Shown here piece by piece: positions 1 through 64,000 of a stretch of 64,000 nucleotides of DNA. Positions within the stretch are counted from its first letter, which is position 1. Each line of letters opens with the position of its first letter. A program made the position numbers and the translations under genes. Source of the stretch: Desulfovibrio sp. JC010 (GTDB taxonomy: Bacteria; Desulfobacterota; Desulfovibrionia; Desulfovibrionales; Desulfovibrionaceae); assembly GCF_010470675.1 (NCBI RefSeq), contig NZ_VOIQ01000002.1, positions 124,001-188,000 on the forward strand. Reading direction: 5' to 3'. The notes beneath the pieces were generated by a model, which made no database searches, was not told the DNA's origin, and worked only from the letters and a program-made list of their open reading frames with translations.

Positions 1-2
1 CA

Positions 3-743
3 TTGCTGGTCAACCTGAACGAACTGGAAGGAGACATTGTATTTCTGAAGAACATCGACAATGTGGCCCCGGACCATTTAAAAGGAGACACCATCGAGTA
101 CAAACAAATTCTCGGCGGACTGCTGGTGGAATTGCAGAATGAAATATTCGGCCACATCCGCAGCCTGAAGCAGGAACAGCCCACCGGGCTGAATTCAGTA
201 GAGAACTTTATGGCCGGACGTCTGAACATGGAACTTCCGGACTCCTACAATTCCATGGAACATGAGCAAAAAGCTACATGGCTGCTTGCTAAACTGGACC
301 GCCCGATCAGAGTATGCGGCATGGTGGAAAACACCGGAGAACCCGGCGGAGGACCTTTCTGGGTGCTTGGATCGGACGGAGAACCATCAAGGCAGATTGT
401 AGAAAAAAGCCAGGTCGATCTTGATAATCCGGATCAGGCTGAATGTATGAGTAAGGCAACACATTTCAACCCGGTGGATATCATCTGCGGGCTGCGTGAC
501 CATGAAGGCAAACCTTTCAATCTGCTGGAAAGAATAGACAAGGATTCCGGATTCATATCCGTGAAATCAAAGGACGGAAAGGAACTCAAGGCAATGGAGC
601 TGCCCGGACTCTGGAACGGGTCCATGGCTGACTGGACCACTATTTTCGTTGAAGTGCCGCTCAGCACATTCTCCCCGGTAAAAACAGTAAATGACCTGCT
701 TAAAACGGTGCATCAACCGGCCATGCGCCCGGCTGAAAGATAA
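3..743 (+). CDS. DUF4301 family protein, C-terminal part (5' end outside window)
   Basis: The reading frame is open at the left edge, so this is the last 246 or so codons of a longer gene; DUF4301 proteins are usually around 500 residues. The fragment carries the family's conserved tail, seen here as ELPGLWNGSMADW followed by FVEVPLSTFSPVKTVNDLL, and a glycine-rich FWVLG segment. Biochemical function of DUF4301 is not established. The 3' end overlaps the 3' end of the convergent tupC by 31 bases, so the two transcripts may interfere. Family assignment is from memory of its conserved C-terminus. The apparent TTG at position 3 is probably an internal codon. Confidence 0.75.
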   Translation: MLVNLNELEGDIVFLKNIDNVAPDHLKGDTIEYKQILGGLLVELQNEIFGHIRSLKQEQPTGLNSVENFMAGRLNMELPDSYNSMEHEQKATWLLAKLDRPIRVCGMVENTGEPGGGPFWVLGSDGEPSRQIVEKSQVDLDNPDQAECMSKATHFNPVDIICGLRDHEGKPFNLLERIDKDSGFISVKSKDGKELKAMELPGLWNGSMADWTTIFVEVPLSTFSPVKTVNDLLKTVHQPAMRPAER

Positions 744-1360
744 AAAATAGTATCAGCAACTTCCTCCAGCCAGGGATGGTCATGGCTGACGATGACAAGC
801 GTAGTTCCCTGCTCATCACGGGCGGAAACAGCGGCGTCATGGATAAGTTGCGTGGATTCAAAATCAAGGCTGGCTGTGGGCTCGTCAAGGAGCAGCACCC
901 TTGGGTTCAGAACCAGCCGCGCGGCCAGAGCCACCCGTTGGGCCTCCCCGCCGGAAAGCTCAAACCAATGACGGTGCATGAATTTATCAGGTGCCAGACC
1001 TACCTTTGAAAGGGAATGGCAAACCTTGTCGTGAACATTCTTTTCCCCGCGCAATTCAAGTCCGTATGCAACGTTTGCGGCAACGGAACGCTTAAGCAGG
1101 TACGGCTCCTGAGTAAGCATGGTCACTTCGCGGCGCAATGAATGTTCCGGTTCCTCTATCTCCCTGCCGTCATAAAAAAGAGAGCCCGAATCAGGACTTT
1201 CCAGAAAAGCGAGCATGCGCATGAGGGTACTCTTACCGCTGCCGTTATGTCCGGCCAGCCCGACAATGTCACCTTCATTAACGGAGAATTCATCCACCGT
1301 AAGCACCAGACGTCCGTTGTAACGCTGCCGGACCTGCTTAAGTCTGTATAATTCCTTCAT
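713..1360 (-). CDS. tupC: Tungstate ABC transporter, ATP-binding protein
   Basis: This cytoplasmic ATPase would energise tungstate import through TupB. The 215 residues include a Walker A (GHNGSGKST, about residues 38-46), an ABC signature (LSGGEAQR, about 135-142), Walker B with catalytic glutamate (VLLLDEPTAS) and the H-loop (IVSHDH). The length is short and lacks a C-terminal TOBE/MOP domain, which separates Tup-type ATPases from ModC. Its ATG shares a base with the stop of tupB (TAATG), indicating translational coupling. Substrate identity is inferred from the TupA neighbour; molybdate cannot be excluded from sequence alone. Confidence 0.88.
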   Translation of the reverse strand: MKELYRLKQVRQRYNGRLVLTVDEFSVNEGDIVGLAGHNGSGKSTLMRMLAFLESPDSGSLFYDGREIEEPEHSLRREVTMLTQEPYLLKRSVAANVAYGLELRGEKNVHDKVCHSLSKVGLAPDKFMHRHWFELSGGEAQRVALAARLVLNPRVLLLDEPTASLDFESTQLIHDAAVSARDEQGTTLVIVSHDHPWLEEVADTIFYLSAGRMAG

Positions 1361-2055
1361 TACTGCCCTGCCCTTTTACGGACACCGGACATGCAATAAT
1401 TGACCGCAAAAGCAATCATCATCAGCACCAGCCCAAGCGCGATACCCATGGCAAATTCTCCCTTGCCTGTTTCAAGGGCAATGGCAGTGGTGATGGTCCG
1501 GGTGTGCCATTTGATATTGCCGCCCACCATCATGGAAATACCGATCTCGGAGACAATACGCCCGTAGGCCGCTGCTGCCGCTAGGATAAGGCTGTAACGG
1601 GCCTCCCAGAGGGTGGTGCGCAAAATCTGGCTGTGTGAGGCACCGAGGGTCAGCAGGGTCTGCTTGAGGCGTAGGTCGAGATTCTCCACCGCTGTGGCCA
1701 TCATGGCGATGACAATGGGCAGGCCGAGCAGTGTCTGGCCCACGGCTATTCCGGGTATGCTGAACAGAAGCTCCATTTCGCCCATGGGGCCGCGGCGGGA
1801 AAGCATGGCGTAAACCAGCAGCCCGATAACAACAGTGGGAAAAGAAAGCAGGGTATCGGCAATAAGGCGGATTGCCCTTTTGCCGGGAAATTCGTGATAG
1901 CCGAGCAGAAACCCCAGCGGCGCACCGAGAATCAGGGTGGCACTGATGGAAATGGTGGTCACGCAGACCGTGGTATAAATGGCGGAATAGGTTTCCGGGT
2001 CAGCGGAAAAGAGCAGCACGAACGCCTGCCAGAAACCGTTTAAAATAAAATCCAT
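1360..2055 (-). CDS. tupB: Tungstate ABC transporter, permease
   Basis: This 231-residue inner-membrane permease has about five or six hydrophobic segments (for example around residues 28-50, 60-80 and 200-222). It carries the coupling-loop EAA-like region around residues 145-180 (LGASHSQILRTTLWEARYS, then AYGRIVSEIG) that contacts the ATPase. It resembles TupB/WtpB permeases encoded between a binding protein and an ATPase. It lies 156 bases downstream of tupA, and that gap holds a very strong hairpin, so it may be expressed at a lower level than the binding protein. It overlaps tupC by one base. Confidence 0.87.
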   Translation of the reverse strand: MDFILNGFWQAFVLLFSADPETYSAIYTTVCVTTISISATLILGAPLGFLLGYHEFPGKRAIRLIADTLLSFPTVVIGLLVYAMLSRRGPMGEMELLFSIPGIAVGQTLLGLPIVIAMMATAVENLDLRLKQTLLTLGASHSQILRTTLWEARYSLILAAAAAYGRIVSEIGISMMVGGNIKWHTRTITTAIALETGKGEFAMGIALGLVLMMIAFAVNYCMSGVRKRAGQ

Positions 2056-2120
2056 AAATTAATGAAGCCTCCCCTTTTACTCTAACACTAATAATAACAA
2101 ACGGCCTTTCCGACCACAAG

Positions 2121-2209
2121 AGCGAAGCTTATTAAAACGTTTTGAAAGGGAGAGTCCAGAGAGGGAAAACTTTTGGAAAAGTTTTCCCTCTCTGGTCGCC
2201 GAAGGCGTT
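2121..2209 (-). repeat. Dispersed intergenic hairpin module, copy 1 (between tupA and tupB)
   Basis: Bases 2156-2174 and 2177-2195 form a perfect 19-bp stem with a 2-base loop. The stem is flanked by a GCGAAGC...AAAACGTTTT box on one side and GGTCGCCGAAGGCG on the other. No T-run follows on the minus strand, so it is more likely an mRNA-stabilising or processing hairpin (or weak attenuator) than a full terminator. It matches modules at 13057, 13180, 26112, 38922, 42311 and 56631. Confidence 0.7.
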
Positions 2210-2211
2210 AA

Positions 2212-3036
2212 TTATTTAGCGTTGGGGATGAAGAGCTTTTTACCGAGCAGCTTGAAGTTGCCGATAGCTTTCTGGGTTTTGGGGGAAGCCATCCACTCGG
2301 AGAACTTGGTAGCCAGTTCGTACTTGGCATTTTTGCAGTTCTTGGGATCAACGGCCAGCACGCTGTACTGGTTGAAGAGAGTCTTGTCGCCTTCCACCAG
2401 AACTTTCAGTTCGGGGTTGCCGTTCTTGTTGGCGGTGTACTTGATGTAGGTACCGCGGTCGGTCATGATGTAGCCGTCACGTTCTTCAGCAACGGTGATA
2501 CTTTTGATCATGCCCTGACCGGTCTGGATGTACCATTTTGCTTTATCGGGAACAGCCATGCCGGCGACTTTCCAGAGGGAAATTTCTTTTTTGTTGGTAC
2601 CGGAGTTGTCACCACGGCTGACAAAAGGAGCCTTGGCATCGGCGATACCTTTCATGGCCTGCACAACGGGGAGACCTTTAACACCAGCGGGATCGGAAGC
2701 AGGGCCGATGATTACGAAATCGTTGTACATAACTTCGCGGCGGTCTTTAAGTGCGCCCATATCAACATATTTTTTCTCAGCAGCGGGAGCGTGTACCATA
2801 AGAACATCCACGTCGCAGTTCTGACCCATTTTGAGAGCTTTACCGGTGCCAACTGCGGTCCACTTCAGTTCAATGCCGGTGTCCTTTTTGAACATGGGAG
2901 CCAGATCATCCAGCAGACCGGTGTTGTCTGTACTTGTGGTGGTGGCCATCATCAGGGTTTCAGCCTTGACCAGTCCCGGAGCAACGAGCAGGGAGACGAG
3001 AGCAAGAGCGAGCAGCAATACTTTAAATTTCTTCAT
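2212..3036 (-). CDS. tupA: Tungstate-binding periplasmic protein
   Basis: This 274-residue extracytoplasmic binding protein would deliver tungstate to TupBC. It has a classic signal peptide (KKFK, hydrophobic core, cleavage near residue 25 after VKA). The TupA hallmark ATTTSTDNTGLLD follows at about residues 31-43; the TTTS segment belongs to the oxyanion-binding site in this family. Other family segments visible are SRGDNSGTNKKE and YIMTDRGTY. A strong GGAGG lies 5 bases upstream of the ATG. A promoter with an embedded palindrome sits upstream. The nearby fdhD, fdhE and moaA fit a role in feeding tungsten to formate dehydrogenases. Confidence 0.92.
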   Translation of the reverse strand: MKKFKVLLLALALVSLLVAPGLVKAETLMMATTTSTDNTGLLDDLAPMFKKDTGIELKWTAVGTGKALKMGQNCDVDVLMVHAPAAEKKYVDMGALKDRREVMYNDFVIIGPASDPAGVKGLPVVQAMKGIADAKAPFVSRGDNSGTNKKEISLWKVAGMAVPDKAKWYIQTGQGMIKSITVAEERDGYIMTDRGTYIKYTANKNGNPELKVLVEGDKTLFNQYSVLAVDPKNCKNAKYELATKFSEWMASPKTQKAIGNFKLLGKKLFIPNAK

Positions 3037-3128
3037 GTTTCCTCCAAAAAGAACTCTGTTTTAAAATTTATAAAAATCAGTTCATCCGCAGATTACGGCC
3101 ACGCCAATACAGCCGGGACCAGCTTAAA

Positions 3129-3157
3129 TGTAGATCAGAAACATAGCTCTATGTCAA
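3129..3157 (-). promoter_or_regulatory. Candidate tupABC promoter with overlapping operator palindrome
   Basis: On the minus strand a perfect -35 TTGACA (3157-3152) is followed after 17 bases by a weak -10 TCTACA (3134-3129). The palindrome ACATAG-CT-CTATGT (3141-3154) overlaps the -35 end and the spacer, which is typical placement for a repressor. In Desulfovibrio, tup genes are known to be regulated by the tungstate-responsive factor TunR. Assigning this site to TunR or a ModE-like protein is inference; no such regulator is encoded in the window. Confidence 0.5.
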
Positions 3158-3291
3158 TACAAGCACAATTATACTCTTGTTCTTAACCTGCTTTTGCACC
3201 ATAAATGTGCTGAAACAGGCGTAAAAAAGGAAGGGCTTGCCCGCAAACTGCGTTGCGCCTATGCTGTCTTAAATATATCAGGCGGAGCATG

Positions 3292-4077
3292 ATGAACGAA
3301 AGTTTCAGCTATAAAATTCAAGAATATTCGAATGGTGAATTCAAGGATAAGGAAATCAGAAGCATCCTTGAAATCCCCCTGACCATCAATCTGAACGGAC
3401 GCGAAGTAGTCACCCTGCTGACTACGGCCCGCTACCCGGATTATCTTGCCGTGGGCTTTCTTAAATCCGATGCCTACATTTCCTCCCGCGACCAGATCAT
3501 TGATCTGAAAATGACCGAACACGAGGACCGCATCATTGCCGATGTGACCACAAGTCACGACCCTTGGAAAGGACGGGTGCTGGAATATTCCATCACTTCC
3601 GGCTGCGGCAAGGGCACCAATTTCGGGCGCAATGTCTCCACCATTTCCAAACGGACCATTAAGTCCGGACTCACTGTCACCCCGAAGCAGATTCTGAAAC
3701 ACGCCAATGAGCTGCATTCCCGCTCCACCCTGTACACAAAAACACGCGGCTGCCACAATTCCTCCCTGTGCACGCCTGAAGAGATGCTTTACTTCCGTGA
3801 AGATATCGGCCGCCACAACGCCATCGACATGATCGTAGGCCAGTGCTTCCTTGAAGATGTACCCACAGACGGCAAAATGATCGTTTCCACCGGGCGGGTG
3901 GCTTCGGAAATCCTGCTCAAGGCGGTGCGCATCGGCGTTCCCGTACTGGCCTCCACTGCCGTGGCAACCAGCTTTTCCGTGGAACTGGCCCGAAAAATCG
4001 GCATCACCCTCATCGGCAACATCAGTAAAGACAGTTTCTGGGTCTATAGTGATCAGGGCCGGATCAAAGGTTTGTAG
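3292..4077 (+). CDS. fdhD: Formate dehydrogenase accessory sulfurtransferase FdhD
   Basis: FdhD transfers sulfur from a cysteine desulfurase to the Mo/W-bisPGD cofactor before its insertion into formate dehydrogenase. About 261 residues from ATG 3292; GGCGGAG at 3281-3287 supports 3292 (or the adjacent ATG 3289) over an upstream TTG at 3253. Visible family motifs are TSGCGKG (catalytic-loop Cys about 105), TRGCHNSSLC (about 152-160) and the highly conserved EDIGRHNAID (about 168-177). The second cysteine of the CxxC loop found in E. coli is a glycine here (CGKG), a variant I believe is common outside Enterobacteria. It is divergent from tupA and followed by fdhE. Confidence 0.93.
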   Translation: MNESFSYKIQEYSNGEFKDKEIRSILEIPLTINLNGREVVTLLTTARYPDYLAVGFLKSDAYISSRDQIIDLKMTEHEDRIIADVTTSHDPWKGRVLEYSITSGCGKGTNFGRNVSTISKRTIKSGLTVTPKQILKHANELHSRSTLYTKTRGCHNSSLCTPEEMLYFREDIGRHNAIDMIVGQCFLEDVPTDGKMIVSTGRVASEILLKAVRIGVPVLASTAVATSFSVELARKIGITLIGNISKDSFWVYSDQGRIKGL

Positions 4078-4279
4078 CCCGGTATAAAAGCCTTCAATTT
4101 TTATTCTGCCAAATCAACCATAATATCTTATTAAAATAATCGATTAGACTTTGTGCCAAATCGTGATTAATTAACACTCCTATGCAGCCTGTGCCGATAA
4201 GGCATATGTTTTTTTTAACAGGAATGAAACCAATCCGGTCAATCCTACAACCGGATTCCCTTAAGGAGTGTTTTTTATA

Positions 4280-5221
4280 ATGAATTTTGATTACAGCAGT
4301 GCCAAAGAACAGCTGGATGCCAAGGTATCCGAGCTGCGGGAAAAGCCCTTCCTCCCCGAAGAGCTTGTAAATCTGATCTCCAATGTAGCAGCAATCCAGT
4401 TGGAAGCGCAGCAGCACTCCGCCCCGGAAATCCCCAGCGAACTTACCCCCGCAGACCAGAATCTGCAGGGACGCCCCCTGCTTGCCCGCGAGAATTTCAC
4501 TTACGATTTTGAACAGTGCAAGGAGCTGATCAGCAAAATTTCCACGCTGGTCAGTAAAGAAGAAGGACCCCTTGCTGATGCAGCCGGAACAATCAACGCC
4601 GCAATCGAATCCGGTGAGTTGGACCTGAAGCAGGCCATCAAAGCCTATCTTGAAACCGATGATGAATTTTTCCTCGGCTGGGCGGAAAAAATGCCTGAGG
4701 CTCCACGCGCTCTCAGTTTTCTCGTCCAGTCCGCGCTGACCCCCTCCATTAAGACAGTTGCCGCAGCATTGGCCGAAAAACTGCCCGAACTTGAAGCCGA
4801 CACCTCTCAGAGACCGGACAACGGTGAACTTGATTTCGAATTGGAGCAGCCCGCGCCGCACCAGCACGGACACTGTCCCATCTGCGGCTCCGTAGCCTTC
4901 ATGCACACCCTGCACCACAAGCAGGGCTTCCGCTACGCCAGCTGTTCCTTCTGCCATACCGAGTACCGGGTCCGCCGCATGGCCTGTGCCTACTGCGACA
5001 ACACCAACGCGGAAAACCTCAAATTTTTCACTGTGGAAGAAGCACCGGGCTACCGGGTTGATGTCTGCGAATCCTGCAAGACCTACATGAAAACCACGGA
5101 TTTTCGTGAAGTGGCTAAAGTTTCCATTCCGGCCCTTAATGATCTTGAATCATTGCCGCTGGATTTTGTAGCAGCAGAAGAAGGCTACACCCGGGGCACC
5201 CTGTCCGTCTGGGGATTCTAA
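4280..5221 (+). CDS. fdhE: Formate dehydrogenase accessory protein FdhE
   Basis: FdhE is a cytoplasmic zinc/iron-binding maturation factor for respiratory formate dehydrogenases. The C-terminal half has four CxxC knuckles typical of the family: [26 protein letters not shown] and [10 protein letters not shown] (about residues 190-270). The N-terminal half is acidic and helical. The start was set at ATG 4280, 11 bases after AAGGAG at 4263-4268, because the upstream GTG at 4268 overlaps that ribosome site. That gives 313 residues. One base separates its stop from moaA, so the two are almost certainly co-transcribed. Confidence 0.9.
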
Positions 5222-5222
5222 A

Positions 5223-6218
5223 ATGGTACTCACCGACAAGATAGGCCGGACCGTCAGCTATCTGCGGCTGAGCGTTACCGACCGCTGCAACCTGCGCTGC
5301 ATGTATTGCGTGACCAAGGATTTCCAGTTCATCCCCCACCCGAACATCCTGCGCTACGAGGAAATGCTGCGGCTGGTGGATATTGCCGCGACCATGAACA
5401 TCACCAAACTGCGGCTCACCGGAGGCGAACCCTTTGCCCGCCGGGGATTCATGGATTTCATCGCCGCGGTCATGAAAAACCATCCGGAACTGGACCTGCG
5501 CATCACCACCAACGGAACACTCATTGAACCGCTGGTGCCGGAGCTTAAAAAAATCGGGGTCAACAGGCTGAACATATCGCTGGATACCCTTGACCGTGAG
5601 ACTTTCAAGGAAGTGACCGGACGTGATCATTTAAATGATGTACTGGCAACCATCGAAGCCTGCCTTTCCGCCGGGATCAAGATCAAGGTCAATGCCGTGG
5701 CCATGAAAGGCATCAATGATAAAGAACTAGGTTCATTCATCGATTTTGCCAAAGAGAATCCCATCGACATGCGTTTCATCGAGTTCATGCCCATGGGCGA
5801 TGACACCAAATCCGACAGCAGATTCTGGTCTGCTGACGATATCCTCGAACAGGGTCGCCAGCACGCCGCACTGGAAAAAATAAAGGTCAGGCCGGAAAAC
5901 CACGGCCCCGCGCGCATGTACTCCATCGAAGGCGGCAAGGGAAGGCTGGGATTAATTTCCCCGGTCAGTTCACATTTCTGCGCCACCTGCAACAGGCTGC
6001 GCATCACTTCCGACGGCCAGCTGCGGACCTGTCTTTTTTCCGACAAGACCTACGGACTGCGTGAAATTTTAAGGAACCCGGACATGGATGACGATGCCGT
6101 ACGCATGGTCATAGCGGAGGCCACCATGGACAAACCGCTGGGGTACCATCTCCTAGAACAAAGATCATCAGGATGTGAAGGTGTATGCGAAACACAGATG
6201 TCGGCCATAGGCGGATAG
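5223..6218 (+). CDS. moaA: GTP 3',8-cyclase MoaA
   Basis: MoaA is the radical-SAM enzyme that converts GTP to the cyclic precursor for molybdopterin. In the 331 residues the N-terminal CNLRCMYC (C22, C26, C29) binds the SAM cluster. The C-terminal FCATCNRLR (C253, C256) with C270 forms the second 4Fe-4S cluster in the expected CX2CX13C spacing. The polypeptide ends in Gly-Gly, the essential MoaA tail. RLTGGEPF is the SAM-binding GGE motif. Linkage to fdhD/fdhE and tupABC ties pterin synthesis to formate dehydrogenase maturation. Confidence 0.95.
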
Positions 6219-6229
6219 AAGGATCAGTC

Positions 6230-7114
6230 ATGAATGCTGTTTCTGAAAGTAGGGATGAACTGCTGGCGCGTCTGAGCTCCTCCGAAGAGGAAGCCAGAAA
6301 TTTCCTGCTGCACAAAGCCCTCGGTGACCGCAAAGCCTTCTGCCCCCGCTGCCGGGAGCACAAGCTCTACAACTTAAACGGCGAGCGTTACCGCTGCTCT
6401 TCCTGCAAGTACACCTTTCAGGATTTCAGCGGTCGCTGGATCAACAACGGCGGCCTTTCCTCCCGCGAATGGGTGCGCCTGATCCAGATGTTCGCCGAAG
6501 ACCACACCGCCCACGCCATCTCTCTTGATCTGGAACTTTCCTACAACGCCACCTACAAGGCCATCACCGCGCTCAGGTTCGCAATCTTAGCACAGGCAAT
6601 CGATGCCCAGCAGTTGCTCAGTCCGGAAACCGGGCTGCACACCCATCTCAAGAACAAAAAACTGACCGGGGTACCTTCCAAGAAAGTAACCGGGACCATT
6701 CCCGTATTCGGAATAATGGAAAAAAACGGCTGGGTGTTCATCGATTTAATGCAGAACATCACTGCGGAATCGGTATTCCACTTCAACCACAACTTCCACC
6801 TCAAGCTGGTCCGCCACGGGTCCATCATCCACACCGACCGCTACCAGAAATACGATTCCCTGATCCTCTGCGGAGACGATTCCCTGCCGCTCGATTACAT
6901 CCGCAAATACCCGGACATCACCCCGCACATAGAAATTTCCGGCGGTGAATTCTGGCAATTCGCACGTCAGCGTTTCAAGCGTTACAAGGGTATATCCCCG
7001 CACCGCTTTCCCTTATATCTGAAAGAGTTAGAATTTCGGTTTAACAATCGTTCAAAGGATTTGTTTGATTTATTGACCGGGTATATTTGTAAGATTGTGC
7101 CTGATGTGGATTAG
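6230..7114 (+). CDS. IS1595/ISXO2-like transposase-derived protein, probably domesticated
   Basis: The 294 residues follow the IS1595-family layout. There is an N-terminal zinc ribbon (C38, C41, C56, C59, ending SCKYTFQDFSGRW), a helix-turn-helix-like region (about 80-120), then an RNase H-like half. That half holds HTDRYQKY (D203), GGEFW (E240) and the family tail YLKELEFRFNNR. The first catalytic acid, normally in a VExDE motif, is not visible around residues 125-145. I saw no terminal inverted repeats or target duplications. It starts 11 bases after moaA with AAGGA upstream, so it behaves as the last gene of the fdhE-moaA operon. A DNA-binding regulator derived from a transposase is my inference. 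Confidence 0.7.
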   Translation: MNAVSESRDELLARLSSSEEEARNFLLHKALGDRKAFCPRCREHKLYNLNGERYRCSSCKYTFQDFSGRWINNGGLSSREWVRLIQMFAEDHTAHAISLDLELSYNATYKAITALRFAILAQAIDAQQLLSPETGLHTHLKNKKLTGVPSKKVTGTIPVFGIMEKNGWVFIDLMQNITAESVFHFNHNFHLKLVRHGSIIHTDRYQKYDSLILCGDDSLPLDYIRKYPDITPHIEISGGEFWQFARQRFKRYKGISPHRFPLYLKELEFRFNNRSKDLFDLLTGYICKIVPDVD

Positions 7115-7278
7115 GGATTTGACTTTTTATTCACAAGATATATATCAAAAAAGAAAATGTTGTTTAGGTTATCCCTAATCAACATTTTTATTTACTTTTG
7201 CAGACGAACCAATTAGCGGAAAGCTTACCCACTATTTTTTGGACAATTTTCATTAAGACTGTTCAAAATTGCGAGGCA

Positions 7279-7815
7279 ATGAGTATTTTAAATTTCGAAT
7301 TCACCGATAAAATTATCCCTGACGCTTTTCACGGCACTTCAGCTAAAGCCGCAGAGGAAATTTTAAGGACTCAAACCTTCGTTGAAAGTGATGATAAATC
7401 TTTTTTGGGTAAGGGTGTTTATTTTTACGAAGCGTCAAAAAAATCCGCTATTGATTGGGCTGAAAATAAACACGGCATAGATATCACCGTTATTCAAGCT
7501 AAAATTCAACTTGGCTCGTGTTTTGATCTTCATAACGCAGAACACGAAATGGCTTTTACCCACTTAAAAAGCCAACTTGAATATATGGGCAAAGGACGCG
7601 ACATGACCGATGCCTTTGTGATAAATTATATGGTAGAAAAAATATGCACGCAAATAGAAACGGTAAGGTGCTCCATTCCGAAAGGATTTCGTAAAGGGTA
7701 TCATAATCCTCTAGTTAAAAATGGAGTCATTCCCCGTAAGAATGAAATTTATATTTGCGTCAGAGAGCAAAAAAATATTTTAGAATTGCAAGAAGCTAAA
7801 GGAGGTATTTCATGA
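7279..7815 (+). CDS. PARP-like ADP-ribosyltransferase, probable toxin of a TAC system
   Basis: The 178-residue protein shows the ART-fold triad: HGT at residues 18-20, LGKGVYFYE with Y48, and NEIYI with E156. This matches the H-Y-E arrangement of PARP-type transferases, which use NAD to ADP-ribosylate a target. The start was set at ATG 7279 (GAGG upstream) rather than an upstream TTG at 7198. The next gene starts inside its last codons (ATGA overlap). With the small protein and SecB-like protein downstream, the layout equals that of CmdTAC phage-defence loci, whose CmdT modifies mRNA. The actual target here is unknown. Base composition is distinctly AT-rich compared with moaA, suggesting transfer. 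Confidence 0.72.
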   Translation: MSILNFEFTDKIIPDAFHGTSAKAAEEILRTQTFVESDDKSFLGKGVYFYEASKKSAIDWAENKHGIDITVIQAKIQLGSCFDLHNAEHEMAFTHLKSQLEYMGKGRDMTDAFVINYMVEKICTQIETVRCSIPKGFRKGYHNPLVKNGVIPRKNEIYICVREQKNILELQEAKGGIS

Positions 7816-8069
7816 CAAATCTTACGTTTGAATACCTTAAGGGATTAATTGACGAACACTTCGATGGAATGACCAACGAAGTGTTCGAAAAGAATTTAAT
7901 CGAAACAGATTATGAATTCTATAGCAATATTCATGTATCCCTTTTAAACAGATACAAGGGACAAACTAGAAATTCAAGTTCATCCAGCGCATTTGATGAT
8001 ATTGTCTTTGAAGCATTTGACTTTAAGCATAGTTGTTTTGACTGCGCTGAGTACGCTAAGGCCGCATAA
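7812..8069 (+). CDS. Small protein, probable antitoxin of the ART/SecB-like cassette
   Basis: An 85-residue acidic protein with no recognised DNA-binding domain. It overlaps the ART gene by four bases and has a perfect AAAGGAGG 6 bases before its ATG, so it should be translated more efficiently than the toxin. There is a serine-rich linker (about residues 54-59), then a tail rich in aromatic and acidic residues (DDIVFEAFDFKHSC). In chaperone-addicted antitoxins the C-terminal segment is what the SecB-like chaperone binds, and this tail is a candidate. The role is inferred entirely from position and size. Confidence 0.6.
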   Translation: MTNLTFEYLKGLIDEHFDGMTNEVFEKNLIETDYEFYSNIHVSLLNRYKGQTRNSSSSSAFDDIVFEAFDFKHSCFDCAEYAKAA

Positions 8070-8079
8070 GGATTATAAT

Positions 8080-8499
8080 ATGTCAGACATGAAGGTTCAC
8101 CCTATTCAGCTTGTTTCAGTTGGTGTCAAAAAACTTGAAGCTGAAGCTTTCGCTTTTCCTGAGCCTAATGTTCAGGCTGATGGGGATTCATTTTCTTTTG
8201 AATTTGGTCACTCTGAATTTGATAAAGAAGAAAGATCAATTTCAGTAGGTGTGAACATTGAGATCGGTACAGAGAAATGCAATCAAGAAAATCCTCCTTT
8301 TGCGTTAAAAGTTGAATTAATAGGTCATTTTGAAGTAGACACAGAACAATTTGATATTGAACATATAGACCATTGGGCACGGCATAATGCTCCATTGCTA
8401 CTATACCCTTATTTGAGAGAGCACGCCTTCGCTTTGTCGGCAAGACTAGGGTTTACTCCTGTTCTATTGCCGCTACTACAGATACCGTCTTCAAAATAA
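8080..8499 (+). CDS. SecB-like chaperone, third gene of the toxin-antitoxin-chaperone cassette
   Basis: A 139-residue protein with the SecB fold signature in its C-terminal half: a strand-rich core, then HWARHNAPLLLYPYLREHA (about residues 101-119) and GFTPVLLPLLQIP. These correspond to SecB's LFPYARE...GFPxLxLxPVNF region. The N-terminal half is shorter and divergent from housekeeping SecB. AAGGA lies 8 bases before ATG 8080. Solitary SecB-like proteins next to toxin-antitoxin pairs protect the antitoxin from proteolysis (TAC systems). It closes the three-gene unit, which ends at a strong terminator. Confidence 0.75.
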   Translation: MSDMKVHPIQLVSVGVKKLEAEAFAFPEPNVQADGDSFSFEFGHSEFDKEERSISVGVNIEIGTEKCNQENPPFALKVELIGHFEVDTEQFDIEHIDHWARHNAPLLLYPYLREHAFALSARLGFTPVLLPLLQIPSSK

Positions 8500-8501
8500 T
8501 T

Positions 8502-8538
8502 AAAGGCTGGTTTTCTACACGAAAACCAGCCTTTTCTA
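8502..8538 (+). terminator. Rho-independent terminator after the TAC cassette
   Basis: Perfect 14-bp stem (8502-8515 with 8521-8534), 5-base loop, then a short T-rich tract. It also has A/T tracts on the other side and could serve the convergent diguanylate cyclase gene. Confidence 0.85.
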
Positions 8539-8560
8539 TTTGAATATCAAACCCAACCTT

Positions 8561-8590
8561 ACCCTAAAACAAACTCCCCTACCCCCCAGC
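8561..8590. repeat. Direct repeat of the ruvB 3' end (copy downstream of cyclase gene)
   Basis: Bases 8561-8580 are identical to 10101-10120, and the match continues to about 8590 with two substitutions. Read on the minus strand it encodes GG-stop-GSLF-stop, against GGQGSLF-stop at the real ruvB end. The Gln codon CAG has become TAG, and this TAG now serves as the stop of the cyclase gene. Confidence 0.85.
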
Positions 8591-10030
8591 AACCCGATCC
8601 TTACCCTGCACTTTTGATTCATACATAGCTTTATCAGCACGCAGTGCAAACGAATCAAGGGTATCTCCATCCTGAAACTCGGACACACCGCAACTGACTG
8701 TGATCTTAATTTCGTCAGCTGCGGGAGAAACGTTATTGCATTTGTAGCTGTTGTAAACAGAAGAGCGAATGCGTTCTGCCACGTTCATGGCTATGGACAT
8801 TTTCCCGTCCACCAAAATGATGAACTCATCTCCGCCCCAACGGGCGCAAAAGTCATCATTGCGGATAGCTGAACTGATGGCACGTGAAGTATCTTTAATG
8901 ATGGTATCGCCTTTAAGATGTCCACAGAGATCATTGATGTTCTTAAAATCATCAATATCAAGCAGAATAAGCGAAAATGGATTTCCTTTCCTACGAAAAT
9001 TAGCCATTGCAGCATCAAACCGCTGTTCAAACAAACGGCGGTTGGCAACTCCGGTCAGGGCATCTGTTCCGGCCTGCTTTTCCAGACGTATTTGAAAATG
9101 GTTAATAGTCAGAATGCTCAAGAAAAGAATCAGCAGGGTCGCGCCCCCACCAACAAGCAGAGTTCGGGACAGGTTATCGCGGGCAGTTCCAAGAGCTGCG
9201 TTTTCACTCTGCTGAACGACAAGAATCCATTCGAATTCAGGAATATAGCGAGTGGTCAAATATTTCTTGTCTCCATCTACAGAAAACTCAAATATCGCCG
9301 GTTCGCTATTGGAGGCCAACAGCTTATGGGCAACTGTTTCAATACCCGGCAAATCTTTAATATTTGCCTTTTCGATCAAATGCACATTACTGTGCATCTG
9401 GATCACACCGTCTAAATCAACCAGAAAAATCTCTTTGGAGTACTTCTTTGAAAAACTATCCAAAAGCTTTGAAACCTTATCCATATTAAGGCCAACACCG
9501 GCAACTCCTAGAAACTTGCCGTCTTTGCCTTCAACTCTGTGATTAATAAAAACGGTCAGAATATTATCCGCTACCTCGTTGGTATCAACATCCAGATCAT
9601 ATTTTTCACCGGACTCAATAAAATCATAAAACCAGACATCGTGCCTGTCCTGTTCGGAAACCTTCTTCAGAACCCCACCGGGATGATAATATTTCCTGGT
9701 ACTGGCTGAGACAAAAAAAGCACTGAAAAAACCGTACTCTTCTTTGATTTCATTCAAATAACGCTGAACAGCATCCGGATTTTTCTCTCCATAAGCTGTC
9801 CAATCCTGAAGAAAGGTATCGTTCGCCATGAGTGATGAAACAAAAACAGGACGCATGATCCCGGACTGAATTTCCGAATATATGTTATCGCGAGTCAGTG
9901 GCAAGGCGGAATAGACGATCTCATCATGAATATTTTTGCGTGAAACATTGTAGTTGAACAAACTGATAAGAACGAATGCGCCAACCAGAATAGCGGCCAC
10001 CGCCATTATTAATTTTAACCTTATGGACAT
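8579..10030 (-). CDS. Membrane diguanylate cyclase with periplasmic Cache sensor
   Basis: The 483-residue protein makes cyclic di-GMP in response to a periplasmic ligand. A first TM helix (about 7-27) is followed by a double-Cache-like sensor (about 30-285), a second TM (about 290-312) and a GGDEF domain (about 325-483). TDALTGVANRR opens the GGDEF domain. The active site is WGGDEF, and RNDD five residues upstream is a complete inhibitory I-site, so product feedback is expected. GGAG precedes the ATG. It sits between ruvB and the TAC cassette, bracketed by 30-base direct repeats derived from the ruvB tail, so it is probably a late insertion. Confidence 0.9.
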   Translation of the reverse strand: MSIRLKLIMAVAAILVGAFVLISLFNYNVSRKNIHDEIVYSALPLTRDNIYSEIQSGIMRPVFVSSLMANDTFLQDWTAYGEKNPDAVQRYLNEIKEEYGFFSAFFVSASTRKYYHPGGVLKKVSEQDRHDVWFYDFIESGEKYDLDVDTNEVADNILTVFINHRVEGKDGKFLGVAGVGLNMDKVSKLLDSFSKKYSKEIFLVDLDGVIQMHSNVHLIEKANIKDLPGIETVAHKLLASNSEPAIFEFSVDGDKKYLTTRYIPEFEWILVVQQSENAALGTARDNLSRTLLVGGGATLLILFLSILTINHFQIRLEKQAGTDALTGVANRRLFEQRFDAAMANFRRKGNPFSLILLDIDDFKNINDLCGHLKGDTIIKDTSRAISSAIRNDDFCARWGGDEFIILVDGKMSIAMNVAERIRSSVYNSYKCNNVSPAADEIKITVSCGVSEFQDGDTLDSFALRADKAMYESKVQGKDRVAGG

Positions 10031-10050
10031 TTACTCTCCGCGAAAAAAAA

Positions 10051-10082
10051 GCAAAGCCCCGAACAGGCTTTGCAATTCAAAC
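10051..10082 (-). terminator. Terminator downstream of ruvB
   Basis: GCAAAGCC (10051-10058) pairs with GGCTTTGC (10066-10073). On the minus strand the hairpin is followed by a run of eight T (bases 10043-10050), so it ends the yebC-ruvCAB transcript before the cyclase gene. Confidence 0.85.
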
Positions 10083-10100
10083 TATAAATTTACCCTAGAT

Positions 10101-10130
10101 ACCCTAAAACAAACTCCCCTGCCCCCCGGC
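10101..10130. repeat. Direct repeat at the true ruvB 3' end
   Basis: Partner of 8561-8590. It covers the last codons and stop of ruvB (GGQGSLF-stop) plus a few bases beyond. The two copies are 1,540 bases apart and enclose the diguanylate cyclase gene and the ruvB terminator. Confidence 0.85.
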
Positions 10131-11102
10131 ATCACGACTGGACGCAACCTTCTGCAAATGCTGATAAGCCCGGGCAGTAGCAACGCGCCCTCTAGGGGTT
10201 CGCTTCAGAAAACCGCACTGGATCAGGTAAGGCTCGTAAATATCCTCAATGGTCCGTACTTCCTCGGAACAGGCCACGGCGATGGTCTTTACACCCACGG
10301 GACCGCCACCGAACTGGTCGATCAAGATGGTCAGGATTTTACGGTCCATGTAATCGAGACCCAACGGATCGACATCCAGCTTGTTCAGGGCCATGTCAGC
10401 CAGTTCGCCTGTTACTACCCCGTCACCATGCACGGTGGCGAAATCACGCACCCTGCGCAGGAGACGGTTGGCGATACGCGGTGTGCCTCTGGAACGCTTG
10501 CCGATGATGAGCGCGCCTTCGTCGGTGACCTTGAGGTCAAAGATTCTGGCGGCGCGGGTGACGATGCGGGCCAACTCTTCCGGGGAATAGAATTCCAAGC
10601 GAAAAATGCAGCCGAAACGGTCACGAAGCGGTGAGGTGAGCAGTCCGAGGCGGGTTGTGGCACCCACCAGAGTGAACGGCTCAAGGTCAATCTTTACGGT
10701 GCGGGCGGCAGGTCCCTGCCCGATGATCAGGTCGAGGTTGAAATCCTCCATGGCCGGGTAGAGCACTTCCTCTACGTTGGCGGGCACACGGTGGATTTCA
10801 TCGATGAAAAGTATGTCGTTGCGCGAAAGGTTGGTCAGGATGGCGGCGAGGTCTCCGCTGCGCTCCAGAACAGGACCGGATGTGGAAATGAGATTGACTC
10901 CCAGCTCGGATGCGATGATCCGGGCGAGGGTTGTTTTACCCAGACCGGGGTTGCCGTAGAAAAGGGCGTGGTCCATGGCATTGCCGCGCCCGCGCGCAGC
11001 TTGAATGAAGACATCTAGGTTATCGCGTAGATCGTCCTGACCGATAAAATCGGCCAAGCGTTGCGGTCTGATGTGATCGTCTGAACCGTTGTTTTCCATC
11101 AT
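10104..11102 (-). CDS. ruvB: Holliday junction branch migration helicase RuvB
   Basis: RuvB is the hexameric AAA+ motor that drives branch migration of Holliday junctions with RuvA. The 332 residues contain Walker [10 protein letters not shown] (about 50-58), Walker B LFIDEIHR, sensor motifs [18 protein letters not shown] and the C-terminal winged-helix domain (about 255-325, including RTPRGR). Its length matches the family. It lies 24 bases downstream of ruvA in the yebC-ruvCAB operon and is followed by a strong terminator. Confidence 0.97.
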
Positions 11103-11126
11103 ATTCCGGTGCTTCCTGCTGAAAAA

Positions 11127-11738
11127 TTATTTGTTCTGGGAAATCTTTTTCAAAGCTACGCGGATAGCTCCACCGGCGTCAAGATCAGGTTCCTCTTCGA
11201 AGATTTCCTTGAGGATTTCGCGCACTTCCTCATCCCCGTAACCGAGGTTGCGCAGACCGGAAAGGGCGTCGAGGAATTCACTGCGGTCACCTTCAACCGG
11301 GCAGGCACCGCTGCGCACGGTGGCGGATTTGAGATTTTCCATCTTGTCCTTCAGGGACCAGAGAATCTGTCGTGCGGACTTGGGTCCGATACCGGGAACG
11401 ATGGACAGGGTCTTCACATCCTCGCGGAAGACTAAATCCTGCAAGTCCTTGGGGCCGAACTGGGAAAGGATGGCCAAGGCCTTTTTGGGACCGAGACGGT
11501 CCACGGAAATAAGGGTGCGGAAAACTTCGCGGTCATCAAAACAGGGGAAACCGTAAAGATCGAAAGCGTCCTCACGAATCACGGAGTGAACATAAAAGGT
11601 CACATCCGAACCGGATTCCGGCAGGGTGGAGATTGCGGTGAGGGTCAGGAAAAGTTCATAGCCCACTCCACCGGGAGTGAGGATGATGCAGGATTTGTCT
11701 GTGGCCTCAAGCAGCTTACCGTGGATATAGGCGATCAT
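11127..11738 (-). CDS. ruvA: Holliday junction DNA-binding protein RuvA
   Basis: RuvA binds the four-way junction as a tetramer and loads RuvB. The 203 residues show the N-terminal OB fold (MIAYIHGKLLEATDKSCII), the tandem helix-hairpin-helix motifs (LISVDRLGPKKAL and LSIVPGIGPKSARQI, about residues 73-123) and a C-terminal RuvB-binding helical domain (about 150-200). The start overlaps the end of ruvC by four bases, giving translational coupling. Confidence 0.97.
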   Translation of the reverse strand: MIAYIHGKLLEATDKSCIILTPGGVGYELFLTLTAISTLPESGSDVTFYVHSVIREDAFDLYGFPCFDDREVFRTLISVDRLGPKKALAILSQFGPKDLQDLVFREDVKTLSIVPGIGPKSARQILWSLKDKMENLKSATVRSGACPVEGDRSEFLDALSGLRNLGYGDEEVREILKEIFEEEPDLDAGGAIRVALKKISQNK

Positions 11739-12241
11739 CTTCCGGCTACCTTTGCGAATCTTCGTTCATTGAGATGGCAGATCGCAATGCCCAGCGCATC
11801 GGTGGTATCGTTGGCCCACTTGGTGTTCTTCACACCGAGGATACGCTCCACCATGAAAGCGACCTGAGACTTATCGGCCCGTCCGCTGCCCACAAGGTTA
11901 CTCTTGACCTTGGTGGGTTCGTACCCCGAAACAACAAGGCCGGAGACAGCACAGGCAGCCATGGCCGCACCACGGGCCTGCCCCAGCTTGAGGGCCGAAG
12001 CCGGATTGGAGGCGACAAACGCATTTTCGATTGCCGCCTCGTCCGGTGAATGGTCTTTTATAAGCTCTGCGATGCGGGAATAAATCTCCCCCAGCCGCGA
12101 GCACATGGGCTTTTTGGTATTGGTGCGGATTGTCCCGGCATCCACTAAAGTTACCTGACCGGAAAGCTCACGCACTATTCCGTATCCGGTAACGCGGGTT
12201 CCGGGGTCAATGCCGATGATTACAATACCGGATTCACCCAT
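11735..12241 (-). CDS. ruvC: Crossover junction endodeoxyribonuclease RuvC
   Basis: RuvC resolves Holliday junctions by paired nicks. The 168 residues begin with the conserved IIGIDPGTRVTGYG strand (first catalytic Asp). A catalytic glutamate follows in EAAIENAFV (about residue 69), with later acids in GSGRADKSQV and NDTTDALGIAICH. The ATG directly follows the stop of yebC without spacer, and the 3' end overlaps ruvA. The DNA repair operon order yebC-ruvC-ruvA-ruvB is widespread. Confidence 0.97.
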   Translation of the reverse strand: MGESGIVIIGIDPGTRVTGYGIVRELSGQVTLVDAGTIRTNTKKPMCSRLGEIYSRIAELIKDHSPDEAAIENAFVASNPASALKLGQARGAAMAACAVSGLVVSGYEPTKVKSNLVGSGRADKSQVAFMVERILGVKNTKWANDTTDALGIAICHLNERRFAKVAGR

Positions 12242-12988
12242 CTAGTCTTCCATTTCAGCCATGAGCTCATCGGGGAAGTCAGCGTTGACGTGTACATTCT
12301 GTACGTCGTCGTTGTCTTCCAGCTTTTCCATGAGGTTCATGAGCTTCTTGGCAGTGGGTACGTCAACTTCAACAAGGTTCTTGGGCACGTAAGCGAGATC
12401 GGAGCTTTTGGCTTCGCACTCGGCTGCCTCAAAAGCCTTCTGAACTTCAGTAAAATCTTCGGGCATGCAGTGTACTTCGAGGGAATCGTCTTCAGCGATT
12501 ACGTCCTCTGCACCGCCTTCAAGGCCGATTTCCAGCAGTTGGTCTTCGGTGTACTTTTCAGCATCAAAAACCATGACGCCTTTTTTATCAAACATCCATG
12601 CAACGCAGCCTGCTTCACCCATGGAGCCGCCGCCTTTACCAAGGGCGTGACGCACTTCGGCAACAGTACGGTTCTTGTTGTCGGTGGCTGCTTCGATGAG
12701 CACAGCTACACCGCCGGGGCCGTAACCTTCGTACATGACTTCGGAAATATCGCCACCGGCCAGTTCGCCGGTACCTTTTTTGATGGCGGTATCGATCTTG
12801 TCGTTGGGCATGTTCACGCCCTTCGCCTTGGAAATGGCAAGACGCAGGGAGGGGTTCATTGCCGGATCGCCTCCGCCCTTGGCTGCAAGGATGATGTCCT
12901 TTGCCATTTTGGTGAAAATCTTACCGCGCTTGGCGTCCTGTCTACCTTTTCTGTGCTGGATGTTAGCCCATTTACTATGTCCGGCCAT
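12242..12988 (-). CDS. yebC: YebC/PmpR family protein
   Basis: The 248-residue protein starts with the invariant [18 protein letters not shown] and continues with the family's second landmark [18 protein letters not shown] (about residues 80-97). The acidic C-terminal region is typical. YebC proteins were described as transcriptional regulators, and more recently as factors relieving ribosome stalling on proline stretches; which applies here is unknown. An AGGAGG sits 6 bases before the ATG. It is the first gene of the ruv operon. Confidence 0.95.
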
Positions 12989-13056
12989 TTTTTCCTCCTG
13001 AGAATATCAAAGTCCCGGCTTATATTTTTTTTGCTGGGACAGTATTTATATAATGA

Positions 13057-13140
13057 TGCCTCCGGCGGCCCTCCGGGGGCCAAAGAAACTTTTGCAAAAG
13101 TTTCTCTGGACTCTTCAAAACCTTTTATTAAGGCTTCGCC
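13057..13140. repeat. Dispersed intergenic hairpin module, copy 2
   Basis: GCCTCCGGCGGCC box, then an AGAAACTTTTGCAAAAGTTTCT palindrome (about 13084-13105), then a TGGACTCTTCAAAACCTTTTATTAAGGCTTCGCC tail (quoted in part: AAAACCTTTTATTAAGG, GCTTCGCC). Located between rlmE and yebC. Together with the oppositely oriented copy 3 it fills the 287-base gap between these genes, in which I see no ORF. Confidence 0.7.
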
Positions 13141-13179
13141 AACTATTTATCCAAAGACCGTCCTAACAAGCTAAAGAAT

Positions 13180-13257
13180 AAGCCTACTAAAACGTTTTGG
13201 GATTCTTAAACCCTTTTGGAAAAGGGTTTAAGGCCCCCGGCAGGGCCGCCGGAGGCA
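13180..13257. repeat. Dispersed intergenic hairpin module, copy 3 (inverted relative to copy 2)
   Basis: AAAACGTTTTGGGATT, then a TTAAACCCTTTT-GG-AAAAGGGTTTAA hairpin (about 13207-13232), then GGGCCGCCGGAGGC. It lies just downstream of rlmE on the minus strand and may stop or stabilise that transcript. Copies 2 and 3 face each other. Confidence 0.7.
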
Positions 13258-13275
13258 AATAATGAATCAACCTTC

Positions 13276-13875
13276 TTACTCTTCTCCGCCGCGAAAGCCA
13301 AGTCCTACTATGAAGAACTCTTTGCTTTCTTCGCGGCAACTCTTCGGCTTAAACCGTTTTACCTTGGAAAACATCTTCCGCAGGGAGTCGATATAATCTT
13401 TCACGTCAGGCCCGTCGAAAATTTTAACGATAAAATGCCCGCCTTTTTTGAGCCTGCTGGGCACGATATCCCGTGCGCGTTCGCAAAGCTCAAGAGAATT
13501 GGCCTGATCGGCAAACTTCACCCCGGTTGTCTTGGGAGCCATGTCGCTGATAATCAGGTCATAGGGCAGCTGCTTATCCATGGCAGCCAGCAGTTCCGGG
13601 GAATCCTCAAATACGTCGGCCTGCAAAAATGTTGCGTTCTCAGGGAAAACCGTATCAGTGGACTGAATGTCCACTGCCAGCACGCGTCCGTTGTCCCCGA
13701 CCTTCTTGGCGGCAAAAAGGGTCCATGAACCGGGAGCGGCTCCGAGATCCATAACATTCTGGCCTTTTGCGAAAACCTTGAACCGCTTGTCCAGTTCCTG
13801 AAGCTTGTATACGGAACGGGCGGGATAATTTTCCTTTTTGGCCCTTTTAAAATAATGATCGCGATATTGTTTCAT
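13276..13875 (-). CDS. rlmE: 23S rRNA 2'-O-ribose methyltransferase RlmE (FtsJ/RrmJ)
   Basis: The enzyme methylates U2552 of 23S rRNA late in large-subunit assembly. The 199 residues show the FtsJ N-terminal [15 protein letters not shown]-like region (here [14 protein letters not shown]), the SAM-binding motif [10 protein letters not shown] (about residues 43-52), [11 protein letters not shown], and the C-terminal KIFDGPD segment. The K-D-K-E catalytic tetrad is consistent with [20 protein letters not shown] and CREESKEFF. It is monocistronic, flanked by repeat modules. Confidence 0.93.
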
Positions 13876-13985
13876 AATCTGAATTTATGTTTCGCAGTGA
13901 TCCGCAAAAGACTTTTGCTACCGACTGCGTTATAAGGTGTCTGGAAATTAACTTATTACGGCCTGCAAGCCAAGTATCGTAAGCA

Positions 13986-15467
13986 ATGAAGCGTCCCGAA
14001 AGAATCCGTATAAAAAACGAATCCGGCCAGCCGCAATCTCTTCCCGAAGGCGAGAGATATTTTCAGGACCTCGGCGGCGCAGGAGATATTCTGTTCCTCG
14101 GCCTCGGCCCCGATCCGGCATTGGCGACACAGCTGTTCCCGCAGGCGGAAAATTTATATTACATGGAATGCCCGGGACTGGCCGCGCAACTGCCCGAAGG
14201 GTATACAATCCCGACCGGATTTACGCAAATCACCCCGGACGCAGCATTGGATTTATCAGAATTCAGAGTGATCCTGTACACTCCCGGCAAACGCTTGTTT
14301 CCCTCTTTCTGGGAACCGCTGCTCTCAAAGCTGACCGTGGCGCGGGCCGGAATAATGCGCAAAGAACGCAGCAGAACCATCTGGATTCCCGGCAACGAGG
14401 ACTCACTGTTGGTGCCGGAACTCTGCCGCGCCTTCGATGCCGAGGGCTTCACATACAGGGTTATCGAACCGGATGCAATGCGCAAAAACCTGCTCTACCT
14501 GCTGGATGGCGAACTGCCGGAAATACTCCTGAGCATAAACTTCAGCGGACTGGATAACGCAGGCGAAACATTTTTCATGCTCCGCGAAGCCGGGGTGAAA
14601 GCTGCAGTCTGGATGGTGGATAACCCCTTCCACGTCATTTCGGGCATCAAATCAAATTACTGGCAGGAAGTTCCGACCCTTGTAACCGACCACTGGTTCA
14701 TTCAAGCCCTTGAAGATCATGGAGCAAAAAAAGTAGGCCACCTGCCCCTTGCCGCTGACCCGGCGATTTTCAACGGGAATATCAAGCCCTGTCCGCAGCT
14801 TGATGAGCGGACGGTTTTTGTAGGCCGCTCCAGTTTTCCGAAGAAAGATAATTTTTTCTCCGGCTGTACATTTAATATAGAAGATGAAAAAGCAGTCCTG
14901 CAGGCAATCGAAAACGACAGCAAACCGAATTTTGAATGGTGGGCAAAGCGGGACAATATCGCCCGATTCTGGCCCGGAAAAGACGTTCGTTCCACCGGAT
15001 TCAGAACCGAGCAATCGGGTTTGCTCTGGCGGATACTCGCCCTGCGGAGTGCCGGAAAGGAACTGACCGTTTTCGGTGATGAGGGCTGGAAACAATACCT
15101 GCCCGACGCTGACCTGCGCCCCCCGGTGGATTATTTTACCGAACTTCCGGGGATTTACTCCGGGGCTGGAATCAGCCTGAATATGACCAGCCCGCTGCTG
15201 CCCTGCGGCCTGACCCAGCGCAATTTTGATGTCTGGGCCACCGGAGGATTCCTGCTCAGTGATTATACTCCGGGAATGTCCATTTTTCCTGAAGAGCTTC
15301 TAAAACATTGCACTTTTAACGTTCCTGCCGAATTACCGGCAAAAATCGAGTTTATAAAAGACAATCCGCAGCTGAAAAAAGAACTTTCAAAAAATTGGCA
15401 GGAGCTTATAATGTCTGAGCACACATACAAAAACAGAGTCCATAAACTGTTAAATTTTCTTAATTAA
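13986..15467 (+). CDS. CgeB-like glycosyltransferase family protein
   Basis: The 493-residue protein has an N-terminal DUF3880-like region and a C-terminal glycosyltransferase-1-like domain. That domain is recognised by the segment QRNFDVWATGGFLLSDY followed by the acidic/helical tail ending YKNRVHKLL, typical of the CgeB 'spore maturation protein' family. Many Desulfovibrio genomes carry several such genes, often near flagellar or surface glycan genes. Here there are no obvious glycan neighbours. It is probably a soluble cytoplasmic transferase; donor and acceptor are unknown. Confidence 0.75.
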   Translation: MKRPERIRIKNESGQPQSLPEGERYFQDLGGAGDILFLGLGPDPALATQLFPQAENLYYMECPGLAAQLPEGYTIPTGFTQITPDAALDLSEFRVILYTPGKRLFPSFWEPLLSKLTVARAGIMRKERSRTIWIPGNEDSLLVPELCRAFDAEGFTYRVIEPDAMRKNLLYLLDGELPEILLSINFSGLDNAGETFFMLREAGVKAAVWMVDNPFHVISGIKSNYWQEVPTLVTDHWFIQALEDHGAKKVGHLPLAADPAIFNGNIKPCPQLDERTVFVGRSSFPKKDNFFSGCTFNIEDEKAVLQAIENDSKPNFEWWAKRDNIARFWPGKDVRSTGFRTEQSGLLWRILALRSAGKELTVFGDEGWKQYLPDADLRPPVDYFTELPGIYSGAGISLNMTSPLLPCGLTQRNFDVWATGGFLLSDYTPGMSIFPEELLKHCTFNVPAELPAKIEFIKDNPQLKKELSKNWQELIMSEHTYKNRVHKLLNFLN

Positions 15468-15540
15468 ATACGTTTAAAACAAAACGGCACAGCTTTTGCT
15501 TTTCCTGATCTCAGAAACTCTAATCAAGGATGATGACGAG

Positions 15541-16200
15541 ATGCGGAAACTACTTATTTGCCTTGCCCTTACAGCTTTGACCTGCATGAGCGGATGCTCC
15601 GCTTCGGTACTTTTACCGCCGCTGCCAGGACCGATGATGATCCCGTCTTCAATCAGTTCTGTATACACCGCCTACTCCATCAGCACTGATGAACGCGGAT
15701 TCCAGACCATCGTAGAAGACGAAATGCTCGAAACCAGCATTCAGTCCGACATTCTCAACGAAAAGGGACTGAACATAATGGATCTGAGCACATACGCCTA
15801 CAACGGGCATGTTTATGTGGTCGGTGAATATGATGAAAAGGAAGATTTCCAGCGCATCCGTAAAATCGTCAAAAGCAACAAAAAAGTAAACTCCCTGACA
15901 ACCTACCTCTTTGCGGAAGATGAAAGCGCATGCGGCAAGACAGACGACTACCTGATACAGACGTCAGTAAAAAGTGCCCTTTTAAATGATAATTCCGTAT
16001 GGGGAGCCAACATTGCCGTAAAATCAGTGCAGTGCAACGTTGTGCTCATGGGCAGGGTGGCAAGCGTAAATGAAGCAATTACCGCCAAACAGATTGCTGC
16101 GAACACAAGCGGGGTGAAGGGAGTGAAATCTTTCATCCGCTCCACCCGGCAGAACAAATATCTTCGGCAGCATAAAAAAATAGCCGCCGCCATGCGCTGA
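15541..16200 (+). CDS. BON-domain lipoprotein
   Basis: The start at ATG 15541 gives 219 residues beginning with a lipoprotein signal peptide (RKLLICLALTALTCMSGC, lipidated Cys about 19). Two BON-type repeats follow: about 55-125 (LETSIQSDILNEKGL ... VVGEYDEKEDFQRIRKIV) and about 135-205 (IQTSVKSALLNDNS ... VVLMGRVASVNEA). This is the OsmY/YraP/DolP arrangement that binds phospholipid at the outer membrane. It is probably an envelope-integrity factor. AAGGA lies 10 bases upstream, 73 bases after the glycosyltransferase gene. Confidence 0.82.
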   Translation: MRKLLICLALTALTCMSGCSASVLLPPLPGPMMIPSSISSVYTAYSISTDERGFQTIVEDEMLETSIQSDILNEKGLNIMDLSTYAYNGHVYVVGEYDEKEDFQRIRKIVKSNKKVNSLTTYLFAEDESACGKTDDYLIQTSVKSALLNDNSVWGANIAVKSVQCNVVLMGRVASVNEAITAKQIAANTSGVKGVKSFIRSTRQNKYLRQHKKIAAAMR

Positions 16201-16222
16201 ACCGTGGATCGGAAAATTGAGT

Positions 16223-16852
16223 TTAAAGAGAAAAGTGGTTCTTAAGCCTCTCTTTCATCAATTCAAGATCCCCGGCGTTAATGGCAGCCACTATATCCTG
16301 ATGCTCCTGAGCATGTGTGCCAAGGTCCATTCCTTTTTCAAAATGATCCTTGACCAGAGAGAACATCCAGTAGTCGTTGGCCAGAGCTTCCCAGGAACGG
16401 ACAAGAGATCCATTGCCGGAACACTCCATTATGGTCCGGTGAAAATCCAGATCAGCCTGCCCTACGGCAGCCATATCCTTCTGCTCAACCCCTGAGAACA
16501 TCTTTTCAACGTTATCAGCCAGACTTTCCACATCAATCCTGTCCAGCTCAAACCCCCAGCCCAGAGCCAAAGGTTCCAGCTCACTCCTGACTGCAAAATA
16601 TTCATAAAGTTCACCGGAAGACAGAATCTTAACCCGTGAGCCTTTGTAGGGTTCGGTTTCAACAAAACCGCGGGCGGTCAAGTCCCGGATCGCCTCCCGG
16701 ACCGCGCCCTGACTGACCTGCAACTCGCGCGAAATTCTTGTTTCAACGATCTTTTCTCCGGGTTTCAGAAACCCATTCAAAATGCTGCCTACGAGATGCT
16801 CTACAACGTCATCTCGCAAAACACGTCTTTTCAGCCCAACACTGGCAACCAT
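16223..16852 (-). CDS. GntR-family transcriptional regulator, FCD (FadR) subfamily
   Basis: The 209 residues comprise an N-terminal winged helix (about 10-75: HLVGSILNGFLKPGEKIVETRISRELQVSQGAVREAIRDL) and an all-helical FCD ligand domain (about 85-205). The latter includes metal-binding-type DFHRTIMECSGN. FCD regulators sense organic acids, sugar acids or amino acids. No target operon is adjacent; upstream is a 420-base AT-rich gap and then a chemoreceptor, so the regulon cannot be guessed. Confidence 0.88.
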   Translation of the reverse strand: MVASVGLKRRVLRDDVVEHLVGSILNGFLKPGEKIVETRISRELQVSQGAVREAIRDLTARGFVETEPYKGSRVKILSSGELYEYFAVRSELEPLALGWGFELDRIDVESLADNVEKMFSGVEQKDMAAVGQADLDFHRTIMECSGNGSLVRSWEALANDYWMFSLVKDHFEKGMDLGTHAQEHQDIVAAINAGDLELMKERLKNHFSL

Positions 16853-17216
16853 AGAAATTCCCCCTCGGATTAAAGCCGGACTTATGCACTTCCCCTCAAA
16901 AATGCATTAACACTTTGAGAACGAAACCTAACCACTTTTTTACCCGATAGCAAGAAACAAAGCACGCACTACAACAATATATTATTCATTAACAATATTA
17001 AACAAGCATATATTAGATATTAATCAGCAGCTATGCAATTGCACATTTTCATAAACACAAAAGCAATACTTAATTTTATAAAACATATCATTAAGTACAA
17101 CAGTTTTAAGCACTTTAGCTAATTCTGAAAAAACACGTATAACTTTAAACACTGACAGCTGTTGCACACTTGTCACACCACATAAGTAACCCAAAAGTCT
17201 CAAGTCTGTTTAACAC
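16853..17216. other. AT-rich non-coding gap
   Basis: The 420 bases between the GntR gene and the chemoreceptor gene contain no credible ORF. The middle (about 16975-17110) is very AT-rich with repeated AACAATAT/ATATTA stretches, consistent with the GntR promoter and possibly autoregulation. I found no clear operator or RNA structure apart from the terminator at its right end. Confidence 0.5.
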
Positions 17217-17251
17217 AAAAAGGCCGCTCTTCCTGAGAAGAACGGCCTTTA
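17217..17251 (-). terminator. Terminator of the chemoreceptor gene
   Basis: AAAGGCCG (17218-17225) pairs with CGGCCTTT (17243-17250) with an imperfect inner stem. On the minus strand a T-rich tract follows. Confidence 0.8.
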
Positions 17252-17272
17252 AACTGTTATATCTGAACGAGA

Positions 17273-19363
17273 CTATGCTTTTTTCAGATCATCAATAATA
17301 TTCTGAAGCTCTTCAGAGAGACGCGACAACTCATGCACTGCCTGTGAAGACTGATCCATAGCCTGAGAAGTCTCCCCTGCAATACGGTTGATCTCATCAG
17401 TATTGCGGTTGATCTCTTCAGATGCGGCAGACTGCTCTTCGGAAGCAGTTGCAATAGCCCTAACCTGATCCGCTGTGGACTCTACGATATTCACAATGGA
17501 TGACAGAGATTCACCGGCCTCTGAAGCATAAGAGGTGCTCTTTTCAACAATCCCTGAAGCTTTTTCCATATCGCTGATACTGTTGCGGGTACCGGACTGA
17601 ATTGCGGACACGGCATCGCCCACCTCTTTGGTGGCATCCATAGTCTTCTCTGCCAGCTTACGCACTTCATCGGCAACTACGGCAAAACCGCGTCCGGCCT
17701 CACCTGCGCGGGCAGCCTCAATGGCAGCGTTAAGTGCCAGCAGGTTGGTCTGATCCGCAATATCGGTAATCACGTTCATGACCTGCCCGATACCCTCAGC
17801 CCGCTGACCGAGAGTATGAAGACCGTCGGCCATCTGTCCGGTTGCCTGATCAACCTCGCCGATACTGGAAATCACGTTGCTGACAATTCCACCACCGTCC
17901 TCAGCCTGCTTGCGGGCGTCGTCAGCACTTTCAGCAGCCTGCGATGCATTCTGGGCGACTTCAAATACGGAAGCATTCATCTCTTCCATGGCTGTCGCAG
18001 CCTCTGCGGAACGCTCCCTCTGGACTTCAGCCCCGGCCCGGGACTGTTCAATCTGTGCGGAAAGCTCCTGCGACGCACTGGTAACCTGATCAACAATCTG
18101 CTCCAGATGGTTGGCGGCCTGCAGCATGCCTTCACGCTTGGCATTTTCTGCGGCACTTCTGGCCTCTTCGGCCTCGGCCAGAGCATCCTTGGCAAGCCTG
18201 GTCTGTTCCTCGGCCTCCTGACTCTTCTCTTCGGTGGACTTCAAGAGCTTACCGAGCTCAACAACCATGTCTTTCAATGCCTGTTGCAGGGTAAGCAGTT
18301 CACCGGAAAAACGGGATTCATCAGGAATAGCGTCGAAATCACCTTTGGATACGGACTGAGCAGCACCCACCAGCATCTGAATAGGATTTGCGATGGAACG
18401 GGCCACAAGCCAGCCGAACAGACAAAGCACTACAGCAATTCCAAGCCCCATAAGCAGGGTATCTTTCACAGTGCTGTAGGCATCTTCCATAATTTCGGAT
18501 TTATCAATCAGCAAGGCCAGCTTCCAACCAAGATCCGGGGAAGTGTACACCCTAACAAATTTATCTTCACCGCCAAGATTTACCAGCGCAAAATCATTAT
18601 TCATTGCGGCCAGATCTTTCATGCCCTGATCATCAAGCTTATCAGCCTGTTTAAAAGCGTAATCCTTGTTGACCGGATCGGAGAGAATAGTGTTATCCCC
18701 TTCCATTAAAATAATATAGCCGGTCTTACCTATTTTAATTGCCGAAACAACATCGGTGAGAGTGGAAAGGTTGATATCAAAACCGACCACACCGACAACC
18801 CGGCCATTGGACCTGATTTTAGCGGTAATGGAACTTACAGCCACTCCGGTTGTGGACTTATAAGCCTTACTTACGGAAGTATCGTTAGCAGCAGCAAGAG
18901 CTTCAGTATACCACGGCCTTGCCCGCGGATCATACCCGGAAGGCATACCGTCCTCCGGATACATATTGAACCCGCCGTCTTCCATCCCATAAAAAGCAAA
19001 GTCATAAGCTTTATGGCTTTTGACCATCCTCTCCATAAGGTCAAAGGCTGCCTTCCCCTGATCATTCATCCACTCTCTTTTCACAGCATCGAGCGATTTA
19101 TCCTGAACAAGATTAAGGTTATTCCCCAACGACTCAACAACCGCAGGTTCACCAGCCAAAAAATTAGCATTAAGTTCTGCCTCATGCATAAACTCGGATA
19201 TAAAATTATCCACCTGCTGCAATTCGCTGAGTGACGACTCTGAAAATGCAGTCTCGGCCATATCTGTCATTTTAACAAAAGCAATCGATGCCATGCCACC
19301 TGCACATAGCAGCACAGCAGTCAGAATAAGCAGAATAAGCTTATTCTTAATGTTCATCTTCAC
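17273..19363 (-). CDS. Methyl-accepting chemotaxis protein with dCache sensor
   Basis: A transmembrane chemoreceptor that would control CheA. TM1 is about residues 7-29, a periplasmic dCache_1 sensor about 35-295 (with the typical [13 protein letters not shown] motif), TM2 about 300-325, then HAMP. A long coiled-coil and the MCP signalling hairpin follow, including [20 protein letters not shown] and [16 protein letters not shown]. The ligand is unknown; dCache receptors often bind amino acids or small carboxylates. GGAGGT at 19371-19376 best supports the GTG at 19363; ATG 19357 and GTG 19366 are alternatives. No CheR/CheB pentapeptide is visible at the C-terminus. Confidence 0.92.
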
Positions 19364-19501
19364 CACAGAAACCTCCCTGATAAGTTTCTACCTGAAATAA
19401 ATGTAAGCACCACACATTACATATAACACCATTCCTTCGAACGCCTCCCTCATAGTCGATTTGCGTAAATATATGAAGTATAATTTACCAAAAAGCAATT
19501 T

Positions 19502-19541
19502 TCACAAAATAAACCCCGTATCCAGAAAGAAACGGGGCTTA
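19502..19541 (-). terminator. Terminator of the PAS histidine kinase gene
   Basis: AAACCCCGT (19511-19519) pairs with ACGGGGCTT (19532-19540); on the minus strand it is followed by TTTATTTTG. It lies 26 bases after the kinase stop. Confidence 0.65.
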
Positions 19542-19566
19542 TTTTAAAAAGTTAAAAATCATCAGC

Positions 19567-21849
19567 TCATACGCCTTTGATCCGGCTTTCAATAGGCAAC
19601 CTGATGATAAATTTTGAGCCCTTACCTTCTTCAGACTCAACAAGAAATTCACCTTCATGGTTACGGGTAATGATAAAATAAGAAACCGATAACCCAAGCC
19701 CGGTACCCAGACCGACGCGCTTGGTGGTGTAGAACGGTTCAAAAACCCTCTTACGGACATCTTCATCCATTCCCGGGCCGTTATCTTCTACTTCAACGCG
19801 TACAAATTCCCCGTCCTTGCGGGTCCGCAGGGTCAGGGTCGGCCTGTCATCTCCATACTCTTTTTCGGACATGGCTTGTGCGGCATTTTTGAAAAGATTC
19901 AAAAAAACCTGTTCTATCTCGGTCTCGGTAATACCTACAGCGGGCAGACTCTGCTCATAATCCCTGCGGATTTCAATAACCTTGAAATCGTACTTCTTCT
20001 TAAGGTCATAGTCATTCTCCGCAAGGCTGAGAGCTTTTTCAAGAATCCCCTTGACCGGAACCTGAGTACGCGATGATTCGCTCTTGCGGCTGAACTCAAG
20101 CATGTTGCGAACGATGGAAGCAGCCCTGCGTCCGGCATCGCTGATGCCACGCAGATAGCCCAGAATCCCCCGCTGATCCATATATTGATGGACCTTGTTC
20201 AAATCCAGCCCCAGCTCAGCAGCAACTTCGGCATTCTTTTTCAATGAAGGTGAGAATCTCCTTTCAGTTCCCTGAACACCGGAGAGCACCGCACCAAGCG
20301 GGTTGTTGATCTCATGCGCCATGCCCGCAGCCAGGCCGCCTACGGACATCATTTTCTCGGTCTGGATCATCATATCTTCAAGGCGGGACTTCATGGTCAC
20401 GTCGTCGATAAGAACAACGGCATCGCGCCCTTCATCACTTTCCAGCAGGGGATAAACCTTGATATTCTTGTATTGTATATGTCCGTCCGAATTAAAAGGA
20501 ACTTTATTCTTTTCCCGGACTTCCAGATTTTCAACCGAATCCTTGATCAAATCCAGTTCGCTCTTCAACTGGGGAAAGACTTCAAGCAGCTGCATCCCCC
20601 GAACCTGCTCATAAGTATACCCGGTATCCTCTTCTGCTGATCTGTTCCACTGGTTGATACGCAGACCGGCATCAACACCGACCAGAATGGTGGGCATGGA
20701 ATCAATGGTATTCTTAAGCAGGTTACGCAGCCGGGCCAATTCATTCTCAGCTGCTTTTTTCTCGGTAAAATCAAAAGTGATGCCCATGTAAGAACTGACT
20801 TCGCCTTCTGTATCCCTGACAATCACGGTGCTGTCCGCAATCCAGTACACTCGGCCTGTGGGGTCGATTATCCGGTACTCATGATTAAAATGATCCACCC
20901 CGGATTCAACAAAACCCTGAACCTCCTGCTCGACCTTGGCAATATCCGCAGGATGGATGACCTCGCCGTACCTGATTTTTCCGGACATGAAATCATCGGC
21001 ATTGAATCCGAGCTGACTCACATTCTGGGAGACAAGCTCTACCGGCCAGTTATCTTCATGTTTCCACTTGAAAAGAACCATGGGACTTTTTTCCACAATC
21101 ATATTGGACTGGCGCAGGGCCTCCTCGGCTTTTTTGCGCTCGGCAATATCCCTGATCAGGTTGAGCCGCATTTCATTGAATGCCTCGGCCACACGGTCAA
21201 TTTCATCGGGTTTGGCATGCTGTTTACGCCGGTTCAGGACCAGTTCACGGCCAAGGGTGCTGATATCCATTTCCTGCGCGTACTCGGCCATGGTCTGCAG
21301 ATGGCGGGTGACCATATAATGGATAATCATGAGGATAAACAGGGCCACCAGAAAAGTCTTAACTCCCTGCGTAAGCAGGACCACAAAAACGCGCATCCGC
21401 AACCGTTTGAAAACATTATCAAGGTCGGCAACAGCGCGCAGCTGCCCCACCTCTACACTTTTACCGTCTATGACATGAATTAGCGGAAAATTTTTCTCAA
21501 TGGTATTGGTACCTTCAGGAACATCACCTATAAATGCCACCGGATCAACAGAACCGAAAGACATTTCCACCACCTCAAGATACCTCATCCCCGGCAGTTT
21601 CAATGCACCCTCAAGCTGGATCTTAACGTGATCAATATTGATATCCCACAGGCTGGCTGCAATAGTATTCACGTAACTGTGCTCAATCTGCCCGAACCCT
21701 TTCTGGATCTCGCTGACATCACTGCGGTATTCCATATACAGCTGCAGACTTGTCCCGAGAATAGTAAAAAAGGAGCTGCAGATTAAAATATACACAAGAA
21801 GCTTGTATGGCAGGACTTGCCCTTTTCGTATTTTAAAAAACTTCGCCAT
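19567..21849 (-). CDS. Membrane PAS-domain sensor histidine kinase
   Basis: 760 residues from ATG 21849 (the longer TTG frame at 21885 has no ribosome site). TM1 is about 16-36, a periplasmic region of about 130 residues follows, then TM2 about 165-188 and HAMP. PAS1 (about 258-375, ending in a PAC motif SSYMGITFDFTEKK) and PAS2 (about 385-500) precede HisKA with H in GMAHEINNPLG. The HATPase has N-box NLFKNAAQAMSE, DNGPGMDED and GLGTGLGLSVSYFI. No receiver or response regulator gene is adjacent, so its partner is elsewhere. The C-terminal third closely resembles the kinase at 52901. Confidence 0.92.
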   Translation of the reverse strand: MAKFFKIRKGQVLPYKLLVYILICSSFFTILGTSLQLYMEYRSDVSEIQKGFGQIEHSYVNTIAASLWDINIDHVKIQLEGALKLPGMRYLEVVEMSFGSVDPVAFIGDVPEGTNTIEKNFPLIHVIDGKSVEVGQLRAVADLDNVFKRLRMRVFVVLLTQGVKTFLVALFILMIIHYMVTRHLQTMAEYAQEMDISTLGRELVLNRRKQHAKPDEIDRVAEAFNEMRLNLIRDIAERKKAEEALRQSNMIVEKSPMVLFKWKHEDNWPVELVSQNVSQLGFNADDFMSGKIRYGEVIHPADIAKVEQEVQGFVESGVDHFNHEYRIIDPTGRVYWIADSTVIVRDTEGEVSSYMGITFDFTEKKAAENELARLRNLLKNTIDSMPTILVGVDAGLRINQWNRSAEEDTGYTYEQVRGMQLLEVFPQLKSELDLIKDSVENLEVREKNKVPFNSDGHIQYKNIKVYPLLESDEGRDAVVLIDDVTMKSRLEDMMIQTEKMMSVGGLAAGMAHEINNPLGAVLSGVQGTERRFSPSLKKNAEVAAELGLDLNKVHQYMDQRGILGYLRGISDAGRRAASIVRNMLEFSRKSESSRTQVPVKGILEKALSLAENDYDLKKKYDFKVIEIRRDYEQSLPAVGITETEIEQVFLNLFKNAAQAMSEKEYGDDRPTLTLRTRKDGEFVRVEVEDNGPGMDEDVRKRVFEPFYTTKRVGLGTGLGLSVSYFIITRNHEGEFLVESEEGKGSKFIIRLPIESRIKGV

Positions 21850-22007
21850 ATTCTCCGCCGGAGTAAGGTCGTTGGGATAAGACAAAAACAGTTTTAAGCA
21901 TGACCACTTTAGCGTATATTGACATAAAATGCTTAAGGATAAAAGATTCTTTTGTAATAAAAGAGCAAAGAGACAGGTTCCTCGGCAACCTCAATCAAGG
22001 ATTGCAT

Positions 22008-23114
22008 ATGTCACCCCGGCGGCACACACCCGGACCAACGACTATCGGAGCAGGAATTACGGCAATATCCATCTTGCTGCACATCCTGTTGTGGGTAAAC
22101 ACCGCCGGGGCTGCACTGTCTACCCCGCCCCCCATAAAATCTGCCCTACAAGATGAATCAGGGCGCATAAACCTAGAACTTAAAAACTTCGAGAACAGCG
22201 AAACCACTGACGCCAACATCATCCTTCCGAAACTGGCCCCGATCCCGCGCAGCGAAGAGGTCAGACCACGCACAGCCGACGAAATTGAGCCTTCTGAAGA
22301 ACTCAAAAAGATAATCAAACAGGTCAAAAACGGAACCCTGCCGGAATATTCGAATAAAAAACCGTCAGAAACAGACTATTCCATTAAAGCCGAAGACCTT
22401 GCCATCATCAAGGCCGGCGGAAAGCCTGTCAAGGCAGAGGAAGTTCGCCCTTCTCCGGCACTGGAAGCAGTCCTTGCGGCCTATCGCAACGGAAGCATCG
22501 ACTATACCCGGCGTGACATCAAAGAAGTTGAGGAAGAACTTTTCTACCACCAGCCGTATGCGGAAGTTGATATGGCATCAATTTATGATCTGGTGGTGCT
22601 CCGGACAGGACGGGATGTCTTTCTTTCACTTGACTACCAACAACTGGGACTAAACGGTAAAACAGTTGAAGAACTGAGGTCCCGCAGAATTAAAGACCTG
22701 CAACAGACCATTACCGCCATCAAGGTGAAAGAAAAAAGGAAACGGGGAGAGGAAACTGATGAACACGGCGAAAAACATATAAATCCGCCGGTAAAGATTA
22801 AAATCAAACCCAAAGAAACCTTTGCCCGCAGAATGCTCAACCTGCTGGGAATCAGACGCAAAGACGAAACCGTTGATTACGAAAAACTCAGCGTAACCTA
22901 CAGGGCCTACAAACGCTGGAGCAAACACATTCAGGATGTGGACGAGATGTTCCGCCGCAAACGCAGGCAAAAGATCCAGCTTCTGCACCAGCGGCGTTAC
23001 CGCCCGTCAAAAAGGGTGGACTGCAATGATCCTGCATTTCGTGGAATATGCCCGGACGGGCAACTGAAGATCAATCCTTACAAAAACGGCAATATCAGAT
23101 TTCTCAAACCATAA
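22008..23114 (+). CDS. Hypothetical secreted or membrane-anchored protein with duplicated motif
   Basis: Not recognised. The start was set at ATG 22008 (CAAGGA 6 bases upstream), giving 368 residues with a hydrophobic N-terminal segment (about 12-36) ending AGAALS, a likely signal peptide or anchor. The mature part is highly charged. Two imperfect repeats are visible: EEVRP...LKKIIKQVKNGTLPEY (about 82-115) and EEVRPSPALEAVLAAYRNGSIDY (about 145-167). The C-terminal third is Arg/Lys-rich with two cysteines near the end (DCNDPAFRGICPDG). It is divergent from the histidine kinase. It could be a flagellar or envelope accessory factor, but there is no direct evidence. Confidence 0.6.
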   Translation: MSPRRHTPGPTTIGAGITAISILLHILLWVNTAGAALSTPPPIKSALQDESGRINLELKNFENSETTDANIILPKLAPIPRSEEVRPRTADEIEPSEELKKIIKQVKNGTLPEYSNKKPSETDYSIKAEDLAIIKAGGKPVKAEEVRPSPALEAVLAAYRNGSIDYTRRDIKEVEEELFYHQPYAEVDMASIYDLVVLRTGRDVFLSLDYQQLGLNGKTVEELRSRRIKDLQQTITAIKVKEKRKRGEETDEHGEKHINPPVKIKIKPKETFARRMLNLLGIRRKDETVDYEKLSVTYRAYKRWSKHIQDVDEMFRRKRRQKIQLLHQRRYRPSKRVDCNDPAFRGICPDGQLKINPYKNGNIRFLKP

Positions 23115-23131
23115 TAAGGAGCAGCAGGATG

Positions 23132-23593
23132 CTACTCCTTATGTTCAGCCCATTTGTTTACGGCTTCGAGAAACATGAATGATTCAGTAGACTTGATACC
23201 GCCGATATTGGAGAGATCATCCACAAGGAACTGGCGGAAAGCATTTCTGGAGGCAACAAAAACTTCCAGCAGCAGGTCGAACCGCCCGGAAACGTTCATT
23301 ACAGACTGAACTCCGGGAACTTTGGAAATCTTTTCCATTATTTCCGGATTCGCCCTTTCTTCAAGGTTGATGCCGATCATGGCGATAAGGCTGTTCTCAA
23401 AATAGAGGGGATTAACAGAAGCAGTAATTCTTAAGTAGTCATTTTTGATCATCCGCTCTGTGCGCAGACGCACAGTACCATCAGATACTCCAAGCTTGCG
23501 GGCGATATTTTTGTAGGACTCACGGCCATTACGCTGTAATTCTTCAATAATTTTACGATCTACATCATCAAGTACCAGAGGACGCTCTTTCAC
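23132..23593 (-). CDS. Lrp/AsnC family transcriptional regulator
   Basis: The 153 residues have an AsnC-type N-terminal helix-turn-helix (DDVDRKIIEELQRNGRESY, then ARKLGVSDGTVRLR) and a C-terminal RAM ligand-binding domain (about 65-150) with the GRFDLLLEVF strand. GTG start with AAGGAGAT upstream. It is divergent from kbl-tdh with a 231-base intergenic region, so control of threonine catabolism and of itself is likely. The effector is probably an amino acid such as threonine, glycine or leucine; this is inferred from family and context. Confidence 0.9.
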   Translation of the reverse strand: MKERPLVLDDVDRKIIEELQRNGRESYKNIARKLGVSDGTVRLRTERMIKNDYLRITASVNPLYFENSLIAMIGINLEERANPEIMEKISKVPGVQSVMNVSGRFDLLLEVFVASRNAFRQFLVDDLSNIGGIKSTESFMFLEAVNKWAEHKE

Positions 23594-23754
23594 TTGAAAT
23601 CTCCTTTACTTAAAATAAATTCACTTTTTATCATTTAACGAAACATACATAGGAGAAAAATAACAAATCCGTCAATATCTGATTCATAAGAGCTATTTTT
23701 AAAATTTTGTGGCGTTTTTTAACTTTTGCATAAAATTTATTATTAAAATTTTGC

Positions 23755-23784
23755 TTGACACAATTATGTATGTTGATTTTTAAA
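23755..23784 (+). promoter_or_regulatory. Candidate kbl-tdh promoter
   Basis: Perfect -35 TTGACA at 23755-23760 and an AT-rich -10 (TTTAAA, 23779-23784) at an 18-base spacing. The surrounding 23640-23780 stretch is strongly AT-rich with A/T tracts, as expected for an Lrp-type regulatory region. The -10 is not strong. Confidence 0.45.
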
Positions 23785-23824
23785 TAACGCGTAGCAACAC
23801 TATTTACGGACGGGAGAAACGTAT

Positions 23825-25015
23825 ATGAAAAATAATTTACTTCAAGCACTTTCAGCCCAAACCGAAGAGTTGAAAGTAAACGGCCTTTACAAAGATGAAA
23901 GAATCATAACATCCCAGCAACAGGCCCTTATTTCGGTAAAGGGCGGTCAGGAAGTACTCAATTTCTGCGCCAACAACTATCTGGGACTGGCAAACAACCC
24001 CGAGCTTATTGATACAGGCAAAAAAGCCCTCGATAAGTACGGATTCGGTCTTTCTTCCGTCCGCTTTATCTGCGGAACACAGGATGTGCACAAAGCACTG
24101 GAAGATAAAATCAGCGAATTTCTCAAGACCGAAGACACCATTCTTTACAGTTCCTGCTTCGACGCCAACGGCGGCCTTTTCGAAACAATCCTGACCAATG
24201 AAGACGCGGTTATCAGCGATGCTCTTAACCACGCTTCCATCATCGACGGTGTGCGCCTCTGCAAAGCCCAGCGTTTCCGTTACAAGAACAACGACATGGC
24301 CGACCTTGAGGAGCAGCTCAAAGCTGCCGAAGGCTGCCGTTACAAACTGATCGTCACCGACGGCGTATTTTCCATGGACGGCATCATTGCCGACCTCAAA
24401 TCCGTCTGTGACCTGGCCGACAAATACGGCGCGCTGGTCATGGTTGATGATTCCCACGCCGTAGGCTTCATCGGCGAGAACGGACGCGGCACCCCGGAAT
24501 ACTGCGGAGTGCTGGACCGCGTGGACATCATCACCGGAACCCTCGGCAAGGCCCTCGGCGGTGCTTCCGGCGGCTACACTTCCGGCCGTAAGGAAATTAT
24601 CGAATGGCTGCGCCAGAGATCACGCCCTTACCTTTTTTCCAACACCCTTGCCCCGGTCATCGCCTCCACTTCCATCGCGGTTCTGGACATGATTGCTGAA
24701 AAGCCGGAATTGCGTGAACGCCTCAACGAAAACAGCCGCATCTTCCGCACCCGCATGGAAGAAGCGGGATTCGATCTCGTTCCCGGCAACCACCCCATCA
24801 TCCCGGTAATGCTCGGTGATGCTGTGCTGGCTCAGAAAATGGCCGCAGGACTGCTCAAGGAAGGCATCTACGTAATCGGATTCAGCTTCCCGGTCGTTCC
24901 GCGCGGACAGGCCCGCATCAGGACCCAGATGTCCGCTGCGCATACCCCGGAACAGGTCAACAGAGCCGTGGACGCATTCATTAAAGTCGGCCGCGAACTT
25001 GAAATTATCAAATAA
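23825..25015 (+). CDS. kbl: Glycine C-acetyltransferase (2-amino-3-ketobutyrate CoA ligase)
   Basis: PLP enzyme that cleaves 2-amino-3-ketobutyrate with CoA to glycine and acetyl-CoA, the second step of threonine degradation. The 396 residues match the alpha-oxoamine synthase family: [14 protein letters not shown] near the N-terminus, [17 protein letters not shown] (PLP Asp/His), and the Schiff-base lysine in [15 protein letters not shown] (about 244). Length equals E. coli Kbl. It is followed 18 bases later by tdh. Confidence 0.96.
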
Positions 25016-25033
25016 TTATAAGGCTAAGTAAAG

Positions 25034-26071
25034 ATGAGCACCATGAAAGCCCTCGTAAAGAGCAAAGCCGAAGAAGGCATTTGGATGGAAGAGGTTCCGG
25101 TACCGCAATGCGGCCATAATGATGTCCTGATCAAAGTAAAGAAAACCGCCATATGCGGAACGGATGTCCACATTTACAACTGGGACAGCTGGTCTCAGCA
25201 GACCATTCCCGTACCCATGGTTGTGGGTCACGAATTTGTCGGCACCATTGAAAAAATGGGCGGCGAAGTTCAGGGGCTGGCCCTTGGTGACCGTGTTTCC
25301 GCTGAAGGACACGTTACCTGCGGACACTGCCGCAACTGCCGCGCCGGTAAACGCCACCTCTGCCGCAACACCATCGGTGTCGGTGTCAACCGCCCCGGCT
25401 GCTTTGCGGAATACGTCTGTGTCCCTGCTGTGAACGTTTTCAAAGTCGATGACTCAATCAGCGACGACATGGCCTCCATCTTCGATCCCCTTGGAAACGC
25501 GGTCCACACCGCCCTTTCCTTTGATCTCGTAGGCGAAGACGTACTCATCACAGGAGCAGGCCCCATCGGCATGATGGCTGTTGCCGTTGCCCGCCACGCA
25601 GGCGCAAGACACATTGTCATCACCGATATCAACGACTACCGCCTTGATCTGGCCGCTAAAATGGGCGCGACCCGCACCGTGAACGTCAGCAAGGAAAAGC
25701 TGGAAGATGTCATGAACGAACTGGGCATGACCGAAGGTTTTGATGTCGGTCTTGAAATGTCCGGCTCTCCCGCTGCATTCGGCGAAATGCTGGATAAAAT
25801 GAACCACGGCGGCAACATCGCCCTGCTGGGGATCCTGCCCGACAACACCGCCATTGACTGGAACCAGGTTGTCTTCAAGGGTCTGAAACTCAAAGGCATC
25901 TACGGCCGTGAAATGTTTGAAACATGGTACAAGATGGCCTCCATGCTTCAGTCCAGCCTTGACGTGACCCCCGCTATTACCCACCACTTCAAAATCGACG
26001 ATTTCCAGAAAGGTTTTGACGTGATGCGCAGCGGCCAGTCCGGTAAGGTCATCCTCGACTGGACCAAGTAA
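25034..26071 (+). CDS. tdh: L-threonine 3-dehydrogenase
   Basis: Zinc-dependent medium-chain dehydrogenase oxidising threonine to 2-amino-3-ketobutyrate with NAD. In the 345 residues the catalytic zinc site is [14 protein letters not shown] (Cys) and GHEFVG (His). The structural zinc lobe is [15 protein letters not shown], and the NAD-binding motif [13 protein letters not shown] lies at about 173-185. With kbl it forms the classic threonine-to-glycine pathway, likely controlled by the divergent Lrp-type gene. Confidence 0.96.
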
Positions 26072-26111
26072 AGGCAAACTTTGATACGCTCCGCGTTTCG
26101 ATAGACGATTT

Positions 26112-26158
26112 CGCCTCCGGCGGCCAAAGGGACTAAGCCCCTTTGGAATCCCTATTAG
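26112..26158. repeat. Dispersed intergenic hairpin module, copy 4 (short)
   Basis: GCCTCCGGCGGCC box followed by a CCAAAGGGACTAAGCCCCTTTGG-type hairpin (AAAGGG pairs with CCCTTT) and AATCCC. It is a shortened version of the module at 38922 and lies just after tdh. Confidence 0.6.
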
Positions 26159-26177
26159 TTTATGTCAGCTAATAATT

Positions 26178-26217
26178 AATGGCAGACGATTCCAAATGAA
26201 TCGTCTGCCATTTTGGT
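26178..26217. terminator. Bidirectional terminator between tdh and the small HTH gene
   Basis: Perfect 15-bp stem (26178-26192 with 26198-26212), 5-base loop, TTTT on the plus side and AT-rich sequence on the minus side. Confidence 0.85.
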
Positions 26218-26238
26218 TTCCCTCACCGGTAATCGTTA

Positions 26239-26508
26239 TCAGTTCTTAAGCGAGGCGTACAGCCTGCGCACATGCCGTTTGCTGATTCCCAGCCGCTCGG
26301 CAATATCACAGGTTTCCACGCCATAATCCTTGAGTTGAACCACCTTTGCAGCCAACCCGGCATGCTTCAGGAACCTGTTTGAAACATAAATGCTTTCATG
26401 GGCAAATTCACTCACCACACTCAAAGCAGCCTTTTCAGGACATTTCATCCCGGATTTCACATGGTTCATTTCGCGAACCAGAACATCATAGAGTGCATTC
26501 TCCCTCAT
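26239..26508 (-). CDS. Small helix-turn-helix protein
   Basis: An 89-residue protein with a C-terminal helix-turn-helix (VETCDIAERLGISKRHVRRLYASL, about residues 64-87) preceded by a helical region with one CPEKA segment. It looks like a compact DNA-binding regulator resembling phage or Mor-type HTH tails, but I cannot assign a family. Convergent to tdh and upstream of AsmA with a terminator on either side, so it is monocistronic. Confidence 0.6.
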   Translation of the reverse strand: MRENALYDVLVREMNHVKSGMKCPEKAALSVVSEFAHESIYVSNRFLKHAGLAAKVVQLKDYGVETCDIAERLGISKRHVRRLYASLKN

Positions 26509-26589
26509 CCATCTAACTCCATATAGTTATACTTAATTAGATATAGACTATACTCTACACAGGACACTCTCTGCCAGACTCTGTCAGCA

Positions 26590-26630
26590 AAAATAAAAAC
26601 GGACTGCCTTCCGCAGAAGACAGTCCGTCC
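26590..26630 (-). terminator. Terminator of the AsmA-family gene
   Basis: ACGGACTGCCTTC pairs with GAAGACAGTCCGT (one mismatch) across a CGC loop (26599-26628). On the minus strand it is followed by TTTTTATTTTTG. Confidence 0.8.
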
Positions 26631-26662
26631 TAATTATCTAACTATTTGTTATTGCAATTTAA

Positions 26663-28837
26663 TTAAAACAACTTTTTAATCGCTCCGCCAAGTTCCTGAA
26701 CAGGATTCTTCTTGGATTCCTCGCCGGAACCAACTTTTTTCTTGCCGCTGAAAGTATTGCCGATGCCTTCCAGTACATCACCCACACCCTCGATCACACT
26801 GCCCGCAACCTTGAAACCGGACTTAGCCAGAATAGCTGCGAAACGGGGCAGATCAACCATGACTGATGGGTCAGCGACATCACCTTTAATGGTCATGGGC
26901 ACGGTCAGCCCCACAAGATCCTTCATACCTTTGCCGCCCTGCCCTTCAAGAGTTCCGACCACTTTGGTATCCAGAGCATAATCAATCTTCATGGTATTCA
27001 GGTTCAGCTGTCCTGCTCCGGCGGCCCGCAGCAACGGGGATTTAAGCAGCAGGTCGCGGTTATCGGCAATGCCGTTCTTGATGTTAGCAGTGGCGGAAAC
27101 CTCTCCGAATTCAGTACGCTTATTATCCCGCTTGCCGAACGCCCCTCCGGTCAGGATGGAGAATGCATCACCCGCAAGATAGAGCAGGTCAAAACCGGAC
27201 ACATAACCGTTCAGCACCTTGAAGCCAAGCTTGCCGTTCAGGTTTGCGTATACGGTCTTCATGTCGTTACCACGGGTTTTCAGCCCGGTATTAAAACTCA
27301 TCATTCCGGAGAACTTGTCTTCCCCGGTCATCTGCTGCGAAAGATTCGCACCGTCCAGCCCGGTAAGTCCGGCTGTCACGGACATGACCGGAGTCTTGCC
27401 GCGCACATCAACCACAGCAGAAGAAGTGAAGGCACCCTTTGCAACATTAAAGGAAGCGGGCTTTACGGTCAGCACCCCATCTTTGGCCCGGGCACGGCCC
27501 ACTACATCAGTGATGCTGGCTTTCTTGGCGATAAGCTGCTTGATATTCAGGTCCGCCTTAAGGGTCAGCTTGCGCAGCAGTTCAACCGGAAGCAGCCCTT
27601 CCTTGCTTTTTTCCGCCTTAGCTTCAGCTCCCTTTTCTTTTTTCGGTTCGGCCTTTTCCTCACCTGCAGGAGGCAGGTAATTATCCACATTAATCTTATC
27701 AATGCCCAGTTGGGCCACAATGTTCGGGCGGTCCGGATTGGCAAAGGAGAACAGCCCCTTGATGGTTGTTTCGTCCAGATTAACCTGTAGATCCTTCACT
27801 TCAACAGACTTGAAACTACCGGCGTAATTGAAGTTCAACCCAACGGAAGTAAGTGCTTTGCTGTCCGCTGTTTTGAGTCCCATACCCATATTATCCAGAG
27901 TTTCCTTTAAATTGAATCCGGGAACATTCAGGTCCCCGGAAAAATTCATGGACTTGGAATTCAAGCCGCCTGCTGCAAGAGAGCCTTCCGCCTTCATGCC
28001 GTAGGCTTCCAGCACCAGCCCGGCAACATCAGCTGCACCCTTAATCATATCTACAGCTGCGTCACCGGAAAGCTTGACCTGTCCTTTACCGCCGGGAACA
28101 GCTTTACCCGTGGCATCCACAACAACACTTAAACCTTTAACGCCGATCTGCTTGAAATCAGCGGAAAGCGAAGCCTTACCGGACGTATTGATATCCGCCT
28201 TGATTTCAGGCTTGGTGGAAGAAAGTGCAACATGCACCTTGAAATCAAAAGGACTGCCCGGTGCAAAACCGTCAACCATTATATCGCAGTCATCCACGGC
28301 CTGACGCACATTCTCCTGCCGGTCATCCCAGACCACACGGGCATCCTGAATATTTACCCCGCCCACGGAAAGATTCAGTTGCGATTTGCCGGATGATGAA
28401 GCTTTATCTTCTTTCTGCTCATTCTTTTGCTTATCGCCAGCCAGATCATCCCAGTTGGTGACGCCTTTTTTATTGCGCATTAAAAACAGCTGCAATCCGG
28501 CAACATCCACATTGCCGAGTTCAACCTTGCCGGTAATCAAAGGCAGCAATCTGAGGCTGACCTCTGCCGATTTCAGGCTGAACATATCTTTCTCGGAAAA
28601 TCCCGGAGCATTGGAAAGGGATATTCCCCCGGTCCGGACCCCTATCCAGGGAAAGACCGAAAGCTCCAAATCGCCTTCAAAACCCAGCTCACGCCCGGTT
28701 TTATCGCGCACAGCATCCGCTATTTCGCCTTTGTAATCGTTGGGGTTAATCAGAATCACGGCCAGAACCATTGCCACGCCCACAATCAGGACCAGCCCGG
28801 CCACAGATGCAACTATCAATTTTACAGCTTTACTCAT
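26663..28837 (-). CDS. AsmA family protein
   Basis: 724 residues from ATG 28837 (GGAGAG 7 bases upstream; a TTG two codons earlier is less likely). One N-terminal TM (about 8-30) anchors a long periplasmic beta-rich body. The N-terminal AsmA motif DYKGEIADAVRDKTGRELG and the C-terminal AsmA domain are present. The latter includes LDYALDTKVVGTLEGQGG-like repeats (here MKIDYALDTKVVGTLEGQG) and GLTVPMTIKGDVADP. A lysine/glutamate linker sits near residue 410. AsmA-like proteins are bridge-type lipid transporters between inner and outer membranes. Monocistronic. Confidence 0.9.
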   Translation of the reverse strand: MSKAVKLIVASVAGLVLIVGVAMVLAVILINPNDYKGEIADAVRDKTGRELGFEGDLELSVFPWIGVRTGGISLSNAPGFSEKDMFSLKSAEVSLRLLPLITGKVELGNVDVAGLQLFLMRNKKGVTNWDDLAGDKQKNEQKEDKASSSGKSQLNLSVGGVNIQDARVVWDDRQENVRQAVDDCDIMVDGFAPGSPFDFKVHVALSSTKPEIKADINTSGKASLSADFKQIGVKGLSVVVDATGKAVPGGKGQVKLSGDAAVDMIKGAADVAGLVLEAYGMKAEGSLAAGGLNSKSMNFSGDLNVPGFNLKETLDNMGMGLKTADSKALTSVGLNFNYAGSFKSVEVKDLQVNLDETTIKGLFSFANPDRPNIVAQLGIDKINVDNYLPPAGEEKAEPKKEKGAEAKAEKSKEGLLPVELLRKLTLKADLNIKQLIAKKASITDVVGRARAKDGVLTVKPASFNVAKGAFTSSAVVDVRGKTPVMSVTAGLTGLDGANLSQQMTGEDKFSGMMSFNTGLKTRGNDMKTVYANLNGKLGFKVLNGYVSGFDLLYLAGDAFSILTGGAFGKRDNKRTEFGEVSATANIKNGIADNRDLLLKSPLLRAAGAGQLNLNTMKIDYALDTKVVGTLEGQGGKGMKDLVGLTVPMTIKGDVADPSVMVDLPRFAAILAKSGFKVAGSVIEGVGDVLEGIGNTFSGKKKVGSGEESKKNPVQELGGAIKKLF

Positions 28838-29015
28838 TCTCAAACTCTCCGTTTAGAGTCGGCTATGTATAGCGTTTATAAAAAACAGCTCATTTATTGC
28901 TAAATACATATCTTAAATATATCTTCTCAGCAGGAAAAATCAAATCATTAAATTGAAAAAACACTTTACTCAATAAGCATTTGCCAAGAGCCTTAGAATC
29001 AGGCAAACAATCTCC

Positions 29016-29807
29016 ATGAAAAACAAGTGGCATCTCCTTCTGGCGAGTCTTATCGCCTACGCATTATACCTGATTACAATGGTCAAGCTTCCGGGCCTGC
29101 TGGACAGCCTCATAGATTCCAGCTGGCCTCAAATGATCGGGCACAGGTTTGCCCGCAGAATGCGCGACACGCCCCTGCTCTATTTCTGCTTTGGACATAT
29201 GGCAGTTTTCGGGGCAATAATACCGCTCATTATCGCCAAAAAATTCGACCTCAAGCCACACAGGAAGGTCCCCAAAGCCATACTCTGGCCGAGCATTGCC
29301 GTGCTCATCGGAGCATTTTTGTTTTACGCCCACTATCAGGGTTTTCTGCCGAATATGCTAAACCCGGACCCGGACCCGGCTTACATGACCGAGGCTTTAT
29401 TTTACATCTTTCCCCTTTCTCTGGGCCTGTGCGTATATTCCTGCTTCCTGCTGCCGCGTTCAATCATGCATCTGCTGGATCAGAATAAATATTCACCGAT
29501 CCTTGAAGCCCTTATCGCAGGCGGAACCATGCTTATTTCATGGAAGGTCTACACCATGAACCCGCACATTGTGCCGGAGAAAATATTCTGGACCGGGATC
29601 GCCATTGCCGCTGCCGGGGCACTGTCACGCTCATTCTACCTCTCATTCATATCCTGCTTTGCCACTCTCTACGGGGCCTCCATGGTTATTCCTGTTTTCC
29701 ACAAAATACCATGGGAACCCATGCTGCCCGGCTTCATCGGCGCATTCGTCCCGTTCTGCCTCTATCTCCATTCACGGGACACCCGGAAATTTCCCATGCA
29801 AAAATAA
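29016..29807 (+). CDS. Polytopic membrane protein of unknown function
   Basis: The 263 residues have about eight predicted TM helices (near 4-24, 58-78, 88-106, 124-146, 163-180, 188-206, 207-226 and 236-252). I do not recognise a family. Charged stretches HRFARRMRDT and RKVPK fall in loops. Two proline-rich loops (NPDPDPAYM and VIPVFHKIPWEPM) are the only distinctive sequences. The ribosome site is weak. It stands alone between AsmA and a MerR gene. Confidence 0.6.
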   Translation: MKNKWHLLLASLIAYALYLITMVKLPGLLDSLIDSSWPQMIGHRFARRMRDTPLLYFCFGHMAVFGAIIPLIIAKKFDLKPHRKVPKAILWPSIAVLIGAFLFYAHYQGFLPNMLNPDPDPAYMTEALFYIFPLSLGLCVYSCFLLPRSIMHLLDQNKYSPILEALIAGGTMLISWKVYTMNPHIVPEKIFWTGIAIAAAGALSRSFYLSFISCFATLYGASMVIPVFHKIPWEPMLPGFIGAFVPFCLYLHSRDTRKFPMQK

Positions 29808-29822
29808 AAAATCTCCAAAGCA

Positions 29823-29865
29823 AAAAAGGGGAAGAATCGCTATCAACGATCCTTCCCCTTTTCTT
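29823..29865. terminator. Bidirectional terminator between the membrane protein and MerR genes
   Basis: AAAAGGGGAAGAATCG (from 29824) pairs with CGATCCTTCCCCTTTT (to about 29862) with one bulge, and there are A/T tracts on both sides. Confidence 0.8.
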
Positions 29866-29881
29866 TTACCGAAAAATATTA

Positions 29882-30286
29882 TCAGCCCAGTAAATCCTTA
29901 ATCTCCAGCAGATCTTTATGGATTTCCTTTAAAAGAGTCCGGTCCGGACCGGAATCTGACCTGTCATGACTGAACAGCGGCAACTGCGACAGAGCCTCGG
30001 ATGCCGGAGCAGCGGTTTCCTGCGGAGCCTCAGCAAATTCATCTTCCGGGGAATCAAGACGTTTGCGGGCACCCTCAATGGTCAATCCCTCATCATGCAA
30101 AAGAGTCTTGATCCGGCTGATCAGCGTAATGTGCTCTTCATTATACAACCGCTGCCCGGACGGGGTACGGATCGGCTCCAGCTGCTCAAACTCGCCCTCC
30201 CAAAACCGCAACACGTACGATTTCAGGCCCACAAGCTTGGCCGCCTGCCCGATCTTATAAATTTTTTCTTCGCTCTGCCCACTCAT
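29882..30286 (-). CDS. MerR-family transcriptional regulator
   Basis: The 134 residues carry an N-terminal MerR winged helix (YKIGQAAKLVGLKSYVLRFWEGEF, then RLYNEEHITLISRIKTLLHDEGLTIEGAR). A short, probably disordered C-terminal region contains a TAAPASEAL stretch and a final amphipathic helix. There is no cysteine effector motif. This CarA/LitR-like or MlrA-like compact form is widespread in Desulfovibrio, frequently beside translation genes and tRNAs; the target is unknown. Confidence 0.85.
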   Translation of the reverse strand: MSGQSEEKIYKIGQAAKLVGLKSYVLRFWEGEFEQLEPIRTPSGQRLYNEEHITLISRIKTLLHDEGLTIEGARKRLDSPEDEFAEAPQETAAPASEALSQLPLFSHDRSDSGPDRTLLKEIHKDLLEIKDLLG

Positions 30287-30472
30287 AGAAAACCTTAGTA
30301 TCAGAGAGCAATCCCTTAGAAAAGCCTAAACAGGCAAATATCTTCCCGATAACAGTAAAATTATCCCGGATCAGCGTATTAAATCCCCCCTTACGCAACA
30401 CCCCGTTTTCAATCCAACCAACTGATTATTATGAAAAAGAAAGAGTATCATGCAAAAACCTGAAAAAACTGC

Positions 30473-30501
30473 TTGACAGCAAAGTCCCTCTCACGTAGTA
30501 A
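30473..30501 (+). promoter_or_regulatory. Promoter of tRNA-Val
   Basis: Perfect -35 TTGACA (30473-30478), exact 17-base spacer and -10 TAGTAA (30496-30501), 36 bases before the mature tRNA 5' end. Confidence 0.8.
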
Positions 30502-30536
30502 CACTCTTCGTCGACAACGAGTCGGCACAAAAAAGT

Positions 30537-30611
30537 AGGAGCGTAGCTCAGGGGTAGAGCACTTGCTTGACATGCAAGGGGTCAGCAGTTCAAAGCTGCT
30601 CGTTCCTACCA
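30537..30611 (+). tRNA. tRNA-Val (GAC anticodon)
   Basis: The 75-base cloverleaf folds completely. The acceptor AGGAGCG pairs with CGTTCCT (one G-U), the D arm GCTC/GAGC holds, and the anticodon stem CTTGC/GCAAG holds loop TTGACAT with anticodon GAC. The T stem AGCAG/CTGCT and an encoded CCA complete it. It is preceded by a strong promoter and followed by its own terminator. Its 3' half is duplicated at 33733, marking it as an integration site. Confidence 0.95.
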
Positions 30612-30661
30612 GAGAATTCAAGGACTTACGATGCAAATCGTGAGTCCTTTTTTCGTTGGGT
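30564..30661. repeat. attL-like repeat: tRNA-Val 3' half plus terminator
   Basis: About 98 bases from the anticodon loop through the tRNA terminator recur at 33733-33831 with three substitutions and one inserted base. Such tRNA 3'-end duplications are what tyrosine integrases leave at the edges of integrated islands. Confidence 0.85.
30621..30653 (+). terminator. Terminator of tRNA-Val
   Basis: AGGACTTACGA (30621-30631) pairs with TCGTGAGTCCT (30638-30648, one G-U), loop TGCAAA, then TTTTTT. Confidence 0.85.
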
Positions 30662-30677
30662 CAACATAAGGGTCAAC
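30658..30677. repeat. Two GGGTCAAC repeats at the left island edge
   Basis: GGGTCAAC occurs at 30658-30665 and 30670-30677, 12 bases apart, right inside the left boundary. The same word recurs at the right end (33609, 33623, 33634 and inverted at 33678). They could be integrase arm-type binding sites. Confidence 0.55.
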
Positions 30678-30798
30678 ATTTTTCAGAGATATTGTATGAA
30701 CTTGTGTGGTTTTACAGTGATCTGTAGTTATTTGTTTGGCATCTTGCCTTGCTGACAAGCGGTATCCCACATATTTTAAGTAAAAATTGTGCTCAAAA

Positions 30799-30826
30799 AA
30801 AGCCAGCCTCCGAGGAGACTGGCTTT
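30799..30826 (-). terminator. Terminator of the Rhs/immunity operon
   Basis: AAAGCCAG (30799-30806) pairs with CTGGCTTT (30819-30826); the minus-strand continuation is T-rich. It lies just after the stop of the candidate immunity gene. Confidence 0.8.
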
Positions 30827-30830
30827 GAAT

Positions 30831-31454
30831 TTATTCTTCAACCAATATAGATATAATCTTATTCGGTCCGGGCGACAAATTTCTTCTGCGAATGATACCT
30901 AGTCCAGATGCTAACACATACGATTGTGCATAGTGAAGACCATCAAAGTCATGTGAATATTTGACGCGAACAACTTTCCGTAACTTCCCAAGTATAACCT
31001 CCTCCCCTTCCTTGACAATAGCGTAGTCTGTTTTCACCTTGCCCTCTGGAGATCTCGAAAACTGCGCCCACCTTCTGTCGACAAAATCGACGAGAATATT
31101 TTCTTCACCTTTGAAAGAAATACTCTCAAGGACGAGTTTACCATCTTTTGCCTGCAACTTATAGTTATTAACTATGTCAGCCTCACCCATAATCATTTTC
31201 GCTATCTCAGGAGGAAAACCTTTAGGCGCAGTATCCTTCTTGGGAAGTCTTGTCCTTTCTTCAATATAGTAAGTTCCAGAATCGGAAATAAAGGTACACG
31301 TTTTCTTGGTAATCCCGCCTCCGTTCGAATGCCGTATAACTATAGTTTCGCCAAGACTAGGGCCAAGAAAAACATCCGCACTGAGATTCTCCGCATGCAA
31401 TTCACAGCACGCGAACATAAAAACAAAAACCACAAGTAAAAATTCACGAATCAT
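30831..31454 (-). CDS. Secreted hypothetical protein, candidate Rhs immunity protein
   Basis: The 207-residue protein begins with a signal peptide (IREFLLVVFVFMFACCELHA) and is otherwise beta-strand-like with no recognised domain. The ATG at 31454 has a GGTGGGGG ribosome site and lies inside the last codons of the Rhs gene (11-base overlap), so translation is coupled. In Rhs/CDI loci the gene directly after the toxin tip normally encodes the cognate immunity protein; a periplasmic location would imply a toxin acting there. This is inference; no homologue is recognised. Confidence 0.55.
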   Translation of the reverse strand: MIREFLLVVFVFMFACCELHAENLSADVFLGPSLGETIVIRHSNGGGITKKTCTFISDSGTYYIEERTRLPKKDTAPKGFPPEIAKMIMGEADIVNNYKLQAKDGKLVLESISFKGEENILVDFVDRRWAQFSRSPEGKVKTDYAIVKEGEEVILGKLRKVVRVKYSHDFDGLHYAQSYVLASGLGIIRRRNLSPGPNKIISILVEE

Positions 31455-33420
31455 ATCCCCCACCTATCGTCTGTCCTGTCCACGGATTTGTAGCCCACCA
31501 CGAATCTCCATTTTCAACCCCATAATTTGAATTTGCCCTATGCGCAGTACCACCCCTTACTTCCGTCTTGGTGATAGTCCTTGTTTCAAAATTTGAATAC
31601 AAAAGTTCAATGTTTCCTTCCATCATTCTGAAATGTTTTACTGTCCTACTCTCTTCAACACGAATTTTTCTTCTCCACGTCACGCCAACGGTAGTTGCTC
31701 CAGGAGGAAAAACAGGTTGTGACATTGTCGCTGGTCCATTGCCCAATCTTTTTGTTTCTTCCCATTTGGTGAACTCGTCCCAAGTTTGACACTCAACTTG
31801 CTCACACCTACAATTGGGATGTGGCCTCTCCATAGTTGGTGTTTCAAAAACATTATTATTTTTTGCTAAACAATCTTTACAAGCTCCTTCGCGAGCCTTC
31901 CAGATATACCACATCTTCACATTATGCCTGTGGGGCATGGTCCCCCAAATCCCACCAGCTTCCAACCCCAAAGGATCATGAAAATTAATCGGGTCATCCA
32001 GACAATACCCGTAAACATCCACATCACCACCGCCATACCCAAGCGGGTCTTGGGCAGTAAAACGTCCAATCTCAGGATCATACTCGCGGAAACTGAAATG
32101 AACCAACCCGGTATCTTTATCAGTAAGCCCGGATGCAAAACCTAGCGGCAGATAAAACCGCTCGTTTGTATCAACTAATATATTTCCAAACGAATCATAG
32201 ATAATTCGCTTTAGCTCATTTCCCTGATCATCAGCAACCATAAAAACTGATCCGACCTGATCAACTGCCAGATAAAACATCTTACCTTCGGATGTCATAA
32301 CTATCTGACCGGACTCTTCATCACGGGTAAAAGTAATTTTATTCTTACCCGTTCCGTCAGTGATTGACTCAAGGGTCTTGAAATCTTTCCACTTATATTT
32401 TTCGACGACCTCACCGTTAATTTTCTTAGCAATGCGCACACCACGTTTATCACAAACGTATTCGATAATCCGGCCATCAGGCAGTACAACCTTATGCAAC
32501 TGCCCGTTGGACAGGTATTCGTATTTCGTAATCCTATTCTTAACCTTCTTCTCAGCCAGACTTCCATAAGCGTTGTATGTGTATGTGGTATCACCAGCCT
32601 GCAGCAGACGAAGCTTATCATCATACTCGTAGTGGATGCGCTCAGAATGCAATGTTTCAGAAACTAATCGCTCGCCCCGCTCTCCGTACTGGTACTACTC
32701 AACAAGGCGATCACCCTCCCAAACCTTATTCAGCCTCCCGTCTGCATCGTATCCATATTGGAGGTGAAGATCATTCGGCTCAAACGCAAGCAACCTCTCA
32801 ACTATGCGCCACTTTTCATCACGAGCAGTAGCCAGAATGGTGAAGGGATTATCAGCTCCGGGAACGTTAAAAGCGACGGTGCGAACCTTTTCATCAGGAT
32901 CGACTTCAATACCTTCCTCGGCAAGTTCATCATGGATACTCTCTCCGGTTCCAGTTTGCGCATAAGGATGCTGAACTTGTTGGCTTTTCTGTATTTGATC
33001 ACAATGCTCAACAAAATCAGCTCGAACAGCATCCATTTCGGCAAGAACATCTCTGCCGTATTCAGTCTTTGCCAAATCCTGTGCCAACGGTAAATTGCGA
33101 TTCTCCCGAATAAACCGCGCATGGCACAGCCGCTTGATACGGAAAGACTGCTCCTTTGCAGATTCATACTCACGCTGATTTTGATCCCACCGAGCCTGAA
33201 TGTCCGGCTTACGCATGGTAGGATAAAGGATATCGCCAGTTTCAAATTCCGAAAGATCGCGCTTCGGCTCAACCAGCTCCTCACCAGTTCTGCGATCAAC
33301 GATTTTCCAGAGTTTTTCAATCTGCATTTCCGCTGGTTCAGTTTCACCGTACAAGACCAGCCCGGTTGTAAGTTCACTACGGGGTCTAAGCTCCATCCGA
33401 TAATTGCTGAAAGAGTTCAT
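31444..33420 (-). pseudogene. Rhs (YD-repeat) protein with variable C-terminal toxin tip, interrupted by one in-frame TAG
   Basis: From ATG 33420 (GGAGGAAAG upstream) the frame runs 241 codons to a TAG at 32697-32695, then continues in the same frame for about 417 codons to 31444. YD repeats such as YGYDADGRL, and the Rhs core DSFGNILVDTN...GLVHFSFREYDPEIGRFTAQDPLG, end at DPLGLE; a unique 170-residue tip follows. The tip holds CKDC and HPNCRC, reminiscent of phage Mu gpF-type modules. A single point change would explain the TAG, so this is a recently broken gene, a two-part gene or a base-call error. The gene is much shorter than full-length Rhs (over 1,000 residues). Confidence 0.75.
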
Positions 33421-33515
33421 TCTTTCCTCCAGTTTTTAAGGTTGTTGGGGGGTACCCTGAATCCTTATGATCCAAAGCACCTCTCCCTTTTGACCTCAAA
33501 AATTAAACGGCAAAA

Positions 33516-33543
33516 CGGACCTGAGTCAGGTAACTCAGGTCCG
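33516..33543 (-). terminator. Perfect hairpin upstream of the Rhs gene
   Basis: CGGACCTGAGT (33516-33526) pairs perfectly with ACTCAGGTCCG (33533-33543), and TTTTGC follows on the minus strand. It could end a transcript entering the Rhs gene. The segment ACTCAGGTCCGCCTT recurs exactly at 36981-36995 at the 5' junction of the orphan Rhs module. Confidence 0.6.
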
Positions 33544-33608
33544 CCTTGAAAAAAATGAACTATTTAAAATCGTCTCCCCCCCACGAGCCTCAGAATCATC
33601 AAAAAACT

Positions 33609-33685
33609 GGGTCAACCGGGACGGTCAACCGATGGTCAACCAAAGGGTATAACACTCCCATAACATCACTGGTTTATGTTGACCC
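33609..33685. repeat. GGTCAAC repeat cluster at the right island edge
   Basis: GGGTCAAC at 33609-33616, GGTCAAC at 33623-33629 and 33634-33640, and the inverted GTTGACCC at 33678-33685. This matches the pair at 30658-30677. The rest of the 33421-33732 interval contains no credible gene. Confidence 0.55.
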
Positions 33686-33732
33686 TCTAGAAAAAAGATG
33701 AATCAATACAAAGCACTAAGACCATTAATCTG

Positions 33733-33831
33733 TGCTTGACATGCAAGGGGTCAGCAGTTCAAAACTGCTCGTTCATACCAGAGAATTCAAGGACTTACGA
33801 TGAAAATCGTGAGTCCTTTTTTCGTTTGGGT
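33733..33831. repeat. attR-like repeat with truncated tRNA-Val pseudogene
   Basis: Copy of tRNA-Val from the anticodon loop to CCA (33733-33781) plus its terminator. It lacks the 5' half and carries substitutions in the T-loop region and in the acceptor (CGTTCAT instead of CGTTCCT), so it cannot make a tRNA. It marks the right end of the Rhs island. The following bases to 34099 hold only the AT-rich promoter region of the symporter gene. Confidence 0.85.
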
Positions 33832-34099
33832 AACCAGTCGGGGAACCATTGCGGTTCCCCACCAGATTTTGCCATCCGGAAGGATAAAAATATATTACAT
33901 TCGATTACATAGTCCGTTTTCGGCATCATCGGACAAACGGCGTGTTGGCCGCAAACTTGCGAAGATTACCAAGAGCTGCTATCACACCCTACACTTTTCC
34001 GGATTTCTCTTAAAATCCCACATATTTTTTCGATAAACGAAATTTTGTTTATCTGAAAATTCTTTTTGAGCACATTCTTAACCAACATCAGGAGGGAAG

Positions 34100-35386
34100 A
34101 TGTTTTCTTGGTACTTTAAAAGCAACCTGTTGATTCGAATCATTATCGGTCTTGTACTGGGCGCAATTGCCGGTATTATTATGGGACCAGAGGCCAAAAT
34201 ATTCTCACCGCTGGGAGATATATTGGTCCGCTCCCTGAAAATGATCGTAATGCCTGTAATCGTCTCCACCATTATTGTGGGTGCAGGCAGCGTTAAACCC
34301 AGTCAGCTCGGCAAGGTCGGCGCAAAATGCATGGCCTTTTACATGATCACCACCGGGTTCGCGGTTGCCATCGGCCTCTTTTTCGGAAACATCCTCCAGC
34401 CCGGCAACGGTCTTCAACTGGCAGCAGAAGGTGCCACCCTCAAAGTAGCAGCCCCAAAGGCAACATCCTTTCTCGATATCCTGATCAACATCATTCCCAA
34501 GAACCCCTTTGCGGCAATCACCACCGGGGATGTGCTTTCCACTATCTTCTTCTGCATCATCACCGGGATTGCCATCTCCATCCTGCGCCACAGTGAAGAC
34601 GGACGCATCAAGAATGCCGGGGACTCCCTGTTCTATCTCTTCGAAGGTCTTGCTGAAGTAATGTACCTGATCATCAACTGGGTGCTGCAGTATGTACCCA
34701 TCGGGGTCTTCGCGCTCATCGCCGTTGTTTTCGGTGCTCAGGGTTCCAAGGCTGCCGGACCGCTGGGTGTGGTTGTTATCGCCACCTACCTTGCATTCGC
34801 CTGCCACATCTTCCTCGTATACGGCGGCGGTCTACTGCTCTTCAGGGTAAACCCCATGACCTTCTTCAAAAAGGTCAAGACCGCATCCATTGCCGCATTC
34901 GTTACCCGCTCCAGCAGCGGCGTACTGCCCATCAGCATGGAAGTTGCTGACAAAGAACTGGGCGTGGACAAGAGCATCTACTCCTTCTCACTGCCGCTGG
35001 GCGCAACCATCAACATGGACGGCACCGCAATCTATCAGGGTGTCTGTGCCCTGTTCATCGGCTACGCCATCGGTGAACCCCTCACCGCCAGCCAGCAGAT
35101 CACCGTCATCGGGACCACTGTACTGGCCTCCCTCGGCACCGCAGGCATCCCCGGCGCAGGCGCAATCATGCTCATGATCGTGCTCAACTCCGTGGGTCTG
35201 GAAATCACAGCCGGATCCCCCACCGCGCTGGCCTATGCCATGATCTTCGGTATCGATGCCCTGCTCGACATGGGCCGCACCTGCACCAACGTTACCGGAG
35301 ACCTCGCCGTAACCTGCGCAGTAGCCAACAGCGAAAATGAAATCAATCAGGAATGCTGGGAAACCCGCGAGGCGACACAGCAGTAA
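34100..35386 (+). CDS. Sodium/proton:dicarboxylate (or glutamate) symporter, DAACS family
   Basis: 428-residue secondary transporter of the GltP/DctA family. There are multiple TM segments, the serine-rich hairpin TRSSSGVLPISMEVADKELG (about 271-290), and the substrate-binding PLGATINMDGTAIYQG (about 300-315). A glycine-rich hairpin GTAGIPGAGAIML and the NVTGD motif near the C-terminus also appear. It imports C4-dicarboxylates or acidic amino acids; motifs do not decide which. The strong AGGAGG supports the start. It lies between the two Rhs modules and ends at a strong terminator. Confidence 0.92.
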   Translation: MFSWYFKSNLLIRIIIGLVLGAIAGIIMGPEAKIFSPLGDILVRSLKMIVMPVIVSTIIVGAGSVKPSQLGKVGAKCMAFYMITTGFAVAIGLFFGNILQPGNGLQLAAEGATLKVAAPKATSFLDILINIIPKNPFAAITTGDVLSTIFFCIITGIAISILRHSEDGRIKNAGDSLFYLFEGLAEVMYLIINWVLQYVPIGVFALIAVVFGAQGSKAAGPLGVVVIATYLAFACHIFLVYGGGLLLFRVNPMTFFKKVKTASIAAFVTRSSSGVLPISMEVADKELGVDKSIYSFSLPLGATINMDGTAIYQGVCALFIGYAIGEPLTASQQITVIGTTVLASLGTAGIPGAGAIMLMIVLNSVGLEITAGSPTALAYAMIFGIDALLDMGRTCTNVTGDLAVTCAVANSENEINQECWETREATQQ

Positions 35387-35408
35387 GATTCTATTTAGCT
35401 ATAAAATT

Positions 35409-35437
35409 AGCCCCCGGACCGGAGTCCGGGGGCTTTT
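35409..35437 (+). terminator. Terminator of the symporter gene
   Basis: GCCCCCGGAC (35410-35419) pairs perfectly with GTCCGGGGGC (35424-35433), then TTTT. Confidence 0.88.
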
Positions 35438-35445
35438 AAGTTAAT

Positions 35446-35748
35446 TTATGGGAGTTGATTTATTGTTTTGCAGTTAGGGCATTTATATCCTTCTTTTTTT
35501 AGAAGGTAATAAACAACGGTTATTCCAGTAAGGTAGCATATAAAAGATATCCCTTCACCAAGCACGAAGATATCCCCCAACAGCATTAATACAAAGATAA
35601 CCACTGTAACTCTTGTTAGGTCCTTAAGAGGCAACACCCCATATTCTTGTCCACAACTATGGCAACAAATACTCTTTGTAAACCTTGGCATGATAAACAT
35701 TAGCCCCACAAGGAGCGCAATACCAATAAGAAAGTACCATAAATACAT
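35446..35748 (-). CDS. Small membrane protein with zinc-knuckle cysteines, candidate immunity protein
   Basis: A 100-residue protein with TM helices at about 3-20, 50-66 and 70-86. It has two CxxC pairs (CCHSC near 29 and CPNC near 93), forming a split zinc ribbon across the membrane segments. It starts about 12 bases after the orphan Rhs module. Position and membrane character fit an immunity protein against a membrane-active toxin tip. GTG codons at 35754 and 35751 are alternative starts. AT-rich like the module upstream. Confidence 0.5.
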   Translation of the reverse strand: MYLWYFLIGIALLVGLMFIMPRFTKSICCHSCGQEYGVLPLKDLTRVTVVIFVLMLLGDIFVLGEGISFICYLTGITVVYYLLKKEGYKCPNCKTINQLP

Positions 35749-35759
35749 CACCACCGACT

Positions 35760-37091
35760 CTACCTTCTTTTACTTTTAGTATTAGATTTTTCCATTGCAT
35801 CACGTAACCGCCCTTGAGAATCTTTGTCTGGACCAAAAATGTCAGAGATAGCGATCCCCCCTACGTCATAGAGCATGTTGACAGGAGCACCTACAATAGC
35901 TCCAGTCCAAAAACCAGCCAATGTTCCTGCCGGACCAAATGTTGACCCCCAAGTTGCTCCGATCGGTGCTCCTTTTGCTGCTCCTTTCAAACCGGAAGTG
36001 CCGAGTTCCATAAGACTTAAACCATTTTTATTCTTCTTACCTTTATTGGCACGAACATCCCCACGTAGCCGAGCTTCCCGAAGTTCTGAACCAGCACGAG
36101 CTATATTATCCTTCCTCGCCTTTTCATCAGCACGTTGCTTTTTAGCCACCTCTTTATAGGTTTTCTCCATTTCCCGAGCATGTTGTGCGCTAGTTTTAGC
36201 CGGATCATCTTGAGTTGTATTCGGCTTAGCTTGCCCATTAGGATCAACAGTATCAGTAAATGGACTGGACCAACCATTAGTTGCTTCTATAGCCGCACGC
36301 CGCTGACTATTCCTCTTATCCGCCGCAGCCGCACGATCCCTCTTAGCCTGCTCTTTTGCACCATACTTAGCCTGCTTATCCGCCAATTCTGCAGTTGCGT
36401 CCGCCACTGCCTGACCTTTCCGCGCTCCAGATTGGTTCAGGTCCGTTGTAGCCTGCTTGCTCCCTTGCTCATAATTCGCATTATTCCGCGCATTTTGCCC
36501 ACCATTTCTCGCACCATTACTGGCCCCGCCAGCACCGGAGCCTTCTCCGCCCAGCATGCCTGAAAGAACTCCTTTGCCTTGTCCAAGAAGACCATCGAGA
36601 GCTCCTCCAGAACCTCCACCTAAAGTATCCGACTTACCGTGTTCTCCCGCATGTCCTGATCCCGAAACGTCAAACAACCCGACCCGATCAATAAAATTAA
36701 CCGGATCATCAGCACAATACCCGTATACATCCACGTCCCCGCCAGCAAGCCCCAGCGGATCGGGCTGGATGAACCTGCCGATGGTTGGGTCGTATTCGCG
36801 ATATCCGAAATGAACCAATCCGGTGTCCTTGTCATGCAGCCCGGCTGCGAATCCGAGCGGGATGTCCATCTGCTTATTGGTATCGACAATTACATTTCCG
36901 AACGAATCTCGGATAATTCGCTTTACCTCATTTCCTTCACCATTAGCAACTATATAAATGGTACCGACCTGAATCAGAGGACTCAGGTCCGCCTTCTTTT
37001 TTCGATTGCTTAAATGAGGATTGACGGTCATCCCATATCTGGACATAGTTGATACTGAAAAATCGGCAGATATATCTTTCAATTGAGACAT
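35760..37091 (-). CDS. Orphan Rhs core/C-terminal toxin module (5'-truncated)
   Basis: 443 codons. The first 40 or so residues are unrelated to Rhs. From QVGTIYIVANGEGNEVKRI the sequence is Rhs core through IGRFIQPDPLGLAGG and DDPVNFIDRVGLF. The tip that follows is Gly/Asn-rich, then Ala/Lys-rich and probably coiled-coil (about 205-330). It ends in a glycine-rich hydrophobic stretch (GLKGAAKGAPIGATWGSTFG ... GAIVGAPV) before a basic tail, which suggests a membrane-inserting or pore-forming toxin. Lacking YD repeats and an encapsulating shell, it fits a displaced orphan rhs-CT cassette. Whether the first ATG is used is doubtful. Confidence 0.6.
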   Translation of the reverse strand: MSQLKDISADFSVSTMSRYGMTVNPHLSNRKKKADLSPLIQVGTIYIVANGEGNEVKRIIRDSFGNVIVDTNKQMDIPLGFAAGLHDKDTGLVHFGYREYDPTIGRFIQPDPLGLAGGDVDVYGYCADDPVNFIDRVGLFDVSGSGHAGEHGKSDTLGGGSGGALDGLLGQGKGVLSGMLGGEGSGAGGASNGARNGGQNARNNANYEQGSKQATTDLNQSGARKGQAVADATAELADKQAKYGAKEQAKRDRAAAADKRNSQRRAAIEATNGWSSPFTDTVDPNGQAKPNTTQDDPAKTSAQHAREMEKTYKEVAKKQRADEKARKDNIARAGSELREARLRGDVRANKGKKNKNGLSLMELGTSGLKGAAKGAPIGATWGSTFGPAGTLAGFWTGAIVGAPVNMLYDVGGIAISDIFGPDKDSQGRLRDAMEKSNTKSKRR

Positions 37092-37126
37092 ACAAACAAC
37101 TACATTTTGCCGCTATACATAAAAAA

Positions 37127-38020
37127 ATGACCGATCAAAAAACCAATCAAACAATTGCTGCATATTGGGACAGAATGCCCTCTAATCAACCCGTTTCGCG
37201 CCTCAGATGGTGGGAATCAGAAAGAATCATCCGTCACGTGAATAAAATTATATGCGGAAAAGAGCTCCCCGGTTTCAATCAGGGGGCAATTGTTTTATTG
37301 AACAAAATGACGGGTAATAAAAAATTCCGGAAGGGCCTGTCCATCGGATGCGGAGCGGGAACTAAAGAACTGAACCTGATGAAACAGGGAATTGTTGAAT
37401 CTTTTGATTTATATGACCTCAGCAAAGAACGAACCAGTATAGCCGCCGACAGTTTTAGACAAAACGGTTTCGGCGATAGAGTGAATATATATAATCAGGA
37501 GTTCCGGGCTGAGGATTCACCGCTTTATGACTTCATACACTGGGACAATTCCCTTCACCATATGTTCGACTGTGATAAAGCCATTTGCGAGACATACAAT
37601 CTGCTTGAACCCGGCGGCGTTTTTTTTATGAATGACTTTATCGGCAAATCGAGATTTCAATGGTCCGATGAAGAGCTTGAGCTTATCAATACTTTCAGAA
37701 ACAGTTTTTCAGATGAGTATTTCCATCTGGCTGATGGCCGAAAAGTAAGCAGACATGTAGCCCGGCCAAGCAAAAAAGTAATGATTGCAACAGACCCTTC
37801 CGAAGCGGCTGACTCCGAATCCATCATCCCTTCATTAAAGAAAAGGCTCAAAAATCCTACAATTATATTCACCGGCGGAGTAATATACCACTCCGGGCTA
37901 AATGACATCCTCTCCAATATAGATGAACATTCCCAGTTTCTTACTACAGCCCTTCATATTGATTCACTTGCCAGTCAAGCGGGACTTAACCAGTACGCCG
38001 TTTGTATTGCCATCAAATAA
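37127..38020 (+). CDS. SAM-dependent methyltransferase (class I)
   Basis: From ATG 37127, 297 residues. Motif I SIGCGAGTKELNL (about 64-76), the acidic motif SFDLYDLS, DFIHWDNSLHHM and the post-I region LLEPGGVFFMNDF give a Rossmann methyltransferase fold. A long C-terminal extension contains KKVMIATDPSEAADSESI. The substrate is unknown. The upstream frame from TTG 37049 overlaps the 5' end of the orphan Rhs frame on the other strand. No good ribosome site is seen, so the start is uncertain. Confidence 0.75.
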   Translation: MTDQKTNQTIAAYWDRMPSNQPVSRLRWWESERIIRHVNKIICGKELPGFNQGAIVLLNKMTGNKKFRKGLSIGCGAGTKELNLMKQGIVESFDLYDLSKERTSIAADSFRQNGFGDRVNIYNQEFRAEDSPLYDFIHWDNSLHHMFDCDKAICETYNLLEPGGVFFMNDFIGKSRFQWSDEELELINTFRNSFSDEYFHLADGRKVSRHVARPSKKVMIATDPSEAADSESIIPSLKKRLKNPTIIFTGGVIYHSGLNDILSNIDEHSQFLTTALHIDSLASQAGLNQYAVCIAIK

Positions 38021-38077
38021 ATCTATCGCAACGTCACCGGGAGCCCCCTGGCTTCCTTGCGCCTGCCCGGTTAATTT

Positions 38078-38908
38078 CTATGCATTCTGGGGATAATCAG
38101 TAACCAGCCCGGTCACGCCCCAATCGGTCAGTCGCTGCATATCTTCCACTTCATTAACTGTGTACGGATTTACTGCCAACCCGGCTTCACGCACGGCTTT
38201 GACAATCCCTTCATCAGTCAGACAACGATAGCCCGGATGCCATGCATCGGCATTGACTTTGCGGACAGCCTCAACGGGATCACCGCTAAAATTGTGCTCG
38301 GTCAAAGCCCCGGTGAGAATATGCGGAGCAATTTCTTTGCTCCTGCGCACGTAGTCGTGGTTGAATGATGAAACCACAACCTGATCATCCATCTTCTGCG
38401 CCCGGATAACCCCGAGCACCCTCTCCACAATATCCCCGGCAAGGGAATCAGGCACCGCTTTACTGAGATCCTTGATCTCAACATTGACGAACATATCAAG
38501 CTCACGGCTCAGACTCAGGGCCTCAGCCAGTGTGGGGATACGCAGATCATCCGGCAGGCTTTCCGGCAATTCCCGCCACGGCTGTTCCTTATATTTGGGC
38601 GGACAAAACCGGCGCGGGAAGATATCCGCACTGAGTGTTTTCAGCTCGGCAAGAGTAAATCTCCACGGCAAAAGAGGTGGATTACCCACAAAAAGCGGAT
38701 GCACCCCCGCATTGGTGGAACGCAGCAGATTCAAATCATGAAGAAGAATAATCTCTCCGTCTTTGGTCATCTGCACATCCAGTTCCCAGCCGTCCGCCCC
38801 GGCCTCTTTGCCTTTACGCACAGCCGCAAGAGTATTCTCAGGTCCGAGGGAACGCCCCCCGCGATGCGCCCAGATTAAGGGACTACTATTTATTAATTTT
38901 AATGACAT
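38078..38908 (-). CDS. Glycerophosphodiester phosphodiesterase
   Basis: The 276-residue enzyme hydrolyses deacylated phospholipids to sn-glycerol 3-phosphate and alcohol. The catalytic signature WAHRGGRSLGPENTLAA (His/Arg/Glu) is near residue 13, WELDVQMTKDGEIILLHD supplies the metal ligands (E, D, H), and VNVEIKD the later acidic pair. C-terminal VNPYTVN and GLVTDYPQ are typical of the family. No signal peptide, so cytoplasmic. Downstream of the amino acid ABC genes but separated by a repeat module. Confidence 0.92.
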   Translation of the reverse strand: MSLKLINSSPLIWAHRGGRSLGPENTLAAVRKGKEAGADGWELDVQMTKDGEIILLHDLNLLRSTNAGVHPLFVGNPPLLPWRFTLAELKTLSADIFPRRFCPPKYKEQPWRELPESLPDDLRIPTLAEALSLSRELDMFVNVEIKDLSKAVPDSLAGDIVERVLGVIRAQKMDDQVVVSSFNHDYVRRSKEIAPHILTGALTEHNFSGDPVEAVRKVNADAWHPGYRCLTDEGIVKAVREAGLAVNPYTVNEVEDMQRLTDWGVTGLVTDYPQNA

Positions 38909-38921
38909 TATTTAAATTTAG

Positions 38922-39006
38922 GGCGAAGCCTAATAAAAGGTTTGGGAGAGTCCAGAGAACCCTTTTTCCAAAGGGTTCTTTGGTCCCCGAAGGGCCGCCG
39001 GAGGCA
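38922..39006. repeat. Dispersed intergenic hairpin module, copy 5
   Basis: GCGAAGCCTAATAAAAGG, then GAGTCCAGAGAACCCTTT-TTCC-AAAGGGTTCTTTGG hairpin (about 38956-38981) and CCGAAGGGCCGCCGGAGGC. It lies right after the aapP-type gene on the minus strand, so it may form the 3' end of the ABC operon transcript. Confidence 0.7.
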
Positions 39007-39009
39007 TTC

Positions 39010-39789
39010 CTAATGATTCAAAATCTGCTCAAGAAAGGCACGGCTGCGTTCTTCCTTGGGTGCGGTGAAAAATTCCTTCACCGGGGCGTATTCCACGATC
39101 TGGCCCTTATCCATGAAAACCATGGTATCGGCCACTTCGCGGGCAAACCCCATCTCGTGGGTCACGCAGATCATGGTCATGCCCTGCTCGGCCAGTTCGC
39201 GCATTACATCAAGGACTTCCTTGATCATCTCCGGGTCGAGGGCTGAAGTGGGCTCGTCAAAAAGCATGATCTTGGGCTGCATGGCAAGGGCGCGGGCAAT
39301 GGCTACGCGCTGCTGCTGCCCGCCGGAAAGCTGACCGGGAAACTTGTTGGCCTGCTCGGCAATGCCGACCCGCTCAAGATAGGAATGGGCAAGGTCCACA
39401 GCCTGCTTGCGCGGCATACTACGTACGTGGATGGGACCGGAAATGACGTTATCAAGGATGGACATGTGCGGAAACAGGTTGAACTGCTGGAAAACCATGC
39501 CCACCTCGCGGCGCACGCGTTCAATCTGCTTGACATCATTGGTCAGCGGAGCACCGTCAACGTTGATAACACCTTCCTGATGTTCCTCCAGCCTGTTAAT
39601 GGTCCTGATCAGGGTCGATTTACCAGATCCGGACGGCCCGCAGATGACCACCTTCTCCTGCTGGCGGATCTGGAGGTTGATGTCCTTAAGTACGTGAAAC
39701 TGCCCGTACCATTTGTTCAAACCCTGTATATCGATCACAACCGGGCTGTCGCCCAGATGGGTAGCGGTATTTGTATGCGTAGAAGTCAT
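39010..39789 (-). CDS. Amino acid ABC transporter ATP-binding protein (AapP/GlnQ type)
   Basis: 259-residue ATPase for a polar amino acid importer. Walker [10 protein letters not shown] (about 52-60), Q-loop [13 protein letters not shown], signature [15 protein letters not shown] and Walker [15 protein letters not shown] are all intact, as is the H-loop CVTHEMGFA. Last of four co-oriented genes, 11 bases after the AapM-like permease. Confidence 0.93.
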
Positions 39790-39800
39790 TCTTTTTTCCT

Positions 39801-40889
39801 CTATTTACTTGCGGAAGGCATCTTGCGTTCAAGATATTGGCTGTAGCTGGAAAGGGCGTAGCAGAGAATCCAGTACCAGAAGGCAATGAATACGTAGGCT
39901 TCCTCCAGCCTGCCGAACCATTTGGGGTTGGATGTGGTAGCGAATGCGATCTGCAAAAGATCCACCAGACCGACGATGCCCACGAGAGAAGTATCTTTAA
40001 GAATCCCGATAAAATTGTTGACCATGGGCGGAATTACAATGCGCAGAGCCTGCGGCAGGATAACCACAATGGTCTTTTTCCAATAGCTCATACCCAGCGC
40101 GTCAGCCGCCTCGTACTGCCCTTTACTGATGCCCTGCAGACCGCCACGGATGTTCTCCGCAAGGTAGGCGGAAAAAAACATGGTGATACCCACCAAGGCA
40201 CGCAAAACTTTATCCAATTCCATGCCCGAAGGCAGGAAAAGAGGCAGGACCACCGAGGCCATGAACAGGATGGTAATCAGCGGGACACCGCGGATAAGTT
40301 CAATGTAGGCCACGCAAAAAGGCTTGGCGATGGGCATATCCGAAGTGCGGCCCAAAGCGAGCAGCACACTGATGGGAAATGCCGCCAGCATGGCGACAAT
40401 GGAAAGCATAATGGTCAGCATCAGGCCGCCCCAGTAGTGGGTTCCCACCACGGGCAGCCCGGTGATTCCGCCGCCGTAAACCAGCGCGAATACAACCACG
40501 GGCGATACAAACCAGAGAACCTTAAGCCAACGGCTGCGCCTGAATGAGCCGACAACACTCAAACTGACCAGCAGCACCACAATGCACAGGGCAATTAACG
40601 GACGCCAGCGTTCTTCAGCAGGGTAAACCCCGGTCATGAATACAGGCCACATGTCGCGGATGAATCCCCATGCCGCTCCGCTATGCTGCTTGGCAATTTC
40701 AGGATCAAGGGAGATTGAAGCGTTGGTCACCGCCCACTCCCAGAATGGAGCTACCGCCGACCAGATGGTCCAGCAGGAAACTATGGTCAATACGGCGTTA
40801 TACCACGGGCAGAGCAGGTTCTTGCATACCCAGCCGATGACGCCGACCTCGGTTGCCGGAGGCTGTCTGTCTGGAATATCTTGAAACAT
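39801..40889 (-). CDS. Amino acid ABC transporter permease (AapM type)
   Basis: The 362-residue inner-membrane permease has about eight TM helices. The His/Glu/Gln-type permease region at about 160-350 includes [14 protein letters not shown] and the EAA loop [24 protein letters not shown]. The long N-terminal extension with extra TM helices distinguishes AapM/BztC-like subunits from short HisM-like ones. Its ATG lies one base after the stop of the AapQ-like gene, implying coupled translation of the heterodimer. Confidence 0.92.
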
Positions 40890-40890
40890 A

Positions 40891-42270
40891 TTACCTCTCC
40901 ACCAGCGCGACTTTGCTGTTGTAAATATTCATCCCAAAGGAAATGAGCAGGGAAATGCACAGGTAAACACCCATCCAGACACCAACAATCTCCACCGCCT
41001 GACCGGACTGGTTGAGGATGGTCCCCCCGACACTTACAAACTCAGGATAGCCGATGGCCACGGCCAGCGAACTGTTTTTGGCAATAGCCAGATATTCACT
41101 GGTCATGGGCGGGACAATAATGCGCATGGCCTGCGGCAGGATAACGATACGCATAACCTGACGCTCATTCATTGCCAGAGCACGGGCCGCCTCGCGCTGT
41201 CCCTTGGAAACGGCCTCAATGCCGGAACGGATAATCTCGGCGTTGAATGCCGATACGTAAACAGTCAGCCCGACCACCAGCGCGGTGAATTCCGGGGTCA
41301 ACCCGGTACCGCCCTTGAAATTGAAGCCCTTGAGTACGGGAAAATCAAGAGTGAAAGGCTGTCCGCCCACCAGCCACGCCAGCGCAGGCAGACCGATGAG
41401 CACCGCAAGGGAAGGAAATAAAATTTTTACGGGAATACCTGTCTCATCAAGAATGCGCCGTGCCCGCCTGTGGATAATCCAGACAGCCGCAAACCCGACC
41501 ACAACCGCAGCACAGAACAGCCACGCGCCCTGCTGCGGAACCAGTGACGGCAGGTAAAGCCCGCGCTTGTTAAGAATCAGCCAACCGCCGAGGTCAATGG
41601 ACTTGCGTACATTGGGCAACTGCTGCAGGACAATGAAATACCAGAAAAAGAGTTGCAGCAGCACGGGCAGGTTGCGGTTAAGCTCCACATACCAGCGGCA
41701 GATATTGGAAAGCAGCCAGTTGGGAGAAAGACGTCCGAGCGCCACCAGCAGACCGAGAATGGTCGAGGCCACACAGCCGATGACCGTGACCTTCAGGGTG
41801 TTGCCCAAGCCGGTTAACAGGGCCATGAAATAGCTGGATGATTCCGTGTAGTGGACGATCTCAACACTGTCCCGGAAGATGTACAGGGTCAGCATGGGCA
41901 GACCGATGCAAAGCAGCAGACAGACTGAAAGCCACTTGCTGCTCATGGGCCGCTCCGACTTGCTCTTCAAATGACGCGAAATCAGCTGAGAAATTGCAAG
42001 CCCGGCCACAAGACTGAGCAGAAACCAGAGCAACCCGCCCTGCGGCAGGGGAATCCCGGTCACCTCACCGATGCGGAACCCCGCTTCATTACCCAGAAAA
42101 CCGAAACCGGAACTGATGCCGCGGGTTTTCAGGTTGACCAGCGTATTGCGATACATGGAAACCGCCAGCCAGAGAAACCCACCGAGCATACAAAGCTGGA
42201 ACATCCAGGCCCTACCCTGCGGGCTGCGCCAGAAAGGAACCTTGTTTTGCGGTGCCAAACGTTCAGACAT
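40891..42270 (-). CDS. Amino acid ABC transporter permease (AapQ type)
   Basis: 459 residues from ATG 42270 (an upstream TTG at 42321 would add 17 residues). It starts with a soluble leader (SERLAPQNKVPFWRSPQGRA) and TM1, then more TM helices. The permease core holds YVELNRNLPVLLQLFFWYFIV and the EAA loop EAARALAMNERQVMRIVILPQAMR near 390. The extended architecture is that of AapQ/BztB from general L-amino acid importers. It is separated from the binding-protein gene by repeat module copy 6. Confidence 0.92.
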   Translation of the reverse strand: MSERLAPQNKVPFWRSPQGRAWMFQLCMLGGFLWLAVSMYRNTLVNLKTRGISSGFGFLGNEAGFRIGEVTGIPLPQGGLLWFLLSLVAGLAISQLISRHLKSKSERPMSSKWLSVCLLLCIGLPMLTLYIFRDSVEIVHYTESSSYFMALLTGLGNTLKVTVIGCVASTILGLLVALGRLSPNWLLSNICRWYVELNRNLPVLLQLFFWYFIVLQQLPNVRKSIDLGGWLILNKRGLYLPSLVPQQGAWLFCAAVVVGFAAVWIIHRRARRILDETGIPVKILFPSLAVLIGLPALAWLVGGQPFTLDFPVLKGFNFKGGTGLTPEFTALVVGLTVYVSAFNAEIIRSGIEAVSKGQREAARALAMNERQVMRIVILPQAMRIIVPPMTSEYLAIAKNSSLAVAIGYPEFVSVGGTILNQSGQAVEIVGVWMGVYLCISLLISFGMNIYNSKVALVER

Positions 42271-42310
42271 AATTGACAAAACCCATATAAATTTAAAACA
42301 CGCCACAACT

Positions 42311-42417
42311 AGGGATTGCAAAGGGGATTATCCCCTTTGCCCGCCGGAGGCGAAATCAGTTCATCAAAAAGCGCGGTAGCGCATCAAATCCCACGCCCCG
42401 CGAGGCCGCCGGAGGCC
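42311..42417. repeat. Dispersed intergenic hairpin module, copy 6 (double)
   Basis: AAAGGGGATTATCCCCTTT hairpin (about 42320-42338), GCCCGCCGGAGGC, then a second GCCGCCGGAGGCC box after a CGCGGTAGCGC mini-hairpin. It occupies the gap between the binding protein and permease genes of the ABC operon, the same position as copy 1 in the tup operon. Confidence 0.65.
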
Positions 42418-42490
42418 TACATAACAATTTTTCACATAAAAAACCGCGCCGGATGAATAGTGCATCCGACGCGGAGAATTAAAACATGTC

Positions 42491-43501
42491 TTAACGGAAA
42501 GGAGGCGCGTAAATCAGTCCGCCTTCGGTCCACTGCTTGTTCAGCCCGCGCTCCATGCGCAGGGGAGTCTTGGGACCGAGGTTGCGGTCAAAGATTTCAC
42601 CGTAGTTACCGACGGTCTTGATGATGCGTACAGGGGCACCTTTGTCGAGACCGAGGTCAGTCCACAGGGAACCGGTTTTACCGAGCATGCGCTGCACTTC
42701 AGGGTCCTTGCTCTTGGCGTACATTTCTTCAACGTTAGCCTGAGTGATGCCCTTTTCTTCAGCAGCCATGGTCAGCCAGATGGTCCAGCGGACAATGTCG
42801 GACCACTGGTTGTCGCCGTGGCGCACAACCGGACCGAGGGGCTCCTTGGAAATAACTTCGGAAAGAATGACGTGATCCGCAGGATTTTTCATCAGGGAAC
42901 GCTGGGCGGCGAGACCTGAAATATCGGTGGTGTGTACGTCACAACGTCCGGTATCGTAGGCTTTACGCACATCAGGCTGCTTGTCGAAAACAACCGGGGT
43001 AAAGCTGATGTTGTTTTTGCGGAAAAAGTCGGAAATGTTCAGTTCGGTGGTGGACCCGGTCTGCAGGCAGACTGTGGCACCGTCAAGTTCCTTGGCATCG
43101 GTGATACCGAGCTCTTTGCGGACCATCATGCCCTGACCGTCATAAAGGGTGGTCACGGTAAAATCGAGACCGAGCTTTACGTCACGGCTCATGGTGTGAG
43201 TGGTGGTACGGGAAAGCAGATCAATTTCACCTGACTGCAAAGCAGGCAGACGCTCTTTGGAAGTGAGCGGGGTGTATTTGATTTCAGGAACATCAACAGC
43301 AGCGGCAACCGCGCGGATGAAATCAACATCAAAACCTACCCGCTTACCGTTGCTGTCCAACGCGGAAAAACCGGGGTTTTCAATGTGGGTTCCAGCTTTA
43401 AGGAATCCGTCTTTTTTAACGTTTTCCAGAGTTCCGGCCTGAGCTATCGACGCCATGCCCACAATCAGCAGACAAATGAAAGAAGTACGAAAAAGAGCCA
43501 T
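42491..43501 (-). CDS. Amino acid ABC transporter substrate-binding protein (AapJ type)
   Basis: 336 residues from ATG 43501, which has GGAGG 7 bases upstream; the longer frame to 43657 has no support. Signal peptide ALFRTSFICLLIVGMASIAQA, then a periplasmic binding-protein fold (SBP_bac_3). It shows GFDVDFIRAVAAAV, LLSRTTTHTMSRD and LDGATVCLQTGSTTE, which match AapJ/BztA general L-amino acid binders. It is first in the operon and divergent from a GntR/UTRA regulator. Confidence 0.93.
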   Translation of the reverse strand: MALFRTSFICLLIVGMASIAQAGTLENVKKDGFLKAGTHIENPGFSALDSNGKRVGFDVDFIRAVAAAVDVPEIKYTPLTSKERLPALQSGEIDLLSRTTTHTMSRDVKLGLDFTVTTLYDGQGMMVRKELGITDAKELDGATVCLQTGSTTELNISDFFRKNNISFTPVVFDKQPDVRKAYDTGRCDVHTTDISGLAAQRSLMKNPADHVILSEVISKEPLGPVVRHGDNQWSDIVRWTIWLTMAAEEKGITQANVEEMYAKSKDPEVQRMLGKTGSLWTDLGLDKGAPVRIIKTVGNYGEIFDRNLGPKTPLRMERGLNKQWTEGGLIYAPPFR

Positions 43502-43757
43502 TACACTACCTCCACCCTCAAAACTTACACAACGCAATCCGGTGAGGGAATTCCAGTCCGTATAACATACAATACAGTTATGCGCTGCATAGATATTCCT
43601 GAACTCCTGCCACGAAAATCCCCGTTTCCGCAACCGGAGCCAGCCATCCCTAATCATTCACTGTGCCGATACCTTCTACACTGTTGCCAAGCACAGCTCA
43701 ACTGGTTTAACCCAGTTTTCAGAAAAAAAGTTACAAATCCGTGATGACTCTGTATAA

Positions 43758-43780
43758 ATTATGTGCCAGAAACACATAAT
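43758..43780. promoter_or_regulatory. Candidate operator: perfect 8-bp inverted repeat
   Basis: ATTATGTG (43758-43765), spacer CCAGAAA, CACATAAT (43773-43780), ending 33 bases before the GntR start codon. It lies in the 312-base divergent region between the regulator and the aapJ-type gene. It may be bound by the regulator itself; a second smaller repeat GTAT-AAC-ATAC lies at 43560-43570. The rest of the gap has no ORF. Confidence 0.45.
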
Positions 43781-43813
43781 CAAACCTTTTAACCCCAACC
43801 CAACAAACACCCC

Positions 43814-44527
43814 ATGGAAAAAACCAGATACTACCAGATCGTGCAGGAGCAGATCCTGAAACGCCTTGCTTCGGGCGAACTTAAACCCGGCGACAAACTT
43901 CCCTCTGAACGCACCCTCTGCACCGAACTATCCCTGAACAGAAACACAATCCGCCACGCCCTGCTCAAGCTGCAAAGAGACGGAAAAATTTTCAGACTGG
44001 AAAGAAAAGGCTGGTATGTGAACCCCATCCGCATGGTCTACAATCCGGCAAACCACGTGAACTTCGCCCAACTTGCGGCATCACAGGGCCGCAAAGCGAA
44101 GTGGACAACTGAAGACAACGGTATCATCACCATTGATGAGGATATGGAAACATATACAAGTGAAGGATTCGCAGCAGGTGCGGAAGTTTATTCCATGGAA
44201 AACACATTTTTCATCGACGGACAGAAAGTAGCCCGAACCCTGAATTACCTGAATGCTGATAAGCTGGAAGGAATAGTACCCAAAACTGCCGAACGGGCTA
44301 TGACGCAGGTGGTGGAACAGGATTACGGTTTACAGCTGAAACAGCGCAACCTGCTGATCAGGCCGCAGCTGTTGCCGCGCGATGTAACCTCCCAGCTTGG
44401 TATCACCCACGGTTCACCGGGCATTTACGTTCGGCGCATCAAAACCGACGGCAGAGAAACCGTACTTACGGTGGAGCATGAGTACTGGCGTTTTGATGCC
44501 ATTGAGCTGCGCGTGGATCAGGTCTAG
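43814..44527 (+). CDS. GntR-family regulator, HutC subfamily (UTRA domain)
   Basis: The 237 residues have a winged-helix N-terminus (QIVQEQILKRLASGELKPGDKLPSERTLCTELSLNRNTIRHALLKL) with a short linker, then a UTRA ligand domain (about 75-235) ending EHEYWRFDAIELRVD. The sequence is close to the PhnF/YidP-like group. No strong ribosome site is seen. It is divergent from the amino acid ABC operon, which is its most likely target; the effector is unknown. Confidence 0.88.
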   Translation: MEKTRYYQIVQEQILKRLASGELKPGDKLPSERTLCTELSLNRNTIRHALLKLQRDGKIFRLERKGWYVNPIRMVYNPANHVNFAQLAASQGRKAKWTTEDNGIITIDEDMETYTSEGFAAGAEVYSMENTFFIDGQKVARTLNYLNADKLEGIVPKTAERAMTQVVEQDYGLQLKQRNLLIRPQLLPRDVTSQLGITHGSPGIYVRRIKTDGRETVLTVEHEYWRFDAIELRVDQV

Positions 44528-44545
44528 ATTTTAAGCAGACGCAAG

Positions 44546-44586
44546 AACGCCCGCAATTTCATTCCGAAACTGCGGGCGTTTTTATT
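44546..44586 (+). terminator. Terminator of the GntR/UTRA gene
   Basis: AACGCCCGCA (44546-44555) pairs perfectly with TGCGGGCGTT (44571-44580), then TTTTATTT. Confidence 0.85.
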
Positions 44587-44620
44587 TAATAGAAAAATTC
44601 CTGAAAGCAGTGCCGCAAGC

Positions 44621-44992
44621 TTATCCGGCAGCGTGTTCTTCCATGGCCGCCAGCAATTGTCCGGTCTTCTCCGCCTCTTCGACCATGCCCAGCCCGGTAA
44701 ATCCCCGCAGGGCCTCACGCACAACAGCCAGCCCGTCCTGCTGATTGCCCGAAACATAGAGAAGCTGCCCAAGCAATTCCCCGGCAAAACAATGCCCCTT
44801 GGACTCGCCCAGCTTCTGGAACCGTGAATATGCTTCCATGAGCATCAGCAAAGCCTGCTCCTGATTCCCGGCTGAAACTTCGAGCTTTGCCAGCTCATAA
44901 AGAGCTTCTGCTTTCCCCTTGGAGTCATCGTTTTTTTCGCACTCTTCGAGCTTTTTATCTAATTCAGATCTTAATATTTCCGTCTGGTCCAT
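44621..44992 (-). CDS. Small TPR-like protein
   Basis: The 123 residues are all helical with TPR character: ALYELAKLEVSAGNQEQALLMLMEAYSRF (about 30-58) and LLGQLLYVSGNQQDGLAVVREAL (about 68-90), then a third helix pair. There is no signal peptide, so it is a cytoplasmic scaffold. It begins 9 bases after the cyclase gene, so it is the last gene of a kinase-cyclase-TPR operon and could be a partner for one of those sensors. Confidence 0.7.
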   Translation of the reverse strand: MDQTEILRSELDKKLEECEKNDDSKGKAEALYELAKLEVSAGNQEQALLMLMEAYSRFQKLGESKGHCFAGELLGQLLYVSGNQQDGLAVVREALRGFTGLGMVEEAEKTGQLLAAMEEHAAG

Positions 44993-45001
44993 TGGTTCTC
45001 C

Positions 45002-45901
45002 TCACCCTTCCAGTACCATATTCCGGCCTTTCTTTTTGGCCAGGTAAAGGGCATCGTCAGCCCTCTTCATCAGACTTCTCTGGCTGTCGCCTGCAATAAA
45101 CTGGGTCACACCGAAGCTTGCGGTCACGCGCCCGGCCCCGTCAAAAGCATGGTCAGCAACCCTGCTGCGCAGTTTCTCGGCCATTTTCAATACTGCGTCA
45201 AGATCCGTTTCAGGACAGATAATGACAAATTCCTCCCCGCCCCAGCGGCCTAGAAGATCACTCTGACGCAGATTTTCTACAAGAAGACGACAGAATTCAA
45301 CGAGCACTTCATCCCCGACCTGATGCCCGAAAGTATCATTAATGCTTTTGAATCGGTCAATATCCAGAATTACAAAAGAAAATTCACGGCCATAACGTTC
45401 TGTGCGGTCAATTTCAGCATGAAGGGCTTTTTCAAGACTCAATCTGTTCAGAACCCCGGTCAAATTGTCATGGGCGGCCAGATGCTCCAGCTGCCTGGTC
45501 TTCAAGGCCAGACTGGCATGGGCCTCCACCAGTTTGTTCTGCACTTCCTTCAGCTCGGTGATATCAACGGCGATAGTGTGTTTTACTGTGCGCCCATCCG
45601 GCCAGCTAAGAGCTTTTTCCTGCAGCTGATACCAGCGGTCATTACGTTCATTGAACTTTTCAACAGTCAGGCTCAGTCCGTTAGGCCCCCTTTTATCATC
45701 CACCAATTGCGGAATGCGACAGTCGATGCACGGAGCTTCATGACCGTAAAGAGCTTCGTAGCAGGTATTATCAGTGCGATCCCCGAAGACGGCTTTAAAA
45801 CTGCTGTTACAAAAAACTATCTCGTAACTATTTATATCAATAACATAAATGGGAAATGGAATTATGTTGAAATGAGTTTCAAACAAAGTATTTTCAAGCA
45901 T
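45002..45901 (-). CDS. Soluble PAS-GGDEF diguanylate cyclase with cysteine-bearing PAS
   Basis: 299 residues from ATG 45901 (GGAG upstream). The PAS domain (about 5-125) holds C47, C58 and C61 in CYEALYGHEAPCIDCRI and a PAC-like VKHTIAVDITEL. A short coiled coil leads to the GGDEF domain (about 140-299): DNLTGVLNR, active site WGGEEF, and I-site RQSD five residues before it. No TM, so it reads an internal signal. The PAS is clearly paralogous to that of the upstream kinase, which ends 13 bases before this start. Confidence 0.9.
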   Translation of the reverse strand: MLENTLFETHFNIIPFPIYVIDINSYEIVFCNSSFKAVFGDRTDNTCYEALYGHEAPCIDCRIPQLVDDKRGPNGLSLTVEKFNERNDRWYQLQEKALSWPDGRTVKHTIAVDITELKEVQNKLVEAHASLALKTRQLEHLAAHDNLTGVLNRLSLEKALHAEIDRTERYGREFSFVILDIDRFKSINDTFGHQVGDEVLVEFCRLLVENLRQSDLLGRWGGEEFVIICPETDLDAVLKMAEKLRSRVADHAFDGAGRVTASFGVTQFIAGDSQRSLMKRADDALYLAKKKGRNMVLEG

Positions 45902-45913
45902 CAAACAACTCCG

Positions 45914-47074
45914 TCAATATTGACCTTTACCTTTACACGAAAGCGAAACAACAACCGTTGTGCGATCCTCAACAGAAGAATCCAGATCAATCTTCCCGCC
46001 ATGGGCCCGCGCAATCAGGCTGGCGGAATATGTCCCCAGTCCGGTCCCGCCCTGCTTGCTGTATGTGGAATATTTTTCAAAGAAACGGCTGCGTATCTCT
46101 TTGGGAACCCCACCCTCATTGGTTATTGAGAGATAGGCATCACCGCCATCAACACTCAGATCCAGCTTTACCAATCCTCTATCCGGAGATGCTTCAATGG
46201 CATTCTTTATCAAATTCGAAAACATGGAACGACAGAGAAGGATTTCCCCGTTAAGGAGAAATTCAGTAGAATCATCAACTTCCTGACCGTCTAAATAATA
46301 TTTAAACTCAAGATTCTTATACTTTGAGAAAGATTCAAGGGATCCGGAAACCCTGAACAGGAGATCCAGCAGATCAAACTCTTCACTCTTTAATTTGTAA
46401 GTACCGCGCTCAAGCTGGATCATATCCTGAGAATTATTGACCATACCCAGAATCTCGTTCCCGGCAAGAGAGATCAGACCAAAAGAACTGCGCACGTCTT
46501 CGGAAATTGAATCGTCGTTAACATACAATTCCGGCAGAGAAAGTATGGGATTAAGCGGTCCTTTAAGATCATGATGAAGCATGCGCTCCATATCTTCACG
46601 CAATCGCACGTTTTCCTTCAGCAATTCATTCCGGCGACGCAAATCCTTATTCTTCAGGGCCAATTCCGCATGAGCTTCTGCAAGCTGATTCTGGGTAGAT
46701 TTCTGCGAGCTTATATCCACTGCAATTGTATATTTAACAATACGTCCGTCCGGCCATGCCAATGACTTTTCATGCATCTGAAACCATTGCTCATGAGCCT
46801 CATTATAGTACTCATAGGCAAACAAATGATCCACAGGATGACCTTCATGATCAGTCAATTGTTTTATTTTACAATGAAGACACGGCTTATCTTCATTATA
46901 AAAAATTTCGTAGCAAGGCTTACTTAGATCTATGTCAGAGAACTGCTGACGCATTTTCTTGTTTACAAACAGAACTTCAAAGCTGGATACATCCACAACA
47001 TATATATGAAACGGAATTATATCAAAATATGTCTGGAGCAACATTTGTTCCATTACTAAACACTGAGAATCCAT
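45914..47074 (-). CDS. Soluble PAS sensor histidine kinase with cysteine-bearing PAS
   Basis: 386 residues from ATG 47074 (GAGGCGGGA upstream). The PAS domain (about 10-130) has C54, C65 and C68 in CYEIFYNEDKPCLHCKI. A coiled coil (about 135-175) is followed by HisKA with MLHHDLKGPLNPIL (phospho-His in HHDLKGP). The HATPase has NLIKNAIEASP and GGTGLGTYSASLI. There is no receiver or TM segment. First gene of a three-gene operon with a GGDEF protein and a TPR protein; its cognate response regulator is not adjacent. Confidence 0.9.
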   Translation of the reverse strand: MDSQCLVMEQMLLQTYFDIIPFHIYVVDVSSFEVLFVNKKMRQQFSDIDLSKPCYEIFYNEDKPCLHCKIKQLTDHEGHPVDHLFAYEYYNEAHEQWFQMHEKSLAWPDGRIVKYTIAVDISSQKSTQNQLAEAHAELALKNKDLRRRNELLKENVRLREDMERMLHHDLKGPLNPILSLPELYVNDDSISEDVRSSFGLISLAGNEILGMVNNSQDMIQLERGTYKLKSEEFDLLDLLFRVSGSLESFSKYKNLEFKYYLDGQEVDDSTEFLLNGEILLCRSMFSNLIKNAIEASPDRGLVKLDLSVDGGDAYLSITNEGGVPKEIRSRFFEKYSTYSKQGGTGLGTYSASLIARAHGGKIDLDSSVEDRTTVVVSLSCKGKGQY

Positions 47075-47421
47075 AAGTCCCGCCTCTATAACACAACTAA
47101 CAAAACTGACAACATAAACACAAGACGCCTGTAATAAAACATATGGCATTTAACCTGCAAATGCAATTGTGTTCCGCCGAGTACTGTGAAGATCTTTCCT
47201 GCATACAACCATCCCTATATATTCTAAATAAATGTTCTTTTCTTACATTACGATTCTGTTAACTGCTCTGAGGAATAACTTAATAATATTTACACACGAC
47301 AAACGAACTGCTATATCACAAAATCAAATCTCCCCATCAGGGTCCCGCTGAAAAACTCTTCCCTGTTTTTTATTTAACTGAAACCTCCTTCTATAACAGG
47401 TAACATTGGACAGGAGACAAA

Positions 47422-47943
47422 ATGTCGGAAAAGGAAACCATCAAAAGCCTGATAACAGCTGTTGAACACAGATGCAGAAACTATCTCCAAGATGAAATGG
47501 AACTTCCGGTAAAAACTGTGGAACATGCGCCGCAGCAGGTAAAAAGCCTGACCCTGAAAGACATGACAGCACTTGTCAGTCTGGGCGGCAGTTTCAATGT
47601 TTATATCGCCTTCAGTTTCGAGATGAAAGTAATGAAGCAGATATTCAACACATACACTGCCGATATTGAAATCGATCCCGATGAAGAGGACATGTACATA
47701 GAAGAGACTGCCGGAGATGTAATCAATACCGTAATCGGCAATGCCATGGCGGAGATCCCGGAAGACAGTGTTGCAATATCCCTCACCCCGCCCGTTGTCC
47801 TGCCCGGCGCAAGAAACATTACCCGGCATAAAGACGCCTATTTTTTTATGACCGACTTCATAACCGAGCTTGGCACCATGTCCGTCATGTACATCGGTCC
47901 CATGAAATTTTTCACCACAAACCTCGACTTAAAGGTAGATTAA
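47422..47943 (+). CDS. CheX/CheC-family chemotaxis phosphatase-like protein
   Basis: 173 residues with the CheX fold signature: SLGGSFNVYIAFSFEMKVMKQIF in the N-terminal half, and the helix EETAGDVINTVIGNAM (about 94-109) carrying the E...N catalytic pattern that dephosphorylates CheY-P. The gene directly abuts the following cheY-like gene, whose ATG begins at the next base. CheX proteins terminate chemotaxis-type phosphorelays; here it presumably acts on that neighbour. Confidence 0.82.
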   Translation: MSEKETIKSLITAVEHRCRNYLQDEMELPVKTVEHAPQQVKSLTLKDMTALVSLGGSFNVYIAFSFEMKVMKQIFNTYTADIEIDPDEEDMYIEETAGDVINTVIGNAMAEIPEDSVAISLTPPVVLPGARNITRHKDAYFFMTDFITELGTMSVMYIGPMKFFTTNLDLKVD

Positions 47944-48318
47944 ATGGAAGCTTTAAACGTCCTAGTTGTAGACGATTCCGGAATTGTCATCATGAAACTC
48001 AGCAAAATATTCAAAGAGCTGGGACATAATGTTGTGGGGTCGGCAAAAACCGGAGTACAGGCTATTGAGCAGTACGCCGAACTGAATCCGGACCTTGTGA
48101 CCATGGATATCACCATGCCGGACATGAACGGCATTGAAGCCACACAGAAAATACTGGAACAGGATGAAAATGCCACCATCATCATGGTCACCTCCCACGG
48201 TCAGGAACAGATGGTTATGGACGCCATTGATGCCGGGGCCAAAGGATACATCCTTAAGCCCTTTTATGCTGATAAAATTCAGGCCCATCTTGAAAAAATA
48301 TTCGCAGCCGAAGATTAG
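47944..48318 (+). CDS. CheY-like single-domain response regulator
   Basis: A 124-residue receiver with the acidic pair VVDDSG (about 8-13), phospho-acceptor Asp in VTMDITMPDMNG (about 53), Thr/Ser switch MVTSHG (about 80-85) and Lys in YILKPF (about 104). There is no output domain. It follows cheX without spacer and precedes the CheA-like kinase gene, its probable phosphodonor. Confidence 0.92.
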   Translation: MEALNVLVVDDSGIVIMKLSKIFKELGHNVVGSAKTGVQAIEQYAELNPDLVTMDITMPDMNGIEATQKILEQDENATIIMVTSHGQEQMVMDAIDAGAKGYILKPFYADKIQAHLEKIFAAED

Positions 48319-48379
48319 GCTGCGTTTGTCCGGTATCCCTGCCCTTAAATTCACCGCAACCCCGATCATTGGGTAGTTA

Positions 48380-51205
48380 ATGAAATTCCGATATCAAATC
48401 CTACTTCTGGCATTGTTACCCCTTGTGGTGTCCGTTCTGATCTCACTGAGCGAAATCGGTCAGTTGCTTACCCAGCTCAAAGCCGGGATTGATAAAGATC
48501 TCCACGCAAGTGAACAGAAAATTATCACCCGCCTGGACGCAGGACGGCAGCTGACAGCGGAAACAGCCCGGGTTATCGCGGAAAGTGACGATATTCTGCT
48601 CGGACTGCAAACCACAGATGTGGAAATGCTCTACCAGCAGGGGCGCATGTTTCTGGGTTCCGATGTTGATTACATTGCTTTTATTGACCCGCACGGAATG
48701 ATCAATGCCCGGGGCCATGACGAATTCAGATTCGGCGACACACCGGAAACAAATGCCGAAATACATAAGGGGCTGGCCGGCAAGGAGTTTTCAGGACTTA
48801 CAAAGTACGACGGTCAAACCCTGCTATTTTCCGTTGCCCCCATTCACTACTATGACGGCACAACCATGGGTGCGGTAGTGGTGGGAATCACAATTAAAAG
48901 CGACTTCCTTAAAAGTATTGCCGGGGTACAGGGAGTCCGGGTGCAGATAAATAAAAACAAAAAAATACTTGCCGACTCCATGCCGGGAAAAAGCACCCTT
49001 GAAATGCGCTCCATGACTTTTCCCTATCCGGCAGGAAGCCCGGACCCGTATACTGTCAAAGTCATGTTTGATGCCAGCGAACGGCTCCACAACCTCAGCC
49101 AGCTTCAAAACAACCTTGGAATTTACGGCTCCATTCTGGCCGCAGTACTCATCTCGCTGATTTTCTTTTTCACCAACAGGCTGGTCGACCCCATCAAAAC
49201 CCTCGTGGTAGCCATGCACGACTATACGAGCAAAGGGGTTACATCTTTTAATATTCCCCGCTCCACAAAGGAAATATATGAGCTTGTAAACGCCTTCCGT
49301 GAAATGATCTGTGATCTGGAAGAGAACAAAAAATCACTGGTTGATGCGGAGAAAAAATACCGCACCATCTTTGAAAAAGCACTGCAGGGCATTTATCAGA
49401 CCGACCTTGACGGCAAGATCATAGTTGCCAACCCGGCCATTGCCCGAATTTACGGAGCAGAAAACACAGACGAACTGACCGGAACCAGACCGGGCAGCCA
49501 TGCATTCAAGTACAGTTCCCCTGAATCCCACGAATTATTCCTGCGCGAAATAGTGGAAAAAGGAGAAAACAAATCGCAATCATTTTCACTGATAAACTCT
49601 GCCGGGCAGGAAAAACTTATCATTGAATCCGGCCAGCTGCTTTATGACGAAGAAGGCAAGCCTTTTGCCATCGAAGGAGCAGTCCGCGATGAAACCCGCA
49701 AAATGCAACAGGAGAAGACCGAGCGCAAACGGTCCATCGCCGAAGCTGCCAGCAAGGCCAAGAGCGTATTCCTCGACAACTCCGGACAGGGATTCCTCTC
49801 ATTCGGCCCCGAACTGCTGGTCGACGGAGAGTTCAGCCGGGAATGTGCCAACATTCTGCCGGATATGTGCGCGGGCTGCGAAATAAGCAAGCTGCTCTAT
49901 CCCGACCCGGATGACGATAAAATACGCAAGCAGTTCGCCTTCAACCTGCAACGCATCCTGAAAGAAGAGCAGGAATTCAAGCGCGACCTTTTCATCTCCC
50001 TCATGCCGCAGGAATTCAACCTGATCCGTAAGATTGTCAAATGTGACTATAAATATATTGAAGGCCAGCTGATGATGATCCTCACCGACATCACAGCAGA
50101 GCGTAAATTGGAAGAAACTGCCAAGCAGGAACAAAAAAGGCTGCGCTTTATTGTCAGTACCGTACGTTCCAGCAAAGACTTTTTCGATATAACCGAATCT
50201 TTCAATGATTTCTGCGCAGAAACTTTCGGTCCGGCCTTGAAATCAGGCCCGGAAAGTCCCGAACAGCTGGAAGAACTCTATCGCGGAGTGCATACCTTCA
50301 AAGGACTGATGCTGCAGCAGGACTTCATCCACACTCCGCCCATGCTTCATGAGCTTGAGACACTGCTGGGCAATGCTGCACAGGAGCCATCTTCCGGCAA
50401 CGCATCAATGCAGCAGCTTTTTTCCGCATGCAAGCAGGCATTTGACAAAGACATGGAAATCATCCGTGAAAGCCTGGGAGAAAAATTCCTCAAAGCGGGA
50501 CCGGCCGTCAGCCTTTCCCGTGAAACTGCAGAAGAATTGAAAAACATGGCTGCAGATATGCTGGCCGAAGCTCAAGCTCCTAACCATTCCGATGAAACGC
50601 GCAAGGCTCTTCTTGAACTGACCAGAATTGACCACCTTTCCATAATTGAAGCCCTTGAAAACGGCGGCAGGGTCGTGGACCGCCTTGCTCCTGCCCTGGA
50701 AAAAGAAGTTGATGCATTCACAGTGGAAGGCGACGACATCTACCTTGACGCGGAAAAATTCGGTCCCTTCCTGCAATCACTTGTCCATGTCTTCCGCAAC
50801 GCCATAGACCACGGAATTGAAACCCCGGACGAAAGGCTTGAACTGGAGAAGGAAGGCCCTGCCCGCATCAGCTGTTCCGTCCACACCGCCGGGGGCAATA
50901 TTGAAATAATTATTGCTGACAACGGCAGGGGAATCGATGCTGATCTGATAAGAGAGGCAGCCGTAGCAAAAGGAATGATGAACGAAGAAGAGGCCGTCGC
51001 CATGACGGATGAAGAGATACAGGGACTGATATTTAAAACCATGTTCTCCACCAGAGAAAAAGTCACCTCCCTGTCCGGACGTGGAGTGGGTCTGGGAGCT
51101 GTCAGCACTGAAGTGGAAGCACTGGGTGGAACAGTCCGGGTAGAATCCGAATTGTGGAAGGGGACAAAATTCATATTCAACCTTCCGCTGGAAACCATTG
51201 ACTAA
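48380..51205 (+). CDS. CheA-like membrane sensor kinase: Cache-HAMP-PAS-HPt-HATPase
   Basis: 941 residues. TM1 is about 5-25, a periplasmic Cache-type sensor about 30-245 (with YIAFIDPHGMINARGHDEF), TM2 about 252-272 and HAMP about 275-325. PAS follows (about 330-450: IFEKALQGIYQTDLDGKIIVANPAIARIYG in part), then an intermediate segment with FLDNSGQGFLSFG. The HPt domain has H638 in GVHTFKGLM. The HATPase is CheA-type (HVFRNAIDHGIETP, DNGRGID, SGRGVGLGAV). CheW-binding and P2 domains are absent, unlike true CheA. It is followed 15 bases later by a PhnD-like binding protein gene. Confidence 0.88.
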   Translation: MKFRYQILLLALLPLVVSVLISLSEIGQLLTQLKAGIDKDLHASEQKIITRLDAGRQLTAETARVIAESDDILLGLQTTDVEMLYQQGRMFLGSDVDYIAFIDPHGMINARGHDEFRFGDTPETNAEIHKGLAGKEFSGLTKYDGQTLLFSVAPIHYYDGTTMGAVVVGITIKSDFLKSIAGVQGVRVQINKNKKILADSMPGKSTLEMRSMTFPYPAGSPDPYTVKVMFDASERLHNLSQLQNNLGIYGSILAAVLISLIFFFTNRLVDPIKTLVVAMHDYTSKGVTSFNIPRSTKEIYELVNAFREMICDLEENKKSLVDAEKKYRTIFEKALQGIYQTDLDGKIIVANPAIARIYGAENTDELTGTRPGSHAFKYSSPESHELFLREIVEKGENKSQSFSLINSAGQEKLIIESGQLLYDEEGKPFAIEGAVRDETRKMQQEKTERKRSIAEAASKAKSVFLDNSGQGFLSFGPELLVDGEFSRECANILPDMCAGCEISKLLYPDPDDDKIRKQFAFNLQRILKEEQEFKRDLFISLMPQEFNLIRKIVKCDYKYIEGQLMMILTDITAERKLEETAKQEQKRLRFIVSTVRSSKDFFDITESFNDFCAETFGPALKSGPESPEQLEELYRGVHTFKGLMLQQDFIHTPPMLHELETLLGNAAQEPSSGNASMQQLFSACKQAFDKDMEIIRESLGEKFLKAGPAVSLSRETAEELKNMAADMLAEAQAPNHSDETRKALLELTRIDHLSIIEALENGGRVVDRLAPALEKEVDAFTVEGDDIYLDAEKFGPFLQSLVHVFRNAIDHGIETPDERLELEKEGPARISCSVHTAGGNIEIIIADNGRGIDADLIREAAVAKGMMNEEEAVAMTDEEIQGLIFKTMFSTREKVTSLSGRGVGLGAVSTEVEALGGTVRVESELWKGTKFIFNLPLETID

Positions 51206-51220
51206 CAAAGGAGCATAAAA

Positions 51221-52072
51221 ATGAAAAAGGTACTCTGCATGCTGACGGCACTGCTGCTGTCTTTCAGCCTTGCACTCCCCGCACAGGCCAATGGGAAAAT
51301 AACTATCGGCCTGATTCCGTGGAGCAAACCCAAGGTGATGTACAATTCCTACAAAGATATCGCCTCCTATCTGGGTAAAGAGCTCGGCATGGAAGTATCC
51401 ATCGTTATCACCAAAGACTATGACGATCTGGTCAACCGCATGAACATGGGCATGGTGGATGTCGGCCGTTTCTCCTCCAGCCTTTATGTGCAGACCAAAG
51501 ACAAGATGAAAGACCTTACCTATCTTGCAACAGCCGTTAACCGTGACGGTCAGGGCGGAGTACGCGATTTTTATCAGGGAGTTATCCTCTCGCGCAAAGA
51601 TTCAGGCATTAAGAATCTAGCCGATGCCAAAGGCAAAAAATTCGCCTTCACCGACCCCGGATCGTCTTCCGGATATGTGTATCCCAAAATGCTGCTGGAA
51701 GAAAAAGGAATCAACCCCGACAGCTATTTTTCCAAAGTTTTTTTCCTGAAAAAGCATGATAAAGTCATTGATGCCCTGCGAAAAAAATCCATCGATCTGG
51801 GTGCAACCTACGATGAACTGCTCTGGCTCAAACAGAAGGAATTCGGCGACATTTTCACTGTCGTTGCAGAAACCCCGGAGATTCCCTACGGCTGTTTTGC
51901 CGCCGCTCCGGGCCTGAAGCCCGAATTGACCGCGAAACTGAAAAAAGCCCTTGCCTCATACAAAGTGGAGAAAGAAGATTGGGACAAGGTTTTCGAAGAA
52001 GCCCCCATCGGCTTCTCAGTACGTGACGACGCTTTTTACAATCCCGTACGTGAAGCCCGTAAGTTCAAATAA
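51221..52072 (+). CDS. PhnD-like periplasmic phosphate/phosphonate-type binding protein
   Basis: 283 residues: signal peptide (KKVLCMLTALLLSFSLALPAQA), then a PhnD/SsuA-like type 2 binding fold. IGLIPWSKPKVMYNSYKDIASYL, FTDPGSSSGYVYPKMLLEE and IDLGATYDELLWLK are characteristic. No permease or ATPase gene is nearby; instead it directly follows the CheA-like kinase. It may therefore present a ligand to that kinase's periplasmic domain rather than serve transport. That coupling is inference. Confidence 0.85.
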   Translation: MKKVLCMLTALLLSFSLALPAQANGKITIGLIPWSKPKVMYNSYKDIASYLGKELGMEVSIVITKDYDDLVNRMNMGMVDVGRFSSSLYVQTKDKMKDLTYLATAVNRDGQGGVRDFYQGVILSRKDSGIKNLADAKGKKFAFTDPGSSSGYVYPKMLLEEKGINPDSYFSKVFFLKKHDKVIDALRKKSIDLGATYDELLWLKQKEFGDIFTVVAETPEIPYGCFAAAPGLKPELTAKLKKALASYKVEKEDWDKVFEEAPIGFSVRDDAFYNPVREARKFK

Positions 52073-52097
52073 TCATCACATCATTTAAACGACAGAC

Positions 52098-52132
52098 AAA
52101 TCCTCCGGTCATAGTGGCCGGAGGATTTCTTT
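52098..52132 (+). terminator. Terminator of the cheX-cheY-kinase-phnD-like cluster
   Basis: AAATCCTCCGG (52098-52108) pairs perfectly with CCGGAGGATTT (52118-52128), then CTTTT. Confidence 0.85.
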
Positions 52133-52227
52133 TGGAGCACAATTTTCCCGTTACGGGGCAGAAAATCTCTCGCTGTCCGGCTATATTCACCTCCATTTTC
52201 AAACCCGGCGCACTCAGGAGAAACAAT

Positions 52228-52872
52228 ATGGACAGCAAAGACAAAGTAAGAAAAGCCTTCACCGGAGACCACGTGCTCCAATATGACCGAAAATCACAGC
52301 AGGCCAACTGGCTGGACCCGGACATTATCTTCGGACTGGCCTACCGCTATGTTGATCCGGGTCAAAGCATCCTTGATCTCGGTATCGGAACCGGACTTTC
52401 CTCCATTCTTTTCCACCGGGCGGGACTGGAAGTCCACGGGCTGGATTTCTCAAGTGAAATGCTGGAAGTGTGCGCAGGAAAAAGCTTTGCGGCCAGCCTT
52501 GCCAAGCAGGACCTGAGCAAAGCCCCCTACCCCCTTGAAGACAACTCAATCAACCATGCTGTCTGCACCGGGGTAACCCATATATTTGAAGACATGGGAA
52601 TAATTTTTTCTGAAATCAACCGGGTGCTGAAAAATGCCGGGATATTCGGATTTGTAGTGGCGGACGGAGACATGGACGAACCGGACGGAGAGGCCCTGAC
52701 CTGCCAGAAAGATAAAAAAAGCAGGGTAAAATTCCACCGACACTCGCAGAAATCACTGGAAGAATTATACAAAAAGCATGGTTTTGAAGAGTTGAACACC
52801 CTCAGTTTCACATCATCTTCCATAGGTCGGATTAAAAGGACCTACAAAGCCTGCATAGTACGCAAAATATAA
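52228..52872 (+). CDS. SAM-dependent methyltransferase
   Basis: 214 residues from ATG 52228 (AGGAG 7 bases upstream). The class I methyltransferase motif ILDLGIGTGLSSILF (about 48-62), acidic VHGLDFSSEMLEVC, and motif IV-type NHAVCTGVTHIFEDM are visible, followed by post-motif EINRVLKNAGIFGFVV. It is an orphan enzyme with no clear substrate. It starts after the terminator of the preceding cluster and ends at its own. Confidence 0.85.
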   Translation: MDSKDKVRKAFTGDHVLQYDRKSQQANWLDPDIIFGLAYRYVDPGQSILDLGIGTGLSSILFHRAGLEVHGLDFSSEMLEVCAGKSFAASLAKQDLSKAPYPLEDNSINHAVCTGVTHIFEDMGIIFSEINRVLKNAGIFGFVVADGDMDEPDGEALTCQKDKKSRVKFHRHSQKSLEELYKKHGFEELNTLSFTSSSIGRIKRTYKACIVRKI

Positions 52873-52876
52873 AAAT

Positions 52877-52902
52877 GGGCGGCCGTAGAGCCGCCCTTTT
52901 TT
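52877..52902. terminator. Terminator between methyltransferase and heme kinase genes
   Basis: GGGCGGC (52877-52883) pairs with GCCGCCC (52890-52896), then TTTTTT on the plus strand. It overlaps the stop codon of the convergent kinase gene. Confidence 0.82.
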
Positions 52903-54874
52903 ACTTAATGGGAATTTTAATTATGAATCTGGTGCCTTCACCGGGTTCAGATTCCACAGCCATACTGCCTTCATGCTGATCGGTGATGATAAAATATGAA
53001 ACAGACAAGCCCAGTCCGGTCCCCTTGCCCACACCTTTAGTAGTGTAAAACGGCTCAAAAACTCTGGTGCGGATGGCTTCATCCATGCCGGGACCGTTAT
53101 CTTCAACCTCCAGAACTGCCATGTCTCCCTGCCGATAAATCCTGCAATGGAAACATGGTTTTTCATCACCGTACTCCTTCTCGGTCATTGCTTCCGCACC
53201 GTTTTTGAAAAGATTCAAAAGCACCTGCTGAATTTCATTGCCTTCACATTTAACGCGGGGCATATCCGGGTCAAACTCGCGAACTATTTGAATCTGCCGG
53301 AAGTCATAAAACTTCTTCAGGTTGTAATCATTTGCAGCCAGATCAAGGGTCTTATCCATCAGTGCGATAAGATCATAATCATCCATATGCTGATCACTTT
53401 TCCGGCTGAAGCTGAGCATATTATCTACAATGGACGCCGCCCGCTTGCCGCTTTCCTGAATAGAATCAAGCATGTGGTCCACCTTTCTCTTTTCAAGATA
53501 AGCCTGAACCCCTTCAAGAGAAACCCCGCATTCTTCAGCAATCTTGCGATTGGATTCCATATCACTGAACACACGCTTCTTTATGTTATATGCACTGCCG
53601 AGAATTCCGGCCAAGGGATTGTTGACTTCATGGGCCATGCCCGCTGCAAGACCGCCCACGGACATCATTTTTTCAGACTGGACCAGCACCTGCTCCAGAT
53701 TGACCCGGCCCGTAATATCATCAATGCGGATAACCGCCCCCTCCACGCCGTTTGCTACCAGCGGATATACGGTTATGTCCTCGTAATGGATTTCGCCGTT
53801 CTCCCTGCGCTCGTGCTTGGCTTCACTCTGTACCGTGCGCGATTCCACTGCCTCACGGACCCGTTCCATCTCGCGGGCCAACCGGGGAACCACCAGTTCA
53901 ATCTTCTTACCGATCGCTTCTTCCTTGGAAATCCCGAAATCGTCCCCGGCCTTGATATTCCACTGGGTAATAGTCCCGTCCGGAGTTACGCCGATTATTT
54001 CGGACGGCATGGAATCAATCATATTAGACAGGTAATTGCGCAACTTTCTGACCTCATTTTCAGCCTCAGTGCGCACTTCCACCTCTTTTTCCAGTTTTCG
54101 CGTCCGCCTGTTGACCACTCCTTTTAACCTGGTACTCAAAAACAACAGGCCGACTATAATCGCCACACCGGAAAACAAGGACCCGCCGATTATATAAATA
54201 TCAGAAAATTCCTTTTCCAGAGGAGCCCGGATGGAAGTAATGGCCCGGATGATTCCAATCTCTTCATCGTATCCTCCGGCCCCCTTGTATCTCTCACGCA
54301 GCATAGCCGGGGCATCCTCGCGCTTTCCGTGGCAGACAAGGCACCTCTCTTTGTTTTCAAGAAAAGGCAAAGCCACGTAGAGATACTGTTTCCCGTCAAT
54401 GGTAACAATTTCGCGGTACTTTTTCACATCCCTGTTTTCATTAAACATGCGGATCAAATCACGTTCAAGGGGATCTGCCATGTTTACGGCATTTCTGGGG
54501 TTATTGGCCGCCATCTTGTAATAAACTTCATCATCTGCGGCAGCTTTTTTCTCCTGATTGTAAAATCCGTGCAGGTTCCTTATTATGAAAGAAGAAGAGA
54601 AGAGTTCCGGGGCATAAAAATCTTTTGTAATATGATTCTCATCCTTATATTTATATAATGCCGGGTGCATTATCTCCTGCACATAATGATGCATACCCTT
54701 ATGGACCAGCAGAATTTCCTTGATCTTATCCTCGGCCTTACTGACCACGTAATGACGCACAGTTGCAAAAAGGAGCAACCCCACTGTCAGCGTTATCAAC
54801 ACGAACAGGGCCGCTATTTTCACATAACGCTTTGACGAAGCAGCAGATTGTGAATCTTCTGAAAAAATAAGCAT
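52901..54874 (-). CDS. Sensor histidine kinase with periplasmic c-type heme (DUF3365) domain
   Basis: 657 residues from ATG 54874. TM1 is about 18-38. The periplasmic DUF3365/Tll0287-like domain (about 45-235) contains one heme c motif CLVCH (C178, C181, H182) plus YYKMAANNPRNAVN and RAITSIRAPLE. TM2 is about 240-262. A coiled coil, one PAS (about 295-405), HisKA (H in GMAHEVNNPLAG) and HATPase (NLFKNGAEAMTE, GKGTGLGLSVSYFI) follow. It likely reports redox state or a diatomic gas. The kinase core is a close paralogue of 19567-21849. No partner regulator is adjacent. Confidence 0.9.
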   Translation of the reverse strand: MLIFSEDSQSAASSKRYVKIAALFVLITLTVGLLLFATVRHYVVSKAEDKIKEILLVHKGMHHYVQEIMHPALYKYKDENHITKDFYAPELFSSSFIIRNLHGFYNQEKKAAADDEVYYKMAANNPRNAVNMADPLERDLIRMFNENRDVKKYREIVTIDGKQYLYVALPFLENKERCLVCHGKREDAPAMLRERYKGAGGYDEEIGIIRAITSIRAPLEKEFSDIYIIGGSLFSGVAIIVGLLFLSTRLKGVVNRRTRKLEKEVEVRTEAENEVRKLRNYLSNMIDSMPSEIIGVTPDGTITQWNIKAGDDFGISKEEAIGKKIELVVPRLAREMERVREAVESRTVQSEAKHERRENGEIHYEDITVYPLVANGVEGAVIRIDDITGRVNLEQVLVQSEKMMSVGGLAAGMAHEVNNPLAGILGSAYNIKKRVFSDMESNRKIAEECGVSLEGVQAYLEKRKVDHMLDSIQESGKRAASIVDNMLSFSRKSDQHMDDYDLIALMDKTLDLAANDYNLKKFYDFRQIQIVREFDPDMPRVKCEGNEIQQVLLNLFKNGAEAMTEKEYGDEKPCFHCRIYRQGDMAVLEVEDNGPGMDEAIRTRVFEPFYTTKGVGKGTGLGLSVSYFIITDQHEGSMAVESEPGEGTRFIIKIPIK

Positions 54875-55119
54875 AACAGACACACTCACCGGGTAAATCA
54901 AGAATAAAAAAACAGCTAACGGCAATACTCAACATTATCAGTTTATCCGAATTTTCGCCCTGATGTCCAGAGCGGATATTCACAAACAGGCTGCATGTCA
55001 GCCTCGAAGAAATGTCACCTTTTATAATCTAACGGACACTATTTACTTTTGAAAAAAGGATACTATACTCAAGGAATGCCGCCTATCCCGTTTTCCGGGC
55101 GGCATAACGAGGAGGTTAC

Positions 55120-56565
55120 ATGAATCTTAAACGCTACATTGGTTTACTTGCTCTCATTACTGTACTCATCCTGCCTGTCTACGCGCAGGCACAAGGACTG
55201 CCTTCTTTTGTCGATCTGGCAAAAAAATGCGGGCCGGCAGTGGTTAACATCAATACCGTGAAAATGGTCGAAGTGGGCAACCCCATGGAAGACTTTTTTA
55301 AATTCCACGGCAAAGGTGGAAACAACCCCTTTGAACAGTTCTTCAAGCAGTTCAACAACCGGGGGGGCAACGGAAACCAGCCCAAACAGAAACGCAAAAC
55401 CGGCTCTTTGGGGTCTGGATTCATCATCTCCAAAGACGGTTACGTGGTCACTAACAACCACGTGGTCGCCTCTGCGGATGAAATCACTGTCAAGCTCCAG
55501 AATGACGGTCACGAATACCCGGCAAAAATTATCGGACGCGACAAGGAAACCGACCTTGCGCTCCTGAAAATCGAAGTGAAAAAAGACCTGCCCTACCTTG
55601 AATTTGCCGACTCCGAAAAAGCGGAAGTGGGCGAATGGGTACTGGCCATCGGCAACCCCTTCGGCCTCGGACATACCGTGACCAAAGGAATCATCAGTGC
55701 CAAAGGCCGCATCATCGGCGCAGGTCCGTTTGACAACTTCATCCAGACCGATGCCAGCATCAACCCCGGTAACTCCGGCGGTCCGCTCATCGATCTCAAA
55801 GGCCGGGTCATCGGTATCAACACCGCCATCATCGCCAGCGGTCAGGGCATCGGCTTTGCCATCCCCAGCAACATGGCTGAAAATGTCATTTCCCAGCTCA
55901 AGACCGACCACAAGGTCAGCCGCGGCTGGCTGGGCGTGACCATTCAGGACACTGATGAAAACACCGCCAGAGCCCTCGGTCTCAAAACAAAGACCGGCGC
56001 ACTGGTTAATTCCGTCAATCCCGGCGATCCTGCAGACAAAGGCGGCATGAAAGTCGGCGACGTCATTATTAAAATCGACGGCGAAAAAGTTGATGACACC
56101 AACGACCTGCTGCGCACCATTGCGGCACTGCCTCCGGGCAAATCCGTAAACGTCAAGGTCTGGCGCAAAGGACGCGAAAAGAACCTGCGTATCGTGCTCG
56201 GAGAACGCAACGGCAAAGGTGTTGTGGCTGAAGCTGAGAAGATGTCCCCCAAAGCAGCGGAAGAAAACCTTGACGACCTCGGACTGGTGGTCCGCAGGGT
56301 CAACCGCAAGGCTGAAGCTGAATCACTCGGACTGGACAGACCCGAAGGTCTGCTGGTCATCGAAGTGATGCAGGGCACTCCCTCTGAAGAGGCTGCCATT
56401 GCAGTGGGCGATGTTATCCTTGAAGCCAACCAGCACAAGGTCAATACCATCAAGGATCTGCAGAAGATCATCAACACTGAAGGCAAAAAACGCGGACTGG
56501 TCATGCTGCTCCTGAAACGTCAGGGACACAACATCTTCCGCACTATTGAACTGAAAGACAAATAG
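55120..56565 (+). CDS. Periplasmic serine protease, HtrA/DegP family
   Basis: 481 residues with signal peptide (about 1-24, ending AQA), trypsin-like domain and two PDZ domains (about 265-360 and 385-475). The catalytic triad is visible: H114 in VTNNHVVA, D145 in ETDLALLK and S219 in NPGNSGGPL. An N-terminal glycine/asparagine-rich LA-like loop (about 60-95) precedes it. It degrades or refolds misfolded envelope proteins. GAGGAGG upstream gives strong translation. Confidence 0.95.
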   Translation: MNLKRYIGLLALITVLILPVYAQAQGLPSFVDLAKKCGPAVVNINTVKMVEVGNPMEDFFKFHGKGGNNPFEQFFKQFNNRGGNGNQPKQKRKTGSLGSGFIISKDGYVVTNNHVVASADEITVKLQNDGHEYPAKIIGRDKETDLALLKIEVKKDLPYLEFADSEKAEVGEWVLAIGNPFGLGHTVTKGIISAKGRIIGAGPFDNFIQTDASINPGNSGGPLIDLKGRVIGINTAIIASGQGIGFAIPSNMAENVISQLKTDHKVSRGWLGVTIQDTDENTARALGLKTKTGALVNSVNPGDPADKGGMKVGDVIIKIDGEKVDDTNDLLRTIAALPPGKSVNVKVWRKGREKNLRIVLGERNGKGVVAEAEKMSPKAAEENLDDLGLVVRRVNRKAEAESLGLDRPEGLLVIEVMQGTPSEEAAIAVGDVILEANQHKVNTIKDLQKIINTEGKKRGLVMLLLKRQGHNIFRTIELKDK

Positions 56566-56594
56566 TCTGACGGTTATTGTTGACTCTCAAATGC

Positions 56595-56632
56595 AAGGGC
56601 CGTCCTGAACCAGTTCAGGACGGCCCTTTTGG
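56595..56632 (+). terminator. Terminator of the htrA-type gene
   Basis: Perfect 15-bp stem (56595-56609 with 56614-56628), 4-base loop CCAG, then TTTT. Confidence 0.9.
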
Positions 56633-56711
56633 CCTTCGGCGACCCTGCCGGGGCCTTAAACCCTTTTGCAAAAGGGTTTAAGAATCCCAAAACCTTTTAT
56701 TTAGCTTCGCT
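56633..56711. repeat. Dispersed intergenic hairpin module, copy 7
   Basis: GCCTTCGGCGACC box, TTAAACCCTTTTGCAAAAGGGTTTAA palindrome (about 56656-56681; read in parts CCCTTTTGCAAAAGGG), then GAATCCCAAAACCTTTTATTTAGCTTCGC. It lies between the htrA-type gene and ispE. Confidence 0.7.
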
Positions 56712-56754
56712 GTTTTATTTGAAGATCAGGCGAGTTTAGGATAGTAGACGGCTC

Positions 56755-57627
56755 ATGAACAAAACAATTCTCACTGCCCCGGCAAAGGTCAATCTTTACC
56801 TGAAAATAGTTGGTAAAAGGGAAGACGGCTATCACGAGCTGGATACACTTTTCCATCCCTTCCCGGCTCTGGCAGATACTCTTGAGATCACCGAGACCGG
56901 GGAAGGTTGCACAATTCATTGTGAACAGTTCGACCTTCCGGCGGAAGACAATCTTATATATAAAGCATGGGACAAATATGCGCAGGCTACAGGGTTCCGC
57001 CCCGGTCTGCATGTGGAGCTGACCAAGCGTACCCCCACCGGGGCCGGGCTTGGCGGCGGCAGCTCCGATGCGGCGTCCATGCTCCGCTTTCTGAATGAAC
57101 ACCCGGACAGTCCGGGGCTGGAGCACACAAAGCTGAATACGCTTGCGGCGGGCCTTGGCGCGGATGTTCCCTTCTTTCTGCTGGACGGACCTGCGTGGGC
57201 CAAAGGGATTGGTGAAATTTTAACGGTCTGTGAGGTTGACCTTTCCGGCCTGACTGCGCTATTAGCCTGCCCGGATGTGCACGTGAATACCGTCTGGGCA
57301 TACAAGGCATGGTCCACCCGTGACCAATCCACTAATTTGAAAAAAAGTGGAGCCTTTGACTTGACAACATCTGCCAGCGGTAATAATAGAACGGCCTCCC
57401 AAACGAGGGTGACTTTGTTCAATGACTTTGAAGAAGTTGTCCTTCCCGAGTTTCCCAAAATCAGGGAGACAAAGGAATACCTGTTGAAAAGCGGAGCCTG
57501 CGGAGCTGTCATGAGCGGAAGCGGGGCAAGTGTGATCTCTTTTTTCAATGCAAGGGAAGTTGCTGAAAAAACTGCATCAGGCTTGAAAGATATGAATGTC
57601 GACTCTGTTCTTCACACGTTTTCATAA
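56755..57627 (+). CDS. ispE: 4-diphosphocytidyl-2-C-methyl-D-erythritol kinase IspE
   Basis: GHMP kinase of the MEP isoprenoid pathway. The 290 residues begin APAKVNLYLKIVGKREDGYHELDT and contain the ATP-binding PTGAGLGGGSSDAA (about 93-106) and the C-terminal GAVMSGSGASVISFF. Length matches the family. The downstream tRNA-Gln and prs follow the common order ispE-tRNA-prs-rplY-pth. Confidence 0.96.
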   Translation: MNKTILTAPAKVNLYLKIVGKREDGYHELDTLFHPFPALADTLEITETGEGCTIHCEQFDLPAEDNLIYKAWDKYAQATGFRPGLHVELTKRTPTGAGLGGGSSDAASMLRFLNEHPDSPGLEHTKLNTLAAGLGADVPFFLLDGPAWAKGIGEILTVCEVDLSGLTALLACPDVHVNTVWAYKAWSTRDQSTNLKKSGAFDLTTSASGNNRTASQTRVTLFNDFEEVVLPEFPKIRETKEYLLKSGACGAVMSGSGASVISFFNAREVAEKTASGLKDMNVDSVLHTFS

Positions 57628-57661
57628 TTTTAATATAGTACATATTTCACATAATCTGTGC

Positions 57662-57737
57662 AGGGATGTCGCCAAGTTGGTAAGGCACGTGGTTTTGGTC
57701 CACGCATTCGAGGGTTCAAGTCCTTCCATCCCTGCCA
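57662..57737 (+). tRNA. tRNA-Gln (TTG anticodon)
   Basis: 76 bases including an encoded CCA. The acceptor AGGGATG pairs with CATCCCT, D stem GCC/GGC, anticodon stem CGTGG/CCACG with loop TTTTGGT (anticodon TTG), T arm GAGGG-TTCAAGT-CCTTC. It lies 34 bases after ispE and 39 bases before prs and may be processed from the same transcript. Confidence 0.95.
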
Positions 57738-57776
57738 AATTCATTTCTCATCCGAGAGGTCAAGTTGGAGACCGAC

Positions 57777-58721
57777 ATGAACGGTGAACTTAAGATTATC
57801 AGCGGCTCGTCAAATCTGGCGCTTTCAGAAGCAATCTGTGACCATCTCGGCAGCAAACTTACTCCCTGTCTGCGTGAAAAATTCAGTGACGGTGAAATCC
57901 GCATCGAGATTCAGGACAACGTCCGCGGCTGTGATGTTTTCATAGTCCAGTCCACCTGTGATCCGGTGAACTTTCACTTCATGGAACTGTGCCTCATGCT
58001 GGACGCACTTAAAAGAGCAAGTGCCCGCCGAGTAACCGCAGTTGTTCCTTACTACGGATACGCAAGACAGGACCGCAAGGTTTCCCCCCGCGCACCCATC
58101 AGTGCCAAACTCTGCGCCGACTGCCTGACCGTTGCCGGTATGCAGCGTCTGGTCACCATCGACCTGCACGCAGGCCAGATTCAGGGTTTCTTCGACCTCC
58201 CGGTAGACAATATTTACGCAGCTCCCGTCCTGCTGGACGAACTGCGCACCCGTGACGAAGACATGGTCATGGTTTCACCTGACGCAGGCGGAACCGAACG
58301 CGCCAGAGCATACGCCAAACGCCTCAACGCCGGACTGGCCATCGTGGATAAACGCCGCGACGCCCCCAACCAGGCTAAAGCCATGCACGTCATCGGTGAA
58401 GTAAAAGACAAAGTCTGCGTGGTCATGGATGACATGATCGATACCGCAGGCACCATGTGTCAGGCAGCCAAGGTTCTCATGGACCACGGCGCAAAAGATG
58501 TAATTGCCTGCGCAACCCACCCGGTTCTTTCCGGACCGGCTATCGACAGGCTGGCTGCAGCACCTTTTTCCGAGGTGATTGTAACCGACACCCTGCCTGT
58601 CCCCGAAGAAAAGATCGCCAACAGCAACGGCAAGATCAAAGTAAAATCCGTTGCCGGAATCCTCGCCAAATGCATCCACAACGTGCATTCCGAGTCTTCC
58701 GTAAGCGTACTCTTCGTTTAA
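57777..58721 (+). CDS. prs: Ribose-phosphate pyrophosphokinase
   Basis: Makes PRPP from ribose 5-phosphate and ATP for nucleotide, histidine and tryptophan synthesis. 314 residues from ATG 57777 (GGAG upstream). It contains SDGEIRIEIQDNVRG, the RRVTAVVPYYGYARQDRK flexible-loop region, the ribose-5-P signature VVMDDMIDTAGTMCQAA (about 219-235) and C-terminal SVSVLF. Class I PRPP synthetase. Confidence 0.97.
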   Translation: MNGELKIISGSSNLALSEAICDHLGSKLTPCLREKFSDGEIRIEIQDNVRGCDVFIVQSTCDPVNFHFMELCLMLDALKRASARRVTAVVPYYGYARQDRKVSPRAPISAKLCADCLTVAGMQRLVTIDLHAGQIQGFFDLPVDNIYAAPVLLDELRTRDEDMVMVSPDAGGTERARAYAKRLNAGLAIVDKRRDAPNQAKAMHVIGEVKDKVCVVMDDMIDTAGTMCQAAKVLMDHGAKDVIACATHPVLSGPAIDRLAAAPFSEVIVTDTLPVPEEKIANSNGKIKVKSVAGILAKCIHNVHSESSVSVLFV

Positions 58722-58788
58722 TTACGCCTATTCCCACCCTCTGCCGGTCTTAATTGAGCGGCAGCAGGTTAACCATAAGGAGAAAATA

Positions 58789-59397
58789 ATGTCTGAAAAA
58801 GTAACCTTCAAAGCTGAGCTGCGCACCAAAACCGGTAAATCCGCAAACCGCCAGCTCCGCAATCAGGGTATGGTTCCCGTCGTTTTCTATTCTCAGGACG
58901 GCGAAAACCTGATCCTTTCCGTTAACGAAATTGAATTCGTTAAAATGTACCGCAAGGTCGGAACAACCCGCATCTTCAGCCTTGAAGTTGACGGCAAGAC
59001 CTACGACACCCTGATCTGGAAAGTGCAGATGGACCCCGTCCGTCCCCGCCCCAACCATATCGACTTCCTCGGAGTTTCCGCTGACCGTCCCCTCAAGATC
59101 GACGTTCCCGTTGTGACTGAAGGTAACGCTCCCGGTGTCAAGCTCGGTGGCCGCATGGCTATCTACCGCGAAAAGCTGACAGTTGCCTGCACCGCAGCAA
59201 CTATTCCCGCTGAAATCGTTGTTAACATCGACAGCATGGAAGTCGGCGACACTGTATTCGTAAACGAAATCGACCTCGGTGAAGGTGCTTCCGTACAGTT
59301 CGACAGCAACTTTGCTCTCGTTCGCTGTGCAGCTGGCCGCGGCTCTGCTAAAGACGATGCAGAAGGCGAAGAAGGCGAAGAAGCAACTGAAGAATAG
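58789..59397 (+). CDS. rplY: 50S ribosomal protein L25, CTC-type
   Basis: 202 residues with an N-terminal L25 5S-rRNA-binding domain (ELRTKTGKSANRQLRNQGMVPVVFY) and a C-terminal TL5/CTC beta domain (about 95-190), followed by an acidic tail rich in Glu, Gly and Ala. This two-domain form is usual outside gamma-proteobacteria. GGAG lies upstream and a terminator follows. Confidence 0.95.
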   Translation: MSEKVTFKAELRTKTGKSANRQLRNQGMVPVVFYSQDGENLILSVNEIEFVKMYRKVGTTRIFSLEVDGKTYDTLIWKVQMDPVRPRPNHIDFLGVSADRPLKIDVPVVTEGNAPGVKLGGRMAIYREKLTVACTAATIPAEIVVNIDSMEVGDTVFVNEIDLGEGASVQFDSNFALVRCAAGRGSAKDDAEGEEGEEATEE

Positions 59398-59422
59398 GTC
59401 TTTAGTAGTATACTCATTTTCG

Positions 59423-59448
59423 GGCCCCGGTTTATCCGGGGCCTTTGC
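59423..59448 (+). terminator. Terminator after rplY
   Basis: GGCCCCGG (59423-59430), loop TTTAT, CCGGGGCC (59436-59443), then TTT. The short T-tract suggests partial readthrough into pth. Confidence 0.65.
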
Positions 59449-59472
59449 CGTTTGTTAAGCAGGAAAATCATC

Positions 59473-60084
59473 ATGGAATACAAAGCACTTATCGTCGGAC
59501 TGGGCAACCCCGGACCGCAGTATGCCAATACCCGGCACAATATCGGGTTCATGGTTGTTGATGCTTTGGCCGAGATGGCCGCTTCCCGCAAAAGCATGCG
59601 TTTTAAAGAAATGGGTATTTCCGGCGATTTTGAACTTTTCAGCATCAATATAGCCGGAAACAACGTACTGGTGACCAAACCGCTGACCTACATGAACCTG
59701 AGCGGCAAGGCCGTTGCGGCCATATGCGGCAAATATTCCATCCCGGTATCGGACGTATACGTCATCCACGATGAACTGGACCTTCCCTGCGGAAGGATGA
59801 AGTTCAAAAAAGGCGGCGGAAACAACGGGCACCGCGGACTGGAATCCATTCAGGGAAAAATGGGATCACCAAATTTCTTCCGCATCAGGGTCGGCATCGG
59901 CCGCCCGGAATTTTCCTCGCAGGTAAAAGACTATGTGCTTGAAGAATTCAGCACCGGGGACCTTGAAACAGCCGCACAAATGTCCGTTGCGGCAATCAAG
60001 GGTCTGAACCTGCACTTCAGACGGGGACAGGGCACAGCGACTCAATTCATGAACAGCTTTGTACCCGATGTTCCTGAAACTTAA
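59473..60084 (+). CDS. pth: Peptidyl-tRNA hydrolase
   Basis: Cleaves peptidyl-tRNAs released from stalled ribosomes. 203 residues from ATG 59473 (AGGA upstream). It shows LIVGLGNPGPQYANTRHNIGF (catalytic His in TRHNIG; quoted in part), KPLTYMNLSGKAV, VIHDELDLPCGRMK (catalytic Asp) and GNNGHRGL. Downstream of rplY, as in many bacteria. Confidence 0.96.
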   Translation: MEYKALIVGLGNPGPQYANTRHNIGFMVVDALAEMAASRKSMRFKEMGISGDFELFSINIAGNNVLVTKPLTYMNLSGKAVAAICGKYSIPVSDVYVIHDELDLPCGRMKFKKGGGNNGHRGLESIQGKMGSPNFFRIRVGIGRPEFSSQVKDYVLEEFSTGDLETAAQMSVAAIKGLNLHFRRGQGTATQFMNSFVPDVPET

Positions 60085-60312
60085 GCCGTAGACTAATTTT
60101 AACAATTCGGTTATAGTATTTTTTCGCAGCAATTCCCTCTGCTGTAAATGAGATCAGAACCAGAGGGAACAAAGAAATGGGAAGGGGTCCGCAAACCTGT
60201 TTTTCAGCTAGTCCTGAATTCCACGAAATAGCGCCGCCACAAGCCGGGTTTACCCCGCAGAACAGCACCGAACTTCCCAAAGCATTTCTTTTGTAAGTCC
60301 AAGGAGCCATGA

Positions 60313-60828
60313 GTGTTTGAGCTAGAACAGCTGGTTGTCTACCCTTCACAGGGAGTAGGCAAAGTAGAACGTATTGAAAGTCAGGAAATCGGCGGTGCTA
60401 CCGCTGAATTTTATATTGTGCGTATTTTAAGCAACAATGTTACGCTCATGGTTCCGGTCATGAACGCACATAACGTCGGCCTGCGCGCTGTCTGCGACAA
60501 GGCAGCGGGTTTAAACATTTTCGAATGCCTCAAGGACAGATCTGATTTTACCGGATACACCGGGCAAAACTGGAACAGACGCTACCGCGAATACTCTGAA
60601 AAGCTCAAAAGCGGCGATCTGCAGGATGTTGCATACGTCCTCAAAGAGCTTTTCCTTATTGGGCGCGACAAAGAACTCTCCTTTGGCGAACGCAGGCTCC
60701 TTGAACAGGCTATGGGACTGGTTTCAATGGAACTTTCCTTTGCTCTCGACCTTGATCAGGAAGAAATCAAAGAAGAGATAAATGCACTTTTCAGTGACGT
60801 TCTGGAAAAACAGGAAGAAGAATCCTGA
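60313..60828 (+). CDS. CarD/CdnL-family transcriptional regulator
   Basis: 171 residues from a GTG at 60313 with AAGGAG 6 bases upstream; the ATG three bases earlier is out of frame and hits a stop. The N-terminal CarD/TRCF-like RNA polymerase interaction domain is LVVYPSQGVGKVERIESQEIGG, and a helical C-terminal domain (about 75-160) contains NRRYREY and SFGERRLLEQA. CdnL proteins stabilise open promoter complexes, notably at rRNA promoters. The gene precedes rho across a structured non-coding gap. Confidence 0.92.
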   Translation: MFELEQLVVYPSQGVGKVERIESQEIGGATAEFYIVRILSNNVTLMVPVMNAHNVGLRAVCDKAAGLNIFECLKDRSDFTGYTGQNWNRRYREYSEKLKSGDLQDVAYVLKELFLIGRDKELSFGERRLLEQAMGLVSMELSFALDLDQEEIKEEINALFSDVLEKQEEES

Positions 60829-60846
60829 AAATCCTGATCAAACGAC

Positions 60847-61007
60847 TTGTCATAAACGTTTCTTTCAGTTAATGCCCTATGAGTTGCACGTTTTGGAGGT
60901 GCTTTATTCCCCTTCCGGGAAAACCTGTGTAGCATCTCCATAAAGAAATACTGCAACTAGGGTGGAGCAAGAATCAAAAACGACTTAGAAGCGTTGTATT
61001 CGAACAG
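60847..61007 (+). ncRNA. Candidate structured RNA between carD and rho (6S-like architecture)
   Basis: The 335-base gap between carD and rho has no ORF but folds well. Closing helix 60855-60863 with 60987-60995 (9 bp, one G-U). A large asymmetric internal loop (11 and 24 bases) follows. Helices CCCTA/TAGGG and GTTGCA/TGCAAC (60875-60888 with 60952-60962) come next, then GGAGGTGCT/AGCATCTCC (60895-60903 with 60931-60939) and an apical TTCCC/GGGAA. One long hairpin with a central bubble resembles 6S RNA. A rho 5' leader element is the main alternative. Strand is assumed from the flanking genes. Confidence 0.4.
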
Positions 61008-61163
61008 AAGAACAGCCCCTCGCTCAGGAAAATCCAATATATTTTTCATCATCCAGTTAAGGATAAAGCATTCAGGCAAGTGCATGACCATCTAAAGTGC
61101 GCACTACTGTTGCTTTTCATTAGCTTAATAATATTTTTAAACTTTTAAATCCGGTTATACAGT

Positions 61164-62438
61164 ATGGGCCAAGACAAAAAAATAGAAAACCTGAACCTGA
61201 CTGAATTAAAACAGAAGAAGATGTCCGATCTTATGGATCTGGCAGCCAAATTCAAAGTTGAAAACCCCAGCGGAATGCGCAAGCAGGAACTGATCTTCGC
61301 ACTGCTTCAGGGTTGCGCTGCGCAGAACGGACAGATTTACGGTGAAGGGGTTCTGGAAGTACTCCCCGACGGATTCGGCTTCCTGCGCTCCCCGACCTAC
61401 AGCTACATGCCCGGCCCGGATGACATCTACGTCTCACCTTCCCAGATCAGAAGATTCGGCCTGCGCAAGGGTGACATCATCTCCGGCCAGATTCGCCCCC
61501 CCAAGGAAGGCGAACGTTACTTCGCACTGCTCCGGGTCAATGAAATCGGTCTCGAATCTCCCGAACATTCCAGAAATCTGGTACTTTTCGACAACCTGAC
61601 TCCCGTATACCCGGACAACCGTTTCAAGATGGAAAACGGTCCCAAGAATTTCAGCTCCCGGGTAATTGATATTCTTTCCCCCATCGGACGCGGACAGCGT
61701 GCACTGCTCGTAGCACCGCCCCGTACCGGTAAGACCATGATGCTGCAGAACATCGCCAACTCCATCAACGCCAACCATCCTGACGTTGACCTGATTGTCC
61801 TGCTCATCGACGAACGCCCCGAAGAAGTTACCGACATGGCCCGCACCGTTAAGGCCGAAGTGGTCAGCTCCACCTTTGATGAGCCGCCGCAGCGCCACGT
61901 GCAGGTTACCGAGATGGTTCTTGAAAAGGCCAAGCGCCTTGTTGAGCGTAAACGTGACGTAGTCATCCTGCTCGACTCCATCACCCGTCTCGGCCGTGCA
62001 TACAACGCCGTTACTCCTTCCTCCGGCAGGGTTCTTTCCGGGGGTCTGGATGCCAACGCCATGCAGCGTCCCAAAAGATTCTTCGGCGCAGCCCGTAACA
62101 TTGAAGAAGGCGGCAGCCTGACCATCATCGCCACCGCTCTCATTGATACCGGCTCCCGCATGGACGAAGTCATCTTTGAAGAATTCAAGGGTACCGGCAA
62201 CATGGACCTCTATCTGGACCGCAAGCTTGCTGAAAAACGTGTATTCCCGGCTATCGACATCAACCGTTCCGGCACACGCAAGGAAGAACTCCTCCTTGAT
62301 GACGGAGTACTCAACAAGGTCTGGATCCTGCGCAAACTGCTTGCCCCCATGAACTCCATCGATTCCATGGAATTCCTGCTCGACAAGATGAAGGGCACCA
62401 AAAACAATGAAGAATTCTTCGATATGATGGGCAAATAG
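61164..62438 (+). CDS. rho: Transcription termination factor Rho
   Basis: 424-residue hexameric RNA helicase. N-terminal Rho_N helical domain (about 8-50: [20 protein letters not shown]), cold-shock RNA-binding domain (about 55-130: [18 protein letters not shown]), and an ATPase core with Walker [11 protein letters not shown] (about 181-190), Walker [17 protein letters not shown] and C-terminal RKEELLLD. The start has no clear ribosome site, and the long structured leader suggests autogenous control, as known for rho elsewhere. Confidence 0.97.
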
Positions 62439-62463
62439 CCAATCCGCTATCCAAAGAAATATC

Positions 62464-62498
62464 GCCCCCGTGAGTTCTGCTCACGGGGGCTTCTTTTT
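62464..62498 (+). terminator. Terminator of rho
   Basis: GCCCCCGTGAG (62464-62474), loop TTCTG, CTCACGGGGGC (62480-62490), then TTCTTTTT. Confidence 0.9.
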
Positions 62499-62591
62499 AT
62501 ATACTTTCTTTACAAGCTGCGGTTCAAAACTTACTCTCTTCCATATGAATTTGAATCATCAACACCGCCGCTAAATCCGGCAAATTTTAAT

Positions 62592-64000
62592 ATGAATTTC
62601 AGAAACAAAATTTTCCTCCAGAGCACCACACTGATCCTGATCTTTTTTTTCAGTTTCTGTATAACCCCGCAGGCCACAGCAAACTCACTTTTCGGCGATT
62701 TCACAGTCAGTGATGAAATCAAACTCGGTAAAGAATTCGACAAAATGGTCCGCAGCAGGCTGCCCATCATCCTCGACCCCCAGATTGACGGATATGTTAA
62801 AAGACTTGTTGCACGGGTAGCCAAGCATATACCGCCCCAGCCTTTCCCCATCAAAGCCACGGTAATTCGCAACAATGCCATGAATGCCTTCGCTGTTCCG
62901 GGGGGCTATGTTTATGTCTTCACCGGACTTATTCTGAATATGAAGCACGAAAGCGAGCTTGCCGCTGTTATCGGGCACGAACTCGCACACGTAACTCTGC
63001 GTCATGCCGCCCGGCGTATTGAAAAAATGAAAATGGTAAATATGGCCAGCATGCTCGGCACTCTGGCCGGAATGCTGATTGGCATAGCCGGCGGCGGGGC
63101 TAGTATGGGCAATCTGGGACAGGCCATTGCAATGGGATCCCTGGGCGGGGCGCAAGGAGCATACCTGAGCTACACTCAGGAGAACGAGCGTGAAGCCGAC
63201 CATCTGGGCATGAACTACCTTGTTGCCTCAGGTTACAACCCGCAAAGCATGGTTGACGGTTTCAAGGTCATGAAACAACGCCAGTGGCACATGAGCAACA
63301 CCAATATTCCCACATACCTGTCCACCCACCCCGGCCTTGATACCCGTATCGCTTATCTGGAGAACAGGTTCACGCGCATGCCTCCTGAATATTTCAAGCG
63401 AAAAAATGACGATGCGGAATTCCATAAGGTCCAAACCCTTATCCGCGCCAGACTGACTTCAACAGACGTGGCCCTGGCCTACTATCTGGCTATTCCGGAA
63501 AAAGAACGGACCTGCCTCGACCATCTGGGGCTGGGCATTGTCTACTCGCGCATGAAGAAGAACAAAAAGGCGGAGCAGGAATTCAAAAAAGCCAACGAAC
63601 TCTGTCCCGGAGACCCCCTCATTTTGCGTGAAGAAGGACGCTTTTATTTTAATATAGGAGACATGGATAAAGCTTCACCGCTGCTGCACCAGGCCTACCT
63701 GCGCGCCCCCACTGATGCCATGACTCTTTTTTTTATCGCCCGAATCGAAGGAGTGCGCAAAAATTACAAGCAGGCCATCCTGACCATGCGCAGGGTAGCG
63801 GAAATGGTTCCCCATGATCAGGAAATCCATTACCACCTTGGCCGCATGCTCGGAGAATCCGGCCACTATTTTCAGGCCCACGCCCAGCTTGCATATGCTG
63901 CTTTTTACGGACGCAATATGAAACAGGCTCAGTTCCATCTGCGCAAAGCCGAAGGACTGGCCAAAACTAAAAAACAACGCGAAGAGCTTAAAAAGCTGCA
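62592..64000 (+). CDS. M48-family metalloprotease with TPR tail (3' end outside window)
   Basis: The frame is open from ATG 62592 to the right edge, at least 469 codons. Signal peptide or anchor (about 6-30, ending ATA). The M48 domain has the zinc motif GHELAHVTLRH (HExxH, about 137-147) and the third ligand Glu in NEREADHLG (about 200). A glycine-rich hydrophobic stretch lies between them. TPR-like repeats follow from about 300. This is the BepA/YfgC architecture of periplasmic outer-membrane assembly proteases; the function is inferred from that. Confidence 0.9.
   Translation, partial: MNFRNKIFLQSTTLILIFFFSFCITPQATANSLFGDFTVSDEIKLGKEFDKMVRSRLPIILDPQIDGYVKRLVARVAKHIPPQPFPIKATVIRNNAMNAFAVPGGYVYVFTGLILNMKHESELAAVIGHELAHVTLRHAARRIEKMKMVNMASMLGTLAGMLIGIAGGGASMGNLGQAIAMGSLGGAQGAYLSYTQENEREADHLGMNYLVASGYNPQSMVDGFKVMKQRQWHMSNTNIPTYLSTHPGLDTRIAYLENRFTRMPPEYFKRKNDDAEFHKVQTLIRARLTSTDVALAYYLAIPEKERTCLDHLGLGIVYSRMKKNKKAEQEFKKANELCPGDPLILREEGRFYFNIGDMDKASPLLHQAYLRAPTDAMTLFFIARIEGVRKNYKQAILTMRRVAEMVPHDQEIHYHLGRMLGESGHYFQAHAQLAYAAFYGRNMKQAQFHLRKAEGLAKTKKQREELKKL

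Follow-up and report, generated by a model that had tools for sequence, protein, structure and literature searches.

The closest described relative of the locus analysed here is CmdTAC of Escherichia coli ECOR22, a toxin-antitoxin-chaperone (TAC) operon formerly named PD-T4-9. From gene order and ADP-ribosyltransferase (ART) content, we infer that the PADLOC profile PD-T4-9_A is the model of its toxin, CmdT. The antitoxin, CmdA, has a pair of helices at its N-terminus, while its C-terminus is unstructured. PMC11618068 shows E. coli CmdTAC to be triggered by the T4 capsid and directed at N6-adenine of mRNA, gives CmdT a large positively charged cleft and the residue logo HY-[E,D,Q], and reports that CmdA, in common with antitoxins of other TAC systems, carries a ClpXP signal at its end (LAA) and that ClpP is required. 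Two further systems, HigBA1-SecBTA (Rv1955-Rv1957) and MqsRAC, resemble the arrangement proposed below in that a SecB-like chaperone guards the C-terminal region of the antitoxin, but their toxins and antitoxins belong to other families (PMC5105189 and PMC8165232). In Mycobacterium tuberculosis HigA1, a ClpX degron lies inside the chaperone-binding tail (PMC8165232).

We compared these systems with a three-gene cassette of the sulfate reducer Desulfovibrio sp. JC010, located in a window of 64,000 nucleotides (the whole stretch of DNA that was analysed, to which coordinates refer unless a locus is named). We consider it likely that this cassette is a CmdTAC-type toxin-antitoxin-chaperone phage-defence operon. 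It resembles CmdTAC of ECOR22 in its T-A-C order, with an ART bearing H and Y motifs first, a small variable second protein, a SecB-like third and a putatively ClpXP-like antitoxin tail. It differs in its low profile scores, in the end of A (KAA, against LAA in CmdA) and in a host without Pfam SspB and without a second SecB match. No search returned proteins identifiable as CmdT, CmdA or CmdC of ECOR22, whose accessions are RCP66309-11.

The three genes are tightly spaced on the plus strand at 7279-8499. T (7279..7815) encodes a putative ART-fold toxin of 178 aa with H18 and Y48, A (7812..8069) a putative antitoxin of 85 aa, and C (8080..8499) a SecB-like chaperone of 139 aa. T and A share an ATGA overlap, while A and C are separated by 10 bases. 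The ribosome site of A, AGGAGG (7800..7805, plus strand), lies within the 3' end of T, 6 bases 5' of the ATG. A stem search placed a perfect 14-bp stem at 8502..8534, a bidirectional intrinsic-terminator-like element common to the cassette and a convergent GGDEF gene. It was the top-ranked of the terminator-like sites of the region. These numbered three, two of them being this one stem read on either strand, where shuffled sequence gave a mean of 0.9. The first-pass annotation had described a packed three-gene unit with a strong ribosome site ahead of the second gene and a perfect terminator at its end, and all of these features are borne out.

The identity of T as a CmdT homologue is suggested by PD-T4-9_A, which matches it at 38.6 bits (E 2.9e-10; this model has no curated cut-off). 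Pfam PARP reached 25.4 bits, slightly below its cut-off of 26.7. The AlphaFold2 model of T (pLDDT 81) predicts an H-Y-E type ADP-ribosyltransferase fold with H and Y motifs present. Foldseek with this model gave a best E of 4.4e-3, and the 50 matches listed were all ART-type folds, including Tpt1; among them the nearest were NatT, MbcT, tankyrase and PARP, at 6-15% identity to T. A profile of T against PDB sequences returned PARPs at E of at least 0.023 and NrdR at about 0.8-1. We know of no chaperone-linked arrangement for NatRT, MbcTA or the PARP/tankyrase ART domains. The ART had been described as lacking an obvious relation to common ARTs, a statement that holds only in part, given the PD-T4-9_A match, weak as that match is.

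A catalytic triad of H18, Y48 and E156 had also been proposed. Its first two members stand firm, being invariant in 20 of 20 TAC toxins in the alignment. E156, whose position presumably matches the catalytic Glu of PARP1, is present in T itself, but in the alignment read by eye it is replaced by Q in L025, L033 and L057 and by R in L023 and L024. The third residue is thus not conserved as E in the clade of T. The published CmdT logo allows E, D or Q at this place, so that T (H18, Y48, E156) fits it and a fixed H-Y-E triad is too strict. With a pI of 6.6, T is not basic overall, which lends no support to nucleic-acid binding.

The third protein was matched by Pfam SecB at 28.8 bits, above the cut-off of 26, and by PADLOC PD-T4-9_C at 37.4 bits (E 6.2e-10). 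A profile built from six of its relatives matched both SecB (1fx3) and the TAC chaperone Rv1957 (5mtw), in agreement with the SecB-type ending noticed in the first reading. A candidate CmdC homologue therefore lies within two genes of a candidate CmdT, with one gene between; in the CmdTAC paper this distance rule goes with DefenseFinder models, and PADLOC models were used here. C is also the sole SecB match in its genome, as would be expected if it were the export SecB of the cell and the two upstream genes were unrelated neighbours. The NCBIfam secB equivalogs nevertheless stay far below threshold (best 21.8 bits, cut-off 143), the cassette is missing in the nine congeners examined, and the recurrence of an ART gene and a small gene ahead of relatives of C is strong counter-evidence. 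We consider a role as export SecB extremely improbable, and rejected C as a housekeeping SecB neighbour on the gene context of its relatives. As a separate observation, the control genome of Methanocaldococcus jannaschii matched both SecB and PD-T4-9_A, and this archaeon may carry both parts.

Relatives of C were gathered from 23 loci, four on plasmids, ten on genome contigs and nine on viral contigs. Leaving aside L035, which is cut off upstream, the order ART-small protein-C recurred in 19 of the 22 informative loci, which contain near-duplicates such as L020/L022, L037/L038 and L039/L040. The same gene triplet thus occurs in other genomes, and C qualifies, by sequence and context, as the SecB-family chaperone of a putative toxin-antitoxin pair conserved as a unit. 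At L027 (4050-5444), where the chaperone shares 44% identity with C of the window, the ART and A are replaced by an unrelated toxin-antitoxin pair, a DUF4258 protein and an MqsA/HTH-like antitoxin. Two loci are broken, L031 by a stop within T and L032 to pieces; L053 has a stop within T like that of L031. Other searches added two window-type TACs, L057 and the phage-labelled faecal contig L008, although the toxin of L008 falls outside the six-member window clade described below. The toxin of L057 found only its own contig in a viral scan, the chaperone and toxin of L008 found nothing in viral contigs, its operon found nothing in E. coli genomes, and a single-protein scan of genome contigs with T gave no relative. 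The small protein A shares 21-26% identity with five relatives in the same slot; profile searches gave it no family match of weight, and a search of plasmids found none.

The neighbours of several relatives were noted. Genes annotated as abortive infection adjoin L020 and L022 (for L020 also by Pfam), and a type ISP restriction enzyme gene, identified by annotation and Pfam, adjoins L021. On IMG/VR viral contigs, L033 (2074-5444) and L057 (1763-7166) lie directly downstream of a gpA-type large terminase gene, with one small ORF between terminase and TAC in L057 and a lambda-type portal gene downstream. Their position beside a terminase raises the question of how a capsid-sensing system would spare its own phage.

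The insertion site could be reconstructed from congeners. The upstream gene moaA was matched in 16 of 17 genomes of the genus (own genome included), and loci were examined in nine of the 15 relatives (L060-L068). In all nine, an IS1595-domain gene comes after moaA and the cassette is absent. The GGDEF gene follows in seven (L062-L068), about 45-490 bp on and with no gene between, and two hold other genes, a 329-aa gene in L060 and a DUF6680 gene in L061. The 329-aa protein (no Pfam or PADLOC match) belongs to G193 (L075) and DUF6680 to G117 (L076). By this comparison the inserted stretch is 7115..8578, an AT-rich segment of 1.4 kb. The cassette has a GC content of 36.9% against 49.2% for the window, a value undercut by 0.6% of sliding 1221-base windows. 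Together with the absence from nine of nine sites, this supports the earlier impression of an AT-rich, acquired element. A second AT-rich stretch lies at 45801-48021 (38.8-41.7% GC in 1221-base windows). PD-T4-9_A was matched in one of 199 genomes of the family, the own genome, and in two of 395 of the phylum. From the variable occupancy and this rarity, we regard the TAC as a rare arrival at what is a small hotspot of insertion. The gene with IS1595 transposase domains (6185-7114) was considered as the vehicle of the cassette and ruled out, since it is syntenic in the nine congeners examined.

A lone insertion of this kind might also be a TAC module for stress or addiction, serving to keep a small island stable and having no anti-phage role, and TAC architecture by itself does not imply defence. 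Both CmdTAC and MqsRAC, however, defend E. coli (PMC9519451), and some relatives of the cassette adjoin defence genes or sit in viral contigs. We judge a module of this kind improbable, and a defence operon of CmdTAC type the better account of the locus.

The placement of the toxin was examined in a tree of 30 toxins. T of the window, L057, L023, L024, L025 and L033 formed one clade of six TAC toxins (support 97/95). Next to it stood nine ARTs from two-gene modules (86/87), and 14 TAC toxins, for which we coined the label 'WW-type', formed a separate clade (100/99). Profile comparisons with hhalign agreed, at 6e-26 for window type against two-gene, 2e-10 for window type against WW type and 9e-9 for two-gene against WW type. 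The toxin clade of the window is thus closer to the two-gene ART modules, which have no annotated chaperone, than to the remaining ART toxins that accompany related chaperones. The tree of C proteins is weakly resolved, with stars on 6 of its 21 inner branches, and speaks neither for nor against toxin swapping among TACs.

The two-gene modules (L003, L004, L005, L007, L009, L050, L051, L052 and L055) come from plasmids and chromosomes. Their small partner (56-93 aa) lies upstream of the ART, whereas in the cassette it lies downstream, and no SecB is annotated nearby. Among 21 plasmid records with a match to T, 14 were typed as conjugative. Six were examined; the pair was intact in five of them, and none had a SecB annotation within 4 kb of the ART. 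The same pair of small gene and ART was present at L050, L051, L052 and L055, and visual inspection of the genome stretches around two-gene modules, which are shorter, showed no SecB. Two small partners were compared with Pfam and neither was matched. This kinship bears on the effector, since the same chaperone-gated architecture could serve a toxin other than an mRNA-modifying CmdT, one that depletes NAD+ or acts on a tRNA, DNA or protein target. The relation of T's clade to two-gene modules speaks for such an effector, which we regard as possible but rather unlikely.

The WW-type ART-TAC loci (L019-L022, L026, L028-L030, L034, L036-L041 and L048) share with the cassette a related chaperone, an identical gene order and mostly ssrA-like antitoxin tails, and differ in having a toxin of a separate clade. 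PD-T4-9_A matched all six window-type toxins (window, L023, L024, L025, L033 and L057) and both two-gene toxins compared, but none of five WW-type toxins (L048 and L020 at E<=0.1; L034, L036 and L019 at E<=0.01). The known CmdT therefore probably belongs, in the toxin tree, to the side that holds the window's T, and the notion that WW-type toxins are the canonical CmdT was dropped. Two WW-type loci lie at L048:6001-7394 (E. coli CI5) and L040:4057-5453. The former is preceded by a gene annotated as DNA primase family, and by eye a large ORF resembling a primase precedes the latter. The L048 locus was found in one of 5426 complete E. coli genomes (megablast, L040 as query). In a search directed at Enterobacteriaceae, the toxin profile found matches in 4 of 369 genomes, three of these with two-gene modules only.

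The tails of the antitoxins offered a further point of comparison. A ends in AEYAKAA and the tmRNA tag of its own genome is ANDNYDYAMAA, so that YAKAA stands against YAMAA and 5 of the last ten residues are identical. We compared 23 antitoxins, leaving out the near-copies L038 and L039 and the unreadable L032 and L035. Eighteen end in AA, and 22 in AA, AV or VA; the corresponding background values are 1.4% and 2.4% among 723 stop-bounded frame ends (frames of 120 codons or more from the loci gathered). For eight antitoxins, identity to the own tag over ten residues was 5 (window), 7 (L023), 6 (L024), 4 (L025), 6 (L026), 10 (L027), 5 (L029) and 4 (L048). These pairs use the tag of the same host, except the E. 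coli pair, which is matched by species (antitoxin CI5, tag SLK172); L028 and L030, whose hosts gave no tmRNA match, were left out, and so was every antitoxin taken from a plasmid or viral record. The last ten residues of the L027 antitoxin, ADNYGYALAA, are exactly those of its host's tag. Three of the 723 background ends had as many as 4 of 10 residues in common with any of these tags, and the L030 and L034 antitoxins account for two of these ends. Judged from sequence, the likeness of TAC antitoxin tails to tmRNA tags looks firm.

The evidence for tuning of tails to the individual host is suggestive. Summed over the eight pairs, own tags fitted better than swapped ones, with 22 to 326 of 40320 permutations doing equally well. 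This range depends on the length and score used, and the test treats rows that are related (L023/L024, L026/L029) as if they were independent. When identity is counted over ten residues, the own tag was the single best fit for L027 only. Another host's tag was better by one residue for L023 (8 against 7), L025 (5 against 4) and L029 (6 against 5), and there were ties for the window, L024, L026 and L048; five of the eight tags, the own one among them, share 5 of 10 residues with the window tail. We tentatively propose, as an idea that falls a little short of an even chance, that TAC antitoxins copy the host's tmRNA tag and their tails track lineage, that they are thereby wired to ClpXP, that host range needs a tag match and that the chaperone is a removable cap. 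Under this proposal the window's system would be moderately matched and L027, with its unrelated toxin, an exact copy. Among the papers listed in searches of an open-access library, PMC5105189, PMC8165232 and PMC9753991 included, we found no account of host-matched tmRNA-tag copies. The genome of the cassette's host has a ClpX zinc finger and no Pfam SspB match, so that the adaptor part of the tag is without a known reader there.

Collectively, the matches to PD-T4-9_A and PD-T4-9_C, Pfam SecB and the SecB/Rv1957 profile, the predicted ART fold, the recurring ART-A-C order, the six-toxin clade, the sole SecB match, the presence of ClpX, the YAKAA/YAMAA tail, the defence-gene neighbours of L020, L021 and L022 and the variable insertion site argue for a CmdTAC-type cassette, and the first two matches, the ART fold, the SecB family and co-conservation sustain the divergent relative that the first-pass annotation had envisaged. 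Against this reading we count the modest profile scores (37-39 bits), a non-basic T set against the positively charged cleft of CmdT, the non-conservation of E156, the kinship of T's clade to two-gene ARTs and surroundings in the window in which no recognised defence gene was noticed beside the cassette.

Based on these findings, we postulate that A would neutralise a toxic T by holding this ADP-ribosyltransferase inactive. The ten C-terminal residues of A (FDCAEYAKAA, 8037..8066, plus strand), being similar to the trans-translation tag, would act as a putative ClpX degron through which ClpXP destroys A unless they are shielded by the SecB-like C. The trigger would be a phage product that pulls C away, for which E. 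coli CmdTAC suggests newly made major capsid protein; the tail would then be exposed to ClpXP, A degraded and T freed. Freed T may ADP-ribosylate its target, by analogy mRNA, so that translation stops and infection is aborted.

The new points of this analysis are the two-gene kinship of the toxin clade, the terminase-adjacent relatives and the tmRNA-tag-like tails (4-10 of 10 residues). As a general lead, TAC antitoxins may carry a tmRNA-tag-like degron, exact in one case (L027). With this cassette, phage defence by a chaperone-gated ART would reach a sulfate reducer that lacks a second SecB, and it ties CmdT-like toxins to a two-gene family without chaperone. This points to a possible route by which a toxin-antitoxin pair becomes a phage sensor by acquiring a chaperone, and suggests a rule for the instability of TAC antitoxins, namely a tail close to the host's own degradation tag.
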